From a virus, in the IMG/VR virus record IMGVR_UViG_3300025098_000108, positions 1 through 40,992 of that record: 40,992 bases of DNA. One strand, 5' to 3'. A program made the position numbers and the translations under genes. Below the pieces are notes generated by a model that worked only from the letters and a program-made list of their open reading frames with translations, did not search any database and was not told where the DNA came from. Shown in pieces: positions 1-40,992 of this stretch. The number at the start of each line of letters is the position of its first letter. The stretch's first letter is position 1.

Positions 1-2
1 GT

Positions 3-167
3 GATTATATTGCAGGATACACTTCTACGCTTGAGGTTTATGTAAGTGATGACTTAATAAAAGAAGTCATTGATGAATTAGAGTTTTTACTACTTCCAGA
101 AGAGGAGTATGAAGATGAAGACAGAAAGTATGACGAGTATAAAGATGATAAATTAATAACAAAATGA
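3..167 (+). CDS. C-terminal part of an acidic protein, cut by window start
   Basis: An open frame enters from the left edge and runs 54 codons to a TGA stop. No start is visible, so this is the tail of a longer early gene. The visible part has a LIKEVIDELEFLL helix followed by a very acidic, Tyr-rich end (EEEYEDEDRKYDEYKDD). No family is recognised. The codon use and acidic tail look like real coding sequence, and it shares strand and position with the early operon that follows. The function is unknown. Confidence 0.6.
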   Translation, partial: DYIAGYTSTLEVYVSDDLIKEVIDELEFLLLPEEEYEDEDRKYDEYKDDKLITK

Positions 168-270
168 AGTTTGGTTTGTTGGGGGTGGTTTGGGCTAACC
201 CAAACTATTTATGCAGTTTTTTACAGTCCGAACACTTTCTGACCACTTTTTAACAGTTAAAACATAAATT
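168..270 (+). promoter_or_regulatory. Non-coding leader with inverted repeat before the early operon
   Basis: This 103-base gap before the methyltransferase gene is the largest non-coding stretch near the left end. It holds a perfect 7-bp inverted repeat with a 4-base loop (GTTTGGG-CTAA-CCCAAAC, 188-205). Two similar T-rich blocks ending in ACAGT follow at about 216-227 and 245-256. The hairpin could end transcription of the upstream gene or act as an operator, but no T-run follows it directly. No TAnnTTTG element was found here, so the promoter itself is not identified. Confidence 0.35.
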
Positions 271-891
271 ATGAAAATATTAGTAGCTTGTGAAGAAAGC
301 CAAGCAGTAACAAAAGAATTTAGGAAGTTAGGTCACGAGTCGTATAGTTGTGACATATTAGAATGCAGTGGAGGTCATCCTGAATGGCACATACAAGAAG
401 ATGTCACTAAATTATTGAAAGAAAAATGGGATATAATTATTGCGTTTCCTCCTTGCACTTATTTAACAGTCACAGGAAACAGGTGGTTCAATATTGAAAG
501 ATATGGAGACAAAGCAATTAAAAGACATCAAGAAAGAAAAGAAGCAATTAAGTTTTTTATGATGTTTGCCAATGCAAATTGCGATAAGATAGCTATTGAA
601 AACCCTGTAGGGATAATGAGTACAGAGTGGAGAAAGCCTAATCAAATTATTCAACCTTATGAATTTGGTGATCCTTTTGAGAAGAAAACTTGTTTATGGT
701 TAAAAGGTTTAAAAAGCCTAGAACCAACCAATATAGTTAAACCTCCTGAAAGACAAAAATTTAAAAGTGGTAAAAGTATGCCTAGTTGGTATGCTGATGC
801 CTGGAAACTACCAAAACAAGAAAGAAGTAAATTAAGAAGTAAAACATTTCCTGGAATTGCCCAGGCAATAGCAAAACAATGGGGATTATGA
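271..891 (+). CDS. C5-cytosine DNA methyltransferase-like protein
   Basis: The 206-residue product starts with a short SAM-binding-like segment (MKILVACEESQAVTKEFRKLGHE). It then has FPPCTYL near residue 64, matching the PPC motif that carries the catalytic cysteine of C5-cytosine methyltransferases, and AIENPVG near residue 110, matching the ENV/ENP motif. Full enzymes of this family are about 300-400 residues, and this compact form lacks an obvious large target-recognition domain. Such short forms are common in phages. The likely role is modifying phage DNA or protecting it from host restriction; whether it is active is inferred. Its stop overlaps the next start (ATGA). Confidence 0.75.
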   Translation: MKILVACEESQAVTKEFRKLGHESYSCDILECSGGHPEWHIQEDVTKLLKEKWDIIIAFPPCTYLTVTGNRWFNIERYGDKAIKRHQERKEAIKFFMMFANANCDKIAIENPVGIMSTEWRKPNQIIQPYEFGDPFEKKTCLWLKGLKSLEPTNIVKPPERQKFKSGKSMPSWYADAWKLPKQERSKLRSKTFPGIAQAIAKQWGL

Positions 892-1013
892 AAATAGACA
901 TAAGATCAAAAGATAGTTTATATGTTGAATTGAATGGATATATTTATTATATTGACGATTCAACTAATGAACAAACTATAGAAAAATGGAATACGAAAGC
1001 GATACCACAATGA
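888..1013 (+). CDS. Small hypothetical protein (41 aa)
   Basis: The short frame begins at an ATG that overlaps the stop of the methyltransferase gene (ATGA) and ends at TGA 1011-1013. The product begins MKIDIRSKDSLYVELNGYIYY and looks like a small beta-rich protein followed by a charged stretch. No family is recognised. The evidence that it is real is the ATGA coupling on both sides and its place in a tightly packed operon. The function is unknown. Confidence 0.5.
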   Translation: MKIDIRSKDSLYVELNGYIYYIDDSTNEQTIEKWNTKAIPQ

Positions 1014-1129
1014 AGGGATTAAAAGTAAATTGGATTTCTGAGTCAATTTTAAAAGAAAAATTAAAAGATAATCCTAACTATATAAAAATCAGAGAGTTAC
1101 AACTTTTATGGGATAATTTATCTGACTAA
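1010..1129 (+). CDS. Small hypothetical protein (39 aa)
   Basis: The start chosen is ATG 1010, which overlaps the previous stop in an ATGA junction; an in-frame ATG at 986 is possible but would overlap more. The product (MKGLKVNWISESILKEKL...IRELQLLWDNLSD) is probably helical and charged. No family is recognised. Its stop codon overlaps a TAAATTTG sequence that may be a promoter for the next genes. Confidence 0.45.
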   Translation: MKGLKVNWISESILKEKLKDNPNYIKIRELQLLWDNLSD

Positions 1130-1134
1130 ATTTG
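1127..1134 (+). promoter_or_regulatory. Possible Bacteroidetes-type -7 element (TAAATTTG)
   Basis: TAAATTTG matches the TAnnTTTG consensus and lies at the head of the largest gap between small early genes (1130-1229 if the 1172 frame is not counted). It is 37 bases before the ATG at 1172 and about 95 before the ATG at 1230. No clear -33 TTTG was found. Chance matches are expected on this strand, so this is weaker than the late-arm sites. Confidence 0.3.
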
Positions 1135-1171
1135 GATATTACATAGACAAATATTATATTAGCGACCTGAA

Positions 1172-1333
1172 ATGGGTTACAGTAAAAGAGAATATTATAA
1201 TTTAATAACAATAAATAGTCAGGATTTTTATGACTATGAATATTATCAATCAAATGACGAAAGAAGAAGCACTTCAGAAAATAGAGAAGGTGGTAGTGGA
1301 GAAGCTCCAAGTACCAGTCGACAGTCTATTTAA
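1172..1333 (+). CDS. Possible small overlapping reading frame (53 aa)
   Basis: This ATG-started frame (MGYSKREYYNLITINSQDFY...) runs 53 codons and overlaps the first 104 bases of the DnaA-like gene in another frame. The first half, rich in Tyr, Asn and Asp, looks like coding sequence of this phage. The second half, rich in Ser, Gly and Arg, looks like a shadow of the other frame. It may be a small real gene whose end overlaps, or a chance frame. A sequence error joining it to the next gene is another possibility. Confidence 0.3.
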   Translation: MGYSKREYYNLITINSQDFYDYEYYQSNDERRSTSENREGGSGEAPSTSRQSI

Positions 1334-1556
1334 CAAATCAAAAAAGAGAAATCACATTGATGCTAGGCAAATTTACTTCTATCTGTGTAAGGATAGAAAT
1401 ATAAGACCTTGTTATATACAGGATTACATTTTTAGTGAGCATAATCACAAGATGGCTCATTCTAATATTTTATACGGACAAGATAAGATTAGAAATGAAA
1501 TGAGAGTAGATAGCGATTTAAGAGATCTTATAAAAGAATTAAAATGTTCAGTCTAG
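1230..1556 (+). CDS. DnaA domain-IV-like DNA-binding protein
   Basis: The 108-residue product resembles the C-terminal DNA-binding domain of the replication initiator DnaA without its ATPase part. The order VDSLFNKSKKR, then ARQIYFYL near residue 45, then HSNILYG and KI near residues 77-85, and a closing DLRDLIKELK helix follows the domain-IV pattern of an Arg/Lys basic loop, an ARQIAMYL-type helix and a signature H-S/T helix. It probably binds specific DNA in replication or gene control. The start could instead be ATG 1254 (MTKEEALQK), which fits the family better. It overlaps the next gene by 13 bases. Confidence 0.6.
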   Translation: MTMNIINQMTKEEALQKIEKVVVEKLQVPVDSLFNKSKKRNHIDARQIYFYLCKDRNIRPCYIQDYIFSEHNHKMAHSNILYGQDKIRNEMRVDSDLRDLIKELKCSV

Positions 1557-1987
1557 AAGAGGTTTGGAGTCAAGCCAAATCAATAAAAACAACTATATAT
1601 ATGGACAACAGCAAATATGAAAAAGCTGTTATTCATAAGGGCGTTAAGATAAATAAAGAAAAAGATAATTTTACTATTGTTAAGTCTTTCTCTCCATACT
1701 ACGATGAGATAGCAGATGATGAGTACGATGTCTTTTTAGAGAAGGGTTGGGTTGTGGGTCGATTAAATGTCTTAATGAATGAGTGTGAGGTTGAACTAGA
1801 CAGTTTATTTATAAAAATTAGGAATTGTTACCAAGATAACAATCGAAAGTCTTTACTTTTCTACAAAACACGAAAAGAGAAGGTACTAAGTAAGTACAGT
1901 AAATTACATAAACAATTAAATCAAATCAATGGAAAAGTTAATGAAAATCCAATCGGAGTTGAAAGCTCCAAAGAACCAATACAATAG
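1544..1987 (+). CDS. Hypothetical early protein (147 aa)
   Basis: No family is recognised. The N-terminal half is mixed, with several Tyr and Asp residues (YYDEIADDEYDVFLEKGW near residues 52-69). The C-terminal half is long, basic and probably helical (residues 85-130), ending in a loose tail that overlaps the annealing-protein gene by 59 bases. It sits between a DnaA-like protein and the recombination pair, so a part in DNA replication or recombination is plausible by position only. Confidence 0.6.
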   Translation: MFSLEEVWSQAKSIKTTIYMDNSKYEKAVIHKGVKINKEKDNFTIVKSFSPYYDEIADDEYDVFLEKGWVVGRLNVLMNECEVELDSLFIKIRNCYQDNNRKSLLFYKTRKEKVLSKYSKLHKQLNQINGKVNENPIGVESSKEPIQ

Positions 1988-2486
1988 TTTTGGTAAATAC
2001 AAGTATCGTTCTTGCGAGGACATACTTGAGGCCTTAAAGCCTATACTTAAAAAGCACAATGCGTCTATTACTTTATCAGACTCAATTAATGAGTGTGGTG
2101 GTATTGTAACTATAATTACAACTGCTACTATAATGGATAATAAGTCAGATCAAAGTGTTTCAGTTACTGCGTGTGCAGGTGTTGATCCATCTAGAAAGGG
2201 AATGGATATTGCTCAGAGTTTTGGTAGCAGTAGTTCTTATTCTAGAAAATATGCCTTAAATGGTTTATTATTAATAGATGATACTAATGACCCAGACAAT
2301 ACCAATGATCACAAGACAACATATACTGAAAAAGCTAAGTTAGATATTAGTGATGATAAGTGGGAAGATTGTTTGAAGTATGTTGTAGACAACAAGCACT
2401 TAGGTTTTGATGGAGTAGTAGACAGATTAAAGAAGAAGTATATTTTATCTGCAAAAGCAATTAAAACTATCAAGACTTATGTTTGA
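1929..2486 (+). CDS. erf: ERF-family single-strand DNA annealing protein
   Basis: The 185-residue product has the core of the ERF family of phage recombinases. It opens with a helix and KNQYNSFGKYKYRSCEDILEALKP near residues 15-40. A beta region follows, then GSSSSYSRKYALNGLLLIDD near residues 98-117 and a DPDNTND acidic stretch, which is the family signature. ERF proteins anneal complementary single strands in homologous recombination. The next gene encodes a RecE-type nuclease, so the two probably form an exonuclease-annealase pair that acts on DNA ends during replication. The C-terminal 60 residues are variable. The start at 1929 gives the usual family N-terminus. Confidence 0.85.
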   Translation: MEKLMKIQSELKAPKNQYNSFGKYKYRSCEDILEALKPILKKHNASITLSDSINECGGIVTIITTATIMDNKSDQSVSVTACAGVDPSRKGMDIAQSFGSSSSYSRKYALNGLLLIDDTNDPDNTNDHKTTYTEKAKLDISDDKWEDCLKYVVDNKHLGFDGVVDRLKKKYILSAKAIKTIKTYV

Positions 2487-3222
2487 TGTTAAGGAAACTC
2501 TCCTTAAGCTACAAGAAGACAAAGATTACTATGGAGATTTTGGCAGACAGTTCTTATCTAATTCAGATATTTACAGTCTGTTAAATGACCCTAGAAACTT
2601 TAGAAAGCAGTCTAAGGAAACTAAAGCTATGGTTCAAGGTAGATACTTTCACGTATCTATGTTAGAGCCTCATAAGTTAGATGATTTTGTGATTATTGAC
2701 TCTACTAGTAGAAACACTAAGAACTATAAAGATCAATTAAAGGAAACAGGTTTATCTATTGCGTTATTACAACAGGAAGCTGATCACTTGGATGAGTTGG
2801 TGGAGATAATGAAAAGCAATTTAAGTTTTTATGAAGCCATATACAATAGCAAGAACCGATACGAAGTGCCTGCAATTAGAGAAATACAAGGAGCTATGTG
2901 GAAGGGAAAAGCTGATATACTTCATCCAGATAGAATTATAGATATCAAAACAACGTCTGATATATCTAAGTTTAAGTATTCTGCAAAGAAGTATAATTAC
3001 GATAGTCAAGCTTACATATACCAAAAGTTATTTGGAGTACCTGTAGTCTTTTATGCCATAGATAAAGTAAATAAGATGCTTGGAATATTTGAGCCCACAC
3101 AAGACTTTATTGACAGCGGAGAAGATAAGGTGGAGAAGGCATTGGGTATTTACAATAATTTTTTCAGTGAAGATTCCACTGAGAATATAGAAGAGTTCTT
3201 CATTTATGAAGAGTTACACTAG
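2479..3222 (+). CDS. RecE/YqaJ-like PD-(D/E)XK exonuclease
   Basis: The 247-residue product resembles the exonuclease VIII/RecE C-terminal domain (DUF3799-like) family. It starts with FLSNSDIYSLLNDPRNFRK, then GRYFHVSMLEP near residue 55. The nuclease core follows: WKGKADIL near residues 139-146 (catalytic Asp) and IIDIKTT near residues 152-158 (D-x-K). A QAYIYQ helix near residue 177 matches the conserved Gln/Tyr motif. It is expected to resect double-stranded DNA ends to make single strands for the ERF partner encoded immediately upstream, with an 8-base overlap. Confidence 0.82.
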   Translation: MFDVKETLLKLQEDKDYYGDFGRQFLSNSDIYSLLNDPRNFRKQSKETKAMVQGRYFHVSMLEPHKLDDFVIIDSTSRNTKNYKDQLKETGLSIALLQQEADHLDELVEIMKSNLSFYEAIYNSKNRYEVPAIREIQGAMWKGKADILHPDRIIDIKTTSDISKFKYSAKKYNYDSQAYIYQKLFGVPVVFYAIDKVNKMLGIFEPTQDFIDSGEDKVEKALGIYNNFFSEDSTENIEEFFIYEELH

Positions 3223-3270
3223 AAGTCTACACTAGTTAATTTGTAGACATTAATTTAAATATATATAGTT

Positions 3271-3504
3271 ATGAGCAAAGAAAAAGTGTTTGCTGATGGG
3301 TTTATTTTTAAAACCCGAGATAATCAACCTGACTGGGTTGTTGGATCAATGTCTGTTAAAGTTGAGGATGCGATAGTGTTCCTTAAGGATAACAACAAAA
3401 ATGGATGGGTTAACTTAAATGTTAACACCTCAAAGTCTGGAAAGAAATACGTTGAACTAGACACGTTTGAACCTACCAAGAAAACTGAGGAAGTTACATT
3501 CTAA
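3271..3504 (+). CDS. Small early protein, possibly ssDNA-binding
   Basis: The 77-residue product (KVFADGFIFKTRDNQPDWVVGSM...) appears to be one small beta-rich domain with a WVNLNVNTSKSGKKYVELDTF core and a charged tail. Similar short proteins occur beside recombination genes in Bacteroidetes phages, from memory. Its place after the annealase and exonuclease, its size and its beta pattern would suit a single-strand-binding accessory protein, but no OB-fold signature can be proved by eye. A 48-base AT-rich leader precedes it. Confidence 0.6.
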   Translation: MSKEKVFADGFIFKTRDNQPDWVVGSMSVKVEDAIVFLKDNNKNGWVNLNVNTSKSGKKYVELDTFEPTKKTEEVTF

Positions 3505-3511
3505 AACTAAT

Positions 3512-3640
3512 ATGACGACTATGACGACTTTTTTAGAATTATTTATAATAAATATAATTGGGTATACTACTTTATTTTTTTTATTATTTTTTCTTATAGA
3601 AGTCGTCATTTACGTCATAAATAGTATAAAGAAGCTATAA
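3512..3640 (+). CDS. Possible 42-aa single-span membrane peptide
   Basis: In the gap before the primase gene an ATG frame runs 42 codons. The product begins MTTMTTFLELFIINIIG, continues through a long hydrophobic run (YTTLFFLLFFLIEVVIYVI) and ends in basic NSIKKL. This is one clear transmembrane helix with a positive end, which suits a tiny membrane protein. The caution is that T-rich DNA gives Phe, Leu and Ile by chance, and the same stretch carries repeats that may be a control region. A second ATG at 3521 is possible. Confidence 0.4.
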   Translation: MTTMTTFLELFIINIIGYTTLFFLLFFLIEVVIYVINSIKKL

Positions 3641-3682
3641 ATCAGTAAGTTAAGAATTTTAAAATCGTCATAGTATGTCATA
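3512..3682. repeat. GACGACT/AGTCGTC repeat cluster, candidate origin or control region
   Basis: ATGACGACT occurs twice in tandem (3512-3520 and 3521-3529). Its reverse complement is at 3600-3609 (AAGTCGTCAT), pairing perfectly over 10 bases with 3521-3530. Related CGTCAT or TGTCAT copies follow at about 3613-3618, 3666-3671 and 3676-3681. The 69 bases between the arms are almost all A and T. Short direct and inverted repeats around an AT-rich core, directly before the primase-helicase and after the recombination genes, resemble a replication origin or a regulatory site. Confidence 0.45.
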
Positions 3683-6074
3683 CATCACCATATTTAAAAA
3701 CATAAAGGATACCACCCAACCTTTTCACCTACCTGTTAAAGACATTATAGAAAGAATAAGTAATGGGACTTCAGAAGATCTTATTAAGAGGATTAGAACA
3801 GAAAAAGACAAAAAAAGAATTAATGAACTAAAGCAAGAGTTACCTGCTATATGTTTTAGTGGAAAGTTTAACAAAAGAAACGATGATTCCATTTTGGAGC
3901 ATAGTGGTTTGATATGTTTAGACTTCGACAAGTACGATACCCAAAAGAAATTACACCAACATAGAGAAGAGTTAATTAGTGATGAGTTTGTTTATTGTGT
4001 TTTCATATCACCATCCGGCAAGGGCCTTAAGGTTTTAATCAAGGTCCCTGCTGATGTTGATAACCACGTTAAATATTTTATGGCTCTACAGCAATATTTT
4101 GATTCAGAGTTTTTTGACAGCACATCTAAAAACATATCAAGGGTTTGTTACGAGAGCTACGACCCTTTAATACACATCAATGAAGACTCATTGATTTGGG
4201 ATAAAATTACTGACACTCCAATAGTTATGGAGAATAAAGAAGTCACAATCCCTATTACGGATCAAACTAAGATTGTAGAGATTTTAGTAAAGTGGTGGGA
4301 GAAAAAATACCCAATGAATGAAGGTCAAAGAAATCAAAATGCTTTTATATTGGCATCATCATTTAATGACTTTGGTATAGAGAAATCTCTTGCTGAGTAT
4401 GTATTGAATGGGTTTCAGTCACAAGACTTTACTATAAACGAGATTAAAAAAACTATTGACTCTGCTTATGCCAACTTATCTAATTTTGGAACAAGAGTTT
4501 ATGAGGATTCTGAGAAGATAAACCAGATTAAGTCAAATATTTTAAAAGGCAAATCAAAGACTGATATCAAGAAATACTTTGACGAAGTAGATGAGAAAGT
4601 TTTAGATAGTGTAATTGATAGAGTTGAGGAAGAGAGTTTTGATAACAAGTTTTGGACCAAAAGTAAAAAGGGTGTTATTAAAATATTTCACGTAAAGTTT
4701 AAAATGTTTTTAGAAGATAATGGTTTTTACAAGTACAATCCTGAAGGAAGTAAGAATTATGTGTTTGTAAAGGTCACTAACAATTTAATTGATCACGCAT
4801 CTGAAAAACAAATCAAAGACTTTATACTTACTCACTTACTTACCATAGACGACATAGAGATATACAATTATTTTGCAGAACATACTAAATATTTTAGGGA
4901 AGAGTTTTTGACATTATTAGATTCAATAAATGTTTTCTTTATTGAGGATACTAAAAATGAGTCTTACATATATTATAAAAATTGTGCAGTTAAAATTACT
5001 AATGACACTGTAACACCTATTGATTATATTGATTTAGGTGGTTATGTTTGGAAGGATCACGTTATAGATAGAGATTTTAAAGAGTGTGAATCAATAGAAT
5101 GTGATTACAAACAGTTTATATCTAATATTTGTGCTAAAAACCAAAAGAGAATAGAATCTACTGAAAGCACAATAGGTTATTTAATGCACGGATATAAGAA
5201 TTTATCTTACTGCCCAGCAGTGATATTAAATGATGAGGTGATTAGTGATAATCCAGAAGGAGGAACAGGTAAGGGTTTGTTTATGAATGCCCTACAACAT
5301 ATGAAGAAGTTAGTAGTTATAGATGGAAAGGGTTTTGATTTCCAAAAGTCTTTTGCCTATCAATTAGTTTCTGCTGACACTCAGATACTTTGTTTTGATG
5401 ATGTAAAAAAACACTTTGACTTTGAGAGATTATTTAGTGTGATTACAGAAGGATTGACTTTAGAGAAGAAAAACAAGGATGCTATTAAGATTCCTTTTAA
5501 AAAGTCACCAAAAGTTGCTATTACTACTAACTACGCTATAAAAGGAAAGGGTAATTCTTTTGAAAGAAGAAAGTGGGAGTTAGAATTAAATCAATACTAC
5601 AATAAGTCATTTACTCCTTACGATGAGTTTGGCAAGTTAATGTTTGGTGAGTGGACCGATAATGAGTGGTGTAGTTTTGATAATTATATGATTTACTGTC
5701 TACAGTATTATATGAATAAGGGATTGGTAAAAAGTTCATTTGTTAATCTTAAAATACGTCAATTATCTGCTGAGACTTGTTATGAATTTATAGAGTGGGT
5801 TGGATTATTGGATGGTAAGAGTTTAAACGAAGACTTTGATAAAGGTTTTAAAGTTTATAAGCAGGAGTTGTATCTTGATTTTATATCAGAGAATCCAGAC
5901 TTTGCCCCAAAAGCAAAAATGACTGTTTCGAGAATTAAATTTTATCAATGGCTAAATTCTTATGCTGTTTTTAAGACAGGTGTAAAACCCGAAGAGGGTA
6001 AAGATATGACTGGAAAATGGATTAGAATAAGGAGTAAGCACGAGTTAGAAACCAATGGAACATTAAGCATATGA
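3675..6074 (+). CDS. Primase-helicase (BT4734-like primase plus SF3-type helicase)
   Basis: The 799-residue protein has a BT4734/VirE_N-like N-terminal domain (residues about 1-180). Motifs LICLDFDKYD (hhhDhD, near 80) and SPSGKGLKVLIKV (near 113) fit an archaeo-eukaryotic-type primase fold. A helical PriCT-like part follows (GQRNQNAFILA, near 217). The C-terminal half is an SF3/D5-like helicase: EGGTGKGLF near 535 is the Walker A loop, ILCFDDV near 579 is Walker B, and KVAITTNY near 615 fits the sensor region. It likely unwinds and primes phage DNA. No DNA polymerase is seen in the window, so host or out-of-window polymerase would be used. It follows the repeat region directly. Confidence 0.85.
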   Translation: MSYITIFKNIKDTTQPFHLPVKDIIERISNGTSEDLIKRIRTEKDKKRINELKQELPAICFSGKFNKRNDDSILEHSGLICLDFDKYDTQKKLHQHREELISDEFVYCVFISPSGKGLKVLIKVPADVDNHVKYFMALQQYFDSEFFDSTSKNISRVCYESYDPLIHINEDSLIWDKITDTPIVMENKEVTIPITDQTKIVEILVKWWEKKYPMNEGQRNQNAFILASSFNDFGIEKSLAEYVLNGFQSQDFTINEIKKTIDSAYANLSNFGTRVYEDSEKINQIKSNILKGKSKTDIKKYFDEVDEKVLDSVIDRVEEESFDNKFWTKSKKGVIKIFHVKFKMFLEDNGFYKYNPEGSKNYVFVKVTNNLIDHASEKQIKDFILTHLLTIDDIEIYNYFAEHTKYFREEFLTLLDSINVFFIEDTKNESYIYYKNCAVKITNDTVTPIDYIDLGGYVWKDHVIDRDFKECESIECDYKQFISNICAKNQKRIESTESTIGYLMHGYKNLSYCPAVILNDEVISDNPEGGTGKGLFMNALQHMKKLVVIDGKGFDFQKSFAYQLVSADTQILCFDDVKKHFDFERLFSVITEGLTLEKKNKDAIKIPFKKSPKVAITTNYAIKGKGNSFERRKWELELNQYYNKSFTPYDEFGKLMFGEWTDNEWCSFDNYMIYCLQYYMNKGLVKSSFVNLKIRQLSAETCYEFIEWVGLLDGKSLNEDFDKGFKVYKQELYLDFISENPDFAPKAKMTVSRIKFYQWLNSYAVFKTGVKPEEGKDMTGKWIRIRSKHELETNGTLSI

Positions 6075-6313
6075 TACAGTTAGATCCACAAAGATTACAT
6101 ATTGCTTTTACCAACACTTACAAAATGGTGGTTGATGGTATGGGAATAGAGGAAGTTTTAGAGGAAATGGATTTAGGTGTGGTTAATGTAGATATATTAT
6201 TTGCTCACGATCCGTTATATCCTGATGATAAGGAGATGATTGAATTAATGTTGGAATATTTTACAGACATTGAAGATTATGAGAAATGTGTTAAAATACA
6301 AAAATTGCTATGA
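6071..6313 (+). CDS. Hypothetical early protein (80 aa)
   Basis: This small acidic, mainly helical protein has no recognised family. It contains GIEEVLEEMDLG and ends DYEKCVKIQKLL, a pattern of short amphipathic helices. It is joined to both neighbours by ATGA overlaps, so it is translated between the primase-helicase and the SNF2-like helicase and may assist one of them; that link is positional only. Confidence 0.6.
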   Translation: MIQLDPQRLHIAFTNTYKMVVDGMGIEEVLEEMDLGVVNVDILFAHDPLYPDDKEMIELMLEYFTDIEDYEKCVKIQKLL

Positions 6314-7539
6314 AATTTAGAGATTATCAGTTAAATATCATTGAAAAGGGTTTAAAAGTGCTTAAAAACAAAAAGCTACTTTACTTATCTATGGAGGTTA
6401 GAACAGGCAAAACCTTAACTTCTTTGGGTATATGTGAAAAGTTAAAAGTTGAAAACGTATTATTCATCACTAAGAAAAAAGCTATAAGCTCTATCTCTAG
6501 TGATTATGATAAAATGTGTCCTGTTAATTTTACAATGTTTACTATTAATTATGAAAGCATTCACAAGATACCGGACATAAAGTGGGATGTCATTATTTGT
6601 GACGAAGCTCATTCAATGGGAGCTTTTCCGAAGCCTAGCAAAAGAGCTAAGACTGTAAAAGAATTAATACAAGACCATCAACCATATGTCATTTTAATGT
6701 CAGGGACTCCTACTCCGGAGAGTTTTTCTCAAATGTATCACCAGGTGTATGGTGTGCCTGGAAATCCTTTTAGTAAATACAGAAGCTTTTATAAGTTTGC
6801 TGGGGAGTATGTAAGGGTAGTGCAGAAAAAGATCAATGGATATAACATAAACGACTATAGCAATGGGCTTACTGAGATTATAGAAGAGATGAAGCCTTAT
6901 ACTATTTCATATAGTCAAAAGGAGGCTGGTTTTAAGTCTACTATTAATGAGAAGGTGTTATTGGTTCCTATTAGTCAAGAGGTTACAGATATGATTAGTG
7001 TACTTAGAAAAGATTTAGTTTATGAGATAGATGGAGAGTATATACTTGGCGATACTGCTGTTAAGCTAATGACTAAGATGCATCAGATGTATAGTGGAAC
7101 GGTGAAGTTTGAGAGTGGAAAAAGAGTTGTGCTTGACTTAAGTAAGGCTAATTTTATTAAGGAAAAGTTTGATGGTCAGAAGATAGGTATATTTTATAAG
7201 TTTCAAGCTGAGTTAATAGCATTAAGGGAAGTGTTTGGTGATAGTTTATGTACTACACTTGAGGAGTTTGACAGCACAGATAAGAACATTGCTCTACAGA
7301 TTGTGAGTGGTAGAGAGGGAATATCATTAAGAAAAGCAGACTTCTTGGTTTATTACAATATTGACTTTAGTGCTACTAGTTATTGGCAGAGTCGTGATCG
7401 TATGACTACAAAGGAGCGAATGCATAATAACATCTACTGGATATTTTCCGAGAAAGGTATTGAGAAGATGATATACAAAGCTGTTAATGGAAAGAAAGAT
7501 TACACACTAAGACATTTTAAAAGAGATTATGCCATATAA
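6310..7539 (+). CDS. SNF2-like SF2 DNA helicase/ATPase
   Basis: The 409-residue protein is a compact SF2 helicase of the SNF2 type. Motif Q-like RDYQLNII is at the start. Motif I (VRTGKTLTS, near 33) is present with the first Gly replaced. DEAH is motif II (near 98), SGTPTPES is motif III (near 136), VSGREGISL (near 348) is motif V, and SYWQSRDRM (near 370) is motif VI. It probably moves along duplex DNA and helps replication, recombination or fork remodelling. It is shorter than cellular SNF2 proteins, as is usual in phages, and overlaps the HNH gene by 11 bases. Confidence 0.85.
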   Translation: MKFRDYQLNIIEKGLKVLKNKKLLYLSMEVRTGKTLTSLGICEKLKVENVLFITKKKAISSISSDYDKMCPVNFTMFTINYESIHKIPDIKWDVIICDEAHSMGAFPKPSKRAKTVKELIQDHQPYVILMSGTPTPESFSQMYHQVYGVPGNPFSKYRSFYKFAGEYVRVVQKKINGYNINDYSNGLTEIIEEMKPYTISYSQKEAGFKSTINEKVLLVPISQEVTDMISVLRKDLVYEIDGEYILGDTAVKLMTKMHQMYSGTVKFESGKRVVLDLSKANFIKEKFDGQKIGIFYKFQAELIALREVFGDSLCTTLEEFDSTDKNIALQIVSGREGISLRKADFLVYYNIDFSATSYWQSRDRMTTKERMHNNIYWIFSEKGIEKMIYKAVNGKKDYTLRHFKRDYAI

Positions 7540-8038
7540 AGACAAAGAAAAACAGAAAGAGTACTTGCGTATGCATTACGAAAGGAATAAGGAAAAGCAT
7601 AGAGATGCTAAAACGTCAGCTATTAAAGAGTGGAGACTTAATAATAAAGAACATATTTCTGCTTACAATTCCAATTATGCTAAGAAACATAGAGCTGATA
7701 TAAATAAAAGGGAAAAAAACAGAAGAGACAACGACCCTTTGTACAAAATGAAACTAAATTTAAGGGGTAGAATAAGAAAAAGTATTGTTGATAAGATGGG
7801 TAAGACTACAGACATATTAGGATGTAGTTTTGATGAGGTGAGAAAACACATTAGCAATCAATTTAGAGAAGGAATGAGCTGGGATAATTACGGTGAGTGG
7901 CATATAGATCACATTAAGCCATTAGCATTAGCTTATACAGAAGAAGAAACATACGATCTATGTCATTACACTAACCTACAGCCATTATGGGCTATTGAAA
8001 ATCTACAAAAAGGATCACAAACTATTTCATATGATTAA
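7529..8038 (+). CDS. HNH endonuclease
   Basis: The 169-residue protein has a very basic, Lys/Arg/Asn-rich N-terminal half with repeated short helices (residues 1-75). The C-terminal HNH nuclease core reads GEWHIDHIKPLA near residue 126, then HYTNLQPLWAIEN near residue 150, giving the His-Asp-His, Asn and Asn/His positions of the beta-beta-alpha metal fold. It may be a free-standing homing nuclease or a phage DNA-processing enzyme. It sits inside the early operon and overlaps both neighbours, which argues for a settled phage gene rather than a recent insertion. Confidence 0.8.
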   Translation: MPYKDKEKQKEYLRMHYERNKEKHRDAKTSAIKEWRLNNKEHISAYNSNYAKKHRADINKREKNRRDNDPLYKMKLNLRGRIRKSIVDKMGKTTDILGCSFDEVRKHISNQFREGMSWDNYGEWHIDHIKPLALAYTEEETYDLCHYTNLQPLWAIENLQKGSQTISYD

Positions 8039-8240
8039 AAAGGAATGGTATTGGATGTCAAAAAATAATAACAATATGGAACAGTTTAATTTAATATATC
8101 ATTTCAACCCTTATAATAATAATTGGTACTGTATACCAAGGGGAGAATATGTTAACTACTTCCAAGGAGACTGTACTAAATGTGGGAGTGGATTTAATAT
8201 TGAAGGAGCTTACTTAAGTTACAAAAACAAAACAAAATGA
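8031..8240 (+). CDS. Small hypothetical protein with CxxC motif (69 aa)
   Basis: The start chosen is ATG 8031, which overlaps the stop of the HNH gene; later ATGs at 8055 and 8076 are possible. The product is rich in Asn, Tyr and Trp and contains one CTKCGSG motif near residue 50, which could bind a metal ion or be redox active. No family is recognised. It is coupled to the next gene by an ATGA overlap, and that protein is also Cys-rich. Confidence 0.55.
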   Translation: MIKKEWYWMSKNNNNMEQFNLIYHFNPYNNNWYCIPRGEYVNYFQGDCTKCGSGFNIEGAYLSYKNKTK

Positions 8241-8548
8241 CAGAGTTTTTGTGTTCAGGATGCGGAGCTTGTTGTATGATTGCTGGTAAGTCAGGTTATT
8301 TACCAGACAGAGGCGATGGAGGATGTATTCATTTAGACGAAGAAAACCAATGCTCTATATATGACAATAGGCCAGATGTTTGCAGGGTTGATGAAATGCA
8401 TAAAATAAATAATCCTGAATTATCTAAAAAAGAATATTACATTAAAAGCACAAAGGCTTGTCATCAAATAATAGATTTACTAAAAATAGATAATAAATAT
8501 AAAATACCAATAAACAAATATAAAAATGACAGAAATAGAGACGTTTGA
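8237..8548 (+). CDS. CxxCxxCC (YkgJ-like) metal-binding protein
   Basis: The 103-residue protein has the CSGCGACC motif at residues 6-13 and CSIYDNRPDVCR near residue 39. These are the two marks of the YkgJ/CxxCxxCC family, thought to hold zinc or an iron-sulfur cluster. A further Cys near residue 74 (KACHQII) completes the usual set. The biochemical role of this family is poorly known. In phages it is found among early genes, as here. Its end overlaps the DUF1599 gene by 23 bases. Confidence 0.8.
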   Translation: MTEFLCSGCGACCMIAGKSGYLPDRGDGGCIHLDEENQCSIYDNRPDVCRVDEMHKINNPELSKKEYYIKSTKACHQIIDLLKIDNKYKIPINKYKNDRNRDV

Positions 8549-8858
8549 AAAAGAATATCCTGAGTTATCTAAGGAGTTCAAAGACATACAGCAAGAGATG
8601 TATGAGTTGTTTGCGAGAAAGCAAATGGATTATGGTTTGAATAATATTGCCTTGGGGGGTGATTTGAAAAAGTCAGAAGATAAAAAGTTTGCTTTAACAG
8701 GTTTATCAATTAGATTAACTGATAAGATAAGCAGGTTAAAGAACTTAATTAAGAATGGCAAGGCTTATGTTCCTGGTGAGAGTCAAGAAGATACATTTAT
8801 TGATATAGCTAACTATGGCATTATTGGAATGTTAGTTGGTAGAAACCAGTGGAAATGA
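8526..8858 (+). CDS. DUF1599-like nucleotide-modification-associated protein
   Basis: The 110-residue helical protein shows the DUF1599 pattern: RKQMDYG near residue 32, then LSIRLTDKISRLKNLI near residue 61, ESQEDTFIDIANYGII near residue 84 and a hydrophobic end. Members are found in phages and have been linked by domain studies to base modification, but a direct reaction is not established. The all-alpha pattern with acidic D-x-x-DxANY residues also recalls the MazG-like nucleotide pyrophosphatase group, which would fit a nucleotide-pool role. Confidence 0.65.
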   Translation: MTEIETFEKEYPELSKEFKDIQQEMYELFARKQMDYGLNNIALGGDLKKSEDKKFALTGLSIRLTDKISRLKNLIKNGKAYVPGESQEDTFIDIANYGIIGMLVGRNQWK

Positions 8859-9250
8859 AAAACAAAGAGCTTGAATTAATTAAAGAGTTGAATAAAAACT
8901 ACAATAGGGGGTTAAAACCAACTGAGAATGAATATCAAGTGTTTGATGCATACAATGACATCTCTATAATAGAGATTAAGATTAGGGATGTTGTTTATGA
9001 TACTCACTATATACAAGTAGATAAGTTTTATAATTTATTAATGGTTGGTGAAGCCATAAATAAGAAACCCTTTTACCTGGTTAAAGACTCTTCGGGTATT
9101 TATATGTATGATCTAAACGATTTAAAGTCGGAGATTATTACTTCTGAAATTGTTCCCAAGTTTGCTCCTTATAGAACAGAATTCGACAATAACAAGAAAA
9201 TTACTAAATATTTTTACGAACTAAATAAATATAATTCACTAAATTTATAA
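8855..9250 (+). CDS. Possible PD-(D/E)XK nuclease-like protein
   Basis: The start is ATG 8855, overlapping the previous stop (ATGA), giving 131 residues; a GTG at 8849 is less likely. The middle reads YQVFDAYND, then IIEIKIRD, then a long helix with VDKFYNLLMVGEA, then KPFYLVKDSSGIYMYDL. The order D-x-x-Y, E-x-K and a following helix and strand is like PD-(D/E)XK nucleases of small phage families. This is a pattern match by eye, not a firm assignment; a non-nuclease protein is possible. Confidence 0.5.
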   Translation: MKNKELELIKELNKNYNRGLKPTENEYQVFDAYNDISIIEIKIRDVVYDTHYIQVDKFYNLLMVGEAINKKPFYLVKDSSGIYMYDLNDLKSEIITSEIVPKFAPYRTEFDNNKKITKYFYELNKYNSLNL

Positions 9251-9252
9251 CA

Positions 9253-9381
9253 ATGAACCTTGACAAGCAACTTGAATTATTAGTGAAGAAGAACCCAAAT
9301 GATTTTAGATTGGGTTCTAAGGTTAGAATGTTATATCGTGAAAGAAAGCGCAATACAATCAAAGAGAATAAAGCAACTTGA
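9253..9381 (+). CDS. Small basic hypothetical protein (42 aa)
   Basis: An ATG two bases after the previous stop opens a 42-codon frame ending at TGA 9379-9381. The product (MNLDKQLELLVKKNPNDFRL...) is helical and strongly basic at the C-terminus (YRERKRNTIKENK). It overlaps the start of the VRR-NUC gene by 44 bases if that begins at GTG 9338. No family is recognised; a nucleic-acid-binding role would fit the charge. Confidence 0.5.
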   Translation: MNLDKQLELLVKKNPNDFRLGSKVRMLYRERKRNTIKENKAT

Positions 9382-9577
9382 GGCAGAAGGGTATTATGTT
9401 CTTAAACTAATTAAGACTAATAAAAATGGCATACCTGATTTAATTGCTATACCAAAAGACTCTAATGTTTTATTTTCAGAGATTAAAACAGAAAAAGGAA
9501 AGTTATCTAAATTACAAGAATATAGATTAAAAGAGTTAAATGGCTACGGTTTTGAAACAGAAGTATATAGAGGATAA
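9338..9577 (+). CDS. VRR-NUC domain nuclease
   Basis: The 79-residue protein is a stand-alone VRR-NUC domain, a branch of the PD-(D/E)XK nucleases. It begins KESAIQSKRIKQLEAEGYYV, followed by GIPDLIAI near residue 33 (catalytic Asp) and FSEIKTEKGKLSKLQ near residue 48 (E-x-K). A GTG at 9338 gives exactly the usual family N-terminus, so it is preferred over the in-frame ATG at 9299. Phage relatives are structure-specific nucleases that cut branched DNA, so Holliday-junction or flap resolution is likely. Confidence 0.82.
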   Translation: MKESAIQSKRIKQLEAEGYYVLKLIKTNKNGIPDLIAIPKDSNVLFSEIKTEKGKLSKLQEYRLKELNGYGFETEVYRG

Positions 9578-9860
9578 AATATTTGATGTTGACGAGGGTT
9601 TCATTGACAAGCTACAAGAGAGCTTTTCTATGGTAGAATCTATGGCTATTGCTAAACTAATTAATAAGAAGCTAGACAACCTTGACCCTAACAAGACCAC
9701 TACTTATGGTGGGGTGATACACAAACCAAATGCTATTTTTTTTTCAGTGGATTGTGTTAAGCTACATAAGAATTTATATTCATTCACTGATATTAGGGAA
9801 ATAGATAGTGATGAATACTTAGACTTAATCAACTTAAAATTAAATTTAAATGAAATTTGA
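9540..9860 (+). CDS. Hypothetical early protein (106 aa)
   Basis: No family is recognised. The N-terminal half is helical (MVESMAIAKLINKKLDNL near residues 31-48), followed by a beta-rich stretch (YGGVIHKPNAIFFSVDCVKLHK) and an acidic Leu-rich end. The start overlaps the VRR-NUC gene by 38 bases; an internal ATG at 9630 would remove the overlap. It ends with an 11-base overlap into the next gene. Confidence 0.5.
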   Translation: MATVLKQKYIEDKIFDVDEGFIDKLQESFSMVESMAIAKLINKKLDNLDPNKTTTYGGVIHKPNAIFFSVDCVKLHKNLYSFTDIREIDSDEYLDLINLKLNLNEI

Positions 9861-10161
9861 CAACGAATTAGTAAATCAATTAATAATGTCTGGTTACACA
9901 TTGCCAGAGGTAGCAGATAAATTAGAATTAAATTACCAAAAAGTAGTTTCTAATTACGAGCCTACAAAGAAAAAAAATAAGTATATTCAATACTTGAAGT
10001 TGTGGGATGATGTAGTGGATAGAAAAAGAAACAATTTTGAAGAAGTGTTAAAAGAAAAGATGTACGAAAACGAAGTGTATAATTGGGCTAATTTAAGTCC
10101 CAATGACTTGGAGGCTTATTATAGGTACGAGAAAAAAAACAAGGCTTATTATGAGGTATAA
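9850..10161 (+). CDS. Small protein with helix-turn-helix-like N-terminus
   Basis: The 103-residue protein has LVNQLIMSGYTLPEVADKLELNYQKVVSNY at residues 7-36, with the spacing of a helix-turn-helix like that of sigma region 4 or small transposon regulators. A basic and acidic helical tail follows (KRNNFEEVLKEKMYENEV). It may bind DNA as a regulator of the switch to late genes, since it lies near the end of the early operon, but this is inferred from position and one motif. Confidence 0.5.
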   Translation: MKFDNELVNQLIMSGYTLPEVADKLELNYQKVVSNYEPTKKKNKYIQYLKLWDDVVDRKRNNFEEVLKEKMYENEVYNWANLSPNDLEAYYRYEKKNKAYYEV

Positions 10162-10390
10162 ATTTGAAGACATAGAAAATATTTTAAAGTTCAAGACTTG
10201 GACTGATAAGGATAAGATAGATAAGTTGTTGGAGATTGACTGTAGTTTGTATGCTCACTTAGGAATAGATTCTACAAAGGCAGAAAAAGAGGAGGTTAAA
10301 AAAAGAAGTATAGAAATATATAGAACTATTAAGACAATAGATAAGAAATTAGGAGATGAGTTTTTATACTCAGAAGATTTAAAACAATGA
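10151..10390 (+). CDS. Small hypothetical early protein (79 aa)
   Basis: The start chosen is ATG 10151 (MRYKFEDIENILKF), which overlaps the previous stop; the upstream ATG at 10103 would add an unlikely basic segment. The product is helical, with SLYAHLGIDSTKAEKEEVKKRSIEIYRTIK in the middle, a pattern recalled from small proteins of other phages, but with no known function. It is coupled to the next gene by ATGA. Confidence 0.55.
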   Translation: MRYKFEDIENILKFKTWTDKDKIDKLLEIDCSLYAHLGIDSTKAEKEEVKKRSIEIYRTIKTIDKKLGDEFLYSEDLKQ

Positions 10391-10548
10391 AACACCACAC
10401 TACATACGTTAACTTCATTACTAAGTTGCTTAACGATACTACTGATGAAATTTATGAAAGTTTAATGGATAAAAAACAAGACGAGGTAAACAAGTCTTGT
10501 AAGAATCTAATTAAAATTTTAGATGAGTTGATTGATCACGATGAGTAA
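10387..10548 (+). CDS. Last early gene, small acidic protein (53 aa)
   Basis: ATG 10387 overlaps the previous stop. The 53-residue product (MKHHTTYVNFITKLLNDTTD...) is helical, with an acidic end DELIDHDE. No family is recognised. Its last 13 bases overlap the end of the convergent HNH gene, so early and late arms meet tail to tail with no visible terminator between them. Confidence 0.5.
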   Translation: MKHHTTYVNFITKLLNDTTDEIYESLMDKKQDEVNKSCKNLIKILDELIDHDE

Positions 10549-10916
10549 TGTTCTTCAACGTGACATCTAGAGCATAGCACTTTACACTTCTCTATTTCTT
10601 TTTGTATTTTCTTTACGGCCATTCCCCTGTGTACGCCATTACTTACTTCAAAATCTTTATTCTTTTCAAAATGGTGAAACTCAAGAGCTTGAGTGCAAAA
10701 CTTTGGATGTGTTTCTTTAGAATATCCACAGGACTCACAAGCCATTTTTTCTTTTAGTTCTCTAAGCCATCTTTGATTGACGTATCTACGGTGTCTTTTC
10801 TTTTTACCGTAACATTTAGAGCATTGTCTACGTCTGTATCTTTTACCCTTTTTTATTCCAGCAGATGGAAATTCAGTATCAGGAAAGGATTGATTGCAAA
10901 TATTGCAAGTTCTCAT
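10536..10916 (-). CDS. HNH endonuclease with zinc-finger motifs
   Basis: The 126-residue protein begins with a Cys4 cluster (CNICNQSF near residue 4 and CSKCYGKKK near residue 32). The nuclease core follows: CESCGYSKE near 60, LEFHHFEKNKDF near 78 and CKVLCSRCHVEEHY near 110, giving the His-His and Asn/His positions of an HNH fold held by structural zinc. Such free-standing genes in phages are often homing endonucleases. It lies at the end of the late arm, 18 bases after the giant internal protein gene, where an inserted element would do least harm. Confidence 0.82.
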   Translation of the reverse strand: MRTCNICNQSFPDTEFPSAGIKKGKRYRRRQCSKCYGKKKRHRRYVNQRWLRELKEKMACESCGYSKETHPKFCTQALEFHHFEKNKDFEVSNGVHRGMAVKKIQKEIEKCKVLCSRCHVEEHYSS

Positions 10917-10934
10917 CCTTCAATATAGTAATAA

Positions 10935-13900
10935 TTATCTAGCTTTTATAGATCCTTTTATTTTTTTTGTTGTAGTTGTTTTCTCATCAGGATCTTTAGA
11001 TAAGGTAGGTAAGTCGTTTTCTTCTATATTACTTATTAAAGACTGGCTTAACCTTTTTTCTTTCATTATATCATATAAATCTTCAGCGCTAACCCCGAAA
11101 ACATCTCTTGCAGCTTTATAGTCTAAATAAAAACTTTTAATAGATTCATCATAATCTTTTTTAAAGTCTTTATATATATTTTCTATTTCTTGTGGTGTTT
11201 TACCTTCTATCTTTTTTTTATAAGCTCTCTTAATATTTCTTAAGCTTTCTTCTTTATATTGAAAGTTACTTACTTTATACCTGAACTGATCTTTAATATC
11301 TAATTTATATGTTTTTAATCCAGTCATCATTTCTGTTGCTGTTTTCAACTTTTTTTCAGCATCATATAGTTTAATAGCTTGTTTACTAATCCCAGGCTGA
11401 ATTTGTGAAACAACATAAAAAAATGCTTTTTTTAACTTATCTTCTGGTTGATCTGCCTTTTCATAAATAGGAGCTCCTGATAATTTTTCACCTTTACTTA
11501 CGGAAGATATTAAGTTCGCAGTCATTTCTCCATCTAAAAAAGGTTCTAAAACTGATTGAGAAAATGCATTTATTGCAGCATCTTCTAGGTTTTCGCTTTC
11601 TGATATACGATTAATTATTTTATCTATAGCACCGTGAGGGTCAGAGGCACTTACATCAACATATTCAAAAACACCATCACCTACTTTTTGTGGGGCAATA
11701 GAAGATGCCTTTTGAAAATCATATAAGTATCTTTTTGCTAATGATGTTTTATCTTTTTCATCGTCACTACTTAGTGTTCCAAGTATTATTCCTGTTGCTG
11801 CTAATCCTGCTCCTTTAGTGCTTGCGTACAACAATGCGTTTCTTGCTGACAAATAAGTAACTGCTCCCATTAATCTTTTTCTTCCAGCTTTTTGTAGGTT
11901 TTTATTAGGAGATTTCATCTCTTTTACTCCAAGCTTTATAGTGTTGTATGCAGTTCTATAAGACTCGTATGTAAATGAAACAAAAGAACCTGCAGCAGGT
12001 AATATTCTAAATTTTTGAACTATATCTGAAACCCTGCCATAGTTAGGGTATATGTTTTTAACGTTTTCAGCTGCTATCTTTTCTACTTCAGCTAGTTCCG
12101 TTTCATTAAGTTCACTTGGTTTTTTTCCATATTCAGAATCTGCATATCTTTTTAATTCATTTTCAAAACCAAATATTTTCCAGAAATTATCTTCAGCTCC
12201 ATAAGCTTTTTCAAAACCTCTTAAACCTTTATTTGTTATTTGTTTTATTTTATTTGTAAAATTTGAGCTTTTTTTATCTATTATACTTGTAATTCCGTCC
12301 TCAAAATTAGCATCTTTAAAAAGAGCTTTTATTTCTTTTAATTGAACATTATTGTCTATTATACCTAATCTAATATATTTATTGTATTGATCTCTATTAA
12401 AATCCTTATGAAAAGCATTATAAGCTTCTTTGAAAGATTTAATGTCTCCGTGTCCATTAACAAAGGCAAAACCCATATTGCTAACGAAATTAATAGCGTG
12501 AGTTTGAGGAGACAATATTGTTTTTCCGTACTTATTAAGTGAAACTATCTTAAAATAAGGTTCAAACAAAAATTTATCTATGGCATCTATACCAGAAGTT
12601 ATTGTTTTGTTTTGCTGCATATTATTAAACTGAGCAGCTATTTCAGGTGTTGAGTAAAGCCCTTCTAATGGTTTAAACTTTTCACTTACAGTAGTTTTTG
12701 GCTTCCCCTTTTTGTCTAATTTAGGCTTATTGGTTATAATGTCACTAAATTCTTTAGTTCTTTCAGTGCTTAACCACCCTTCTTTTAAACCCAACTCTCT
12801 TAAATTTGTAAGCATTTCAGCTGTATTTGTTAAAGAAGCTAGTTTAGTAATTGATTTTACAAAGTTGGAGGCTACATCGGTGTATTCACCCATTAAAGCT
12901 CGTATTTTTTCAGCCCCTACATCATTACTATTTAAAAACTTATTTCTCTTTTTTAATTCTGATGATTTTTGGCCTGTTACGTCTGAGCTAGTAAATAACC
13001 AGTTATCATTTTCTTTTCCTTCTAGTATGTCTTCTACTCTAAAATCAACTAATTCTTCTATTCTTTCTTCAGTCGCTTCAGGATTTAATCTTTTTTCTTG
13101 CTCTCTTAAATAATTTTTTGCATCATTTAAAACTTGTTCTTGATCTCCTCTCATCACAGACTCTTTCCAGTTTTTAGAATCATATATTTTATAAGCTCTA
13201 GTTAAGTAAGTTTCTAAATTATCTTGAATTTCAGCTCTCATCCCTGGTTTACCCTTAGTAAAGTACGGATCGTCTAGTAATTTTTGAGACAACCTTTTAA
13301 TTAAAGCCCTCATTTCTTTTAAAGAATCTTTTAATTCTTGAGGAATATCTACTTTTGAGTCAACTTCCTCCCCTCTAAACAATCTATCTAACTGTTCTTC
13401 AATTTTTTTTCTTTGTTCTGGATCTTTTATTTTCTTTAATTTTTTTTCATAATCTTTATTGATGTTGTTCATTTCATCAATGTCACCTGCAATTTGAGAC
13501 TCTCTATTTTCAACTTTATCATAAGCTGCTTTAGATAAGAATTTCTTTTTAGTAAAAAGAGACCTTCTTGCACGCTCTAAAAAATTAAATATTTTATTTT
13601 TACCAGGAACAAAATATTGTTTTTTCTCTTTTTCTGGTATTTTTTCTGTGGTCTCACTTTTTACGGTTTCTTCTTTAACCACTTCAGCTTCTTCAACGGT
13701 AGTTTCACTTTCTAATTGTTCTGCTAACTTTTTAAATGTTTCACTACCATACTTGTTAAACTTAGGATTGTTTGCCTCGCTTAATGGTCCAGTTGGTATA
13801 AATGTTTTTCCTGTTTCAGGATTGTATGCGCCTTTAATAAAATACCCGTCTTTAGCAAAACCTGGAAGTGGAACCCATTTACCTTTAGAAGCCGCACCTG

Positions 13901-16133
13901 TTCCAGTTCCTTTAGACTTATACATCAAAAACTTTTCTCCGTTGCTTGCTGTAACTTCTAGTATTTGTCTTCCATCAACAATACCCAGGTCTCTAGTAAC
14001 TTCAACAGTAACTCCTTGCTCGTCTAATCTTTGACCTAGGTCAATAATGTTTTGAACTTCACCTGGTAAATTTCCAAAATCTCTTCCCGACTCTACGTTT
14101 TTAGTAAACTCCCCAAATACTTCTAAGTCATCGTTTATATTATCATAAACCTTAACCTCCTCATCTATGCCTAATTCTTGTTTTTGCTTGGTAGTTAATT
14201 TCTCCTTCATCTTAGGATTCATAACCTTTTCCATTGGTAACACTTCTACCTCTCCAACTATAGGTCCAAAAGAACCTTCTACATATTCATTGTTATTTAA
14301 AGTATTAGCTGAAGGTATATTATCAGCTGAAGCCACATCCCCATCTACTTTCTGTACAACACTTCTACTTCCGTCTTTATTAATAGTTATTTCTACGGTT
14401 CTAACTCCTTCACCTTCTTCTGTTTCAATAGTATATATTTCCTTGCTTGTTGGAATTTGAGAGTCTTTTATTACTGCTTCTTCTTCCGTTTCGATAGAAG
14501 GCTCCCGTACTTCTTCTTCCACTTCTTGTACACTTTCGGTTGGTTCAGCATCAAGTATATCTCCTGTTTCTTGCTCTGGAATGGCATCTTGTTGTAAGTT
14601 TTTAATTTGGTTATCTATTTCTATTACCCTATTCTTTGCAGATTGAGTTGTGTTATTCTCTAAACTTTTTCTTTCTTTTTCTAACTCAACTAACTTAGTC
14701 CTTGTTTCAGGATTAGAAATATTAGCAGGTATTTGAGTTTCTAAAGAAATATCATCTAATTTATTTTGAAGTAATGTAGATGTTTCTGGATCATTTTTTA
14801 TATCTATTTTTGCTACCGTTTCTTTTATATTATCTTTATTTAGTGAGTTTACTAATCCTATAACATCCTCCTTAGAAGCATCTCCTCCGTTTATAGTATA
14901 TTTAGGTTTGTTTTTAGAAAATAGTTTAGCGCCAACAGTTAATGGAGCAGAACCTAATCCAGCAGCACCTTCTAAAAATATGTCAGCCACATCCATTTCT
15001 TGGCCAGCTACAGCTTTACCACCAACTTCACCTAAACTACCTCCCACCATTTCTACACCTCCACCAGCAGCTGCAGCTAAACCTTTTTTAACACCTGCCT
15101 TTACTACTTTTTTAGTTACAGCGCCTGCTAACCCAGCTGTCATAGCATCAATAGTACCAATAGTTGCTCCCCTACCTACAGATTTAAATCTAAGACTGCT
15201 TAGTTTTTCGGGGTCATTTAATATTTCTTTTATATTCTCTTTATTAAACTCTTTATCTCCTAACTCTTCTCTAAGCAACTCATTAAATGTCATTGCGGTT
15301 TCTAAAGTTGTAGTTGCCCCTCCAAAAAAACCAGATATTGCACCTCCAAGAGTTGTAAAAACTCCTAATGGTCCTGCGGAAAACCCTGTTGATCCTACCG
15401 CTGCACCACCTGCAGCACCTGCAGCACCTCCAGCAGCAGTAGCTGGATTCATCATAGAAGCAGTTGATGACACCAAAACTTCTGGAAGTATACTTGGGTT
15501 ATTATATAACCCTTTTAAAACACCAAATATACCTTTACCCTCTTCATTATAAGTGTTATAAAAGTCTTTCATTTCGTCAGACTCAGCATATGGACCTGTT
15601 TCTTGAACAGCTGAAATATATTCTTCAACGTCTTGATCTGAAACACTAGATCCTTTGGCTAAAACCTCAAGAGCTTCATCAACAGATTGACCTTGTTGAT
15701 AACCTGTAGCTCCAGCTCTATACATATCTCCTAAAAAGTCAGTAACTGCATTTTTACCTAGTGTTCTTTCTATTAAAGTATCTTTTTCTTCTGTGTCATC
15801 GTATGGGGTCCCTTTTCTAGTAGCTACCTTTTCTTCGGTAGTCATTTCTCTAAATATGTCAGGATCTAATGAGGATTCCGATGAAATAGCTGGAGTTTCC
15901 ACTTCTGTAATAGATTCCGTAACTTCCTCTTGAACAGGTAAATCTGAATCTTTTTTTTTTAATACAAAATCTTCTTCATTACCAACATCGTATCCTTCTT
16001 TATTAAAGAACTGGTATAACTCTTTTCTTTTTTCCTCATCATCAAAAGAATTTAAAAAGTTTTCTTGATCTCCTAAATCGTATCCTTCTTTATTGAAAAA
16101 CTCAAATAACTCTATTGCTTTTGATTCATCCAT
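10935..16133 (-). CDS. Giant internal virion/ejection protein (1,732 aa)
   Basis: This is the largest protein in the window and the last of the three ejection-type genes. Residues 9-57 hold two copies of an FFNKEGYD-V/L-G motif. Residues about 225-283 and 335-405 are Gly/Ala-rich hydrophobic stretches that could enter membranes. Long charged coiled-coil parts follow, and the region near 1,200-1,500 (ILSPQTHAINFVSNMGFAF; AGRKRLMGAVTYLSARNALLY) recalls the C-terminal parts of large polyvalent phage proteins (LPD38-like, from memory). It is likely packed in the capsid and injected with the DNA. No lysozyme motif was seen. It begins at the stop of the previous gene. Confidence 0.65.
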   Translation of the reverse strand: MDESKAIELFEFFNKEGYDLGDQENFLNSFDDEEKRKELYQFFNKEGYDVGNEEDFVLKKKDSDLPVQEEVTESITEVETPAISSESSLDPDIFREMTTEEKVATRKGTPYDDTEEKDTLIERTLGKNAVTDFLGDMYRAGATGYQQGQSVDEALEVLAKGSSVSDQDVEEYISAVQETGPYAESDEMKDFYNTYNEEGKGIFGVLKGLYNNPSILPEVLVSSTASMMNPATAAGGAAGAAGGAAVGSTGFSAGPLGVFTTLGGAISGFFGGATTTLETAMTFNELLREELGDKEFNKENIKEILNDPEKLSSLRFKSVGRGATIGTIDAMTAGLAGAVTKKVVKAGVKKGLAAAAGGGVEMVGGSLGEVGGKAVAGQEMDVADIFLEGAAGLGSAPLTVGAKLFSKNKPKYTINGGDASKEDVIGLVNSLNKDNIKETVAKIDIKNDPETSTLLQNKLDDISLETQIPANISNPETRTKLVELEKERKSLENNTTQSAKNRVIEIDNQIKNLQQDAIPEQETGDILDAEPTESVQEVEEEVREPSIETEEEAVIKDSQIPTSKEIYTIETEEGEGVRTVEITINKDGSRSVVQKVDGDVASADNIPSANTLNNNEYVEGSFGPIVGEVEVLPMEKVMNPKMKEKLTTKQKQELGIDEEVKVYDNINDDLEVFGEFTKNVESGRDFGNLPGEVQNIIDLGQRLDEQGVTVEVTRDLGIVDGRQILEVTASNGEKFLMYKSKGTGTGAASKGKWVPLPGFAKDGYFIKGAYNPETGKTFIPTGPLSEANNPKFNKYGSETFKKLAEQLESETTVEEAEVVKEETVKSETTEKIPEKEKKQYFVPGKNKIFNFLERARRSLFTKKKFLSKAAYDKVENRESQIAGDIDEMNNINKDYEKKLKKIKDPEQRKKIEEQLDRLFRGEEVDSKVDIPQELKDSLKEMRALIKRLSQKLLDDPYFTKGKPGMRAEIQDNLETYLTRAYKIYDSKNWKESVMRGDQEQVLNDAKNYLREQEKRLNPEATEERIEELVDFRVEDILEGKENDNWLFTSSDVTGQKSSELKKRNKFLNSNDVGAEKIRALMGEYTDVASNFVKSITKLASLTNTAEMLTNLRELGLKEGWLSTERTKEFSDIITNKPKLDKKGKPKTTVSEKFKPLEGLYSTPEIAAQFNNMQQNKTITSGIDAIDKFLFEPYFKIVSLNKYGKTILSPQTHAINFVSNMGFAFVNGHGDIKSFKEAYNAFHKDFNRDQYNKYIRLGIIDNNVQLKEIKALFKDANFEDGITSIIDKKSSNFTNKIKQITNKGLRGFEKAYGAEDNFWKIFGFENELKRYADSEYGKKPSELNETELAEVEKIAAENVKNIYPNYGRVSDIVQKFRILPAAGSFVSFTYESYRTAYNTIKLGVKEMKSPNKNLQKAGRKRLMGAVTYLSARNALLYASTKGAGLAATGIILGTLSSDDEKDKTSLAKRYLYDFQKASSIAPQKVGDGVFEYVDVSASDPHGAIDKIINRISESENLEDAAINAFSQSVLEPFLDGEMTANLISSVSKGEKLSGAPIYEKADQPEDKLKKAFFYVVSQIQPGISKQAIKLYDAEKKLKTATEMMTGLKTYKLDIKDQFRYKVSNFQYKEESLRNIKRAYKKKIEGKTPQEIENIYKDFKKDYDESIKSFYLDYKAARDVFGVSAEDLYDIMKEKRLSQSLISNIEENDLPTLSKDPDEKTTTTKKIKGSIKAR
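15963..16109 (-). repeat. Tandem FFNKEGYD repeat inside the giant protein gene
   Basis: Two copies of a 19-residue unit are coded at 16053-16109 and 15963-16019, 30 codons apart. They share F-F-N-K-E-G-Y-D-x-G-x-x-E/D-x-F, and the DNA is also similar (TCGTATCCTTCTTTATT on the plus strand in both). The unit is probably a small helical docking motif at the N-terminus that was duplicated in place. Confidence 0.75.
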
Positions 16134-17725
16134 TAGTTATTGCTTATGGGGGTTTTTTTAGTTGCTTTTTGTTCTTCAGGAGTCATTGCTCTAAAAACAT
16201 TATTATTGCTAGCACTAGAACTGCCTGTTGATATAGGTGTTGTTCTAGTTTGTTGAGTAGTGTTTGAAAGCGTGTTACTTTCAATGTATTCAGGAAGAGC
16301 AATTCCTTTTCTTATTTTCTCTGCTCTATCTGCAGGTGTATCAACTTTTATTTCTCCATTTTCTTCAAAATACTTATTACCTTCTTCTCTTTGTTTAAAT
16401 GCGGAGATTGTTTTATCATCTAATCCAGAAGCTTTATTAGCATAAGTTAAGTAATCTTCAGGAGTGTTTAAAACAACTGGAGTTAAATTTCCTGACTTAT
16501 CTTTTTCAAAGAAAGTTGCTTCCGGTCTGTTTTTTACATATTCAGCAATAGTAGTTGTTTTCTCTTTAAATTTACCTGGTTTGTTAGGGTCAGGAACATT
16601 AATAGTTACCGTTTCGCTAGACTTAGAAGCTTCTTCTCTAGTTACATAACTATCTGCATTGTATTTATCTAAATAATCAACATATTCATTAACATTTTTA
16701 TTTCCTGAAATAAGTCCCATAACAACTTTTTTATTTTCAGAAAAATCTTGGTTATATTGCTTACCACCTTCCTGTGTTTTATAAGTGTCGTCAAGAGTAA
16801 CTAAAATATCTTCTTTAAAGCCATCAATTGCTAGTTTTTTGTATTTTTCAATATCTACTACTTCTGGAATACCATTCTTATTGTTTAGAACCTGTATCTC
16901 TTTTTCGTTTTGTGGAGTCCCAGAGACTAACTTATAACCTTTTTCAGCAGCTAAATATTCAGCAGCATCTATACCGGTTCTATCAGAAGCTACACTAGCC
17001 CTAGCATAACCTGTTAAAGATTCTTGAAATTCTGCGTTTTTTCTATAACCCTTAACATATTTTAAATTCCCCTCAATATCTTCCGTAGATGATATCATCT
17101 CACCAAATCTCTTTGAACCCTCTGTAATAAGTTTATTATCAAAAGCGGTATTGTAATAATTCATTAAAGATAAGTCATTAGCAACAGGACTTTTAATTAC
17201 TTCCCCGTTGGCAACATAACTAGACTCAAGGGTTTGGGAGTCTTTATTCCACCCAACAGACTTATTCATACCACCCATTTGATCTACCCAAGTAGCTACA
17301 AGCTGTGTAGTTGCACCACTTTTCCCATCAGTTACTTTTTTAATAAAGTCATCATATGACTTTTGATAAGAGGTAGCATTATTTTTAAATATTTGATATT
17401 GAGTATTAAGAGAGTTTACTGCAATCTTATATTGAGTAGCAGTAATTTCACCATTATCATACTGTTCTTTAATTTCTTGATTAGCATCTCCAATATTTTG
17501 AATAGCTGAAGCGTAGTATTTACTTTGGTCAGGGGTTACTCCTTTGGGAAGCTTTTGAATCTCTCCCGCCATAGTTTGGTCTGTAATAGCAACATCTGCT
17601 TTTTGTTTTTCACCCGCAGCTAATGCGCCACCTAACGACTTAGTTAAGTCACCACTAACCGCAGACCAATCAATAGTGGTTTTTTCTACATCTCTTTTTA
17701 CGTAACCGAATCCTGGTGCTGCCAT
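16133..17725 (-). CDS. Internal virion protein (530 aa)
   Basis: The start is MAAPGFGYVKRDVEKTTIDW, a common type of N-terminus for internal proteins of short-tailed phages. The rest is Gln/Lys/Asn-rich and probably helical (KADVAITDQTMAGEIQKLPKG near residue 43; QYQIFKNNATSYQKSYDDFI near 112). The Ser/Thr-rich C-terminus ends in an MTPEEQKATKKTP motif, similar to MTTEEKVATRKGTP near residue 97 of the next protein. That shared motif hints that the two meet in one complex. It lies between a gp14-like protein and the giant protein, the usual site of ejectosome genes; no enzyme domain is seen. Confidence 0.6.
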   Translation of the reverse strand: MAAPGFGYVKRDVEKTTIDWSAVSGDLTKSLGGALAAGEKQKADVAITDQTMAGEIQKLPKGVTPDQSKYYASAIQNIGDANQEIKEQYDNGEITATQYKIAVNSLNTQYQIFKNNATSYQKSYDDFIKKVTDGKSGATTQLVATWVDQMGGMNKSVGWNKDSQTLESSYVANGEVIKSPVANDLSLMNYYNTAFDNKLITEGSKRFGEMISSTEDIEGNLKYVKGYRKNAEFQESLTGYARASVASDRTGIDAAEYLAAEKGYKLVSGTPQNEKEIQVLNNKNGIPEVVDIEKYKKLAIDGFKEDILVTLDDTYKTQEGGKQYNQDFSENKKVVMGLISGNKNVNEYVDYLDKYNADSYVTREEASKSSETVTINVPDPNKPGKFKEKTTTIAEYVKNRPEATFFEKDKSGNLTPVVLNTPEDYLTYANKASGLDDKTISAFKQREEGNKYFEENGEIKVDTPADRAEKIRKGIALPEYIESNTLSNTTQQTRTTPISTGSSSASNNNVFRAMTPEEQKATKKTPISNN

Positions 17726-17734
17726 AATTAATAA

Positions 17735-18583
17735 CTATATAAAATTCCCTGTTGCAGAGTCATATATTCTTCCATCAGGTAAAAACTCTAAACCAGATCC
17801 TTGCGACATAGATCCCATTCCAGAACCACCTGTTGTAGTTCTAGTAGGTAATGCACTTGAAGCTGGAGCTACTCCAGACTGAGAAGGAGTAGGTGGTGCG
17901 ATTGAAGTTTGTTTACCACCTCCAAAACCTAATTGTTGGGGAGATATCCCAGCATTTATCATTCCAGTATAACTATTTACAAAGTTAGATCCTGCTGATA
18001 ATGCCTGTTGTTGAGCAGCAATTTTTCTTTGTTGAGCATCTGCTGCTTGTTGTTGATACCCAATTGCTTGTTCTTGATCAAGTGCCTGTAGCCTAGCTAA
18101 TTTAGATTGTTCTCCTTCAGCAATATCCTTTTCTAAACCTTGAATATCTTTTCTTTTCTGCATTTCCAAAGCTTGTCTTTCTCTTGCAGAAGTCTGAGCC
18201 AGTCTACTTCCCTGAGCAGCTGCTAATCTTGCATCTTCACCAGCAGTAACCCCTAATACAGTAGATAAATCTTGACTTATTTGCTCACTAGCCGTATCAT
18301 ATAAACTAGTATCAATAGACCTCATTCTTTGAGCGTTAACACTAGCATTTTGGTAAGCTTTGTCAATGTATTCTCCCGCTTTTAATTCAGCGTCTCTCAT
18401 ATCGTCCTTAGCTTTATTAGCTTGGTGTAAACTAATTCCGGCTTGTGCTGCAGACGCTACGCCACTTATAATAAGCATTGTTACTGGGTCAATAGCTAAG
18501 TACATCCCTTCCGAGGGAATAATTAAACCAAATACGTATTGAATAATGAAGATGTTAAGTATTGCGAGTATTATCTTAATCAT
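17735..18583 (-). CDS. gp14-like internal virion protein
   Basis: The 282-residue protein has a hydrophobic N-terminus (MIKIILAILNIFIIQYVFG), then IDPVTMLIISGVASAAQAGISL near residue 32. A long Ala/Gln-rich helical body follows (AADAQQRKIAAQQQALSAG), with a Gly/Ser-rich end. The layout is like the smallest ejection protein of T7-like phages. ATG 18583 is used because a TTG two codons upstream lies inside a promoter-like element. The promoter would leave almost no leader, so a later ATG at 18505 (MYLAIDPVTM) is a real alternative and would remove the hydrophobic N-terminus. Confidence 0.6.
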   Translation of the reverse strand: MIKIILAILNIFIIQYVFGLIIPSEGMYLAIDPVTMLIISGVASAAQAGISLHQANKAKDDMRDAELKAGEYIDKAYQNASVNAQRMRSIDTSLYDTASEQISQDLSTVLGVTAGEDARLAAAQGSRLAQTSARERQALEMQKRKDIQGLEKDIAEGEQSKLARLQALDQEQAIGYQQQAADAQQRKIAAQQQALSAGSNFVNSYTGMINAGISPQQLGFGGGKQTSIAPPTPSQSGVAPASSALPTRTTTGGSGMGSMSQGSGLEFLPDGRIYDSATGNFI

Positions 18584-18586
18584 ATG

Positions 18587-18594
18587 CAAATATA
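18587..18594 (-). promoter_or_regulatory. Possible -7 element TATATTTG before internal-protein gene
   Basis: On the minus strand TATATTTG fits TAnnTTTG and lies in the 16-base gap before ATG 18583. It is only a few bases from that ATG, so use of this promoter would give a leaderless message or start the protein at the later ATG 18505. It could let the ejection proteins be expressed separately from the tail-hub gene. Confidence 0.4.
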
Positions 18595-18599
18595 CTAAA

Positions 18600-19340
18600 T
18601 TAAGGGAAACTTTTCATAGATTCTGAACCAACTGAAAATAATTCTACTTTTGAAGTAGAGTCATTAGTTAACTCGTATTCACAGTAATGCCCCATTACAC
18701 CGTGAGATTCTGCTACTGTATTCTTTACATACAATATAAAGTCACCATTACTAGGAGCACTACCACTAGTGGTGTCTATAGTGATTACCTTACCACTAAT
18801 TCCCGTAACTACCCCTCCTAAAGATGGGGTTGTCCCATAATAAATCATATCTCCTATACTAATAATACTGCCTACACTTACAGTAAAAGTTAAAGTAGTT
18901 GCCGTAGGAGTGGTGGCATCAACAGTGTCTACACTACCAATACCATTAGCATATCTCATTAATAAATTAATGTCTGTCTCTAAAAATCTAATAAAAGCAA
19001 AGTAATTACCTTCTTTCTTTTCAAAATAAGTAGAAGCAATACTACCTACTTGAGGCAAGTCTGTTGCTAAAGTTGCAGACCAAGGAGCATCCGACTCTAA
19101 AACAAGAGTTTTAAATAATTTATTTTCTAACGATGACTTATTAAATACACTTTTAATAGTAGTATTATACTGAACACCATAAAAGTTGTTTCTTAAACTA
19201 TTGGTATTATGTCTATATAATTGACCGTTTTTAAAGGTGTATAAATAATTATTCATACCCTGAGTCCATTCCGGTATAAACGAATAAAAGGAGGGCCATC
19301 CTTTTACTCCTGGGCTATATGATAAGGTTACTTCTGCCAT
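18600..19340 (-). CDS. Tail structural protein (246 aa)
   Basis: The product begins MAEVTLSYSPGVKGWPSFYS and contains PEWTQGMNNYLYTFKNGQLYRHN near residue 23. NKLFKTLVLESDAPWSATL near 72 and EKKEGNYFAFIRF near 106 follow. From memory, similar proteins sit next to the tail-hub gene in Bacteroidetes podoviruses, including relatives of crAss-like phages. Residues about 138-210 form a beta-rich VGSIISIGDMIYYG-type insertion resembling domains in other virion proteins here. It probably forms part of the tail knob or muzzle; the exact place is not known. Confidence 0.65.
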   Translation of the reverse strand: MAEVTLSYSPGVKGWPSFYSFIPEWTQGMNNYLYTFKNGQLYRHNTNSLRNNFYGVQYNTTIKSVFNKSSLENKLFKTLVLESDAPWSATLATDLPQVGSIASTYFEKKEGNYFAFIRFLETDINLLMRYANGIGSVDTVDATTPTATTLTFTVSVGSIISIGDMIYYGTTPSLGGVVTGISGKVITIDTTSGSAPSNGDFILYVKNTVAESHGVMGHYCEYELTNDSTSKVELFSVGSESMKSFP

Positions 19341-19343
19341 AAT

Positions 19344-22300
19344 TTAACTTGAACATTCACTTACTTGACCAATTACTCCACCTGCCGTTTGTCTTAACCA
19401 ATATGTATCTATTAATGTTGGATTAGGATTCACATATAAGTAGTATCCAGCAGCTGCTGGAACTGTCATTGCAGCGTCATTATATACTGCTGTAGCTTCA
19501 GATGGTATTGCTGCATCTAAATAATAAGTTTGTAAAACACCACTGCCTCCACAAACAATACTTTCAGTTGATCCAAAAGATAAACTAACAGCTGTTGAAG
19601 TTCGGTAGTCATATATTAAATATAGATTAGGTGTAGACAATAAGTTGCTATAATTAAAACCTCCCTCAAATATTCCACTTGAAGTATTAGATATTGTTAA
19701 GTTAGTACTAGCAGCTAACAAAGCATTTATATCTGTTTGATTATTCCCGTAAGTCGTACTACTTAATAAATGTAACAATCTGTTTCCGTTATTAGTATTA
19801 AAGTCAAAAGAATCAGAACCTATTTTCGCTGACTTAACTGTAACCACCGCTTCGGGTGTTGGCGTAGTTCCTACTGCTAATTGAGAAGTGTATACTTGGT
19901 ACTGAGGCACTCTTTGAGTTCCACTACCACTACCTGTTGCGACATTTGTAAATGTAATAGGTTGACTAATTAACGGACTAGAAACAGCAGGCGTTAAATT
20001 ACTAGAAGCCCATTCGTATTGATTATGTATTGTTGGAGGCGTTCCGGTAAACTCACTATTTAAACATATTTGATGTACATTAATAATGTTCGCTAAAGGA
20101 CATTGAGTTATAATAGAATAATCGGCAGAAGATCCTACAATATTTACAGTAACACTGGCGGTGTCAACTGTTGGTTTGTTTTTGTTAAATTGAAAAGTTC
20201 CAACTCCTGTAACACTACCTGAACTAGTTGTGGTTCCATTGTAAGTTACAGAAATATTTATATTTCCAGAACTAACATTGTAATCAATATCAGTATCCCC
20301 CATAGAATTACCTAAATTTACAGTATATGTAAAACTTTCCATCTGGTTATTAAACTCTATTTCTGTACCACATCCATAAACTTGATCTTCAAAAGGAAGT
20401 GTTCTGTTATTACTACTTAACACATACTCATTCATATAAGGATCGTATCCTCCTATTTTTTGAGTGTTAAAATCATCTATAAACAAATCTCTAAAGTATG
20501 ACCTCATACCTATTTGAGATATAACTTCTAGTGATTCATTAGAATAAGAACTGCCACTTAACTTAATTACTGCACCACGCTTGGCATCCGTAAAATATTT
20601 ATCATATCCAAACTCAGCATAGCTTTCTGGATTGTGACTAATGCCATACTCTTCTAATCTAGAAACTTGATTTCCTAACACGGTAGGTGTAGAAGTAACG
20701 TTTGATAATCCATCCGCAGAAGTAAGTACATTTTTATTTACTAATACATAGGAAACTTTATCTTCTTGTAATACTAATAAGTCATTCTGTCTTGCCTTTA
20801 ATAATTCTATGTTTCCAAAATCTTCATCTAAATCCTTGAAGTTAAGAATGCCTAAGTTAAACTCATTAGTTCTATTAAGTTTAGTTTCATCATTATATAC
20901 GCCACTATAGGTAATAGAAGCGTTTCTTCTTTTTTGTCTAAACTCTCCTTCAGACAATGTAAATACTCTTTCACCAATATTAACAGCATCTTCTTTAAAT
21001 GAATCTTGTATTTTACAACTTTCTATACCATTACCAAAGGAGTAACAATTAAAAAAGTTAGTAAGAACAACAGCATCTGCATTTACTGTACCCCCTTCAA
21101 CAGGTGTGGAAGATCCAAAAGCTATATTTAATACTATAGTATTGGCATCTGGCTTTTCTAATACAATGTGTTCTCCATTATATTGAGGATTGGTTGGTGA
21201 TAAATTCGTTTGACTAACGTTAACAACGTCCCCCACATTAAATGGAGCAGCATCACCACTTCCCCCTGTAGTAGTTAGAGCTAAGTTTCCACTGTAGAAT
21301 TCTGAAGCAATTAACCCTTGAGAAGTTCTATATGTTCCGTTTTGAGCATTATCGTAAAAACTCCAAGTGTTTTGGTTTTGTAGATTACCTTCGTGTAAGT
21401 CTCCGTCAATATCAAAAACTTCACTACCCTCGTAATAAAATTCATCTGGTGCATCTTCACCTTCAGTTTCTAAAACAACTAATCCATCAGGAATACCACT
21501 TACAATAACTTCAATAGTTACAGAACTTGTACCATTAGAAGTTAAAAGATTATTAGCTAAAGATGGAAATTCAGTTATGGCTCCTAAGTGATTTGAACTA
21601 GAAGTATTAAAACCAACACTATGAACTGGGTCTTCGGGAATTAAACTAGCCGGATATTCAATATTATTAATTATAGAAACTCCACTCAATTTATAACGAT
21701 ATTCTAATCCAACATTACCACTATAATCAATTTCACTATTAGTGAAAAACCCTTGGCTATCAACGAATTGCTCGTCAACCATTTCTTCTAGGTTTTCTGC
21801 TAAAGTGCTATATGTGTTATAAGCTTTATTTGAGACTCTTTTAGTGCTTAATTTACTATATTTTGTTGTAAGTTCATCATCTACTTCATTATTAGTAAAA
21901 AGTTTTAATATTCCTACTTGTATAGATTTTGGATCCGATCTTTCGCAAGTAATATTTATCTCAACTGTAGTACCTTGAGGAATAGTTGTAAAAGTAAATC
22001 CATTAAGATCTAATTCATTTCCAACACCATTCATAAGAACTTTAGTTGATTCTCTATTTTGTTCGTTTTCTGTTACTAAAGTCGGTTCATCTAAAACATA
22101 CGTAGATCCAGGAGCAAACTTAGCATAAATACCAGGGCCAGGATAACCACTACTTACAGATGTATCTATATTAGGAGTAGTGCTTTTAGCTAAACAAACG
22201 GTTTCTATGTAATTATTCATAGCACCCTCAATATCTCTTTTAACTATATACGTTTCTCCCTCCGTTACGTTTTGTGCAGTTTCACCTTCTAAGAAACACC

Positions 22301-24356
22301 AAAATTCATTACTATCGTTTTTATCAGGTTGTGACCTTAATAAAAATAAAGTATCGTAATTCAATTTAGATGGCTTAATAGCAAACTTATAGTATTTAGC
22401 CCAAGATGGTGCTTTTTGACTGGTAGGTATATTTACTTGTATTTTATTTATTTGATTGCTATTTCCTGCTGGAACATTAATACTGCTATTTAAACTCACT
22501 AAAGCAGTACTTGATCTAGCATAATCATCCATATAAACCATTGCCAAGTCATAGTCTCTATTACTGTGTAAACTTTCTAAAGAACCACTTTGCTGAATTT
22601 GAAAATTAGCACTTCTAAATTCTAAACCTTCAAATGACTTAACACCTCCTGATTCATAAACCATCATTAATGCTTGAATATTTACTTTAGTAGGATTGGC
22701 AATATTAAATGTTTCTAAAAAACCTGTTTGACCTGTCGGGTAAGCTGGAGGTATTGGGCTAGAGGCACAGACTGCTGCATTAGGGACAGCTGAATTTACA
22801 GCTGTAATATCAGCTCCTCCAACACTGTTGACGGCTGATGTTTGTAATGCCACTAAATTTAAAGTATCTGTAGCGGTTCTTCCGTTAATAGCACTACTAA
22901 ATGGTTGGTATTTAGGTGTTGCAGTAGCTAACCCAGTTCCAATTAGTCTTTCAAACTCAGGACTAGCCACAAAAGAAGCAACGTCACCATAAGTATTGTT
23001 TAATTGAACAGAAGAAGATATAGTAAAAATAAAATCACTTGGTCTTGTTAAATTTAAAACAGAACTGTTTTCATTATAATAATTATATCCTCCACTATAG
23101 CTGGTTAAAGTAGCACTAAAAGCAACAAAAGATCCTTGTTTAAATTCATTAAGTCCGAAATCAAAAACAGCTTTAGACTCTTCTACACTTACTGTAGTAG
23201 CTGAAGAACTACCATTTAGAACTTGGTAACTAGATGAAATAAATTGACCTGGAATATCTACAGAAGCACCCCTTGGCGTAACTAATGAAGTAGTATAATT
23301 TAATTTAACACTATCTCCATCTGAAGACTTCATATCATATCCATCCACATAATTCCCCAACATCAATCTATTACCGGAACTAGTTAATGCCTTTGCCTTT
23401 AAAGGTACATTGTCATAAAGCCTTAAAGATTCATTAGCAGAAAGCACTCTAAACACCTCTTTATTTCTAAAAAACACAGACTGAGTAGAATTGTCTGCCC
23501 AGCCTAAATCAGACTTGTTGTATTTATCTATTACTTTAATAACAGTACTTGAACTCTCTTTATAACAAACTTCTATTTCTTTAACTAAATCAGATCCAGT
23601 ACTAAAAAAAACAGTTGCTGAATGAAAGTCGTTCAACATAGACTCATTTTTAACAGTATTAAAATCTATATTTACTGGGGGTTGTTTGGGTTTAAAAGCA
23701 GGTAAACTAAAAGGAGATAACGCAGAGTATTCACCATCCTCATATTTAAATCGATAAGAAAAAGAAATAAACTTATCTGTTAAAAAACTTTTATCATCTC
23801 CAGAAGCAGACTCTAAAATGAATGTTGGTGCCGTTATAGGTGGCTTAACGATTAAATTAATTTCTTCTTCTGTTATTTGATCTACTCCACCTACTGGGGT
23901 AGCATAAGATCTATCTACATTTATTTTTCTTGGAGGATTTAAATCATCTGTAAATATCAAGAATCTATCTATTAACTCAACACCAGTTATTAAGTGTTTT
24001 ACATTAAAATTTAATACTGTAGTGGAAATAATATGATATTGAGTAAGAGATGTTTTTGCATTAAAAGAAACAATTAAGTCAATTAATCCAGGGTCAGTAA
24101 CAAACCAATATATAGTCTCATCAGAGTTGTCTGCGTAGGAACCAAGACATAAAGCGTTAGCGCTTAAAGCCACTCCTTCATTTGTGATATTAGTTAATAG
24201 TTCATTTCCTTTAGTGTTTTCTAAAGTACCTATTTCTGAATCTTCTGTTGAACCTAACCTAGCGTTTAATGCATCTACATATTCTCCAGGAGGTAGTATC
24301 CTTTCGTCAGTAGACTTATTCATTATGCCTTTGAAAAAGAAACTATTTAATTGCAT
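19344..24356 (-). CDS. Tail hub / nozzle-stabilisation protein (1,670 aa)
   Basis: The N-terminus (MQLNSFFFKGIMNKSTDERILPPGEY-type, with VDALNARLGSTEDSEIGT after it) is the pattern remembered from phage stabilisation proteins of crAss-like and related Bacteroidetes podoviruses, comparable in role to the T7 nozzle protein gp12. Most of the length is beta-rich with Ser/Thr/Asn-rich strands, fitting beta-propeller and Ig-like parts. A block near residues 1,020-1,090 carries a NVGDVVNVSQ-type small domain. Residues after about 1,330 hold four or more Cys and Ig-like strands. It should form the channel end of the short tail. It overlaps no neighbour but is only one or three bases from each. Confidence 0.72.
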   Translation of the reverse strand: MQLNSFFFKGIMNKSTDERILPPGEYVDALNARLGSTEDSEIGTLENTKGNELLTNITNEGVALSANALCLGSYADNSDETIYWFVTDPGLIDLIVSFNAKTSLTQYHIISTTVLNFNVKHLITGVELIDRFLIFTDDLNPPRKINVDRSYATPVGGVDQITEEEINLIVKPPITAPTFILESASGDDKSFLTDKFISFSYRFKYEDGEYSALSPFSLPAFKPKQPPVNIDFNTVKNESMLNDFHSATVFFSTGSDLVKEIEVCYKESSSTVIKVIDKYNKSDLGWADNSTQSVFFRNKEVFRVLSANESLRLYDNVPLKAKALTSSGNRLMLGNYVDGYDMKSSDGDSVKLNYTTSLVTPRGASVDIPGQFISSSYQVLNGSSSATTVSVEESKAVFDFGLNEFKQGSFVAFSATLTSYSGGYNYYNENSSVLNLTRPSDFIFTISSSVQLNNTYGDVASFVASPEFERLIGTGLATATPKYQPFSSAINGRTATDTLNLVALQTSAVNSVGGADITAVNSAVPNAAVCASSPIPPAYPTGQTGFLETFNIANPTKVNIQALMMVYESGGVKSFEGLEFRSANFQIQQSGSLESLHSNRDYDLAMVYMDDYARSSTALVSLNSSINVPAGNSNQINKIQVNIPTSQKAPSWAKYYKFAIKPSKLNYDTLFLLRSQPDKNDSNEFWCFLEGETAQNVTEGETYIVKRDIEGAMNNYIETVCLAKSTTPNIDTSVSSGYPGPGIYAKFAPGSTYVLDEPTLVTENEQNRESTKVLMNGVGNELDLNGFTFTTIPQGTTVEINITCERSDPKSIQVGILKLFTNNEVDDELTTKYSKLSTKRVSNKAYNTYSTLAENLEEMVDEQFVDSQGFFTNSEIDYSGNVGLEYRYKLSGVSIINNIEYPASLIPEDPVHSVGFNTSSSNHLGAITEFPSLANNLLTSNGTSSVTIEVIVSGIPDGLVVLETEGEDAPDEFYYEGSEVFDIDGDLHEGNLQNQNTWSFYDNAQNGTYRTSQGLIASEFYSGNLALTTTGGSGDAAPFNVGDVVNVSQTNLSPTNPQYNGEHIVLEKPDANTIVLNIAFGSSTPVEGGTVNADAVVLTNFFNCYSFGNGIESCKIQDSFKEDAVNIGERVFTLSEGEFRQKRRNASITYSGVYNDETKLNRTNEFNLGILNFKDLDEDFGNIELLKARQNDLLVLQEDKVSYVLVNKNVLTSADGLSNVTSTPTVLGNQVSRLEEYGISHNPESYAEFGYDKYFTDAKRGAVIKLSGSSYSNESLEVISQIGMRSYFRDLFIDDFNTQKIGGYDPYMNEYVLSSNNRTLPFEDQVYGCGTEIEFNNQMESFTYTVNLGNSMGDTDIDYNVSSGNINISVTYNGTTTSSGSVTGVGTFQFNKNKPTVDTASVTVNIVGSSADYSIITQCPLANIINVHQICLNSEFTGTPPTIHNQYEWASSNLTPAVSSPLISQPITFTNVATGSGSGTQRVPQYQVYTSQLAVGTTPTPEAVVTVKSAKIGSDSFDFNTNNGNRLLHLLSSTTYGNNQTDINALLAASTNLTISNTSSGIFEGGFNYSNLLSTPNLYLIYDYRTSTAVSLSFGSTESIVCGGSGVLQTYYLDAAIPSEATAVYNDAAMTVPAAAGYYLYVNPNPTLIDTYWLRQTAGGVIGQVSECSS

Positions 24357-24357
24357 A

Positions 24358-25263
24358 TTACTTTATAATCTTGTCTTGACCTCTTAAATTCATAAGCAGT
24401 CTTCCTGGGTGAATGTTACTCATTCTTATCTTTGCATTTCTTAGTAATGCAGATTTGCTTTTTCTGTATCTATTAATAATATATTCAGGTTCACTCAATT
24501 TGGTGTTTAATATAGAATAACTTATGTAAGAATATAAAAACTCTTCAAACATTTTATTTACAGTAACTAAAGAATCATCACCGTTTTCCATACCGTCAGA
24601 AACATATTCTAACACAACTGACTTATTACCAGCTCCAGAACTAAAGTTAATAACACCGCTTTTTTTATCTATTTTAAAAGTAGGTAGTGCATTTGCTGTT
24701 TCTGTATTTAATCCATAAGCTCCTCCAATAGAAAAGTCAAAATACCAATTACCTTCTAAACAAAAACCATAGTAACCATAATAAGGACTAGTTTCATTTA
24801 GATATTGACTTCTAGTAAGTCCAGCTATCCTATCAAGTGTGATTTGAGAGTTTTCAGGGCTTAATACATTACCACTTGCGTCAAATAATAAGTTGTTATT
24901 GTTGTCTTGCAAGTATGCAGAAGCATAATTAGTTTGAATATTTTCACTCAATGGAAATAAAGTCCCATTATAATAAATAGATATTCTAACCCAATTTACA
25001 AAATCAGAAGGCAAAACATATCTTAAGTTAGAACCAACATTTAATTGAAGTATTTTAATTTCCTTAAATGCATCATAGTTTAACTCTTGTATAGCTCTTT
25101 TAGCGTGAAACAAAACTTGATATCGGTCTATATTATTAATTAACTTGTTGTTACCGACATACATTAACATATAGTTATTTACGATATCCTGTAAAGAAAC
25201 ATATTGGTAAGAGCCCCAGTTTTCACTGTTGTCATAATATTGATATTGTGATATATATGCCAT
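24358..25263 (-). CDS. Head-tail connector/adaptor protein 2
   Basis: The 301-residue protein begins MAYISQYQYYDNSENWGSYQ and has a helical DRYQVLFHAKRAIQELNYDAF stretch near residue 46. YVLPSDFVNWVRISIYYNG near 77 and a late EYVSDGMENGDDS followed by FLYSYISYSIL near 245 complete the set. A helical bundle with one long beta insertion and YVSDG/Y-R-x-S-K-S helices is the layout of gp4/gp11-like adaptors that join portal and tail. Its start touches the stop of the other adaptor by one base, so the two are made together. Confidence 0.65.
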   Translation of the reverse strand: MAYISQYQYYDNSENWGSYQYVSLQDIVNNYMLMYVGNNKLINNIDRYQVLFHAKRAIQELNYDAFKEIKILQLNVGSNLRYVLPSDFVNWVRISIYYNGTLFPLSENIQTNYASAYLQDNNNNLLFDASGNVLSPENSQITLDRIAGLTRSQYLNETSPYYGYYGFCLEGNWYFDFSIGGAYGLNTETANALPTFKIDKKSGVINFSSGAGNKSVVLEYVSDGMENGDDSLVTVNKMFEEFLYSYISYSILNTKLSEPEYIINRYRKSKSALLRNAKIRMSNIHPGRLLMNLRGQDKIIK

Positions 25264-26192
25264 TAACTATTTTCTTGTATGGTTTCTGTTTTTTGCTGTG
25301 AGTCAGCTGCATTATATATGTCAGCCTCTCTAATTGATAAACCAGCGTATTTTAAAATACTTATAACTAAATCAGTCTCATCTGATAAAGGTAGTTCAAA
25401 GTCTTGATAATCTGCTTGAGATTGATCAAACATTGGTTGTCCACCTGTTAAACTTTGATAAGTCCATTTAGGATCTTTTGGGTATCTAACATATTGTGTT
25501 TGTAGATCTGCAGATCCTGATATAGTAGTTGGATAAGCCGTAACGTTATTACCTTCTAATACATAAGCAGGATACTGTGTAGTAGGTGAAGTTAAGTTAG
25601 AATTAGTTAAATAAAATATTTTATCTTGATTTACTCTTTCTACTTCAGAAATATTACTGTTATTATATATCGCATAGTTCTCTGCAGTAACCATTATGTC
25701 ACTACTTAATTTTAATGAGGTGTTGGCAACTACTGTTACAAATGCAGATGTAGCGTCTGTAGTATTAACCACTATGTCACCTACACTTACTACACCTAAA
25801 AAGTTAGCATTAACATCATCTAATTTACCCGCAGTAGTTCCTGTAGTAGTTCCTGAAGCTAATTGGTTAGGATAATAGAATATTTTATTAATTAAGTAGT
25901 AATCTAAAGGTAGAGAATATATATTGGCATTTACTCTAGATAAAAACGAGGTAACTGAAAAGCTATCTAATACTTCTTCTAATCCTTTTTTAATATCCGC
26001 ATAACCTGTACCAGAAAGTCTACCTAGCCTATTGTTCTCTTTGTTTATTTGAGTATTATACTGATAAAAGTAATCTTCAAATATATCTAGCTGTGCTTGT
26101 TTTGCGAAAAGGTTAAAGTCAGCTGGGGAGATGTATCCGTAATTATTTTTATTCAGTATAGAAAGAACAGTATTTCTAACAGAATTTATCAT
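25263..26192 (-). CDS. Head-tail connector/adaptor protein 1
   Basis: The 309-residue protein starts MINSVRNTVLSILNKNNYGY, then FNLFAKQAQLDIFEDYFYQY near residue 26 and YSLPLDYYLINKIFYY near 92, again an adaptor-like helical plan. Residues about 118-175 are a small beta domain (VVSVGDIVVNTTD; SDIMVTAENYAIY). DLQTQYVRYPKDPKWTYQ near 232 and LVISILKYAGLSIREADIYN near 280 follow, as expected for a connector ring. It is the first gene after a terminator and a promoter, so it heads the tail transcription unit. Confidence 0.62.
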   Translation of the reverse strand: MINSVRNTVLSILNKNNYGYISPADFNLFAKQAQLDIFEDYFYQYNTQINKENNRLGRLSGTGYADIKKGLEEVLDSFSVTSFLSRVNANIYSLPLDYYLINKIFYYPNQLASGTTTGTTAGKLDDVNANFLGVVSVGDIVVNTTDATSAFVTVVANTSLKLSSDIMVTAENYAIYNNSNISEVERVNQDKIFYLTNSNLTSPTTQYPAYVLEGNNVTAYPTTISGSADLQTQYVRYPKDPKWTYQSLTGGQPMFDQSQADYQDFELPLSDETDLVISILKYAGLSIREADIYNAADSQQKTETIQENS

Positions 26193-26208
26193 CTAAAATC
26201 TTTTGATA

Positions 26209-26216
26209 CAAAGATA
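26209..26216 (-). promoter_or_regulatory. Putative -7 element TATCTTTG heading the tail unit
   Basis: TATCTTTG on the minus strand matches the Bacteroidetes TAnnTTTG consensus. It lies 16 bases before the start of the first connector gene and directly after a strong terminator. The same eight bases occur in two other late gaps. This arrangement would restart transcription for the connector, tail and ejection genes. Confidence 0.65.
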
Positions 26217-26219
26217 AGC

Positions 26220-26252
26220 AAAAAAAAAGAGCCTCTAGTTACAGAAGCTCTT
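26220..26252 (-). terminator. Intrinsic terminator after the paralogue pair
   Basis: On the minus strand the arms AAGAGCTTCT and AGAGGCTCTT pair over ten positions (one G-T) around a short loop and are followed by nine T. It lies 22 bases after the stop of the 171-residue protein gene and just before the next promoter element. It should end the message for the two small paralogous proteins. Confidence 0.88.
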
Positions 26253-26274
26253 GTATAGTATAGTAGGTAAAATA

Positions 26275-26790
26275 TTATCCTAAAGATATTCCTATTACTC
26301 TGTAAGGCAAAACCGATACATCGTGAGAAACATCTGTCCAACTAGAAGAGTATCCTTTAACTATTGATTCTTCAATCAAGTCTCTAACTGCTTCACTTCC
26401 TGAAGCAACTGGAGTGTGTGTTAAAGTAACAACATCAGCTGATGATGCTCCTTCATAGGTAATGGTAACAGTACTAGTGCTAGCTTGCTCTACTAATAAA
26501 ACTCCTGATCCAGAAACTAATTGACTATTGTTAATAGTAGCTGAATGAATAAAATAAGATTTAGAATCGCCAACTCCACCGTTATCAGCACCTAAAGTAT
26601 CTACAGCAACTGAAGTAACTGTGTGATACGTGTTATCTGTTGCGTTGTGAATAATATCTCCTATTTTTACACCTAAACTAACAAAGTCAACACCAAGGGT
26701 CTCGTCAATTAATTCGTTAGGCACTCCATCAGAAGTAGTAGTTCCACTAGTTATTAGCTTATATACGGGTATGTTTAAAAACTTCTCCAT
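26275..26790 (-). CDS. Small virion-associated protein, paralogue A (171 aa)
   Basis: The N-terminus MEKFLNIPV and the C-terminal half (TVTITYEGAS, VVTLTHTPVASGSEAVRDLI) are clearly related to the 101-residue protein encoded next to it, so the genes arose by duplication. This copy carries an extra beta segment of about 65 residues (VDFVSLGVKIGDIIHNATDN, near 34-53), like insertions in the capsid and connector proteins. The family is not recognised. The pair lies between the capsid and connector genes in its own short transcription unit, which suits an abundant head decoration or fibre protein. Confidence 0.6.
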   Translation of the reverse strand: MEKFLNIPVYKLITSGTTTSDGVPNELIDETLGVDFVSLGVKIGDIIHNATDNTYHTVTSVAVDTLGADNGGVGDSKSYFIHSATINNSQLVSGSGVLLVEQASTSTVTITYEGASSADVVTLTHTPVASGSEAVRDLIEESIVKGYSSSWTDVSHDVSVLPYRVIGISLG

Positions 26791-26793
26791 ATC

Positions 26794-27099
26794 TTAAGCT
26801 ATTGCTATTCCGCTTACCGCCTGTGGTAAAGAGTCCATTTGTAAAATAACTTCAGTCCATTGTTGTTTCAATACTTGAACAACACCATCCTGAATAGCGT
26901 CTCTCATTTCTTCACTTCCAGCAGATACTGCAGCGTGAGTTAGAGTTACTTTTTTACCTCCTCCGTAATATACGGTAATAGTTGTAGTTGGATTTGCAAC
27001 TGGTGAAGCTCCATCTCCTACTTCGATTAATTTAATGTCGTTACACGAGACTAATTGATTTTGCTCGTTTGTAACTGGTATACTTAAAAACTTTTGCAT
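26794..27099 (-). CDS. Small virion-associated protein, paralogue B (101 aa)
   Basis: The product starts MQKFLSIPVTNEQNQLVSCN and ends with TTTITVYYGGGKKVTLTHAAVSAGSEEMRDAI and a short beta end (LPQAVSGIAIA). It is the compact form of its neighbour, without the middle insertion. The matching positions are FL-x-IPV, T-x-T-x-x-YxG, V-T-L-T-H-x-x-V-x-S-G-S-E, RD-x-I and a closing G-I-x-x-A/G. It is preceded by a TATCTTTG element and a 41-base leader. The function is unknown; a minor capsid or decoration role is inferred from position. Confidence 0.6.
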   Translation of the reverse strand: MQKFLSIPVTNEQNQLVSCNDIKLIEVGDGASPVANPTTTITVYYGGGKKVTLTHAAVSAGSEEMRDAIQDGVVQVLKQQWTEVILQMDSLPQAVSGIAIA

Positions 27100-27130
27100 T
27101 GTTTAAAAAATTAAGTGGTTAATAATCTTA

Positions 27131-27138
27131 CAAAGATA
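27131..27138 (-). promoter_or_regulatory. Putative -7 element TATCTTTG before the paralogue pair
   Basis: TATCTTTG on the minus strand, 31 bases before ATG 27099, lies in the 41-base gap after the 247-residue protein gene. Together with the terminator at 26220-26252 it frames the two paralogous genes as one short unit. Confidence 0.62.
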
Positions 27139-27140
27139 GC

Positions 27141-27884
27141 CTATTTTTCTAACATATCTTGGAAGGCTTTGTATATCTCAATACCCTCATCTCTCTGGAA
27201 ATAAGCAGCAACTGTCTGTATGTGGTCATCTCCAAAAGGAATAGTTAAAAGCTTAGTTTTTTTAGTCTTCAAATTATAGTAAACATCCTTACCATTATTT
27301 CTTAAACCTAACAATCCTTTCTCAAATATCTTAACTACAGTATCCTGTAATTCCAACATAGGGTCACTAAGTGCATCTAAGAAATCTTCTGGATGGTTTT
27401 TAGCAAATAGTATAATGTCTCTTTTTAATTCAGCAGTAGCCATATTACCTACCCTAAGCTCCAAGAATACTCTACCTAAAGTCTCCATTTGATCTATAGT
27501 TAACTCAGCAGCCATTTTAAATGCCTTTGCTTCTGTCTCAAGATAATCTACTTCTTTTTGAGCATCTGCTTCTTTATCTACTTCTTCAAAAACAGCTCCA
27601 TTGTCTGGATGATAATGTAAAAATTCCTGTAGTACAGGATTTGTTTTTGGAACAAACAACATTCCATCTTCAAAAATAACTGGATCTAATATTACGTTTT
27701 TGTCTTGCTCATCTTCAAAAGGACTCTTTTGATTAGATGCATAACGTAAAGGTCTATTGTGTTCACCATCAAAATACAATAATGGCTTTCTTCTTGTGTT
27801 TCTAGAATTAATCGTGTGACTTAATGGTTGATGACCGTTTCTCAACTTATACACACGGTCTTTTATTTCTCTCTTTTTTTTCAT
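27141..27884 (-). CDS. Hypothetical head-region protein (247 aa)
   Basis: The product starts with a very basic segment (MKKKREIKDRVYKLRNGHQPL) and has VILDPVIFEDGMLFVPKTNPVLQEFLHYHPDN near residue 65, then a long acidic helix (EEVDKEADAQKEVDYLETEAKAFKM). NHPEDFLDALSDP near 168 and KDVYYNLKTKKTKLLTIPFGDD near 201 follow. Proteins with this plan lie after the capsid gene in several marine phages, from memory, with no proven role. It lies downstream of the capsid terminator with no clear promoter of its own, so low-level read-through is likely. Confidence 0.6.
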   Translation of the reverse strand: MKKKREIKDRVYKLRNGHQPLSHTINSRNTRRKPLLYFDGEHNRPLRYASNQKSPFEDEQDKNVILDPVIFEDGMLFVPKTNPVLQEFLHYHPDNGAVFEEVDKEADAQKEVDYLETEAKAFKMAAELTIDQMETLGRVFLELRVGNMATAELKRDIILFAKNHPEDFLDALSDPMLELQDTVVKIFEKGLLGLRNNGKDVYYNLKTKKTKLLTIPFGDDHIQTVAAYFQRDEGIEIYKAFQDMLEK

Positions 27885-27903
27885 TTGATTTAATTTAAAG
27901 TTT

Positions 27904-27931
27904 AAAAAATAGGAGGGGATTGCTCCCCTCC
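27904..27931 (-). terminator. Intrinsic terminator after the major capsid gene
   Basis: On the minus strand GGAGGGG and CCCCTCC pair perfectly over seven G-C-rich positions around a 6-base AGCAAT loop, followed by TATTTTTT. It is 13 bases after the capsid stop. It is the strongest hairpin in the late arm and stands out in AT-rich DNA. It should limit read-through from the highly expressed capsid gene. Confidence 0.93.
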
Positions 27932-27944
27932 ATAAATTATACTA

Positions 27945-29375
27945 TTATTTGAACAATACGAAATTGTTTGCACCCATAGTACATAGTGCTCTTTCTGATA
28001 AGAAATTAACTCTCATCTCATCTCTATCGCTAGTAGCAGCACCACCGGCAGAACCAGTAATCCAAGACTTATAACGTCTGTCTTCAGTTTCAGAAGCTCT
28101 GTATCTTACGTGTAAGAATGGTCTCTTAGCGTTTCTTCCTAATACTTGGTCGTAAACGTTAGTTGAACCAGCTGGTACTAATACACCATCAATAGCTCCA
28201 CCAACTAAACCACCTCTCATAGTAGGATCGTTAAGGTATTTCCAATCTGACTTGTAGAAATCATATGCTCTTCTGAATCCTTTGAATCCTAGGTTTAATG
28301 CCATCTCTTCGTCATTATCAAATAATCCGTAAGATGAACCACCATTACCATAAGAGTTCTGAGCAGCTAACATATCATCAATCTCGAAAGATGTCTGTCT
28401 GTTTAAGAAAAGAACGTTCTCTTCAATAGCACCTTGCTTATCTAGTCTTTCGATAATAGAATCGAAATCTCCTAAATTAGTAATAGCACCTGTAAAGATA
28501 TTACCTCTTGACTCAATAGCAGAAAATAATCCTTCAGAACCAACAAATCCAGCACCAATAGCGCCTGATCCAGCACCAGCTTTTACAGCTTCTACCATTG
28601 CAGTTTCTAAATAATCTTCAAACCTCATTCTTGTTTCGTGCTCTGCTTTTAAATACCATAGGTATCCATTAGCTCCATCTTCAGTAGATACTTCTACCCA
28701 CCCGATTTGAGCCATATCAGAACCACTAACAGCGTAGTTGTCTTTGATGATGATTGGATTGTTTTCAAGAATCGTGTCAAATGGCTCTAAAGAACCGTCC
28801 ATTCCAGAATCTCCTTTTTTAAATTCAGAACCGTAAATGAAAACACTTACTTTTTCGTTAGCATCAACAACTGACCCTTGACCAGTATATCCACCAGCTT
28901 CAAAGATTTTTACATCAAAAGTGTCAGCTGTAACAGCAGTAACAATACCTTTGTTAGAAATCCCAGCATAGCCAGCGTTTCCAGATATCATAACTGTTTG
29001 ACCTATTCTAATAGCAATTTTAGAAGCAGTTCCAGCAGGAGCCATTATTTGGTCTGCAGGAATTAAAACATCATCTACCTCAAAAGTCACTGCTCCTAAT
29101 CCAGATGCAGGGTTAGTAGTACATTTAACGTCTGTATATTTAATGTGTAATCTACCTTGTTCTGCCCATTTAATAAGGTCAGAATTAGAAGGCATCTCAG
29201 CACCTACCATTCTTAAGAAAGAAGAAAGAGTTCTGTTTCCATATCTCTCAAATTCCTTTTCGTATGTGTCTGGCAAATATTGATTTAAAAAATCAAAACT
29301 TGTCATATAGTTTGTTGCGGTTGGTACTCTAGTAGCACTTGGCTGTAGAGCAAACCCCGGTATATTTAAACTCAT
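27945..29375 (-). CDS. Major capsid protein
   Basis: The 476-residue protein follows the scaffold gene and precedes a strong terminator, the usual place of the capsid gene. It has FLNQYLPDTYEKEFERYGNR near residue 29, then RTLSSFLRMVGAEMPSNSD near 48, a beta-rich insertion (residues about 84-180) and MRFEDYLETAMVEAVKAGAG near 258. Later NVLFLNRQTSFEIDDMLAAQ near 315 and DQVLGRNAKRPFLHVRYRAS near 415 follow. The length and order fit an HK97-fold capsid protein of Bacteroidetes podoviruses. It should build the head shell with the scaffold and portal proteins. Confidence 0.85.
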   Translation of the reverse strand: MSLNIPGFALQPSATRVPTATNYMTSFDFLNQYLPDTYEKEFERYGNRTLSSFLRMVGAEMPSNSDLIKWAEQGRLHIKYTDVKCTTNPASGLGAVTFEVDDVLIPADQIMAPAGTASKIAIRIGQTVMISGNAGYAGISNKGIVTAVTADTFDVKIFEAGGYTGQGSVVDANEKVSVFIYGSEFKKGDSGMDGSLEPFDTILENNPIIIKDNYAVSGSDMAQIGWVEVSTEDGANGYLWYLKAEHETRMRFEDYLETAMVEAVKAGAGSGAIGAGFVGSEGLFSAIESRGNIFTGAITNLGDFDSIIERLDKQGAIEENVLFLNRQTSFEIDDMLAAQNSYGNGGSSYGLFDNDEEMALNLGFKGFRRAYDFYKSDWKYLNDPTMRGGLVGGAIDGVLVPAGSTNVYDQVLGRNAKRPFLHVRYRASETEDRRYKSWITGSAGGAATSDRDEMRVNFLSERALCTMGANNFVLFK

Positions 29376-29399
29376 TGTTTTTTGTTTTTATTGTTTAAC

Positions 29400-30527
29400 T
29401 TATTTATTTTTTGGTGACCTAATTGTCAATCCTCGCCTAGACGAGGGTGTCGTAGCCTTAACACTAAATCCCTGTTTAGATGTCACCTGCGGAGTTTGCC
29501 TCATATCTAAGTTTATATTTTTAGATTTTTTAACAGACTCATTAACAGCTGATGCCACCCCTTGCTCGTAAAAATACTTTGCGAACTTTTCAGGATTCAT
29601 TGCCATAGACAACGACTTGTGATATCCAACTACATCCGATATCTCTCCTTGATCATTAGTAAACTTTGATACAAAGTTCATAATGTCAGATTGAGACTTC
29701 TTCAGTTCGTTGAAATCGCCAGGAGAATAAACATATTCTTTATCACTGATGTTAAACTTAAAACCTTTAAATTCTTCAGTAAACAATTTATTGGTGTTCT
29801 CCTGAAAACTCTCTGCTCTCTTTTGCATTAAGCTTTGAGTTTCCTTGGATTTCTCCACTTGTTCTTGATAAGCTTTAAACCTCTGCTGGTCTTCATCAGA
29901 AAACTTAGCGCCCATTGACTCAACAGGAACTTTATATTTTTCTTTTTGACCTTCAAAGTGTTTTAAAGCCTTTGCAAGTTCTTTTTTCTTATCTATGCTT
30001 TTCTTTTTCATTTCATCTTCTGAATCAACCTCAGGATCAGTTCCGAATCTAGAATTAAGTAAATAATCTATTTCTTCCTTGTCTAAGCCTTCTTCAACTT
30101 CTGAATAATACATAGATAATACTTGATCAGGACTTTCTTTACTATAATCTTTATTGATTTTAGCAAAGTCTTCAAATCCACGACCAGTCTCTTTTTTATA
30201 CTGTAAGTAAGTCGCTACATCTGATGGTAACTCTTCTTGCTCTCTTTTAGCAAGTAGGTCATCAATAGAATTAACTTCCTTACTGTATTTCTCTCTAATA
30301 AATGAAAGAACTTCTTGTTCACCCATTTGTGGCTTTTCTTCCACTACAGGCTCTTCTTTAATTGGCTCTTCAGCTTTAGCAGGTTCCCCTACTTTAACTG
30401 CTTCTACCTTATTCTCTTCTACACTCTCACCACTTACTTCGGCTTCGTGCTTTTGTAACAACTCTTCCTCTACTTGTGCTTTTGACTTCTGAGGACCAGA
30501 GTCGTACTCTTTTACTTTAATTTCCAT
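29400..30527 (-). CDS. Capsid scaffolding protein
   Basis: The 375-residue protein is highly charged and helical. Its N-terminal part is very acidic and Pro/Glu/Val-rich (residues about 17-70), and the middle is a long helix-rich body (DEDQQRFKAYQEQVEKSKET near 210). The last 40 residues turn basic (PSSRRGLTIRSPKNK). An acidic, coiled body with a basic C-terminus that binds coat protein is typical of phage scaffolds. The gene lies directly between portal and capsid genes and is headed by a TAACTTTG element, so scaffold and capsid share a message. Confidence 0.78.
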   Translation of the reverse strand: MEIKVKEYDSGPQKSKAQVEEELLQKHEAEVSGESVEENKVEAVKVGEPAKAEEPIKEEPVVEEKPQMGEQEVLSFIREKYSKEVNSIDDLLAKREQEELPSDVATYLQYKKETGRGFEDFAKINKDYSKESPDQVLSMYYSEVEEGLDKEEIDYLLNSRFGTDPEVDSEDEMKKKSIDKKKELAKALKHFEGQKEKYKVPVESMGAKFSDEDQQRFKAYQEQVEKSKETQSLMQKRAESFQENTNKLFTEEFKGFKFNISDKEYVYSPGDFNELKKSQSDIMNFVSKFTNDQGEISDVVGYHKSLSMAMNPEKFAKYFYEQGVASAVNESVKKSKNINLDMRQTPQVTSKQGFSVKATTPSSRRGLTIRSPKNK

Positions 30528-30544
30528 TTGATTTGATTTTTATG

Positions 30545-30552
30545 CAAAGTTA
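30545..30552 (-). promoter_or_regulatory. Putative -7 element TAACTTTG before scaffold-capsid unit
   Basis: TAACTTTG on the minus strand fits TAnnTTTG and is 17 bases before the scaffold ATG, in the 43-base gap after the portal gene. With the terminator at 27904-27931 it defines a scaffold-capsid unit. The ATG has the A-rich leader AAATCAAATCAA. Confidence 0.65.
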
Positions 30553-30570
30553 CTAATAATTTTATTTATG

Positions 30571-33006
30571 TTATCGGGGGTCGAATTCAGCTAAATCAAA
30601 CCCATCTAAGGTGTCTTCATTAGATTCAAAATTAACCGGAGGAAGCTTTTGTTGCCTCTGTTGAATAAGCTTTGATTGCTCTGTATTTTGTTGGCTTATC
30701 CTTTCAGACTTAGCTTCTTCTCTTTTACTTTCTCTTGTATTAATAGCTGACTCCTCAACACCTTTTAACTGCATATTTAACTGAAACTCGTAAGTCATTA
30801 ACTCTTGCTTAAGAGCAGCCTCATTCTTTAACTTTTCTATTTCAAAAGCTATTTCAGCCTGTTTAGACCTCATCTTCATTTCACCCTCCAGCTGTATCTT
30901 TTGCATCGCTGCATCAGAAGCCATTTTTTGAGATTGGAACTGAGTTTGAGCAGTCATCTGTTGTTGCATAGCCGCAGCTTCTCTATCAGCATCTTGCTTT
31001 CTTTTTCTCTTAAGCTTTAATAACTGATTAGCCATTTTTAGATTTCTGACTTCTCTTATGTCAATAGCATCCTCTAAACTAATATCATTCTTAGATAAAG
31101 CCATTTGAATGTTTTGCTCTAGCATAGCTTTTTCTTCTTCATCAGGAGCCACCTCGATAAATATACCGAAGTCATACAAGTACAAGTCTTTTATATCTTC
31201 TATTCTATCTACATTGTACTTACCTATTTGATTGGCAAACTCTTCTTTGAAGTCAGCGTACTCTAACAAGTCAGCTATTCTTAAAGACAACCCTTCTGCT
31301 AATGTTCTACTGATATACAAACTACCTTCTAATATATGTCTAGTAGCTGTATTAGAATTAAGTGCTGCTAACTTCTGAACACCTACCAACGCATTCGGAT
31401 CAGGAGTTGATCCATCCCTGGCTTCGTTTAATCCTGTCACCGCTCTAATCATACCTAGGTAATGGTTGTAATTACCTATCAAAGCAGCCATTTTAGATTG
31501 ACCACTGCTAGTATTTAGTTGTTGTATTGGAACTCTTGCATTATTAAATTCACCATCTTGAGTATAACTTCTACCGACTACACTACCCGTTTGAAAGTAC
31601 AATCTTAATGCATCTTCTGGATTGTATGCTTGACCTGTGCCTAAGTCTACCTCACTCAATCCATCAGCATCTATAAATACACCATCCGGAACCATCTTTG
31701 CAACTACTTGCTGAAGCTTTAAATGACTTATTTGTATTTGATCTGCAAAAGGAATCATTCTTCTTACTAATGACTCAATATTACCTTTATACATTCTTGG
31801 AGCACAAGCCACATAATTAGGCATAGCGTGTTGAGAAGCTGATTTAGGTCTGACCATATTTTCAGCCAATTCCCATTTTAACATAATGTTAGAGCCAGCT
31901 ACCATTATACCTTCATACCAAACTTCAATAGTTTTTTCTACTCTCTCAAACTTACCCTCCTTCATCATTTCTTCAGGTGGATTAAAAGTATCGTCTTTCT
32001 CGATTATTCTTTCTCCACCACCGTCTAAAATCTTCTTTTTATAAACAAACTTCTTAGTAGTCTTGTAATTAAAATAAATAAGTGTAGCCGTGTCTTTAAA
32101 GAATAAACTATTCTCATAAAACCTGTTTACATTGTAATAATCATACCACGTTTGACTGTATTGAGATATCTTTTTTAAATCATCTCTAGTAAGTGAGGGA
32201 TCGATCTTTATTAACTCCGCTATAGGAAGTGTCTTAACTTCTCCCCAATAAAAACAATCTTTAAAGTGAGGGTCTTCTGTGTAGCTATACACTACATTAG
32301 CGGGATCTACATAGTCTACCTGAACACCACTACCTGGTAAAAACTGATGTTTAGCCATACCCACTCCAAGAACCGTCATATCATAATCAATTCTTTTTTT
32401 AATGTCTTGATAGTGATTCTCCTCTAATACTGTATTAATAGCTTCTTCTTCCGCAATTTCAATAGACGGTTTGTATTTTAACTGCATATGCAACTCAAGC
32501 TCTTCATTGTTTTCAGGAAGCTCTTCTACATCTGTCATAAAAGGATCAATACCAAATGACTGTTGAAAGTCGGTGAATATGTCTTTATTTAACATATCTC
32601 TTTCTACCAGCTTTTGATACTTGTTTCTGTGTTCACTAGACAATGCATCTTGAGCATATGCCTTTACGTGAAATAATCTATTTGACATTCCGTTAACTAC
32701 AATGTCTACAAACTTAGGAAGTATTGGAACTGGAGTCCAATCTAAGTTGAGGTAAGACAAGTCACCGTCAACCGCTAGTTCATTCTTATACTTAGCAACG
32801 GATTGTTCTCCTCTTGCATATCTTCTTAATTGATTAAAAGATTGAAGTTGACTGTAATACCTACAGCTACCTCCACCTTTTCTAAACCATTCATACTGAA
32901 TAGCTTGACCTACCTGTAATCCATATTCCATTGTTGCCTTGTCAGCATCAGTGGCAAATTGATCTGGAAAACCTGCGGGGTTTATTAATAATTCAACGTC
33001 TTTCAT
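30571..33006 (-). CDS. Portal protein
   Basis: The 811-residue protein lies between the large terminase and scaffold genes. Its main body includes YCR-type early helices, DVVNG-like VDIVVNGMSNRLFHV near residue 105, YDMTVLGVGMAKHQFLPG near 208 and VDPANVVYSY near 232. The central HAMPNYVACAPRM and SLVRRMIPFADQIQISHLKLQQ helices are near 400-430, and YNHYLGMIRAVTGLNEARDG near 505 follows; this is the portal core. The last 170 residues are a long Gln/Met/Lys-rich coiled coil that could form a barrel inside the head. Its ATG directly abuts the terminase stop. Confidence 0.85.
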   Translation of the reverse strand: MKDVELLINPAGFPDQFATDADKATMEYGLQVGQAIQYEWFRKGGGSCRYYSQLQSFNQLRRYARGEQSVAKYKNELAVDGDLSYLNLDWTPVPILPKFVDIVVNGMSNRLFHVKAYAQDALSSEHRNKYQKLVERDMLNKDIFTDFQQSFGIDPFMTDVEELPENNEELELHMQLKYKPSIEIAEEEAINTVLEENHYQDIKKRIDYDMTVLGVGMAKHQFLPGSGVQVDYVDPANVVYSYTEDPHFKDCFYWGEVKTLPIAELIKIDPSLTRDDLKKISQYSQTWYDYYNVNRFYENSLFFKDTATLIYFNYKTTKKFVYKKKILDGGGERIIEKDDTFNPPEEMMKEGKFERVEKTIEVWYEGIMVAGSNIMLKWELAENMVRPKSASQHAMPNYVACAPRMYKGNIESLVRRMIPFADQIQISHLKLQQVVAKMVPDGVFIDADGLSEVDLGTGQAYNPEDALRLYFQTGSVVGRSYTQDGEFNNARVPIQQLNTSSGQSKMAALIGNYNHYLGMIRAVTGLNEARDGSTPDPNALVGVQKLAALNSNTATRHILEGSLYISRTLAEGLSLRIADLLEYADFKEEFANQIGKYNVDRIEDIKDLYLYDFGIFIEVAPDEEEKAMLEQNIQMALSKNDISLEDAIDIREVRNLKMANQLLKLKRKRKQDADREAAAMQQQMTAQTQFQSQKMASDAAMQKIQLEGEMKMRSKQAEIAFEIEKLKNEAALKQELMTYEFQLNMQLKGVEESAINTRESKREEAKSERISQQNTEQSKLIQQRQQKLPPVNFESNEDTLDGFDLAEFDPR

Positions 33007-35241
33007 TTATTTCAGTAATTCGCTTATATTCCCCTTATTAGCATATCTTGCAAAGTTAATGCTTATTTTTGACTCTTTTTTGACAGGTGTATACAAATGT
33101 TTTTGGTTCGCCATTATAGCTAAACCAGAGCTTATTGAAGCATCAAACTTGGTTCTTTTATTGATGTCAAACCTAGCCCAATCTTCTAAAGTTCTAGTAA
33201 AATACATTGAACCCATTTCATCCATTTTCCTCATCTCATTAGTCATATCTAAACCTACATACTTTTCTACATAAGACTCAATAGCTGATGCGTGAGACTG
33301 TTTAACATCTTCAGAAGTATTAGGAATACCACCCAACTCTTTTTCTGTCTTAGATAGTTTATTGAATTGTTTATCTGGTCTATTCATACAAAAGCCTCTA
33401 TATCCTCTGTTTTTAAAGTGGTATAACAACCTTGGTTTATTGTTTTCACAAAGTATAGGCATACCATAAAAGACACACGCCATCAACACTTCTTCAAAAA
33501 ATATCTCTGCTGTTTGTGGTCTAGCTACATACTCCAAGAAAAACTCATTGCTTGGTGCATCATCCATATTAAATTTAGTCATTCCGTGTAAAGCTCCATT
33601 AGAACCCTTACCACCTACAGTTCCTGAAATATCATAACTATCACAACCAAAAGAACCAACGTGCTCATTTCCAGGATAGTACTTACCGTTTCTTTGTTCT
33701 TTTCTATTTTGCAACTCGTATTTAGGCAACCAACTAACTAAAAATCTTCCTGATTTATTAGGACTCCATATTACTCTAGAATCCTTAACTCCATTCTCCC
33801 AATAAAAACTTCCTCTTGTTAGATACTTAGCCTTCATTAAGCCATCATTATAATCTATCTGCTGGTATATTTTAGTTAAGTTAAATAAAGACTGCTTACT
33901 CTCATCTCTAAATGCGTGAGACTCCGTTCTTGGAAACTGTCTGTAGAATTCATTTAAGGCATCTGCATCATTTTTCAAAGAGTCTACTTCATTCTCCCAG
34001 TAATTAATAGCTCCCGTAGTAATGTACTCACCATCGTTTCCCTGAACAGGTTTGTCTGGAGTTTTTAAAACAGGCATTCCATACTTATCTATATAACCTT
34101 CAAAATTCCACTCCATAGGAATAAATAAAGAATACAATCCAGATTTAGTTTGACCATTCGCATTTCTTTTTGATGGGTCTGAGTCGTAATACAGTTTCTT
34201 AAAATTAGCACCTCCTTTATCTAGCGCATTAGAAGTAGATCCCATCATACACTTGCCAATAACTTTACTACCTAATCGTAAACAAGTTTTAGTAACACGC
34301 CAATTATTAAGTATGTTTTCTGGTTTTTCCCACTTACCACTTTCATCGTGAATAAGTAACTGCAGTTTTTCTCCATCATAAGAGTTGTCAGAAGTATTAC
34401 GCCAATCTATAGTGGTATCTAATCCTTCTAACTCTTGATCATCAGATAAATACATATTTCGTTTAGTAATCTTACTTGCCGGTACACGATAAGATAATTC
34501 AGTTTTTGGTTTATCCATACCATCTTGAATAGGCTTAAAAAAGAAAGGGTAATTGTTGGAGATAGGAACTATTTTATCTGTAAACATCTTCTTGGCATCA
34601 GTACCTGTTTTAGATAAAACTCCTATTCGAGCATCTTTAGATATAGTAGCTGTGTTTACTGTCTCTGACGAACCCATAAAAGAAAACCCAGAACGCCTTA
34701 TCTTTAAATAGCACATACCAAAACTTCTCTTGTCTGCCTTACAAGCCTCCCAGAATAAAAAGAATATTCTATTGGCTTCTCTAAACTCAGGATGACCTAC
34801 ATCAATTTTAGTCCATTGCAAATAACAATAATGAGTACCCGTAATGTAAGTAGGGTTTCCGTTGTTGTTAAACCAGAAACCTTCTTCTCTTTTGTCAAAC
34901 TCCTGCTCAATATAGCTTACCCAAGCATCTTTGAATTCAGCTGACATTTCATTCCATTGAAATATAGATTTAATCTTAGACAATGCTTTAGGATAATCAA
35001 AAGGCTGCCAACATTTCTCTTCATTAGAATAGTATTTAGCCGGTGTTTTAGGAAGTCCTATTTTTAATCCTTGAATTTCGTATATATCACCAACAGTGCC
35101 GTTTTTAGAGATGACAACAATGTCATACTTTTCGTTGTATCCATACTCCCAGTTTTTGGCTTTATTTTTTTTAGCCATCGCTGTTCGTGGAACCACATCT
35201 TGTATGATTCTGTATAAATTATTTCGACCTTCGCTCTGCAA
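33007..35241 (-). CDS. terL: Terminase large subunit
   Basis: The 744-residue protein is the DNA-packaging motor. It has TGTHYCYLQWTKID near residue 135 (adenine-binding region), LKIRRSGFSFMGSSE near 180 in place of Walker A, and LQLLIHDESGKWEKPEN near 292 as Walker B with the catalytic Glu. MMGSTSNALDKGG near 331 is the coupling motif. The RNase H-like nuclease begins at SFGCDSYDISG near 540, with later acidic residues. The P-loop lacks the usual GKS/T lysine in its normal place, which is known in some phage families. The start used is ATG 35241; ATG 35178 (MAKKNKAKNW) would remove a 23-base overlap. Confidence 0.88.
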   Translation of the reverse strand: MQSEGRNNLYRIIQDVVPRTAMAKKNKAKNWEYGYNEKYDIVVISKNGTVGDIYEIQGLKIGLPKTPAKYYSNEEKCWQPFDYPKALSKIKSIFQWNEMSAEFKDAWVSYIEQEFDKREEGFWFNNNGNPTYITGTHYCYLQWTKIDVGHPEFREANRIFFLFWEACKADKRSFGMCYLKIRRSGFSFMGSSETVNTATISKDARIGVLSKTGTDAKKMFTDKIVPISNNYPFFFKPIQDGMDKPKTELSYRVPASKITKRNMYLSDDQELEGLDTTIDWRNTSDNSYDGEKLQLLIHDESGKWEKPENILNNWRVTKTCLRLGSKVIGKCMMGSTSNALDKGGANFKKLYYDSDPSKRNANGQTKSGLYSLFIPMEWNFEGYIDKYGMPVLKTPDKPVQGNDGEYITTGAINYWENEVDSLKNDADALNEFYRQFPRTESHAFRDESKQSLFNLTKIYQQIDYNDGLMKAKYLTRGSFYWENGVKDSRVIWSPNKSGRFLVSWLPKYELQNRKEQRNGKYYPGNEHVGSFGCDSYDISGTVGGKGSNGALHGMTKFNMDDAPSNEFFLEYVARPQTAEIFFEEVLMACVFYGMPILCENNKPRLLYHFKNRGYRGFCMNRPDKQFNKLSKTEKELGGIPNTSEDVKQSHASAIESYVEKYVGLDMTNEMRKMDEMGSMYFTRTLEDWARFDINKRTKFDASISSGLAIMANQKHLYTPVKKESKISINFARYANKGNISELLK
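33051..33058 (-). promoter_or_regulatory. Possible -7 element TAACTTTG inside the end of the terminase gene
   Basis: TAACTTTG on the minus strand lies 44 bases before the portal start, within the last codons of the large terminase gene (coding ...INFA...). It has the same eight bases as the sites before the scaffold gene and the 81-residue protein gene. Because it is in coding sequence, chance is a real alternative. Confidence 0.4.
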
Positions 35242-35485
35242 ACCCTTGATTACTACTTGTTTTATTTACACTATTTAAAGCTTCTTCTTCTGCATCAATA
35301 CGATTTAGTATTTCAAAAGCATCAAAGATAGCTAGCTTCTTAGTCGCTGCTGCATTCTTTAATCTGTCTGCCGCTAACTCGTCGTCGAGGTCAGGCTTAA
35401 TAATCTTTTCTTGAGCGACTTTTATTAGTTGTTCTACTGCAGCTCTACCAGCCTTAATGATTTTTAATTTAATTTCTTTGCTCAT
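35219..35485 (-). CDS. Putative small terminase subunit or packaging accessory (88 aa)
   Basis: The small protein has a basic helical N-terminus (KIIKAGRAAVEQLIKVAQEKI), then DDELAADRLKNAAATKKLAIFDAFEILNRID near residue 33 and a polar tail. It is directly upstream of the large terminase and overlaps it by 23 bases, the usual position of the small subunit. No DNA-binding fold can be proved by eye and the length is short for a small terminase, so the assignment rests mostly on position. Confidence 0.45.
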   Translation of the reverse strand: MSKEIKLKIIKAGRAAVEQLIKVAQEKIIKPDLDDELAADRLKNAAATKKLAIFDAFEILNRIDAEEEALNSVNKTSSNQGFAERRSK

Positions 35486-36045
35486 AACATCATTGTTATA
35501 TTTTTAGATTTCATTCTATATAGAATCTTATCGTCTATCTTAAACTCATACTCCGACTCTGGTTTAAAGCACACTTTATCTCCTTGTTTAACACCTAAAT
35601 AAGTTAGTTCGGGATTAGTTATTTCTACTGTTCCTGTAAGAGCTTGATATCTATCGTTGTTAAATATAATAGATTCTTCTTTAGAAGAAGGTTTTATAAA
35701 ACAGTAATCTAAGTGAGACTTCCATTTTCCATTTTGCTGATACATAAAAAACTGAGTAGGTTCCACTATAAACAAATTGTCTTTTAAAAAACTTCTTCCG
35801 CTTTTCTCTCTACCCTTCATATCGTTATAATACTTAAAAACATTGTGGTGAACTACCAATATGTCACCCACTTTTACATCACCATCATAATTGATTGGAG
35901 TAGCTACTACATTGGCAAATCGATTAGAAACAGTATGATCTTCTTTAGATGAGCTTGTAATAAAGTCAACTTCTCCTATTTTTTTCACGTTATCGTACCG
36001 AGTATCATTAACCGGAGTTACAATAAAACCAAAAGGTGACTTCAT
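35482..36045 (-). CDS. Tandem GroES-like co-chaperonin protein
   Basis: The 187-residue protein appears to hold two GroES-type units. Unit one (residues about 5-100) has FIVTPVND, NRFANVVATP, DVKVGDILVVHHNVFKYY and NLFIVEPTQFFMY. Unit two (residues about 112-187) has DYCFIKPS, TGTVEI, GVKQGDKVCFKPESEYEFKIDDK and LYRMKSKNITMML. Each follows the GroES order of a start strand, a V-x-x-GD strand, a long loop strand with a charged turn and a final LYR..I-type strand. It may help the host chaperonin fold the capsid proteins, as T4 gp31 does. It lies just upstream of the packaging genes. The fold is inferred by eye. Confidence 0.55.
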   Translation of the reverse strand: MKSPFGFIVTPVNDTRYDNVKKIGEVDFITSSSKEDHTVSNRFANVVATPINYDGDVKVGDILVVHHNVFKYYNDMKGREKSGRSFLKDNLFIVEPTQFFMYQQNGKWKSHLDYCFIKPSSKEESIIFNNDRYQALTGTVEITNPELTYLGVKQGDKVCFKPESEYEFKIDDKILYRMKSKNITMML

Positions 36046-36046
36046 A

Positions 36047-36265
36047 CTAAAAATTGATATTGTATTCTACAGATACTGGAATAGTTGAATTGAAACTTTT
36101 CCAAAGAACAATCTCATTGTCTTTAATAATCCAAATCTTAAAACAATTCTTTTCGTCTCGTATGTGATGTATAGTGTACTTACCTCCTAAGACATCTTGT
36201 CCAACTAGGTAGTGCATAGCCCCAGACTTATAGTCAGGACCAATTGATATTTTTCTGATTTCCAT
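36047..36265 (-). CDS. Small conserved-looking protein near terminase (72 aa)
   Basis: The product starts MEIRKISIGPDYKSGAMHYL and continues VGQDVLGGKYTIHHIRDEKNCFKIWI with an end SVEYNINF. From memory, very similar small proteins lie upstream of the terminase genes in other Bacteroidetes phages, but no function is known. It is a compact beta-rich domain. The start has the AAATCAAATGAA leader typical of this phage. Confidence 0.65.
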   Translation of the reverse strand: MEIRKISIGPDYKSGAMHYLVGQDVLGGKYTIHHIRDEKNCFKIWIIKDNEIVLWKSFNSTIPVSVEYNINF

Positions 36266-36276
36266 TTCATTTGATT

Positions 36277-37932
36277 TTAAGTAGAATAAAAGTGCATTGC
36301 AACTCTATTATTAGAAGCAGAAGTATCTGATAAAGAATCGCTTAATGTTCCTGGCGAGGCATTATAACCAGCCTTAGAAACAGCTAAGTTAGCTTCTGAA
36401 TGACCATCTGCTATACCAATTATTCTTGTAGTTGTATTGGTTGAAGTATATATTACTATTTTTTGACCAGCTGTTAAAGTAATGGCTTCGTTAAAAGTTA
36501 TAGTATTGATTCCAGCTACTAAAGTACCTGATGTTTTAGATTGCAAAAGAGTAGCAGCTCCTGGGTTGGTTATCGTTCCACTGTACACTGCAATAGTTAT
36601 TACTGGAGTTCCTACAGTTGCAGAAGCTCTAAATATGTCTACTGAATTAATAGTTACATCAACATCACATACTGACTGAACTAAAAGTGTTTGAGCTGTA
36701 GCTGAAAATCCAGTAGAAGAGTAAATAGATAAAGGCGTAAATCCTGTATCTATAGCAGACCCACCCGTAGCATAATTAGGTATATTCAGTGTTCCTGCAG
36801 AAAAAGTAGCAGCTCCAGATGTTCCTGTTGTAGTTATTGAAAATGGATCTCCCCAAGAAGCAGTAGTCCCATTAGACTTCAAAACACTGTGATCAGCTCC
36901 TACAGCTAAAGTAATTGTGTCATTGTTAGAACTTCCTAAAAATATACTACCCTCATCAAGGTTTGGAGTTGCATTAGTTCTAAAAGCACCTAGTACTGTA
37001 AGGGCGCCACCATTGCCTCCTTTTATTACTTTACCAATTTTTTGAATAAGGTTAGCTTCAGCTCTTGGAGCCGAACTTTTAAAAGATCCTGCAGCTACAT
37101 CACTAACATATAATTCATCTCCAGTAGTGAAACCTGTTAAGTTTAACCCTGTTAACTCACCAGAAGTAATGACCTCACCTAAAGTACTTGGGTCTATATC
37201 TTCTTTAATGATTCCTATAGCAGACATTGTAGAAGCACTATTTGCTTGAGCTAAGTCAACATAAGGATTGTCTCCATTATTACCACCTGGTAAATACACC
37301 ACTTGTCCTTTTGATAAAACACCTGCTGTATTATTAAATACTTTTTGTAATACTGCCCCGTTAATATCTCCTTCAAATTGTTGTGTAGTAGATACAAATC
37401 CACCGTTGTAAGATATATTACCACTACCATCATCTGTCCACAAAGTAGAAGCGCTTGCGTTTATGATAGCTGTACTAGATCCAGGTGCTGTAACAACAGA
37501 AATATTAGAGTTAAAGTTTAAAGTGTCTATACCTGTTATTGAGGATCCTCCACTATCTTGAACTAAAATATCTGGGTTTCCAAACTCAAAAGCTGTTGCT
37601 CCTGAATTTACCTTTAATATTTGACCGGCTGTTCCTAGAGTAGTTAAACCTGTTCCGCCATTTGTTGTAGCTAAAGTGCCACCTAATGTAAATGTTCCTG
37701 TTGTAGTTATTGGGTTTGTAGTATCACTTGTTATAGTAATGCCAGTGGTACCACCATCTAAGCCAACACTAGTAACTGTACCTGATCCTGATCCTGAATA
37801 TAAATTAGCTATACTTTGTAAGGTAAAAGTTTTAGTGGCGTTATCGCCAGAAACATCTGTTCCAATTACTAAATCTCCCCCCGCAGGACTTGCTTTGGTA
37901 GGGTACGTGGTGGTGTTACTTATTTTCGCCAT
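36277..37932 (-). CDS. Tail fibre protein
   Basis: The 551-residue protein starts MAKISNTTTYPTKASPAGGD with GDLVIGTDVSGDNATKTF, a common start of fibre proteins. It is rich in Gly, Thr and Ser and contains TTNGGTGLTTLGTAGQILKV near residue 88 and GTSGAATFSAGTLNIPNYA near 370, both standard phrases of marine phage fibre shafts. The last 160 residues, from about GFTPLSIYSSTG, form a different beta-rich tip (LLQSKTSGTLVAGINTITF) likely to bind a surface. It is encoded before the packaging genes and apart from the tail hub. Confidence 0.75.
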   Translation of the reverse strand: MAKISNTTTYPTKASPAGGDLVIGTDVSGDNATKTFTLQSIANLYSGSGSGTVTSVGLDGGTTGITITSDTTNPITTTGTFTLGGTLATTNGGTGLTTLGTAGQILKVNSGATAFEFGNPDILVQDSGGSSITGIDTLNFNSNISVVTAPGSSTAIINASASTLWTDDGSGNISYNGGFVSTTQQFEGDINGAVLQKVFNNTAGVLSKGQVVYLPGGNNGDNPYVDLAQANSASTMSAIGIIKEDIDPSTLGEVITSGELTGLNLTGFTTGDELYVSDVAAGSFKSSAPRAEANLIQKIGKVIKGGNGGALTVLGAFRTNATPNLDEGSIFLGSSNNDTITLAVGADHSVLKSNGTTASWGDPFSITTTGTSGAATFSAGTLNIPNYATGGSAIDTGFTPLSIYSSTGFSATAQTLLVQSVCDVDVTINSVDIFRASATVGTPVITIAVYSGTITNPGAATLLQSKTSGTLVAGINTITFNEAITLTAGQKIVIYTSTNTTTRIIGIADGHSEANLAVSKAGYNASPGTLSDSLSDTSASNNRVAMHFYST

Positions 37933-38149
37933 TTTGTGTTACTGTTCCGTGTTCTAAATTAATTACAGATTTCTCTCCGTACTTATTTATTAATTCGTTT
38001 TCAAGTGATTCAAATTCAACTCTTATTGAATCTACTCTTTTAAGAACCGAGCTCTTTTGAATCTCTAATTCTCCTAATTGTGTTTTAAGTGATTGAAACT
38101 CTGAGTTCAAATCTCTTAAAGACTTTAATTCTTTTTCTTCTAATTTCAT
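37916..38149 (-). CDS. Small coiled-coil protein (77 aa)
   Basis: The N-terminal 60 residues form a clear coiled coil with Leu heptads (KSLRDLNSEFQSLKTQLGEL, IRVEFESLENELINKYG). The end is short and beta-like. It precedes the fibre gene with a 17-base overlap and could help fibre assembly or attachment; that is only inferred from position. A TATCTTTG element and A-rich leader precede it. Confidence 0.65.
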   Translation of the reverse strand: MKLEEKELKSLRDLNSEFQSLKTQLGELEIQKSSVLKRVDSIRVEFESLENELINKYGEKSVINLEHGTVTQNGENK

Positions 38150-38168
38150 TTAATTTAATTTATCTTTA

Positions 38169-38176
38169 CAAAGATA
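38169..38176 (-). promoter_or_regulatory. Putative -7 element TATCTTTG before coiled-coil and fibre genes
   Basis: TATCTTTG on the minus strand is 19 bases before ATG 38149, in the 28-base gap after the holin gene. The bases around it (TATCTTTGTAAAGATA) form a perfect 16-base palindrome, so it might also be an operator. No clear -33 TTTG was found. Confidence 0.6.
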
Positions 38177-38177
38177 A

Positions 38178-38627
38178 TCATTTTCTTCGTGATGCTGAAG
38201 ACCCATAGAAATAACCAAAAATGCTTACCACAATTCCCTCTGTCACCCCGATCAGGTGAATCCAAATCTCCTTATTGTGATCAGGCACCTCTAAAAACAC
38301 AATGGCATAAACCAAGAAGGCAAAACAGGAAAGGCCGACCAAACCTGTTAAATTAAACATAAAATCAAAACGATTTGCTTTAGCTAACTCTACTTCTCTT
38401 TCTCTAGCTGAATCTCTATCATCTACCTCTAGCTTATAAAGCTCTACCACCTGCTGATGTAACGCCTCTTTCTCTTCTGGTGTCAGATCCGGCTCCTTAC
38501 TAATAACGTTTTTAATAACTCCAAGAGCCCCACTTGAAGGTAATATGTCACCTACTACATCTAGTACCTTAGGAGCTTTGTCTTTTAGAAATTTACCTAT
38601 TGCAGTGTCTTTGAGTTTCTTTTTCAT
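38178..38627 (-). CDS. Holin of the 3TM type
   Basis: The 149-residue protein has an N-terminal part with KFLKDKAPKVLDVVGDILP, then a charged helix (TPEEKEALHQQVVELYKLEVDDRDSAR). Two membrane helices follow near residues 90-112 (FMFNLTGLVGLSCFAFLVYA) and 122-142 (IWIHLIGVTEGIVVSIFGYF), with a basic end. This layout is that of the 3TM holin family, first described for gene-transfer-agent release. It should open the inner membrane to release the M15 peptidase encoded nearby. Confidence 0.78.
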   Translation of the reverse strand: MKKKLKDTAIGKFLKDKAPKVLDVVGDILPSSGALGVIKNVISKEPDLTPEEKEALHQQVVELYKLEVDDRDSAREREVELAKANRFDFMFNLTGLVGLSCFAFLVYAIVFLEVPDHNKEIWIHLIGVTEGIVVSIFGYFYGSSASRRK

Positions 38628-38737
38628 CCAGAACAGCTTTCACAGTTTTCATCATCTATACTGCACGTTCTCTCTGGAACCGGCTGATTCTCCAGTTTCT
38701 CTAACATTTTCTGAAATTCTGACTTTTCTTCTATCAT
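38624..38737 (-). CDS. Tiny Cys-containing protein in the lysis block (37 aa)
   Basis: ATG 38737 overlaps the stop of the upstream membrane-protein gene (ATGA) and the stop overlaps the holin start, so this frame exactly fills the gap. The product starts MIEEKSEFQKMLEKLENQPV and ends with three Cys in TCSIDDENCESCSG. There is no membrane helix. The function is unknown; it could bind a metal ion or form disulfides outside the cytoplasm. A longer start at 38806 would lie out of frame over the neighbour and is not used. Confidence 0.55.
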   Translation of the reverse strand: MIEEKSEFQKMLEKLENQPVPERTCSIDDENCESCSG

Positions 38738-38925
38738 CCTTTTCCTAAAAATAAACCTTCTATAAATGTTCCTATTCCTGTAACTATGATGGCTATGGAA
38801 GTCCAAAACTTTTTCTCTAGACTACGTATTCTTTTTTCGTGATCGTTTTTTTGCTTGCTTATTTCTTCTAACTTACTTTGCATTACTGCCTGACCCTGTA
38901 GAAGTTGGTTTATTTTATCTTCCAT
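38734..38925 (-). CDS. XhlA-like coiled-coil membrane protein (63 aa)
   Basis: The N-terminal 40 residues are a coiled coil (INQLLQGQAVMQSKLEEISK, HEKRIRSLEKKF). One membrane helix follows near residues 42-60 (WTSIAIIVTGIGTFIEGLF). This is the plan of hemolysin XhlA-like phage proteins, which act with holins in lysis. It lies between holin and peptidase genes with an 11-base overlap to the latter, so a lysis role is likely. Confidence 0.65.
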   Translation of the reverse strand: MEDKINQLLQGQAVMQSKLEEISKQKNDHEKRIRSLEKKFWTSIAIIVTGIGTFIEGLFLGKG

Positions 38926-39385
38926 AAGCTTTGTATTTGGTTTTGTTATTATCGTCTTTATAAGCCACTAGTATTTGACCTCTCTGTGTTTCAGTAGTAG
39001 TATAACTTACGTGTACCCAAGATGGATTCTCTTCTGTACCAAATTCCCAAATCAACTGATCAAAGTTTAAATGGTCTTTAATATAGTGAAATACCTGAGC
39101 GTTATTAGGGTCAAAATTATAATCTCTATCAATGTCAATAGCTAACCCCTTAGAGTGTTGTGATGTTTTACTGCCTCCTATGGCTTCATTTAGAGCTTCT
39201 GAGCGATAACCACTACTAATGCTAAAAGGTACTCCGAAATGCTCTCTAATGGGCTGAAATATCTTCTCAGCTAGTACTTTCATATTCTCAATATGTTCTT
39301 CTGTGGGACTGTTGTCGATACCTCTCCTTTTAGCGGTAGTACTTTTAGTCATCTCAGAAAGAGACAGGTTTTTAGATAGCATCAT
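38915..39385 (-). CDS. M15-type peptidase endolysin
   Basis: The 156-residue protein is an M15 (subfamily 3) zinc peptidase that cuts D-Ala-containing bonds in peptidoglycan. PFSISSGYRSEALNEAIGG near residue 53 and SQHSKGLAIDID near 75 supply the first zinc ligands (His and Asp), and PSWVHVSY near 121 supplies the last His. FDQLIWEFG comes before it. No signal peptide is seen, so release depends on the holin. The end and start overlap the neighbours by 11 and 4 bases. Confidence 0.88.
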   Translation of the reverse strand: MMLSKNLSLSEMTKSTTAKRRGIDNSPTEEHIENMKVLAEKIFQPIREHFGVPFSISSGYRSEALNEAIGGSKTSQHSKGLAIDIDRDYNFDPNNAQVFHYIKDHLNFDQLIWEFGTEENPSWVHVSYTTTETQRGQILVAYKDDNNKTKYKAYGR

Positions 39386-39630
39386 TTTTTTACTCTGTTT
39401 TTAGCAGTTAGTAATATTCTCTCTTCCATCTTAGCTACCTTTACTTTTAGGTTGAGGTTTTCCTGAATGAGCTCATCTATTTTTAGCTCTAGACTGGTTA
39501 TTTTTTCCGTCAGCCTTCCTATTTGATCATCTTCCTTTTTGGCATTGATGTCAATCTTCTTTTTAACAATATTCCATATCTCCTTGACTCCAAGTGCTGA
39601 AATCAAAGCTATCAAGAGAGTTTCTTCCAT
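39382..39630 (-). CDS. Membrane-anchored coiled-coil protein (82 aa)
   Basis: ATG 39630 is chosen because the bases just upstream code a separate 35-codon peptide ending at 39632. The N-terminus (MEETLLIALISALGVKEIW) is a short hydrophobic segment. A long coiled coil (DDQIGRLTEKITSLELKIDE, LNLKVKVAKMEERI) follows. It has the reverse order of the other coiled-coil membrane protein (helix first, coil after). It may be a lysis accessory such as a spanin- or antiholin-like protein; this is inferred from layout. Confidence 0.55.
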   Translation of the reverse strand: MEETLLIALISALGVKEIWNIVKKKIDINAKKEDDQIGRLTEKITSLELKIDELIQENLNLKVKVAKMEERILLTAKNRVKK

Positions 39631-39631
39631 A

Positions 39632-39739
39632 TTATTTGCCTTGACCACGGTAAGTTGGTTTGTATCCCGTCTGCCCTTTGGACGCATTCTTGGAATGTAC
39701 CCCTGGTCTCTTTGTTGTTATTTTCTTTCTATACTTCAC
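39632..39739 (-). CDS. Tiny basic peptide (35 aa), GTG start
   Basis: A GTG at 39739 overlaps the previous stop (GTGA). The frame runs 35 codons to a TAA one base before the next ATG, so it fills the gap exactly. The product is (M)KYRKKITTKRPGVHSKNASK followed by a Gly/Tyr/Lys-rich end (TYRGQGK). From memory, short basic peptides with a SKNxxK...YRGQGK pattern recur in Bacteroidetes phages near structural and lysis genes. The strong positive charge suggests binding to DNA or RNA, or packing in the virion. Confidence 0.6.
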   Translation of the reverse strand: MKYRKKITTKRPGVHSKNASKGQTGYKPTYRGQGK

Positions 39740-39981
39740 TCTACAGGTTCAGCTGGTGTCCATTCTGGGGTAGCTAGTAAAACTAGTATCTCTTCGTGAG
39801 TATAAGTCCCTACTGGAACTAATGACCCGTTAGTGATAAAAGAAGGTTCTACCTGAAAAGATAAAACACCCTCTGTGTTTGCTACGTTTCTACGCATTGT
39901 TTGCGCTGAAGACTGGTTCACCTGACTGAATAAAACTGAATTGGTATCAGATAGGTTGATTACTACATAAGTTGTTGCCAT
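39736..39981 (-). CDS. Small hypothetical protein (81 aa)
   Basis: The product starts MATTYVVINLSDTNSVLFSQ and contains QSSAQTMRRNVANTEGVLSF near residue 24, then PVGTYTHEEILVLLATPEWTPAEP at the end. It is one small beta-rich domain with a C-terminal helix, and no family is recognised. It has its own TAACTTTG element 14 bases before the ATG and could belong to the tail or lysis block. Its stop overlaps the GTG of the tiny basic peptide. Confidence 0.6.
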   Translation of the reverse strand: MATTYVVINLSDTNSVLFSQVNQSSAQTMRRNVANTEGVLSFQVEPSFITNGSLVPVGTYTHEEILVLLATPEWTPAEPVE

Positions 39982-39995
39982 TTTTTGATTTTTTA

Positions 39996-40003
39996 CAAAG
40001 TTA
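39996..40003 (-). promoter_or_regulatory. Putative -7 element TAACTTTG before the lysis block
   Basis: TAACTTTG on the minus strand fits TAnnTTTG and lies 14 bases before ATG 39981, in the 29-base gap after the LamG gene. It could drive the small protein, the basic peptide and the lysis genes as one unit. The A-rich leader AAAAAATCAAAAA precedes the ATG. Confidence 0.6.
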
Positions 40004-40010
40004 ATATTTT

Positions 40011-40992
40011 TTACGGAGTTGGAGGCACATCTGTTCCTCTAGCTGTAACCGGCATACCACTTGATATTGCATTAGCTGTACTATATGGTGCATCACCTAC
40101 TAAACTACCTTCTGACATTCCGCTAGATACTCCATTAGCTGTTGTGCCTACACCGTTTGTTAAAGCATCTACACCCATACCATCACTTTCTCCATTATTA
40201 GATCCTATTTCGTCAGCTACAATCCAATCATTTCCATTGAAAGAACTATTTTCACCTAACTGCCACCAAGAAATAAGATTAGAATATGCAGAGTGAGAAT
40301 TTAAATTACTAGGAAGACCTTCGTTGTATATTTCTGTTACTTGTGACTGTGTTAAAGCTGTGTTCCAGACAGAACAGTTTGACAGTTGACCATCATAAGA
40401 ATTGCTTGTTACATTTGAATAGCCACCTATATGAAAATTATATGTAGTTGAGTTGTCTATTGTTCCACTTGCAGAAGTAACATCTCCAGCAATACCATTT
40501 ACATATAAAATCAAATCAGAACCATCCCAAGTAACTGTAAGATTTACCCATTTAGTATTGTCTGAAAATCCTTCGTCATTATGTGATGTGTAAAAAGTTC
40601 CACCAAGAGTTAACCAAGCAGTAAATCCATTTGTATTAGATGAATGGCGTGCTGTTAATATAAGAGGAGAAACACTTCCCCCATCATATTGTGACATAAT
40701 AGCAGTAAGCGTTGATGTTGACCAACCCTTTGCCCATATTGAAGCAGTGTAAGAAGTCATATTATTTAAAATCTTTGCTCCTGTATCAATTCTATCACTA
40801 CTTCCAGAATCAAAAGATAAAGCATATTTACTATAAGGTGCAACTGTTTGTAAGTCACTTTGAACAAGGTTTGATTGAGACATTCCTGAGCTATCACCAA
40901 CTAATGTATTTACAAAACCAGCGTATTCAGTAGCTCCATTATTAGTTCCATTATTACTTCCTTTTGAATCTTCAATACCTGTAGTTGTATTA
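40011..40992 (-). CDS. LamG-domain adhesion protein, cut by window end
   Basis: The frame is open to the right edge, so the N-terminus is missing; at least 327 residues are visible. The main part is a LamG/concanavalin-A-like jelly roll: YALSFDSGSSDRIDTGAKIL, TASIWAKGW, VNLTVTWDGSDLILYVNGI, IGGYS and LSNCSVWNTALTQSQVTEIYNEG follow the family order. LISWWQLGENSSFN and a Ser/Gly-rich end (SSGM repeated) come after it. Such proteins are virion appendages that bind cell-surface glycans. It is the first late gene visible. Alternatively it could be part of a larger fibre. Confidence 0.8.
   Translation of the reverse strand, partial: NTTTGIEDSKGSNNGTNNGATEYAGFVNTLVGDSSGMSQSNLVQSDLQTVAPYSKYALSFDSGSSDRIDTGAKILNNMTSYTASIWAKGWSTSTLTAIMSQYDGGSVSPLILTARHSSNTNGFTAWLTLGGTFYTSHNDEGFSDNTKWVNLTVTWDGSDLILYVNGIAGDVTSASGTIDNSTTYNFHIGGYSNVTSNSYDGQLSNCSVWNTALTQSQVTEIYNEGLPSNLNSHSAYSNLISWWQLGENSSFNGNDWIVADEIGSNNGESDGMGVDALTNGVGTTANGVSSGMSEGSLVGDAPYSTANAISSGMPVTARGTDVPPTP

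Follow-up and report, generated by a model that had tools for sequence, protein, structure and literature searches.

The satellite phage P4 carries two separate iteron-bearing sites, ori and crr, and its alpha protein is a fused primase-helicase with a primase of the DnaG/TOPRIM type. In PICI origins, two sets of iterons lie on both sides of an AT-rich region (PMC6092414), and the pSC101, P1 and R6K origins are assisted by IHF (PMC4980987). Replication origins of marine Bacteroidetes phages are undescribed as far as the literature searched shows, and nothing on point was found there for DnaA-domain-IV proteins encoded by phages or for the origins of Flavobacterium phages.

We analysed a stretch of viral DNA of 40,992 bp (IMG/VR record IMGVR_UViG_3300025098_000108), here called the window, in which the gap upstream of a primase-helicase gene had been predicted to be a candidate origin. 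The gap holds a repeat element that is real, conserved and present as a pair in related genomes, and this element is probably an iteron-type replication origin at which replication of the phage starts. As in iteron origins, regularly spaced direct repeats adjoin an AT-rich stretch of low stability and a helicase gene. We regard the element as a new, paired variant of iteron origins, with a predicted function.

Like PICI/SaPI origins, the element consists of two sets of short iterons around an AT-rich core, next to a primase/helicase gene, and the SaPI5 primase-helicase (7om0) is a structural match for that of the phage. However, a PICI origin lies immediately 3' of rep in an integrase-bearing island, whereas the phage element lies 5' of its primase-helicase. 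The inverted 5' and direct 3' sets, the fixed spacing, the IHF-like box and the second genomic copy belong to the phage element only, and an integrase is absent. With the iteron plasmid origins pSC101, P1 and R6K it shares iterons, an AT-rich candidate DUE and a putative IHF site within about 200 bp, but no DnaA box TTATCCACA was seen at window positions 3505-3682, the predicted initiator is not of the RepA/RepE type and there are two copies per genome. P4 is alike in its two separate iteron sites in one small genome and in its fused primase-helicase; the phage primase, however, is PrimPol-like and both phage sites have one and the same element in full. To have two origins in a small genome is unusual, which counts against reading the pair as origins.

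Anatomy of the element

Within the gap, tandem copies of ATGACGACT occupy 3512-3520 and 3521-3529, and ATGACGACTT (3521-3530) is matched perfectly over its 10 bases by an inverted copy, AAGTCGTCAT (3600-3609), with 69 bases between them. The two-copy arm of 18 bp at 3512-3529 recurs inverted at 3601-3618 with three mismatches (expected 0.00), and these two iteron sets stand on both sides of the AT-rich stretch 3530-3600. Further copies are ACGTCAT (3612-3618), AATCGTCAT (3663-3671) and TGTCAT (3676-3681), the last over the primase start at 3675. TCGTCAT occurs eight times in the whole window, four of these in the gap element. Close CGTCA pairs give two matches, both in the gap, against 0.07 expected, and the clustering of five CGTCA/TGACG within 180 bp (3512-3681) was reached in none of 300 Markov-1 simulations of the window. 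The tandem copies, the inverted partner and the further CGTCAT/TGTCAT copies of the original prediction are thus present and beyond chance. Its neighbours are also as described, with an ERF annealing protein and a PDDEXK exonuclease encoded upstream and the primase-helicase downstream. The "nearly pure A+T core" is indeed the most AT-rich 70-mer of the 41-kb window, and its least stable 80-mer, but at 89% A+T it falls short of pure. Coordinates are collected in Table 1.

Table 1. Features of the element and its surroundings in the window.
Feature	Position	Strand	Basis and remarks
Stand-alone DnaA domain-IV-like protein A	1230..1556	+	PF08299 (Bac_DnaA_C), 35.4 bits, cut-off 31.5
5' inverted iteron pair	3512..3529	-	AGTCGTCAT twice, 9-bp spacing; read from sequence
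42-codon open frame	3512..3640	+	Hydrophobic stretch, overlaps element
T-rich core, candidate DNA unwinding element	3530..3600	.	89% A+T; composition and stability
Middle direct iteron pair	3601..3618	+	AGTCGTCAT, TTACGTCAT; 9-bp spacing; read from sequence
IHF-consensus-like box	3640..3652	+	AATCAGTAAGTTA; one mismatch to WATCAANNNNTTR
3' iterons	3663..3681	+	AATCGTCAT, GTATGTCAT; 10-bp spacing in the window; last one overlaps primase start
Primase-helicase	3675..6074	+	Pfam BT4734-like_N (AEP/PrimPol-like), PriCT_1, DUF5906 (D5/SF3-like helicase), helix-strand C-terminal region

Conservation among relatives

A search with the primase returned 80 viral loci, and spacing was scored in 41 loci. 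An element of about 170 bp precedes the same primase-helicase in nearly all loci, and repeats and layout are kept in about 75. From 5' to 3', the shared plan opens with an inverted pair, followed by the T-rich core and a direct pair; next come a box that reads TATTRATWATCARWWAGTTA, more copies in direct orientation and the primase start. An equivalent of the 5' inverted pair is present in relatives, mostly with 9-bp spacing; the middle pair is spaced by 9 bp in 37/41 scored loci and the 3' pair by 11 bp in 35/41 (10 bp in the window). No clear element was seen before the primase in L024, L068 and L069, and by-eye reading found it absent at the same place in elemoF, Panino, phi46:1 and Larrie, four distant phages whose primases are related at the N-terminus.

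An independent retrieval by protein A alone gave 80 loci, many of them near-duplicates, of which 57 include the primase. All 57 primase-bearing loci have an element match near the primase, four of them only at E 0.05-0.23, and many of the loci with long upstream flanks hold a distal copy too. In the complete relatives, too, duplex stability at the elements is usually low, with elements among the top eight least stable sites in 20/26 cases. The original prediction proposed to look for conserved repeats at the same locus in relatives, and these are found in the 75 or so primase loci, the 57/57 protein A loci and 14 complete relatives. A well-bounded element with a precise grammar, shared by many uncultured genomes, would allow the start of replication to be predicted directly.

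The repeat core itself varies among phages (CGTCA, CGACA, CAACA, TAACA, GAACA or CATCA), and at least nine changes of class are needed along the primase tree. Within a phage, middle and 3' copies agree at the two variable positions at a rate of 0.97, compared with 0.63 when loci are shuffled. Such joint change among the copies of one phage is what would be expected if a single DNA-binding protein reads them all.

A different source of conservation was also considered, namely a gene for a 42-codon membrane protein, of which the repeats would be coding sequence. In each of the eight distinct close-clade sequences tested, very diverged cores among them, the frame stays open over 39 codons (chance about 0.05-0.08 each), while the other two frames are closed, and pN is below pS between the window and L002/L004/L006/L010. 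Since the frame stays open against such chances, a small membrane protein in the close clade of the window is possible. However, the pooled pN/pS of 0.84 is no better than that of the wrong frames (0.71 and 0.98), and a T-rich strand encodes hydrophobic residues anyway. Distant loci have 0 to 49 codons open at the frame position and the frame is missing from the second copies in G001 and G002, while the repeats persist. The original prediction would have been refuted by repeats that are lost where the frame is kept; the outcome is the reverse, with repeats family-wide and the frame in the close clade only. A frame so restricted cannot explain the conservation of the repeats and is refuted as its cause, and we hold the coding reading to be very improbable.

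The second copy

The full sequences of 13 near-complete relatives (59-65 kb) were scanned with a profile of the proximal element, the one at the primase. All 13 contain two substantial elements and no more, in the same orientation, one at the primase and the other 8-13 kb upstream. The circular record MW202828, which was left out of profile building, likewise gives exactly two matches (42617-42786 and 53545-53747). Distal and proximal copies agree in repeat class at 0.97, against 0.54 when shuffled (p 0.0005; eight genomes scorable). With two elements per genome in the same orientation and 8-13 kb apart, initiation would use either one or both.

The distal copy lies 0-2.1 kb from the cumulative GC-skew minimum in 14/14 genomes, a coincidence that is confounded because the minimum is also the point at which gene direction switches. 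In the window, positive skew is seen to the left and to the right of 3.5 kb, and that the proximal element sits inside uniformly positive skew counts against an origin there. The cumulative GC-skew check that had been suggested for the gap consequently fails for the gap itself; in the complete relatives the minimum is beside the twin element 8-13 kb upstream. The candidate-origin reading of the gap gains support from the conserved repeats and layout, but has to be amended in that the skew minimum lies elsewhere and the gap is one of a pair. The pair could not be seen earlier because the window is a 40,992-bp fragment without the distal region.

The main rival to the origin reading is a pair of operators, in which a transcription regulator of the phage, possibly protein A in the manner of a DnaA-domain regulator, would bind the repeats and control the primase operon from one copy and the groEL/early region from the other. 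Concerted change at a paired site is just as compatible with a regulon, the distal copy sits just upstream of the leftward groEL gene, and a terminator hairpin precedes the proximal element in most distant relatives, which leads one to expect that the primase operon has a promoter close by. However, the copies share one orientation while the adjacent genes run opposite ways, and the Bacteroidetes -7 element TAnnTTTG is missing on the + strand at the proximal copy in 12/13 genomes. No promoter is visible within the element, and the leftward groEL promoter-like sequence TATATTTG lies outside the distal element, nearer to groEL. Further, a simple operator has no need of a T-rich core of very low stability or of an IHF-like box. 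On these grounds we consider the operator reading unlikely.

Several features of the distal region are recorded here in their own right. GroEL and GroES-like genes stand directly beside the distal element (L086:14009-15598 and L086:13455-13742, both on the - strand; MW202828 40671-42561). Near groES, a lone rightward gene of about 150 aa (L086:13016-13489, + strand) lies among leftward genes and recurs in most complete relatives; its counterpart in MW202828 is annotated as a repressor protein. The distal element of G002 (L086), at about 35680-35770 of the record, contains extra box copies, each followed by an iteron, an arrangement which suggests that box and iteron may form a repeatable module.

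Candidate initiator proteins

The primase-helicase resembles PrimPol/D5-type enzymes. Foldseek matches include AsfvPrimPol, MPXV E5/D5, the SaPI5 primase-helicase (7om0) and RepB', obtained with a structure model of moderate confidence (pLDDT 71) in which the helicase stretch 509-658 is poorly modelled.

The original prediction also pointed to a DnaA domain-IV-like protein encoded upstream, and this fold is confirmed by Pfam, by a profile search against PDB DnaA structures (5e-8) and by Foldseek, in which the model (pLDDT 96.6) aligns with the DnaA-box complex 3pvp at TM 0.79-0.84 and rmsd 1.4. Bac_DnaA_C has a match in 14/14 genomes. The fold of protein A is that of DnaA domain IV on its box (3pvp, 1j1v), and the commonest iteron of the relatives, TTATCGACA, is one base off the DnaA box TTATCCACA; the window iteron AATCGTCA is further from it than TTATCGACA. 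In contrast to DnaA, protein A (108 aa) consists of the domain-IV part only, with AAA+ domain III absent, and it has another residue where the DHTT motif has Asp (AHSN in the window).

In the distant relatives L014-L080, a gene some 2.5 kb beyond the primase (e.g. L053:11188-11670) encodes a second DnaA-domain-IV-like protein, protein B, which was not found in the window or in L001-L012, the clade of the window. Protein B keeps a DnaA-like DHATIIHY motif, and its annotation in MW202828 is chromosomal replication initiation protein.

The family offers a natural experiment, as repeat specificity has switched at least nine times and all copies stayed matched, so that the binder could be identified by pairing iteron classes with candidate proteins. 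In partial Mantel tests, the repeats correlated with protein A at r 0.05 (p 0.18) and with protein B at r 0.03 (p 0.32); protein A, whose binding to the repeats is conjectural, showed no coevolution with them beyond general relatedness. Sliding-segment Mantel tests along the primase found nothing clearly localised. A branch-coincidence scan placed primase residue 14 at the top (z 4.15), a signal that did not recur in an enlarged set, and hence no binder is claimed.

In the mechanism we propose for an origin, the short repeats that flank the T-rich core would be bound by a DNA-binding protein of the phage, for which protein A, the primase-helicase or the two together are the most likely candidates. 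The box, which separates the middle from the 3' repeats, would be bent by an IHF/HU-like protein of the host, and the strained core would then melt. The PrimPol/D5-type helicase encoded next door may load there and subsequently prime, and either element might fire. A more specific version is possible but somewhat doubtful: Bacteroidetes podophages would have a split initiator, in which a stand-alone DnaA domain IV reads drifted DnaA-box-like iterons and a PrimPol-D5 helicase melts and primes, at a pair of identical origin elements that both need to be engaged, as with P4 ori/crr, and in which the specificity of the repeats has changed many times, jointly in both elements. Should the binder prove to be the DnaA-domain-IV protein, the box-reading module of DnaA would here be working apart from its ATPase motor.

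The IHF-like box

The sequence WATCARNNNNTTR, a form of the IHF consensus that allows A or G at position 6, is found on the + strand in 39/56 proximal elements and on the - strand in five, against 0.013 expected per stretch, and in 8/13 distal elements. Exact WATCAANNNNTTR occurs in 20/56 relatives. No phage-encoded HU/IHF protein was detected (0/14 genomes), and an IHF-like host protein is the natural reading of what would bind the box. The N4 spacer of the box has an extra conserved AG, and these two bases leave room for a binder other than IHF.

Repeats together with IHF sites are also found in lambda cosB and in the attP sites of tyrosine recombinases, and the element might accordingly be a packaging, partition or recombination site (cos/pac, parS-like or attP). 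However, the terminase genes are far off on the other strand, and a pair of copies next to primase and groEL, separated by 8-13 kb, would be odd for cos/pac. No Phage_integrase domain was found in the window or in 13 complete relatives, and the attP reading is rejected on this ground. These calls rest on Pfam, for which the control was positive in 14/14 reference genomes, a crude motif scan having been discarded after it missed the L192 integrase. We rate this group of site types as quite improbable.

When the box alone was searched in bacterial genomes, the listed matches were mostly from Bacteroidetes, at a number of the same order as a rough chance estimate for AT-rich genomes, and a few of them had mnmE, an integrase, a tRNA or a BT4734-like primase as a neighbour. 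At L190 (Arcicella MAG), positions 4358-4377, the same box lies between GTGGCA repeats, 176 bp after the BT4734-like primase gene of a bacterial contig, and judged by this arrangement it is possibly a related origin in another mobile element.
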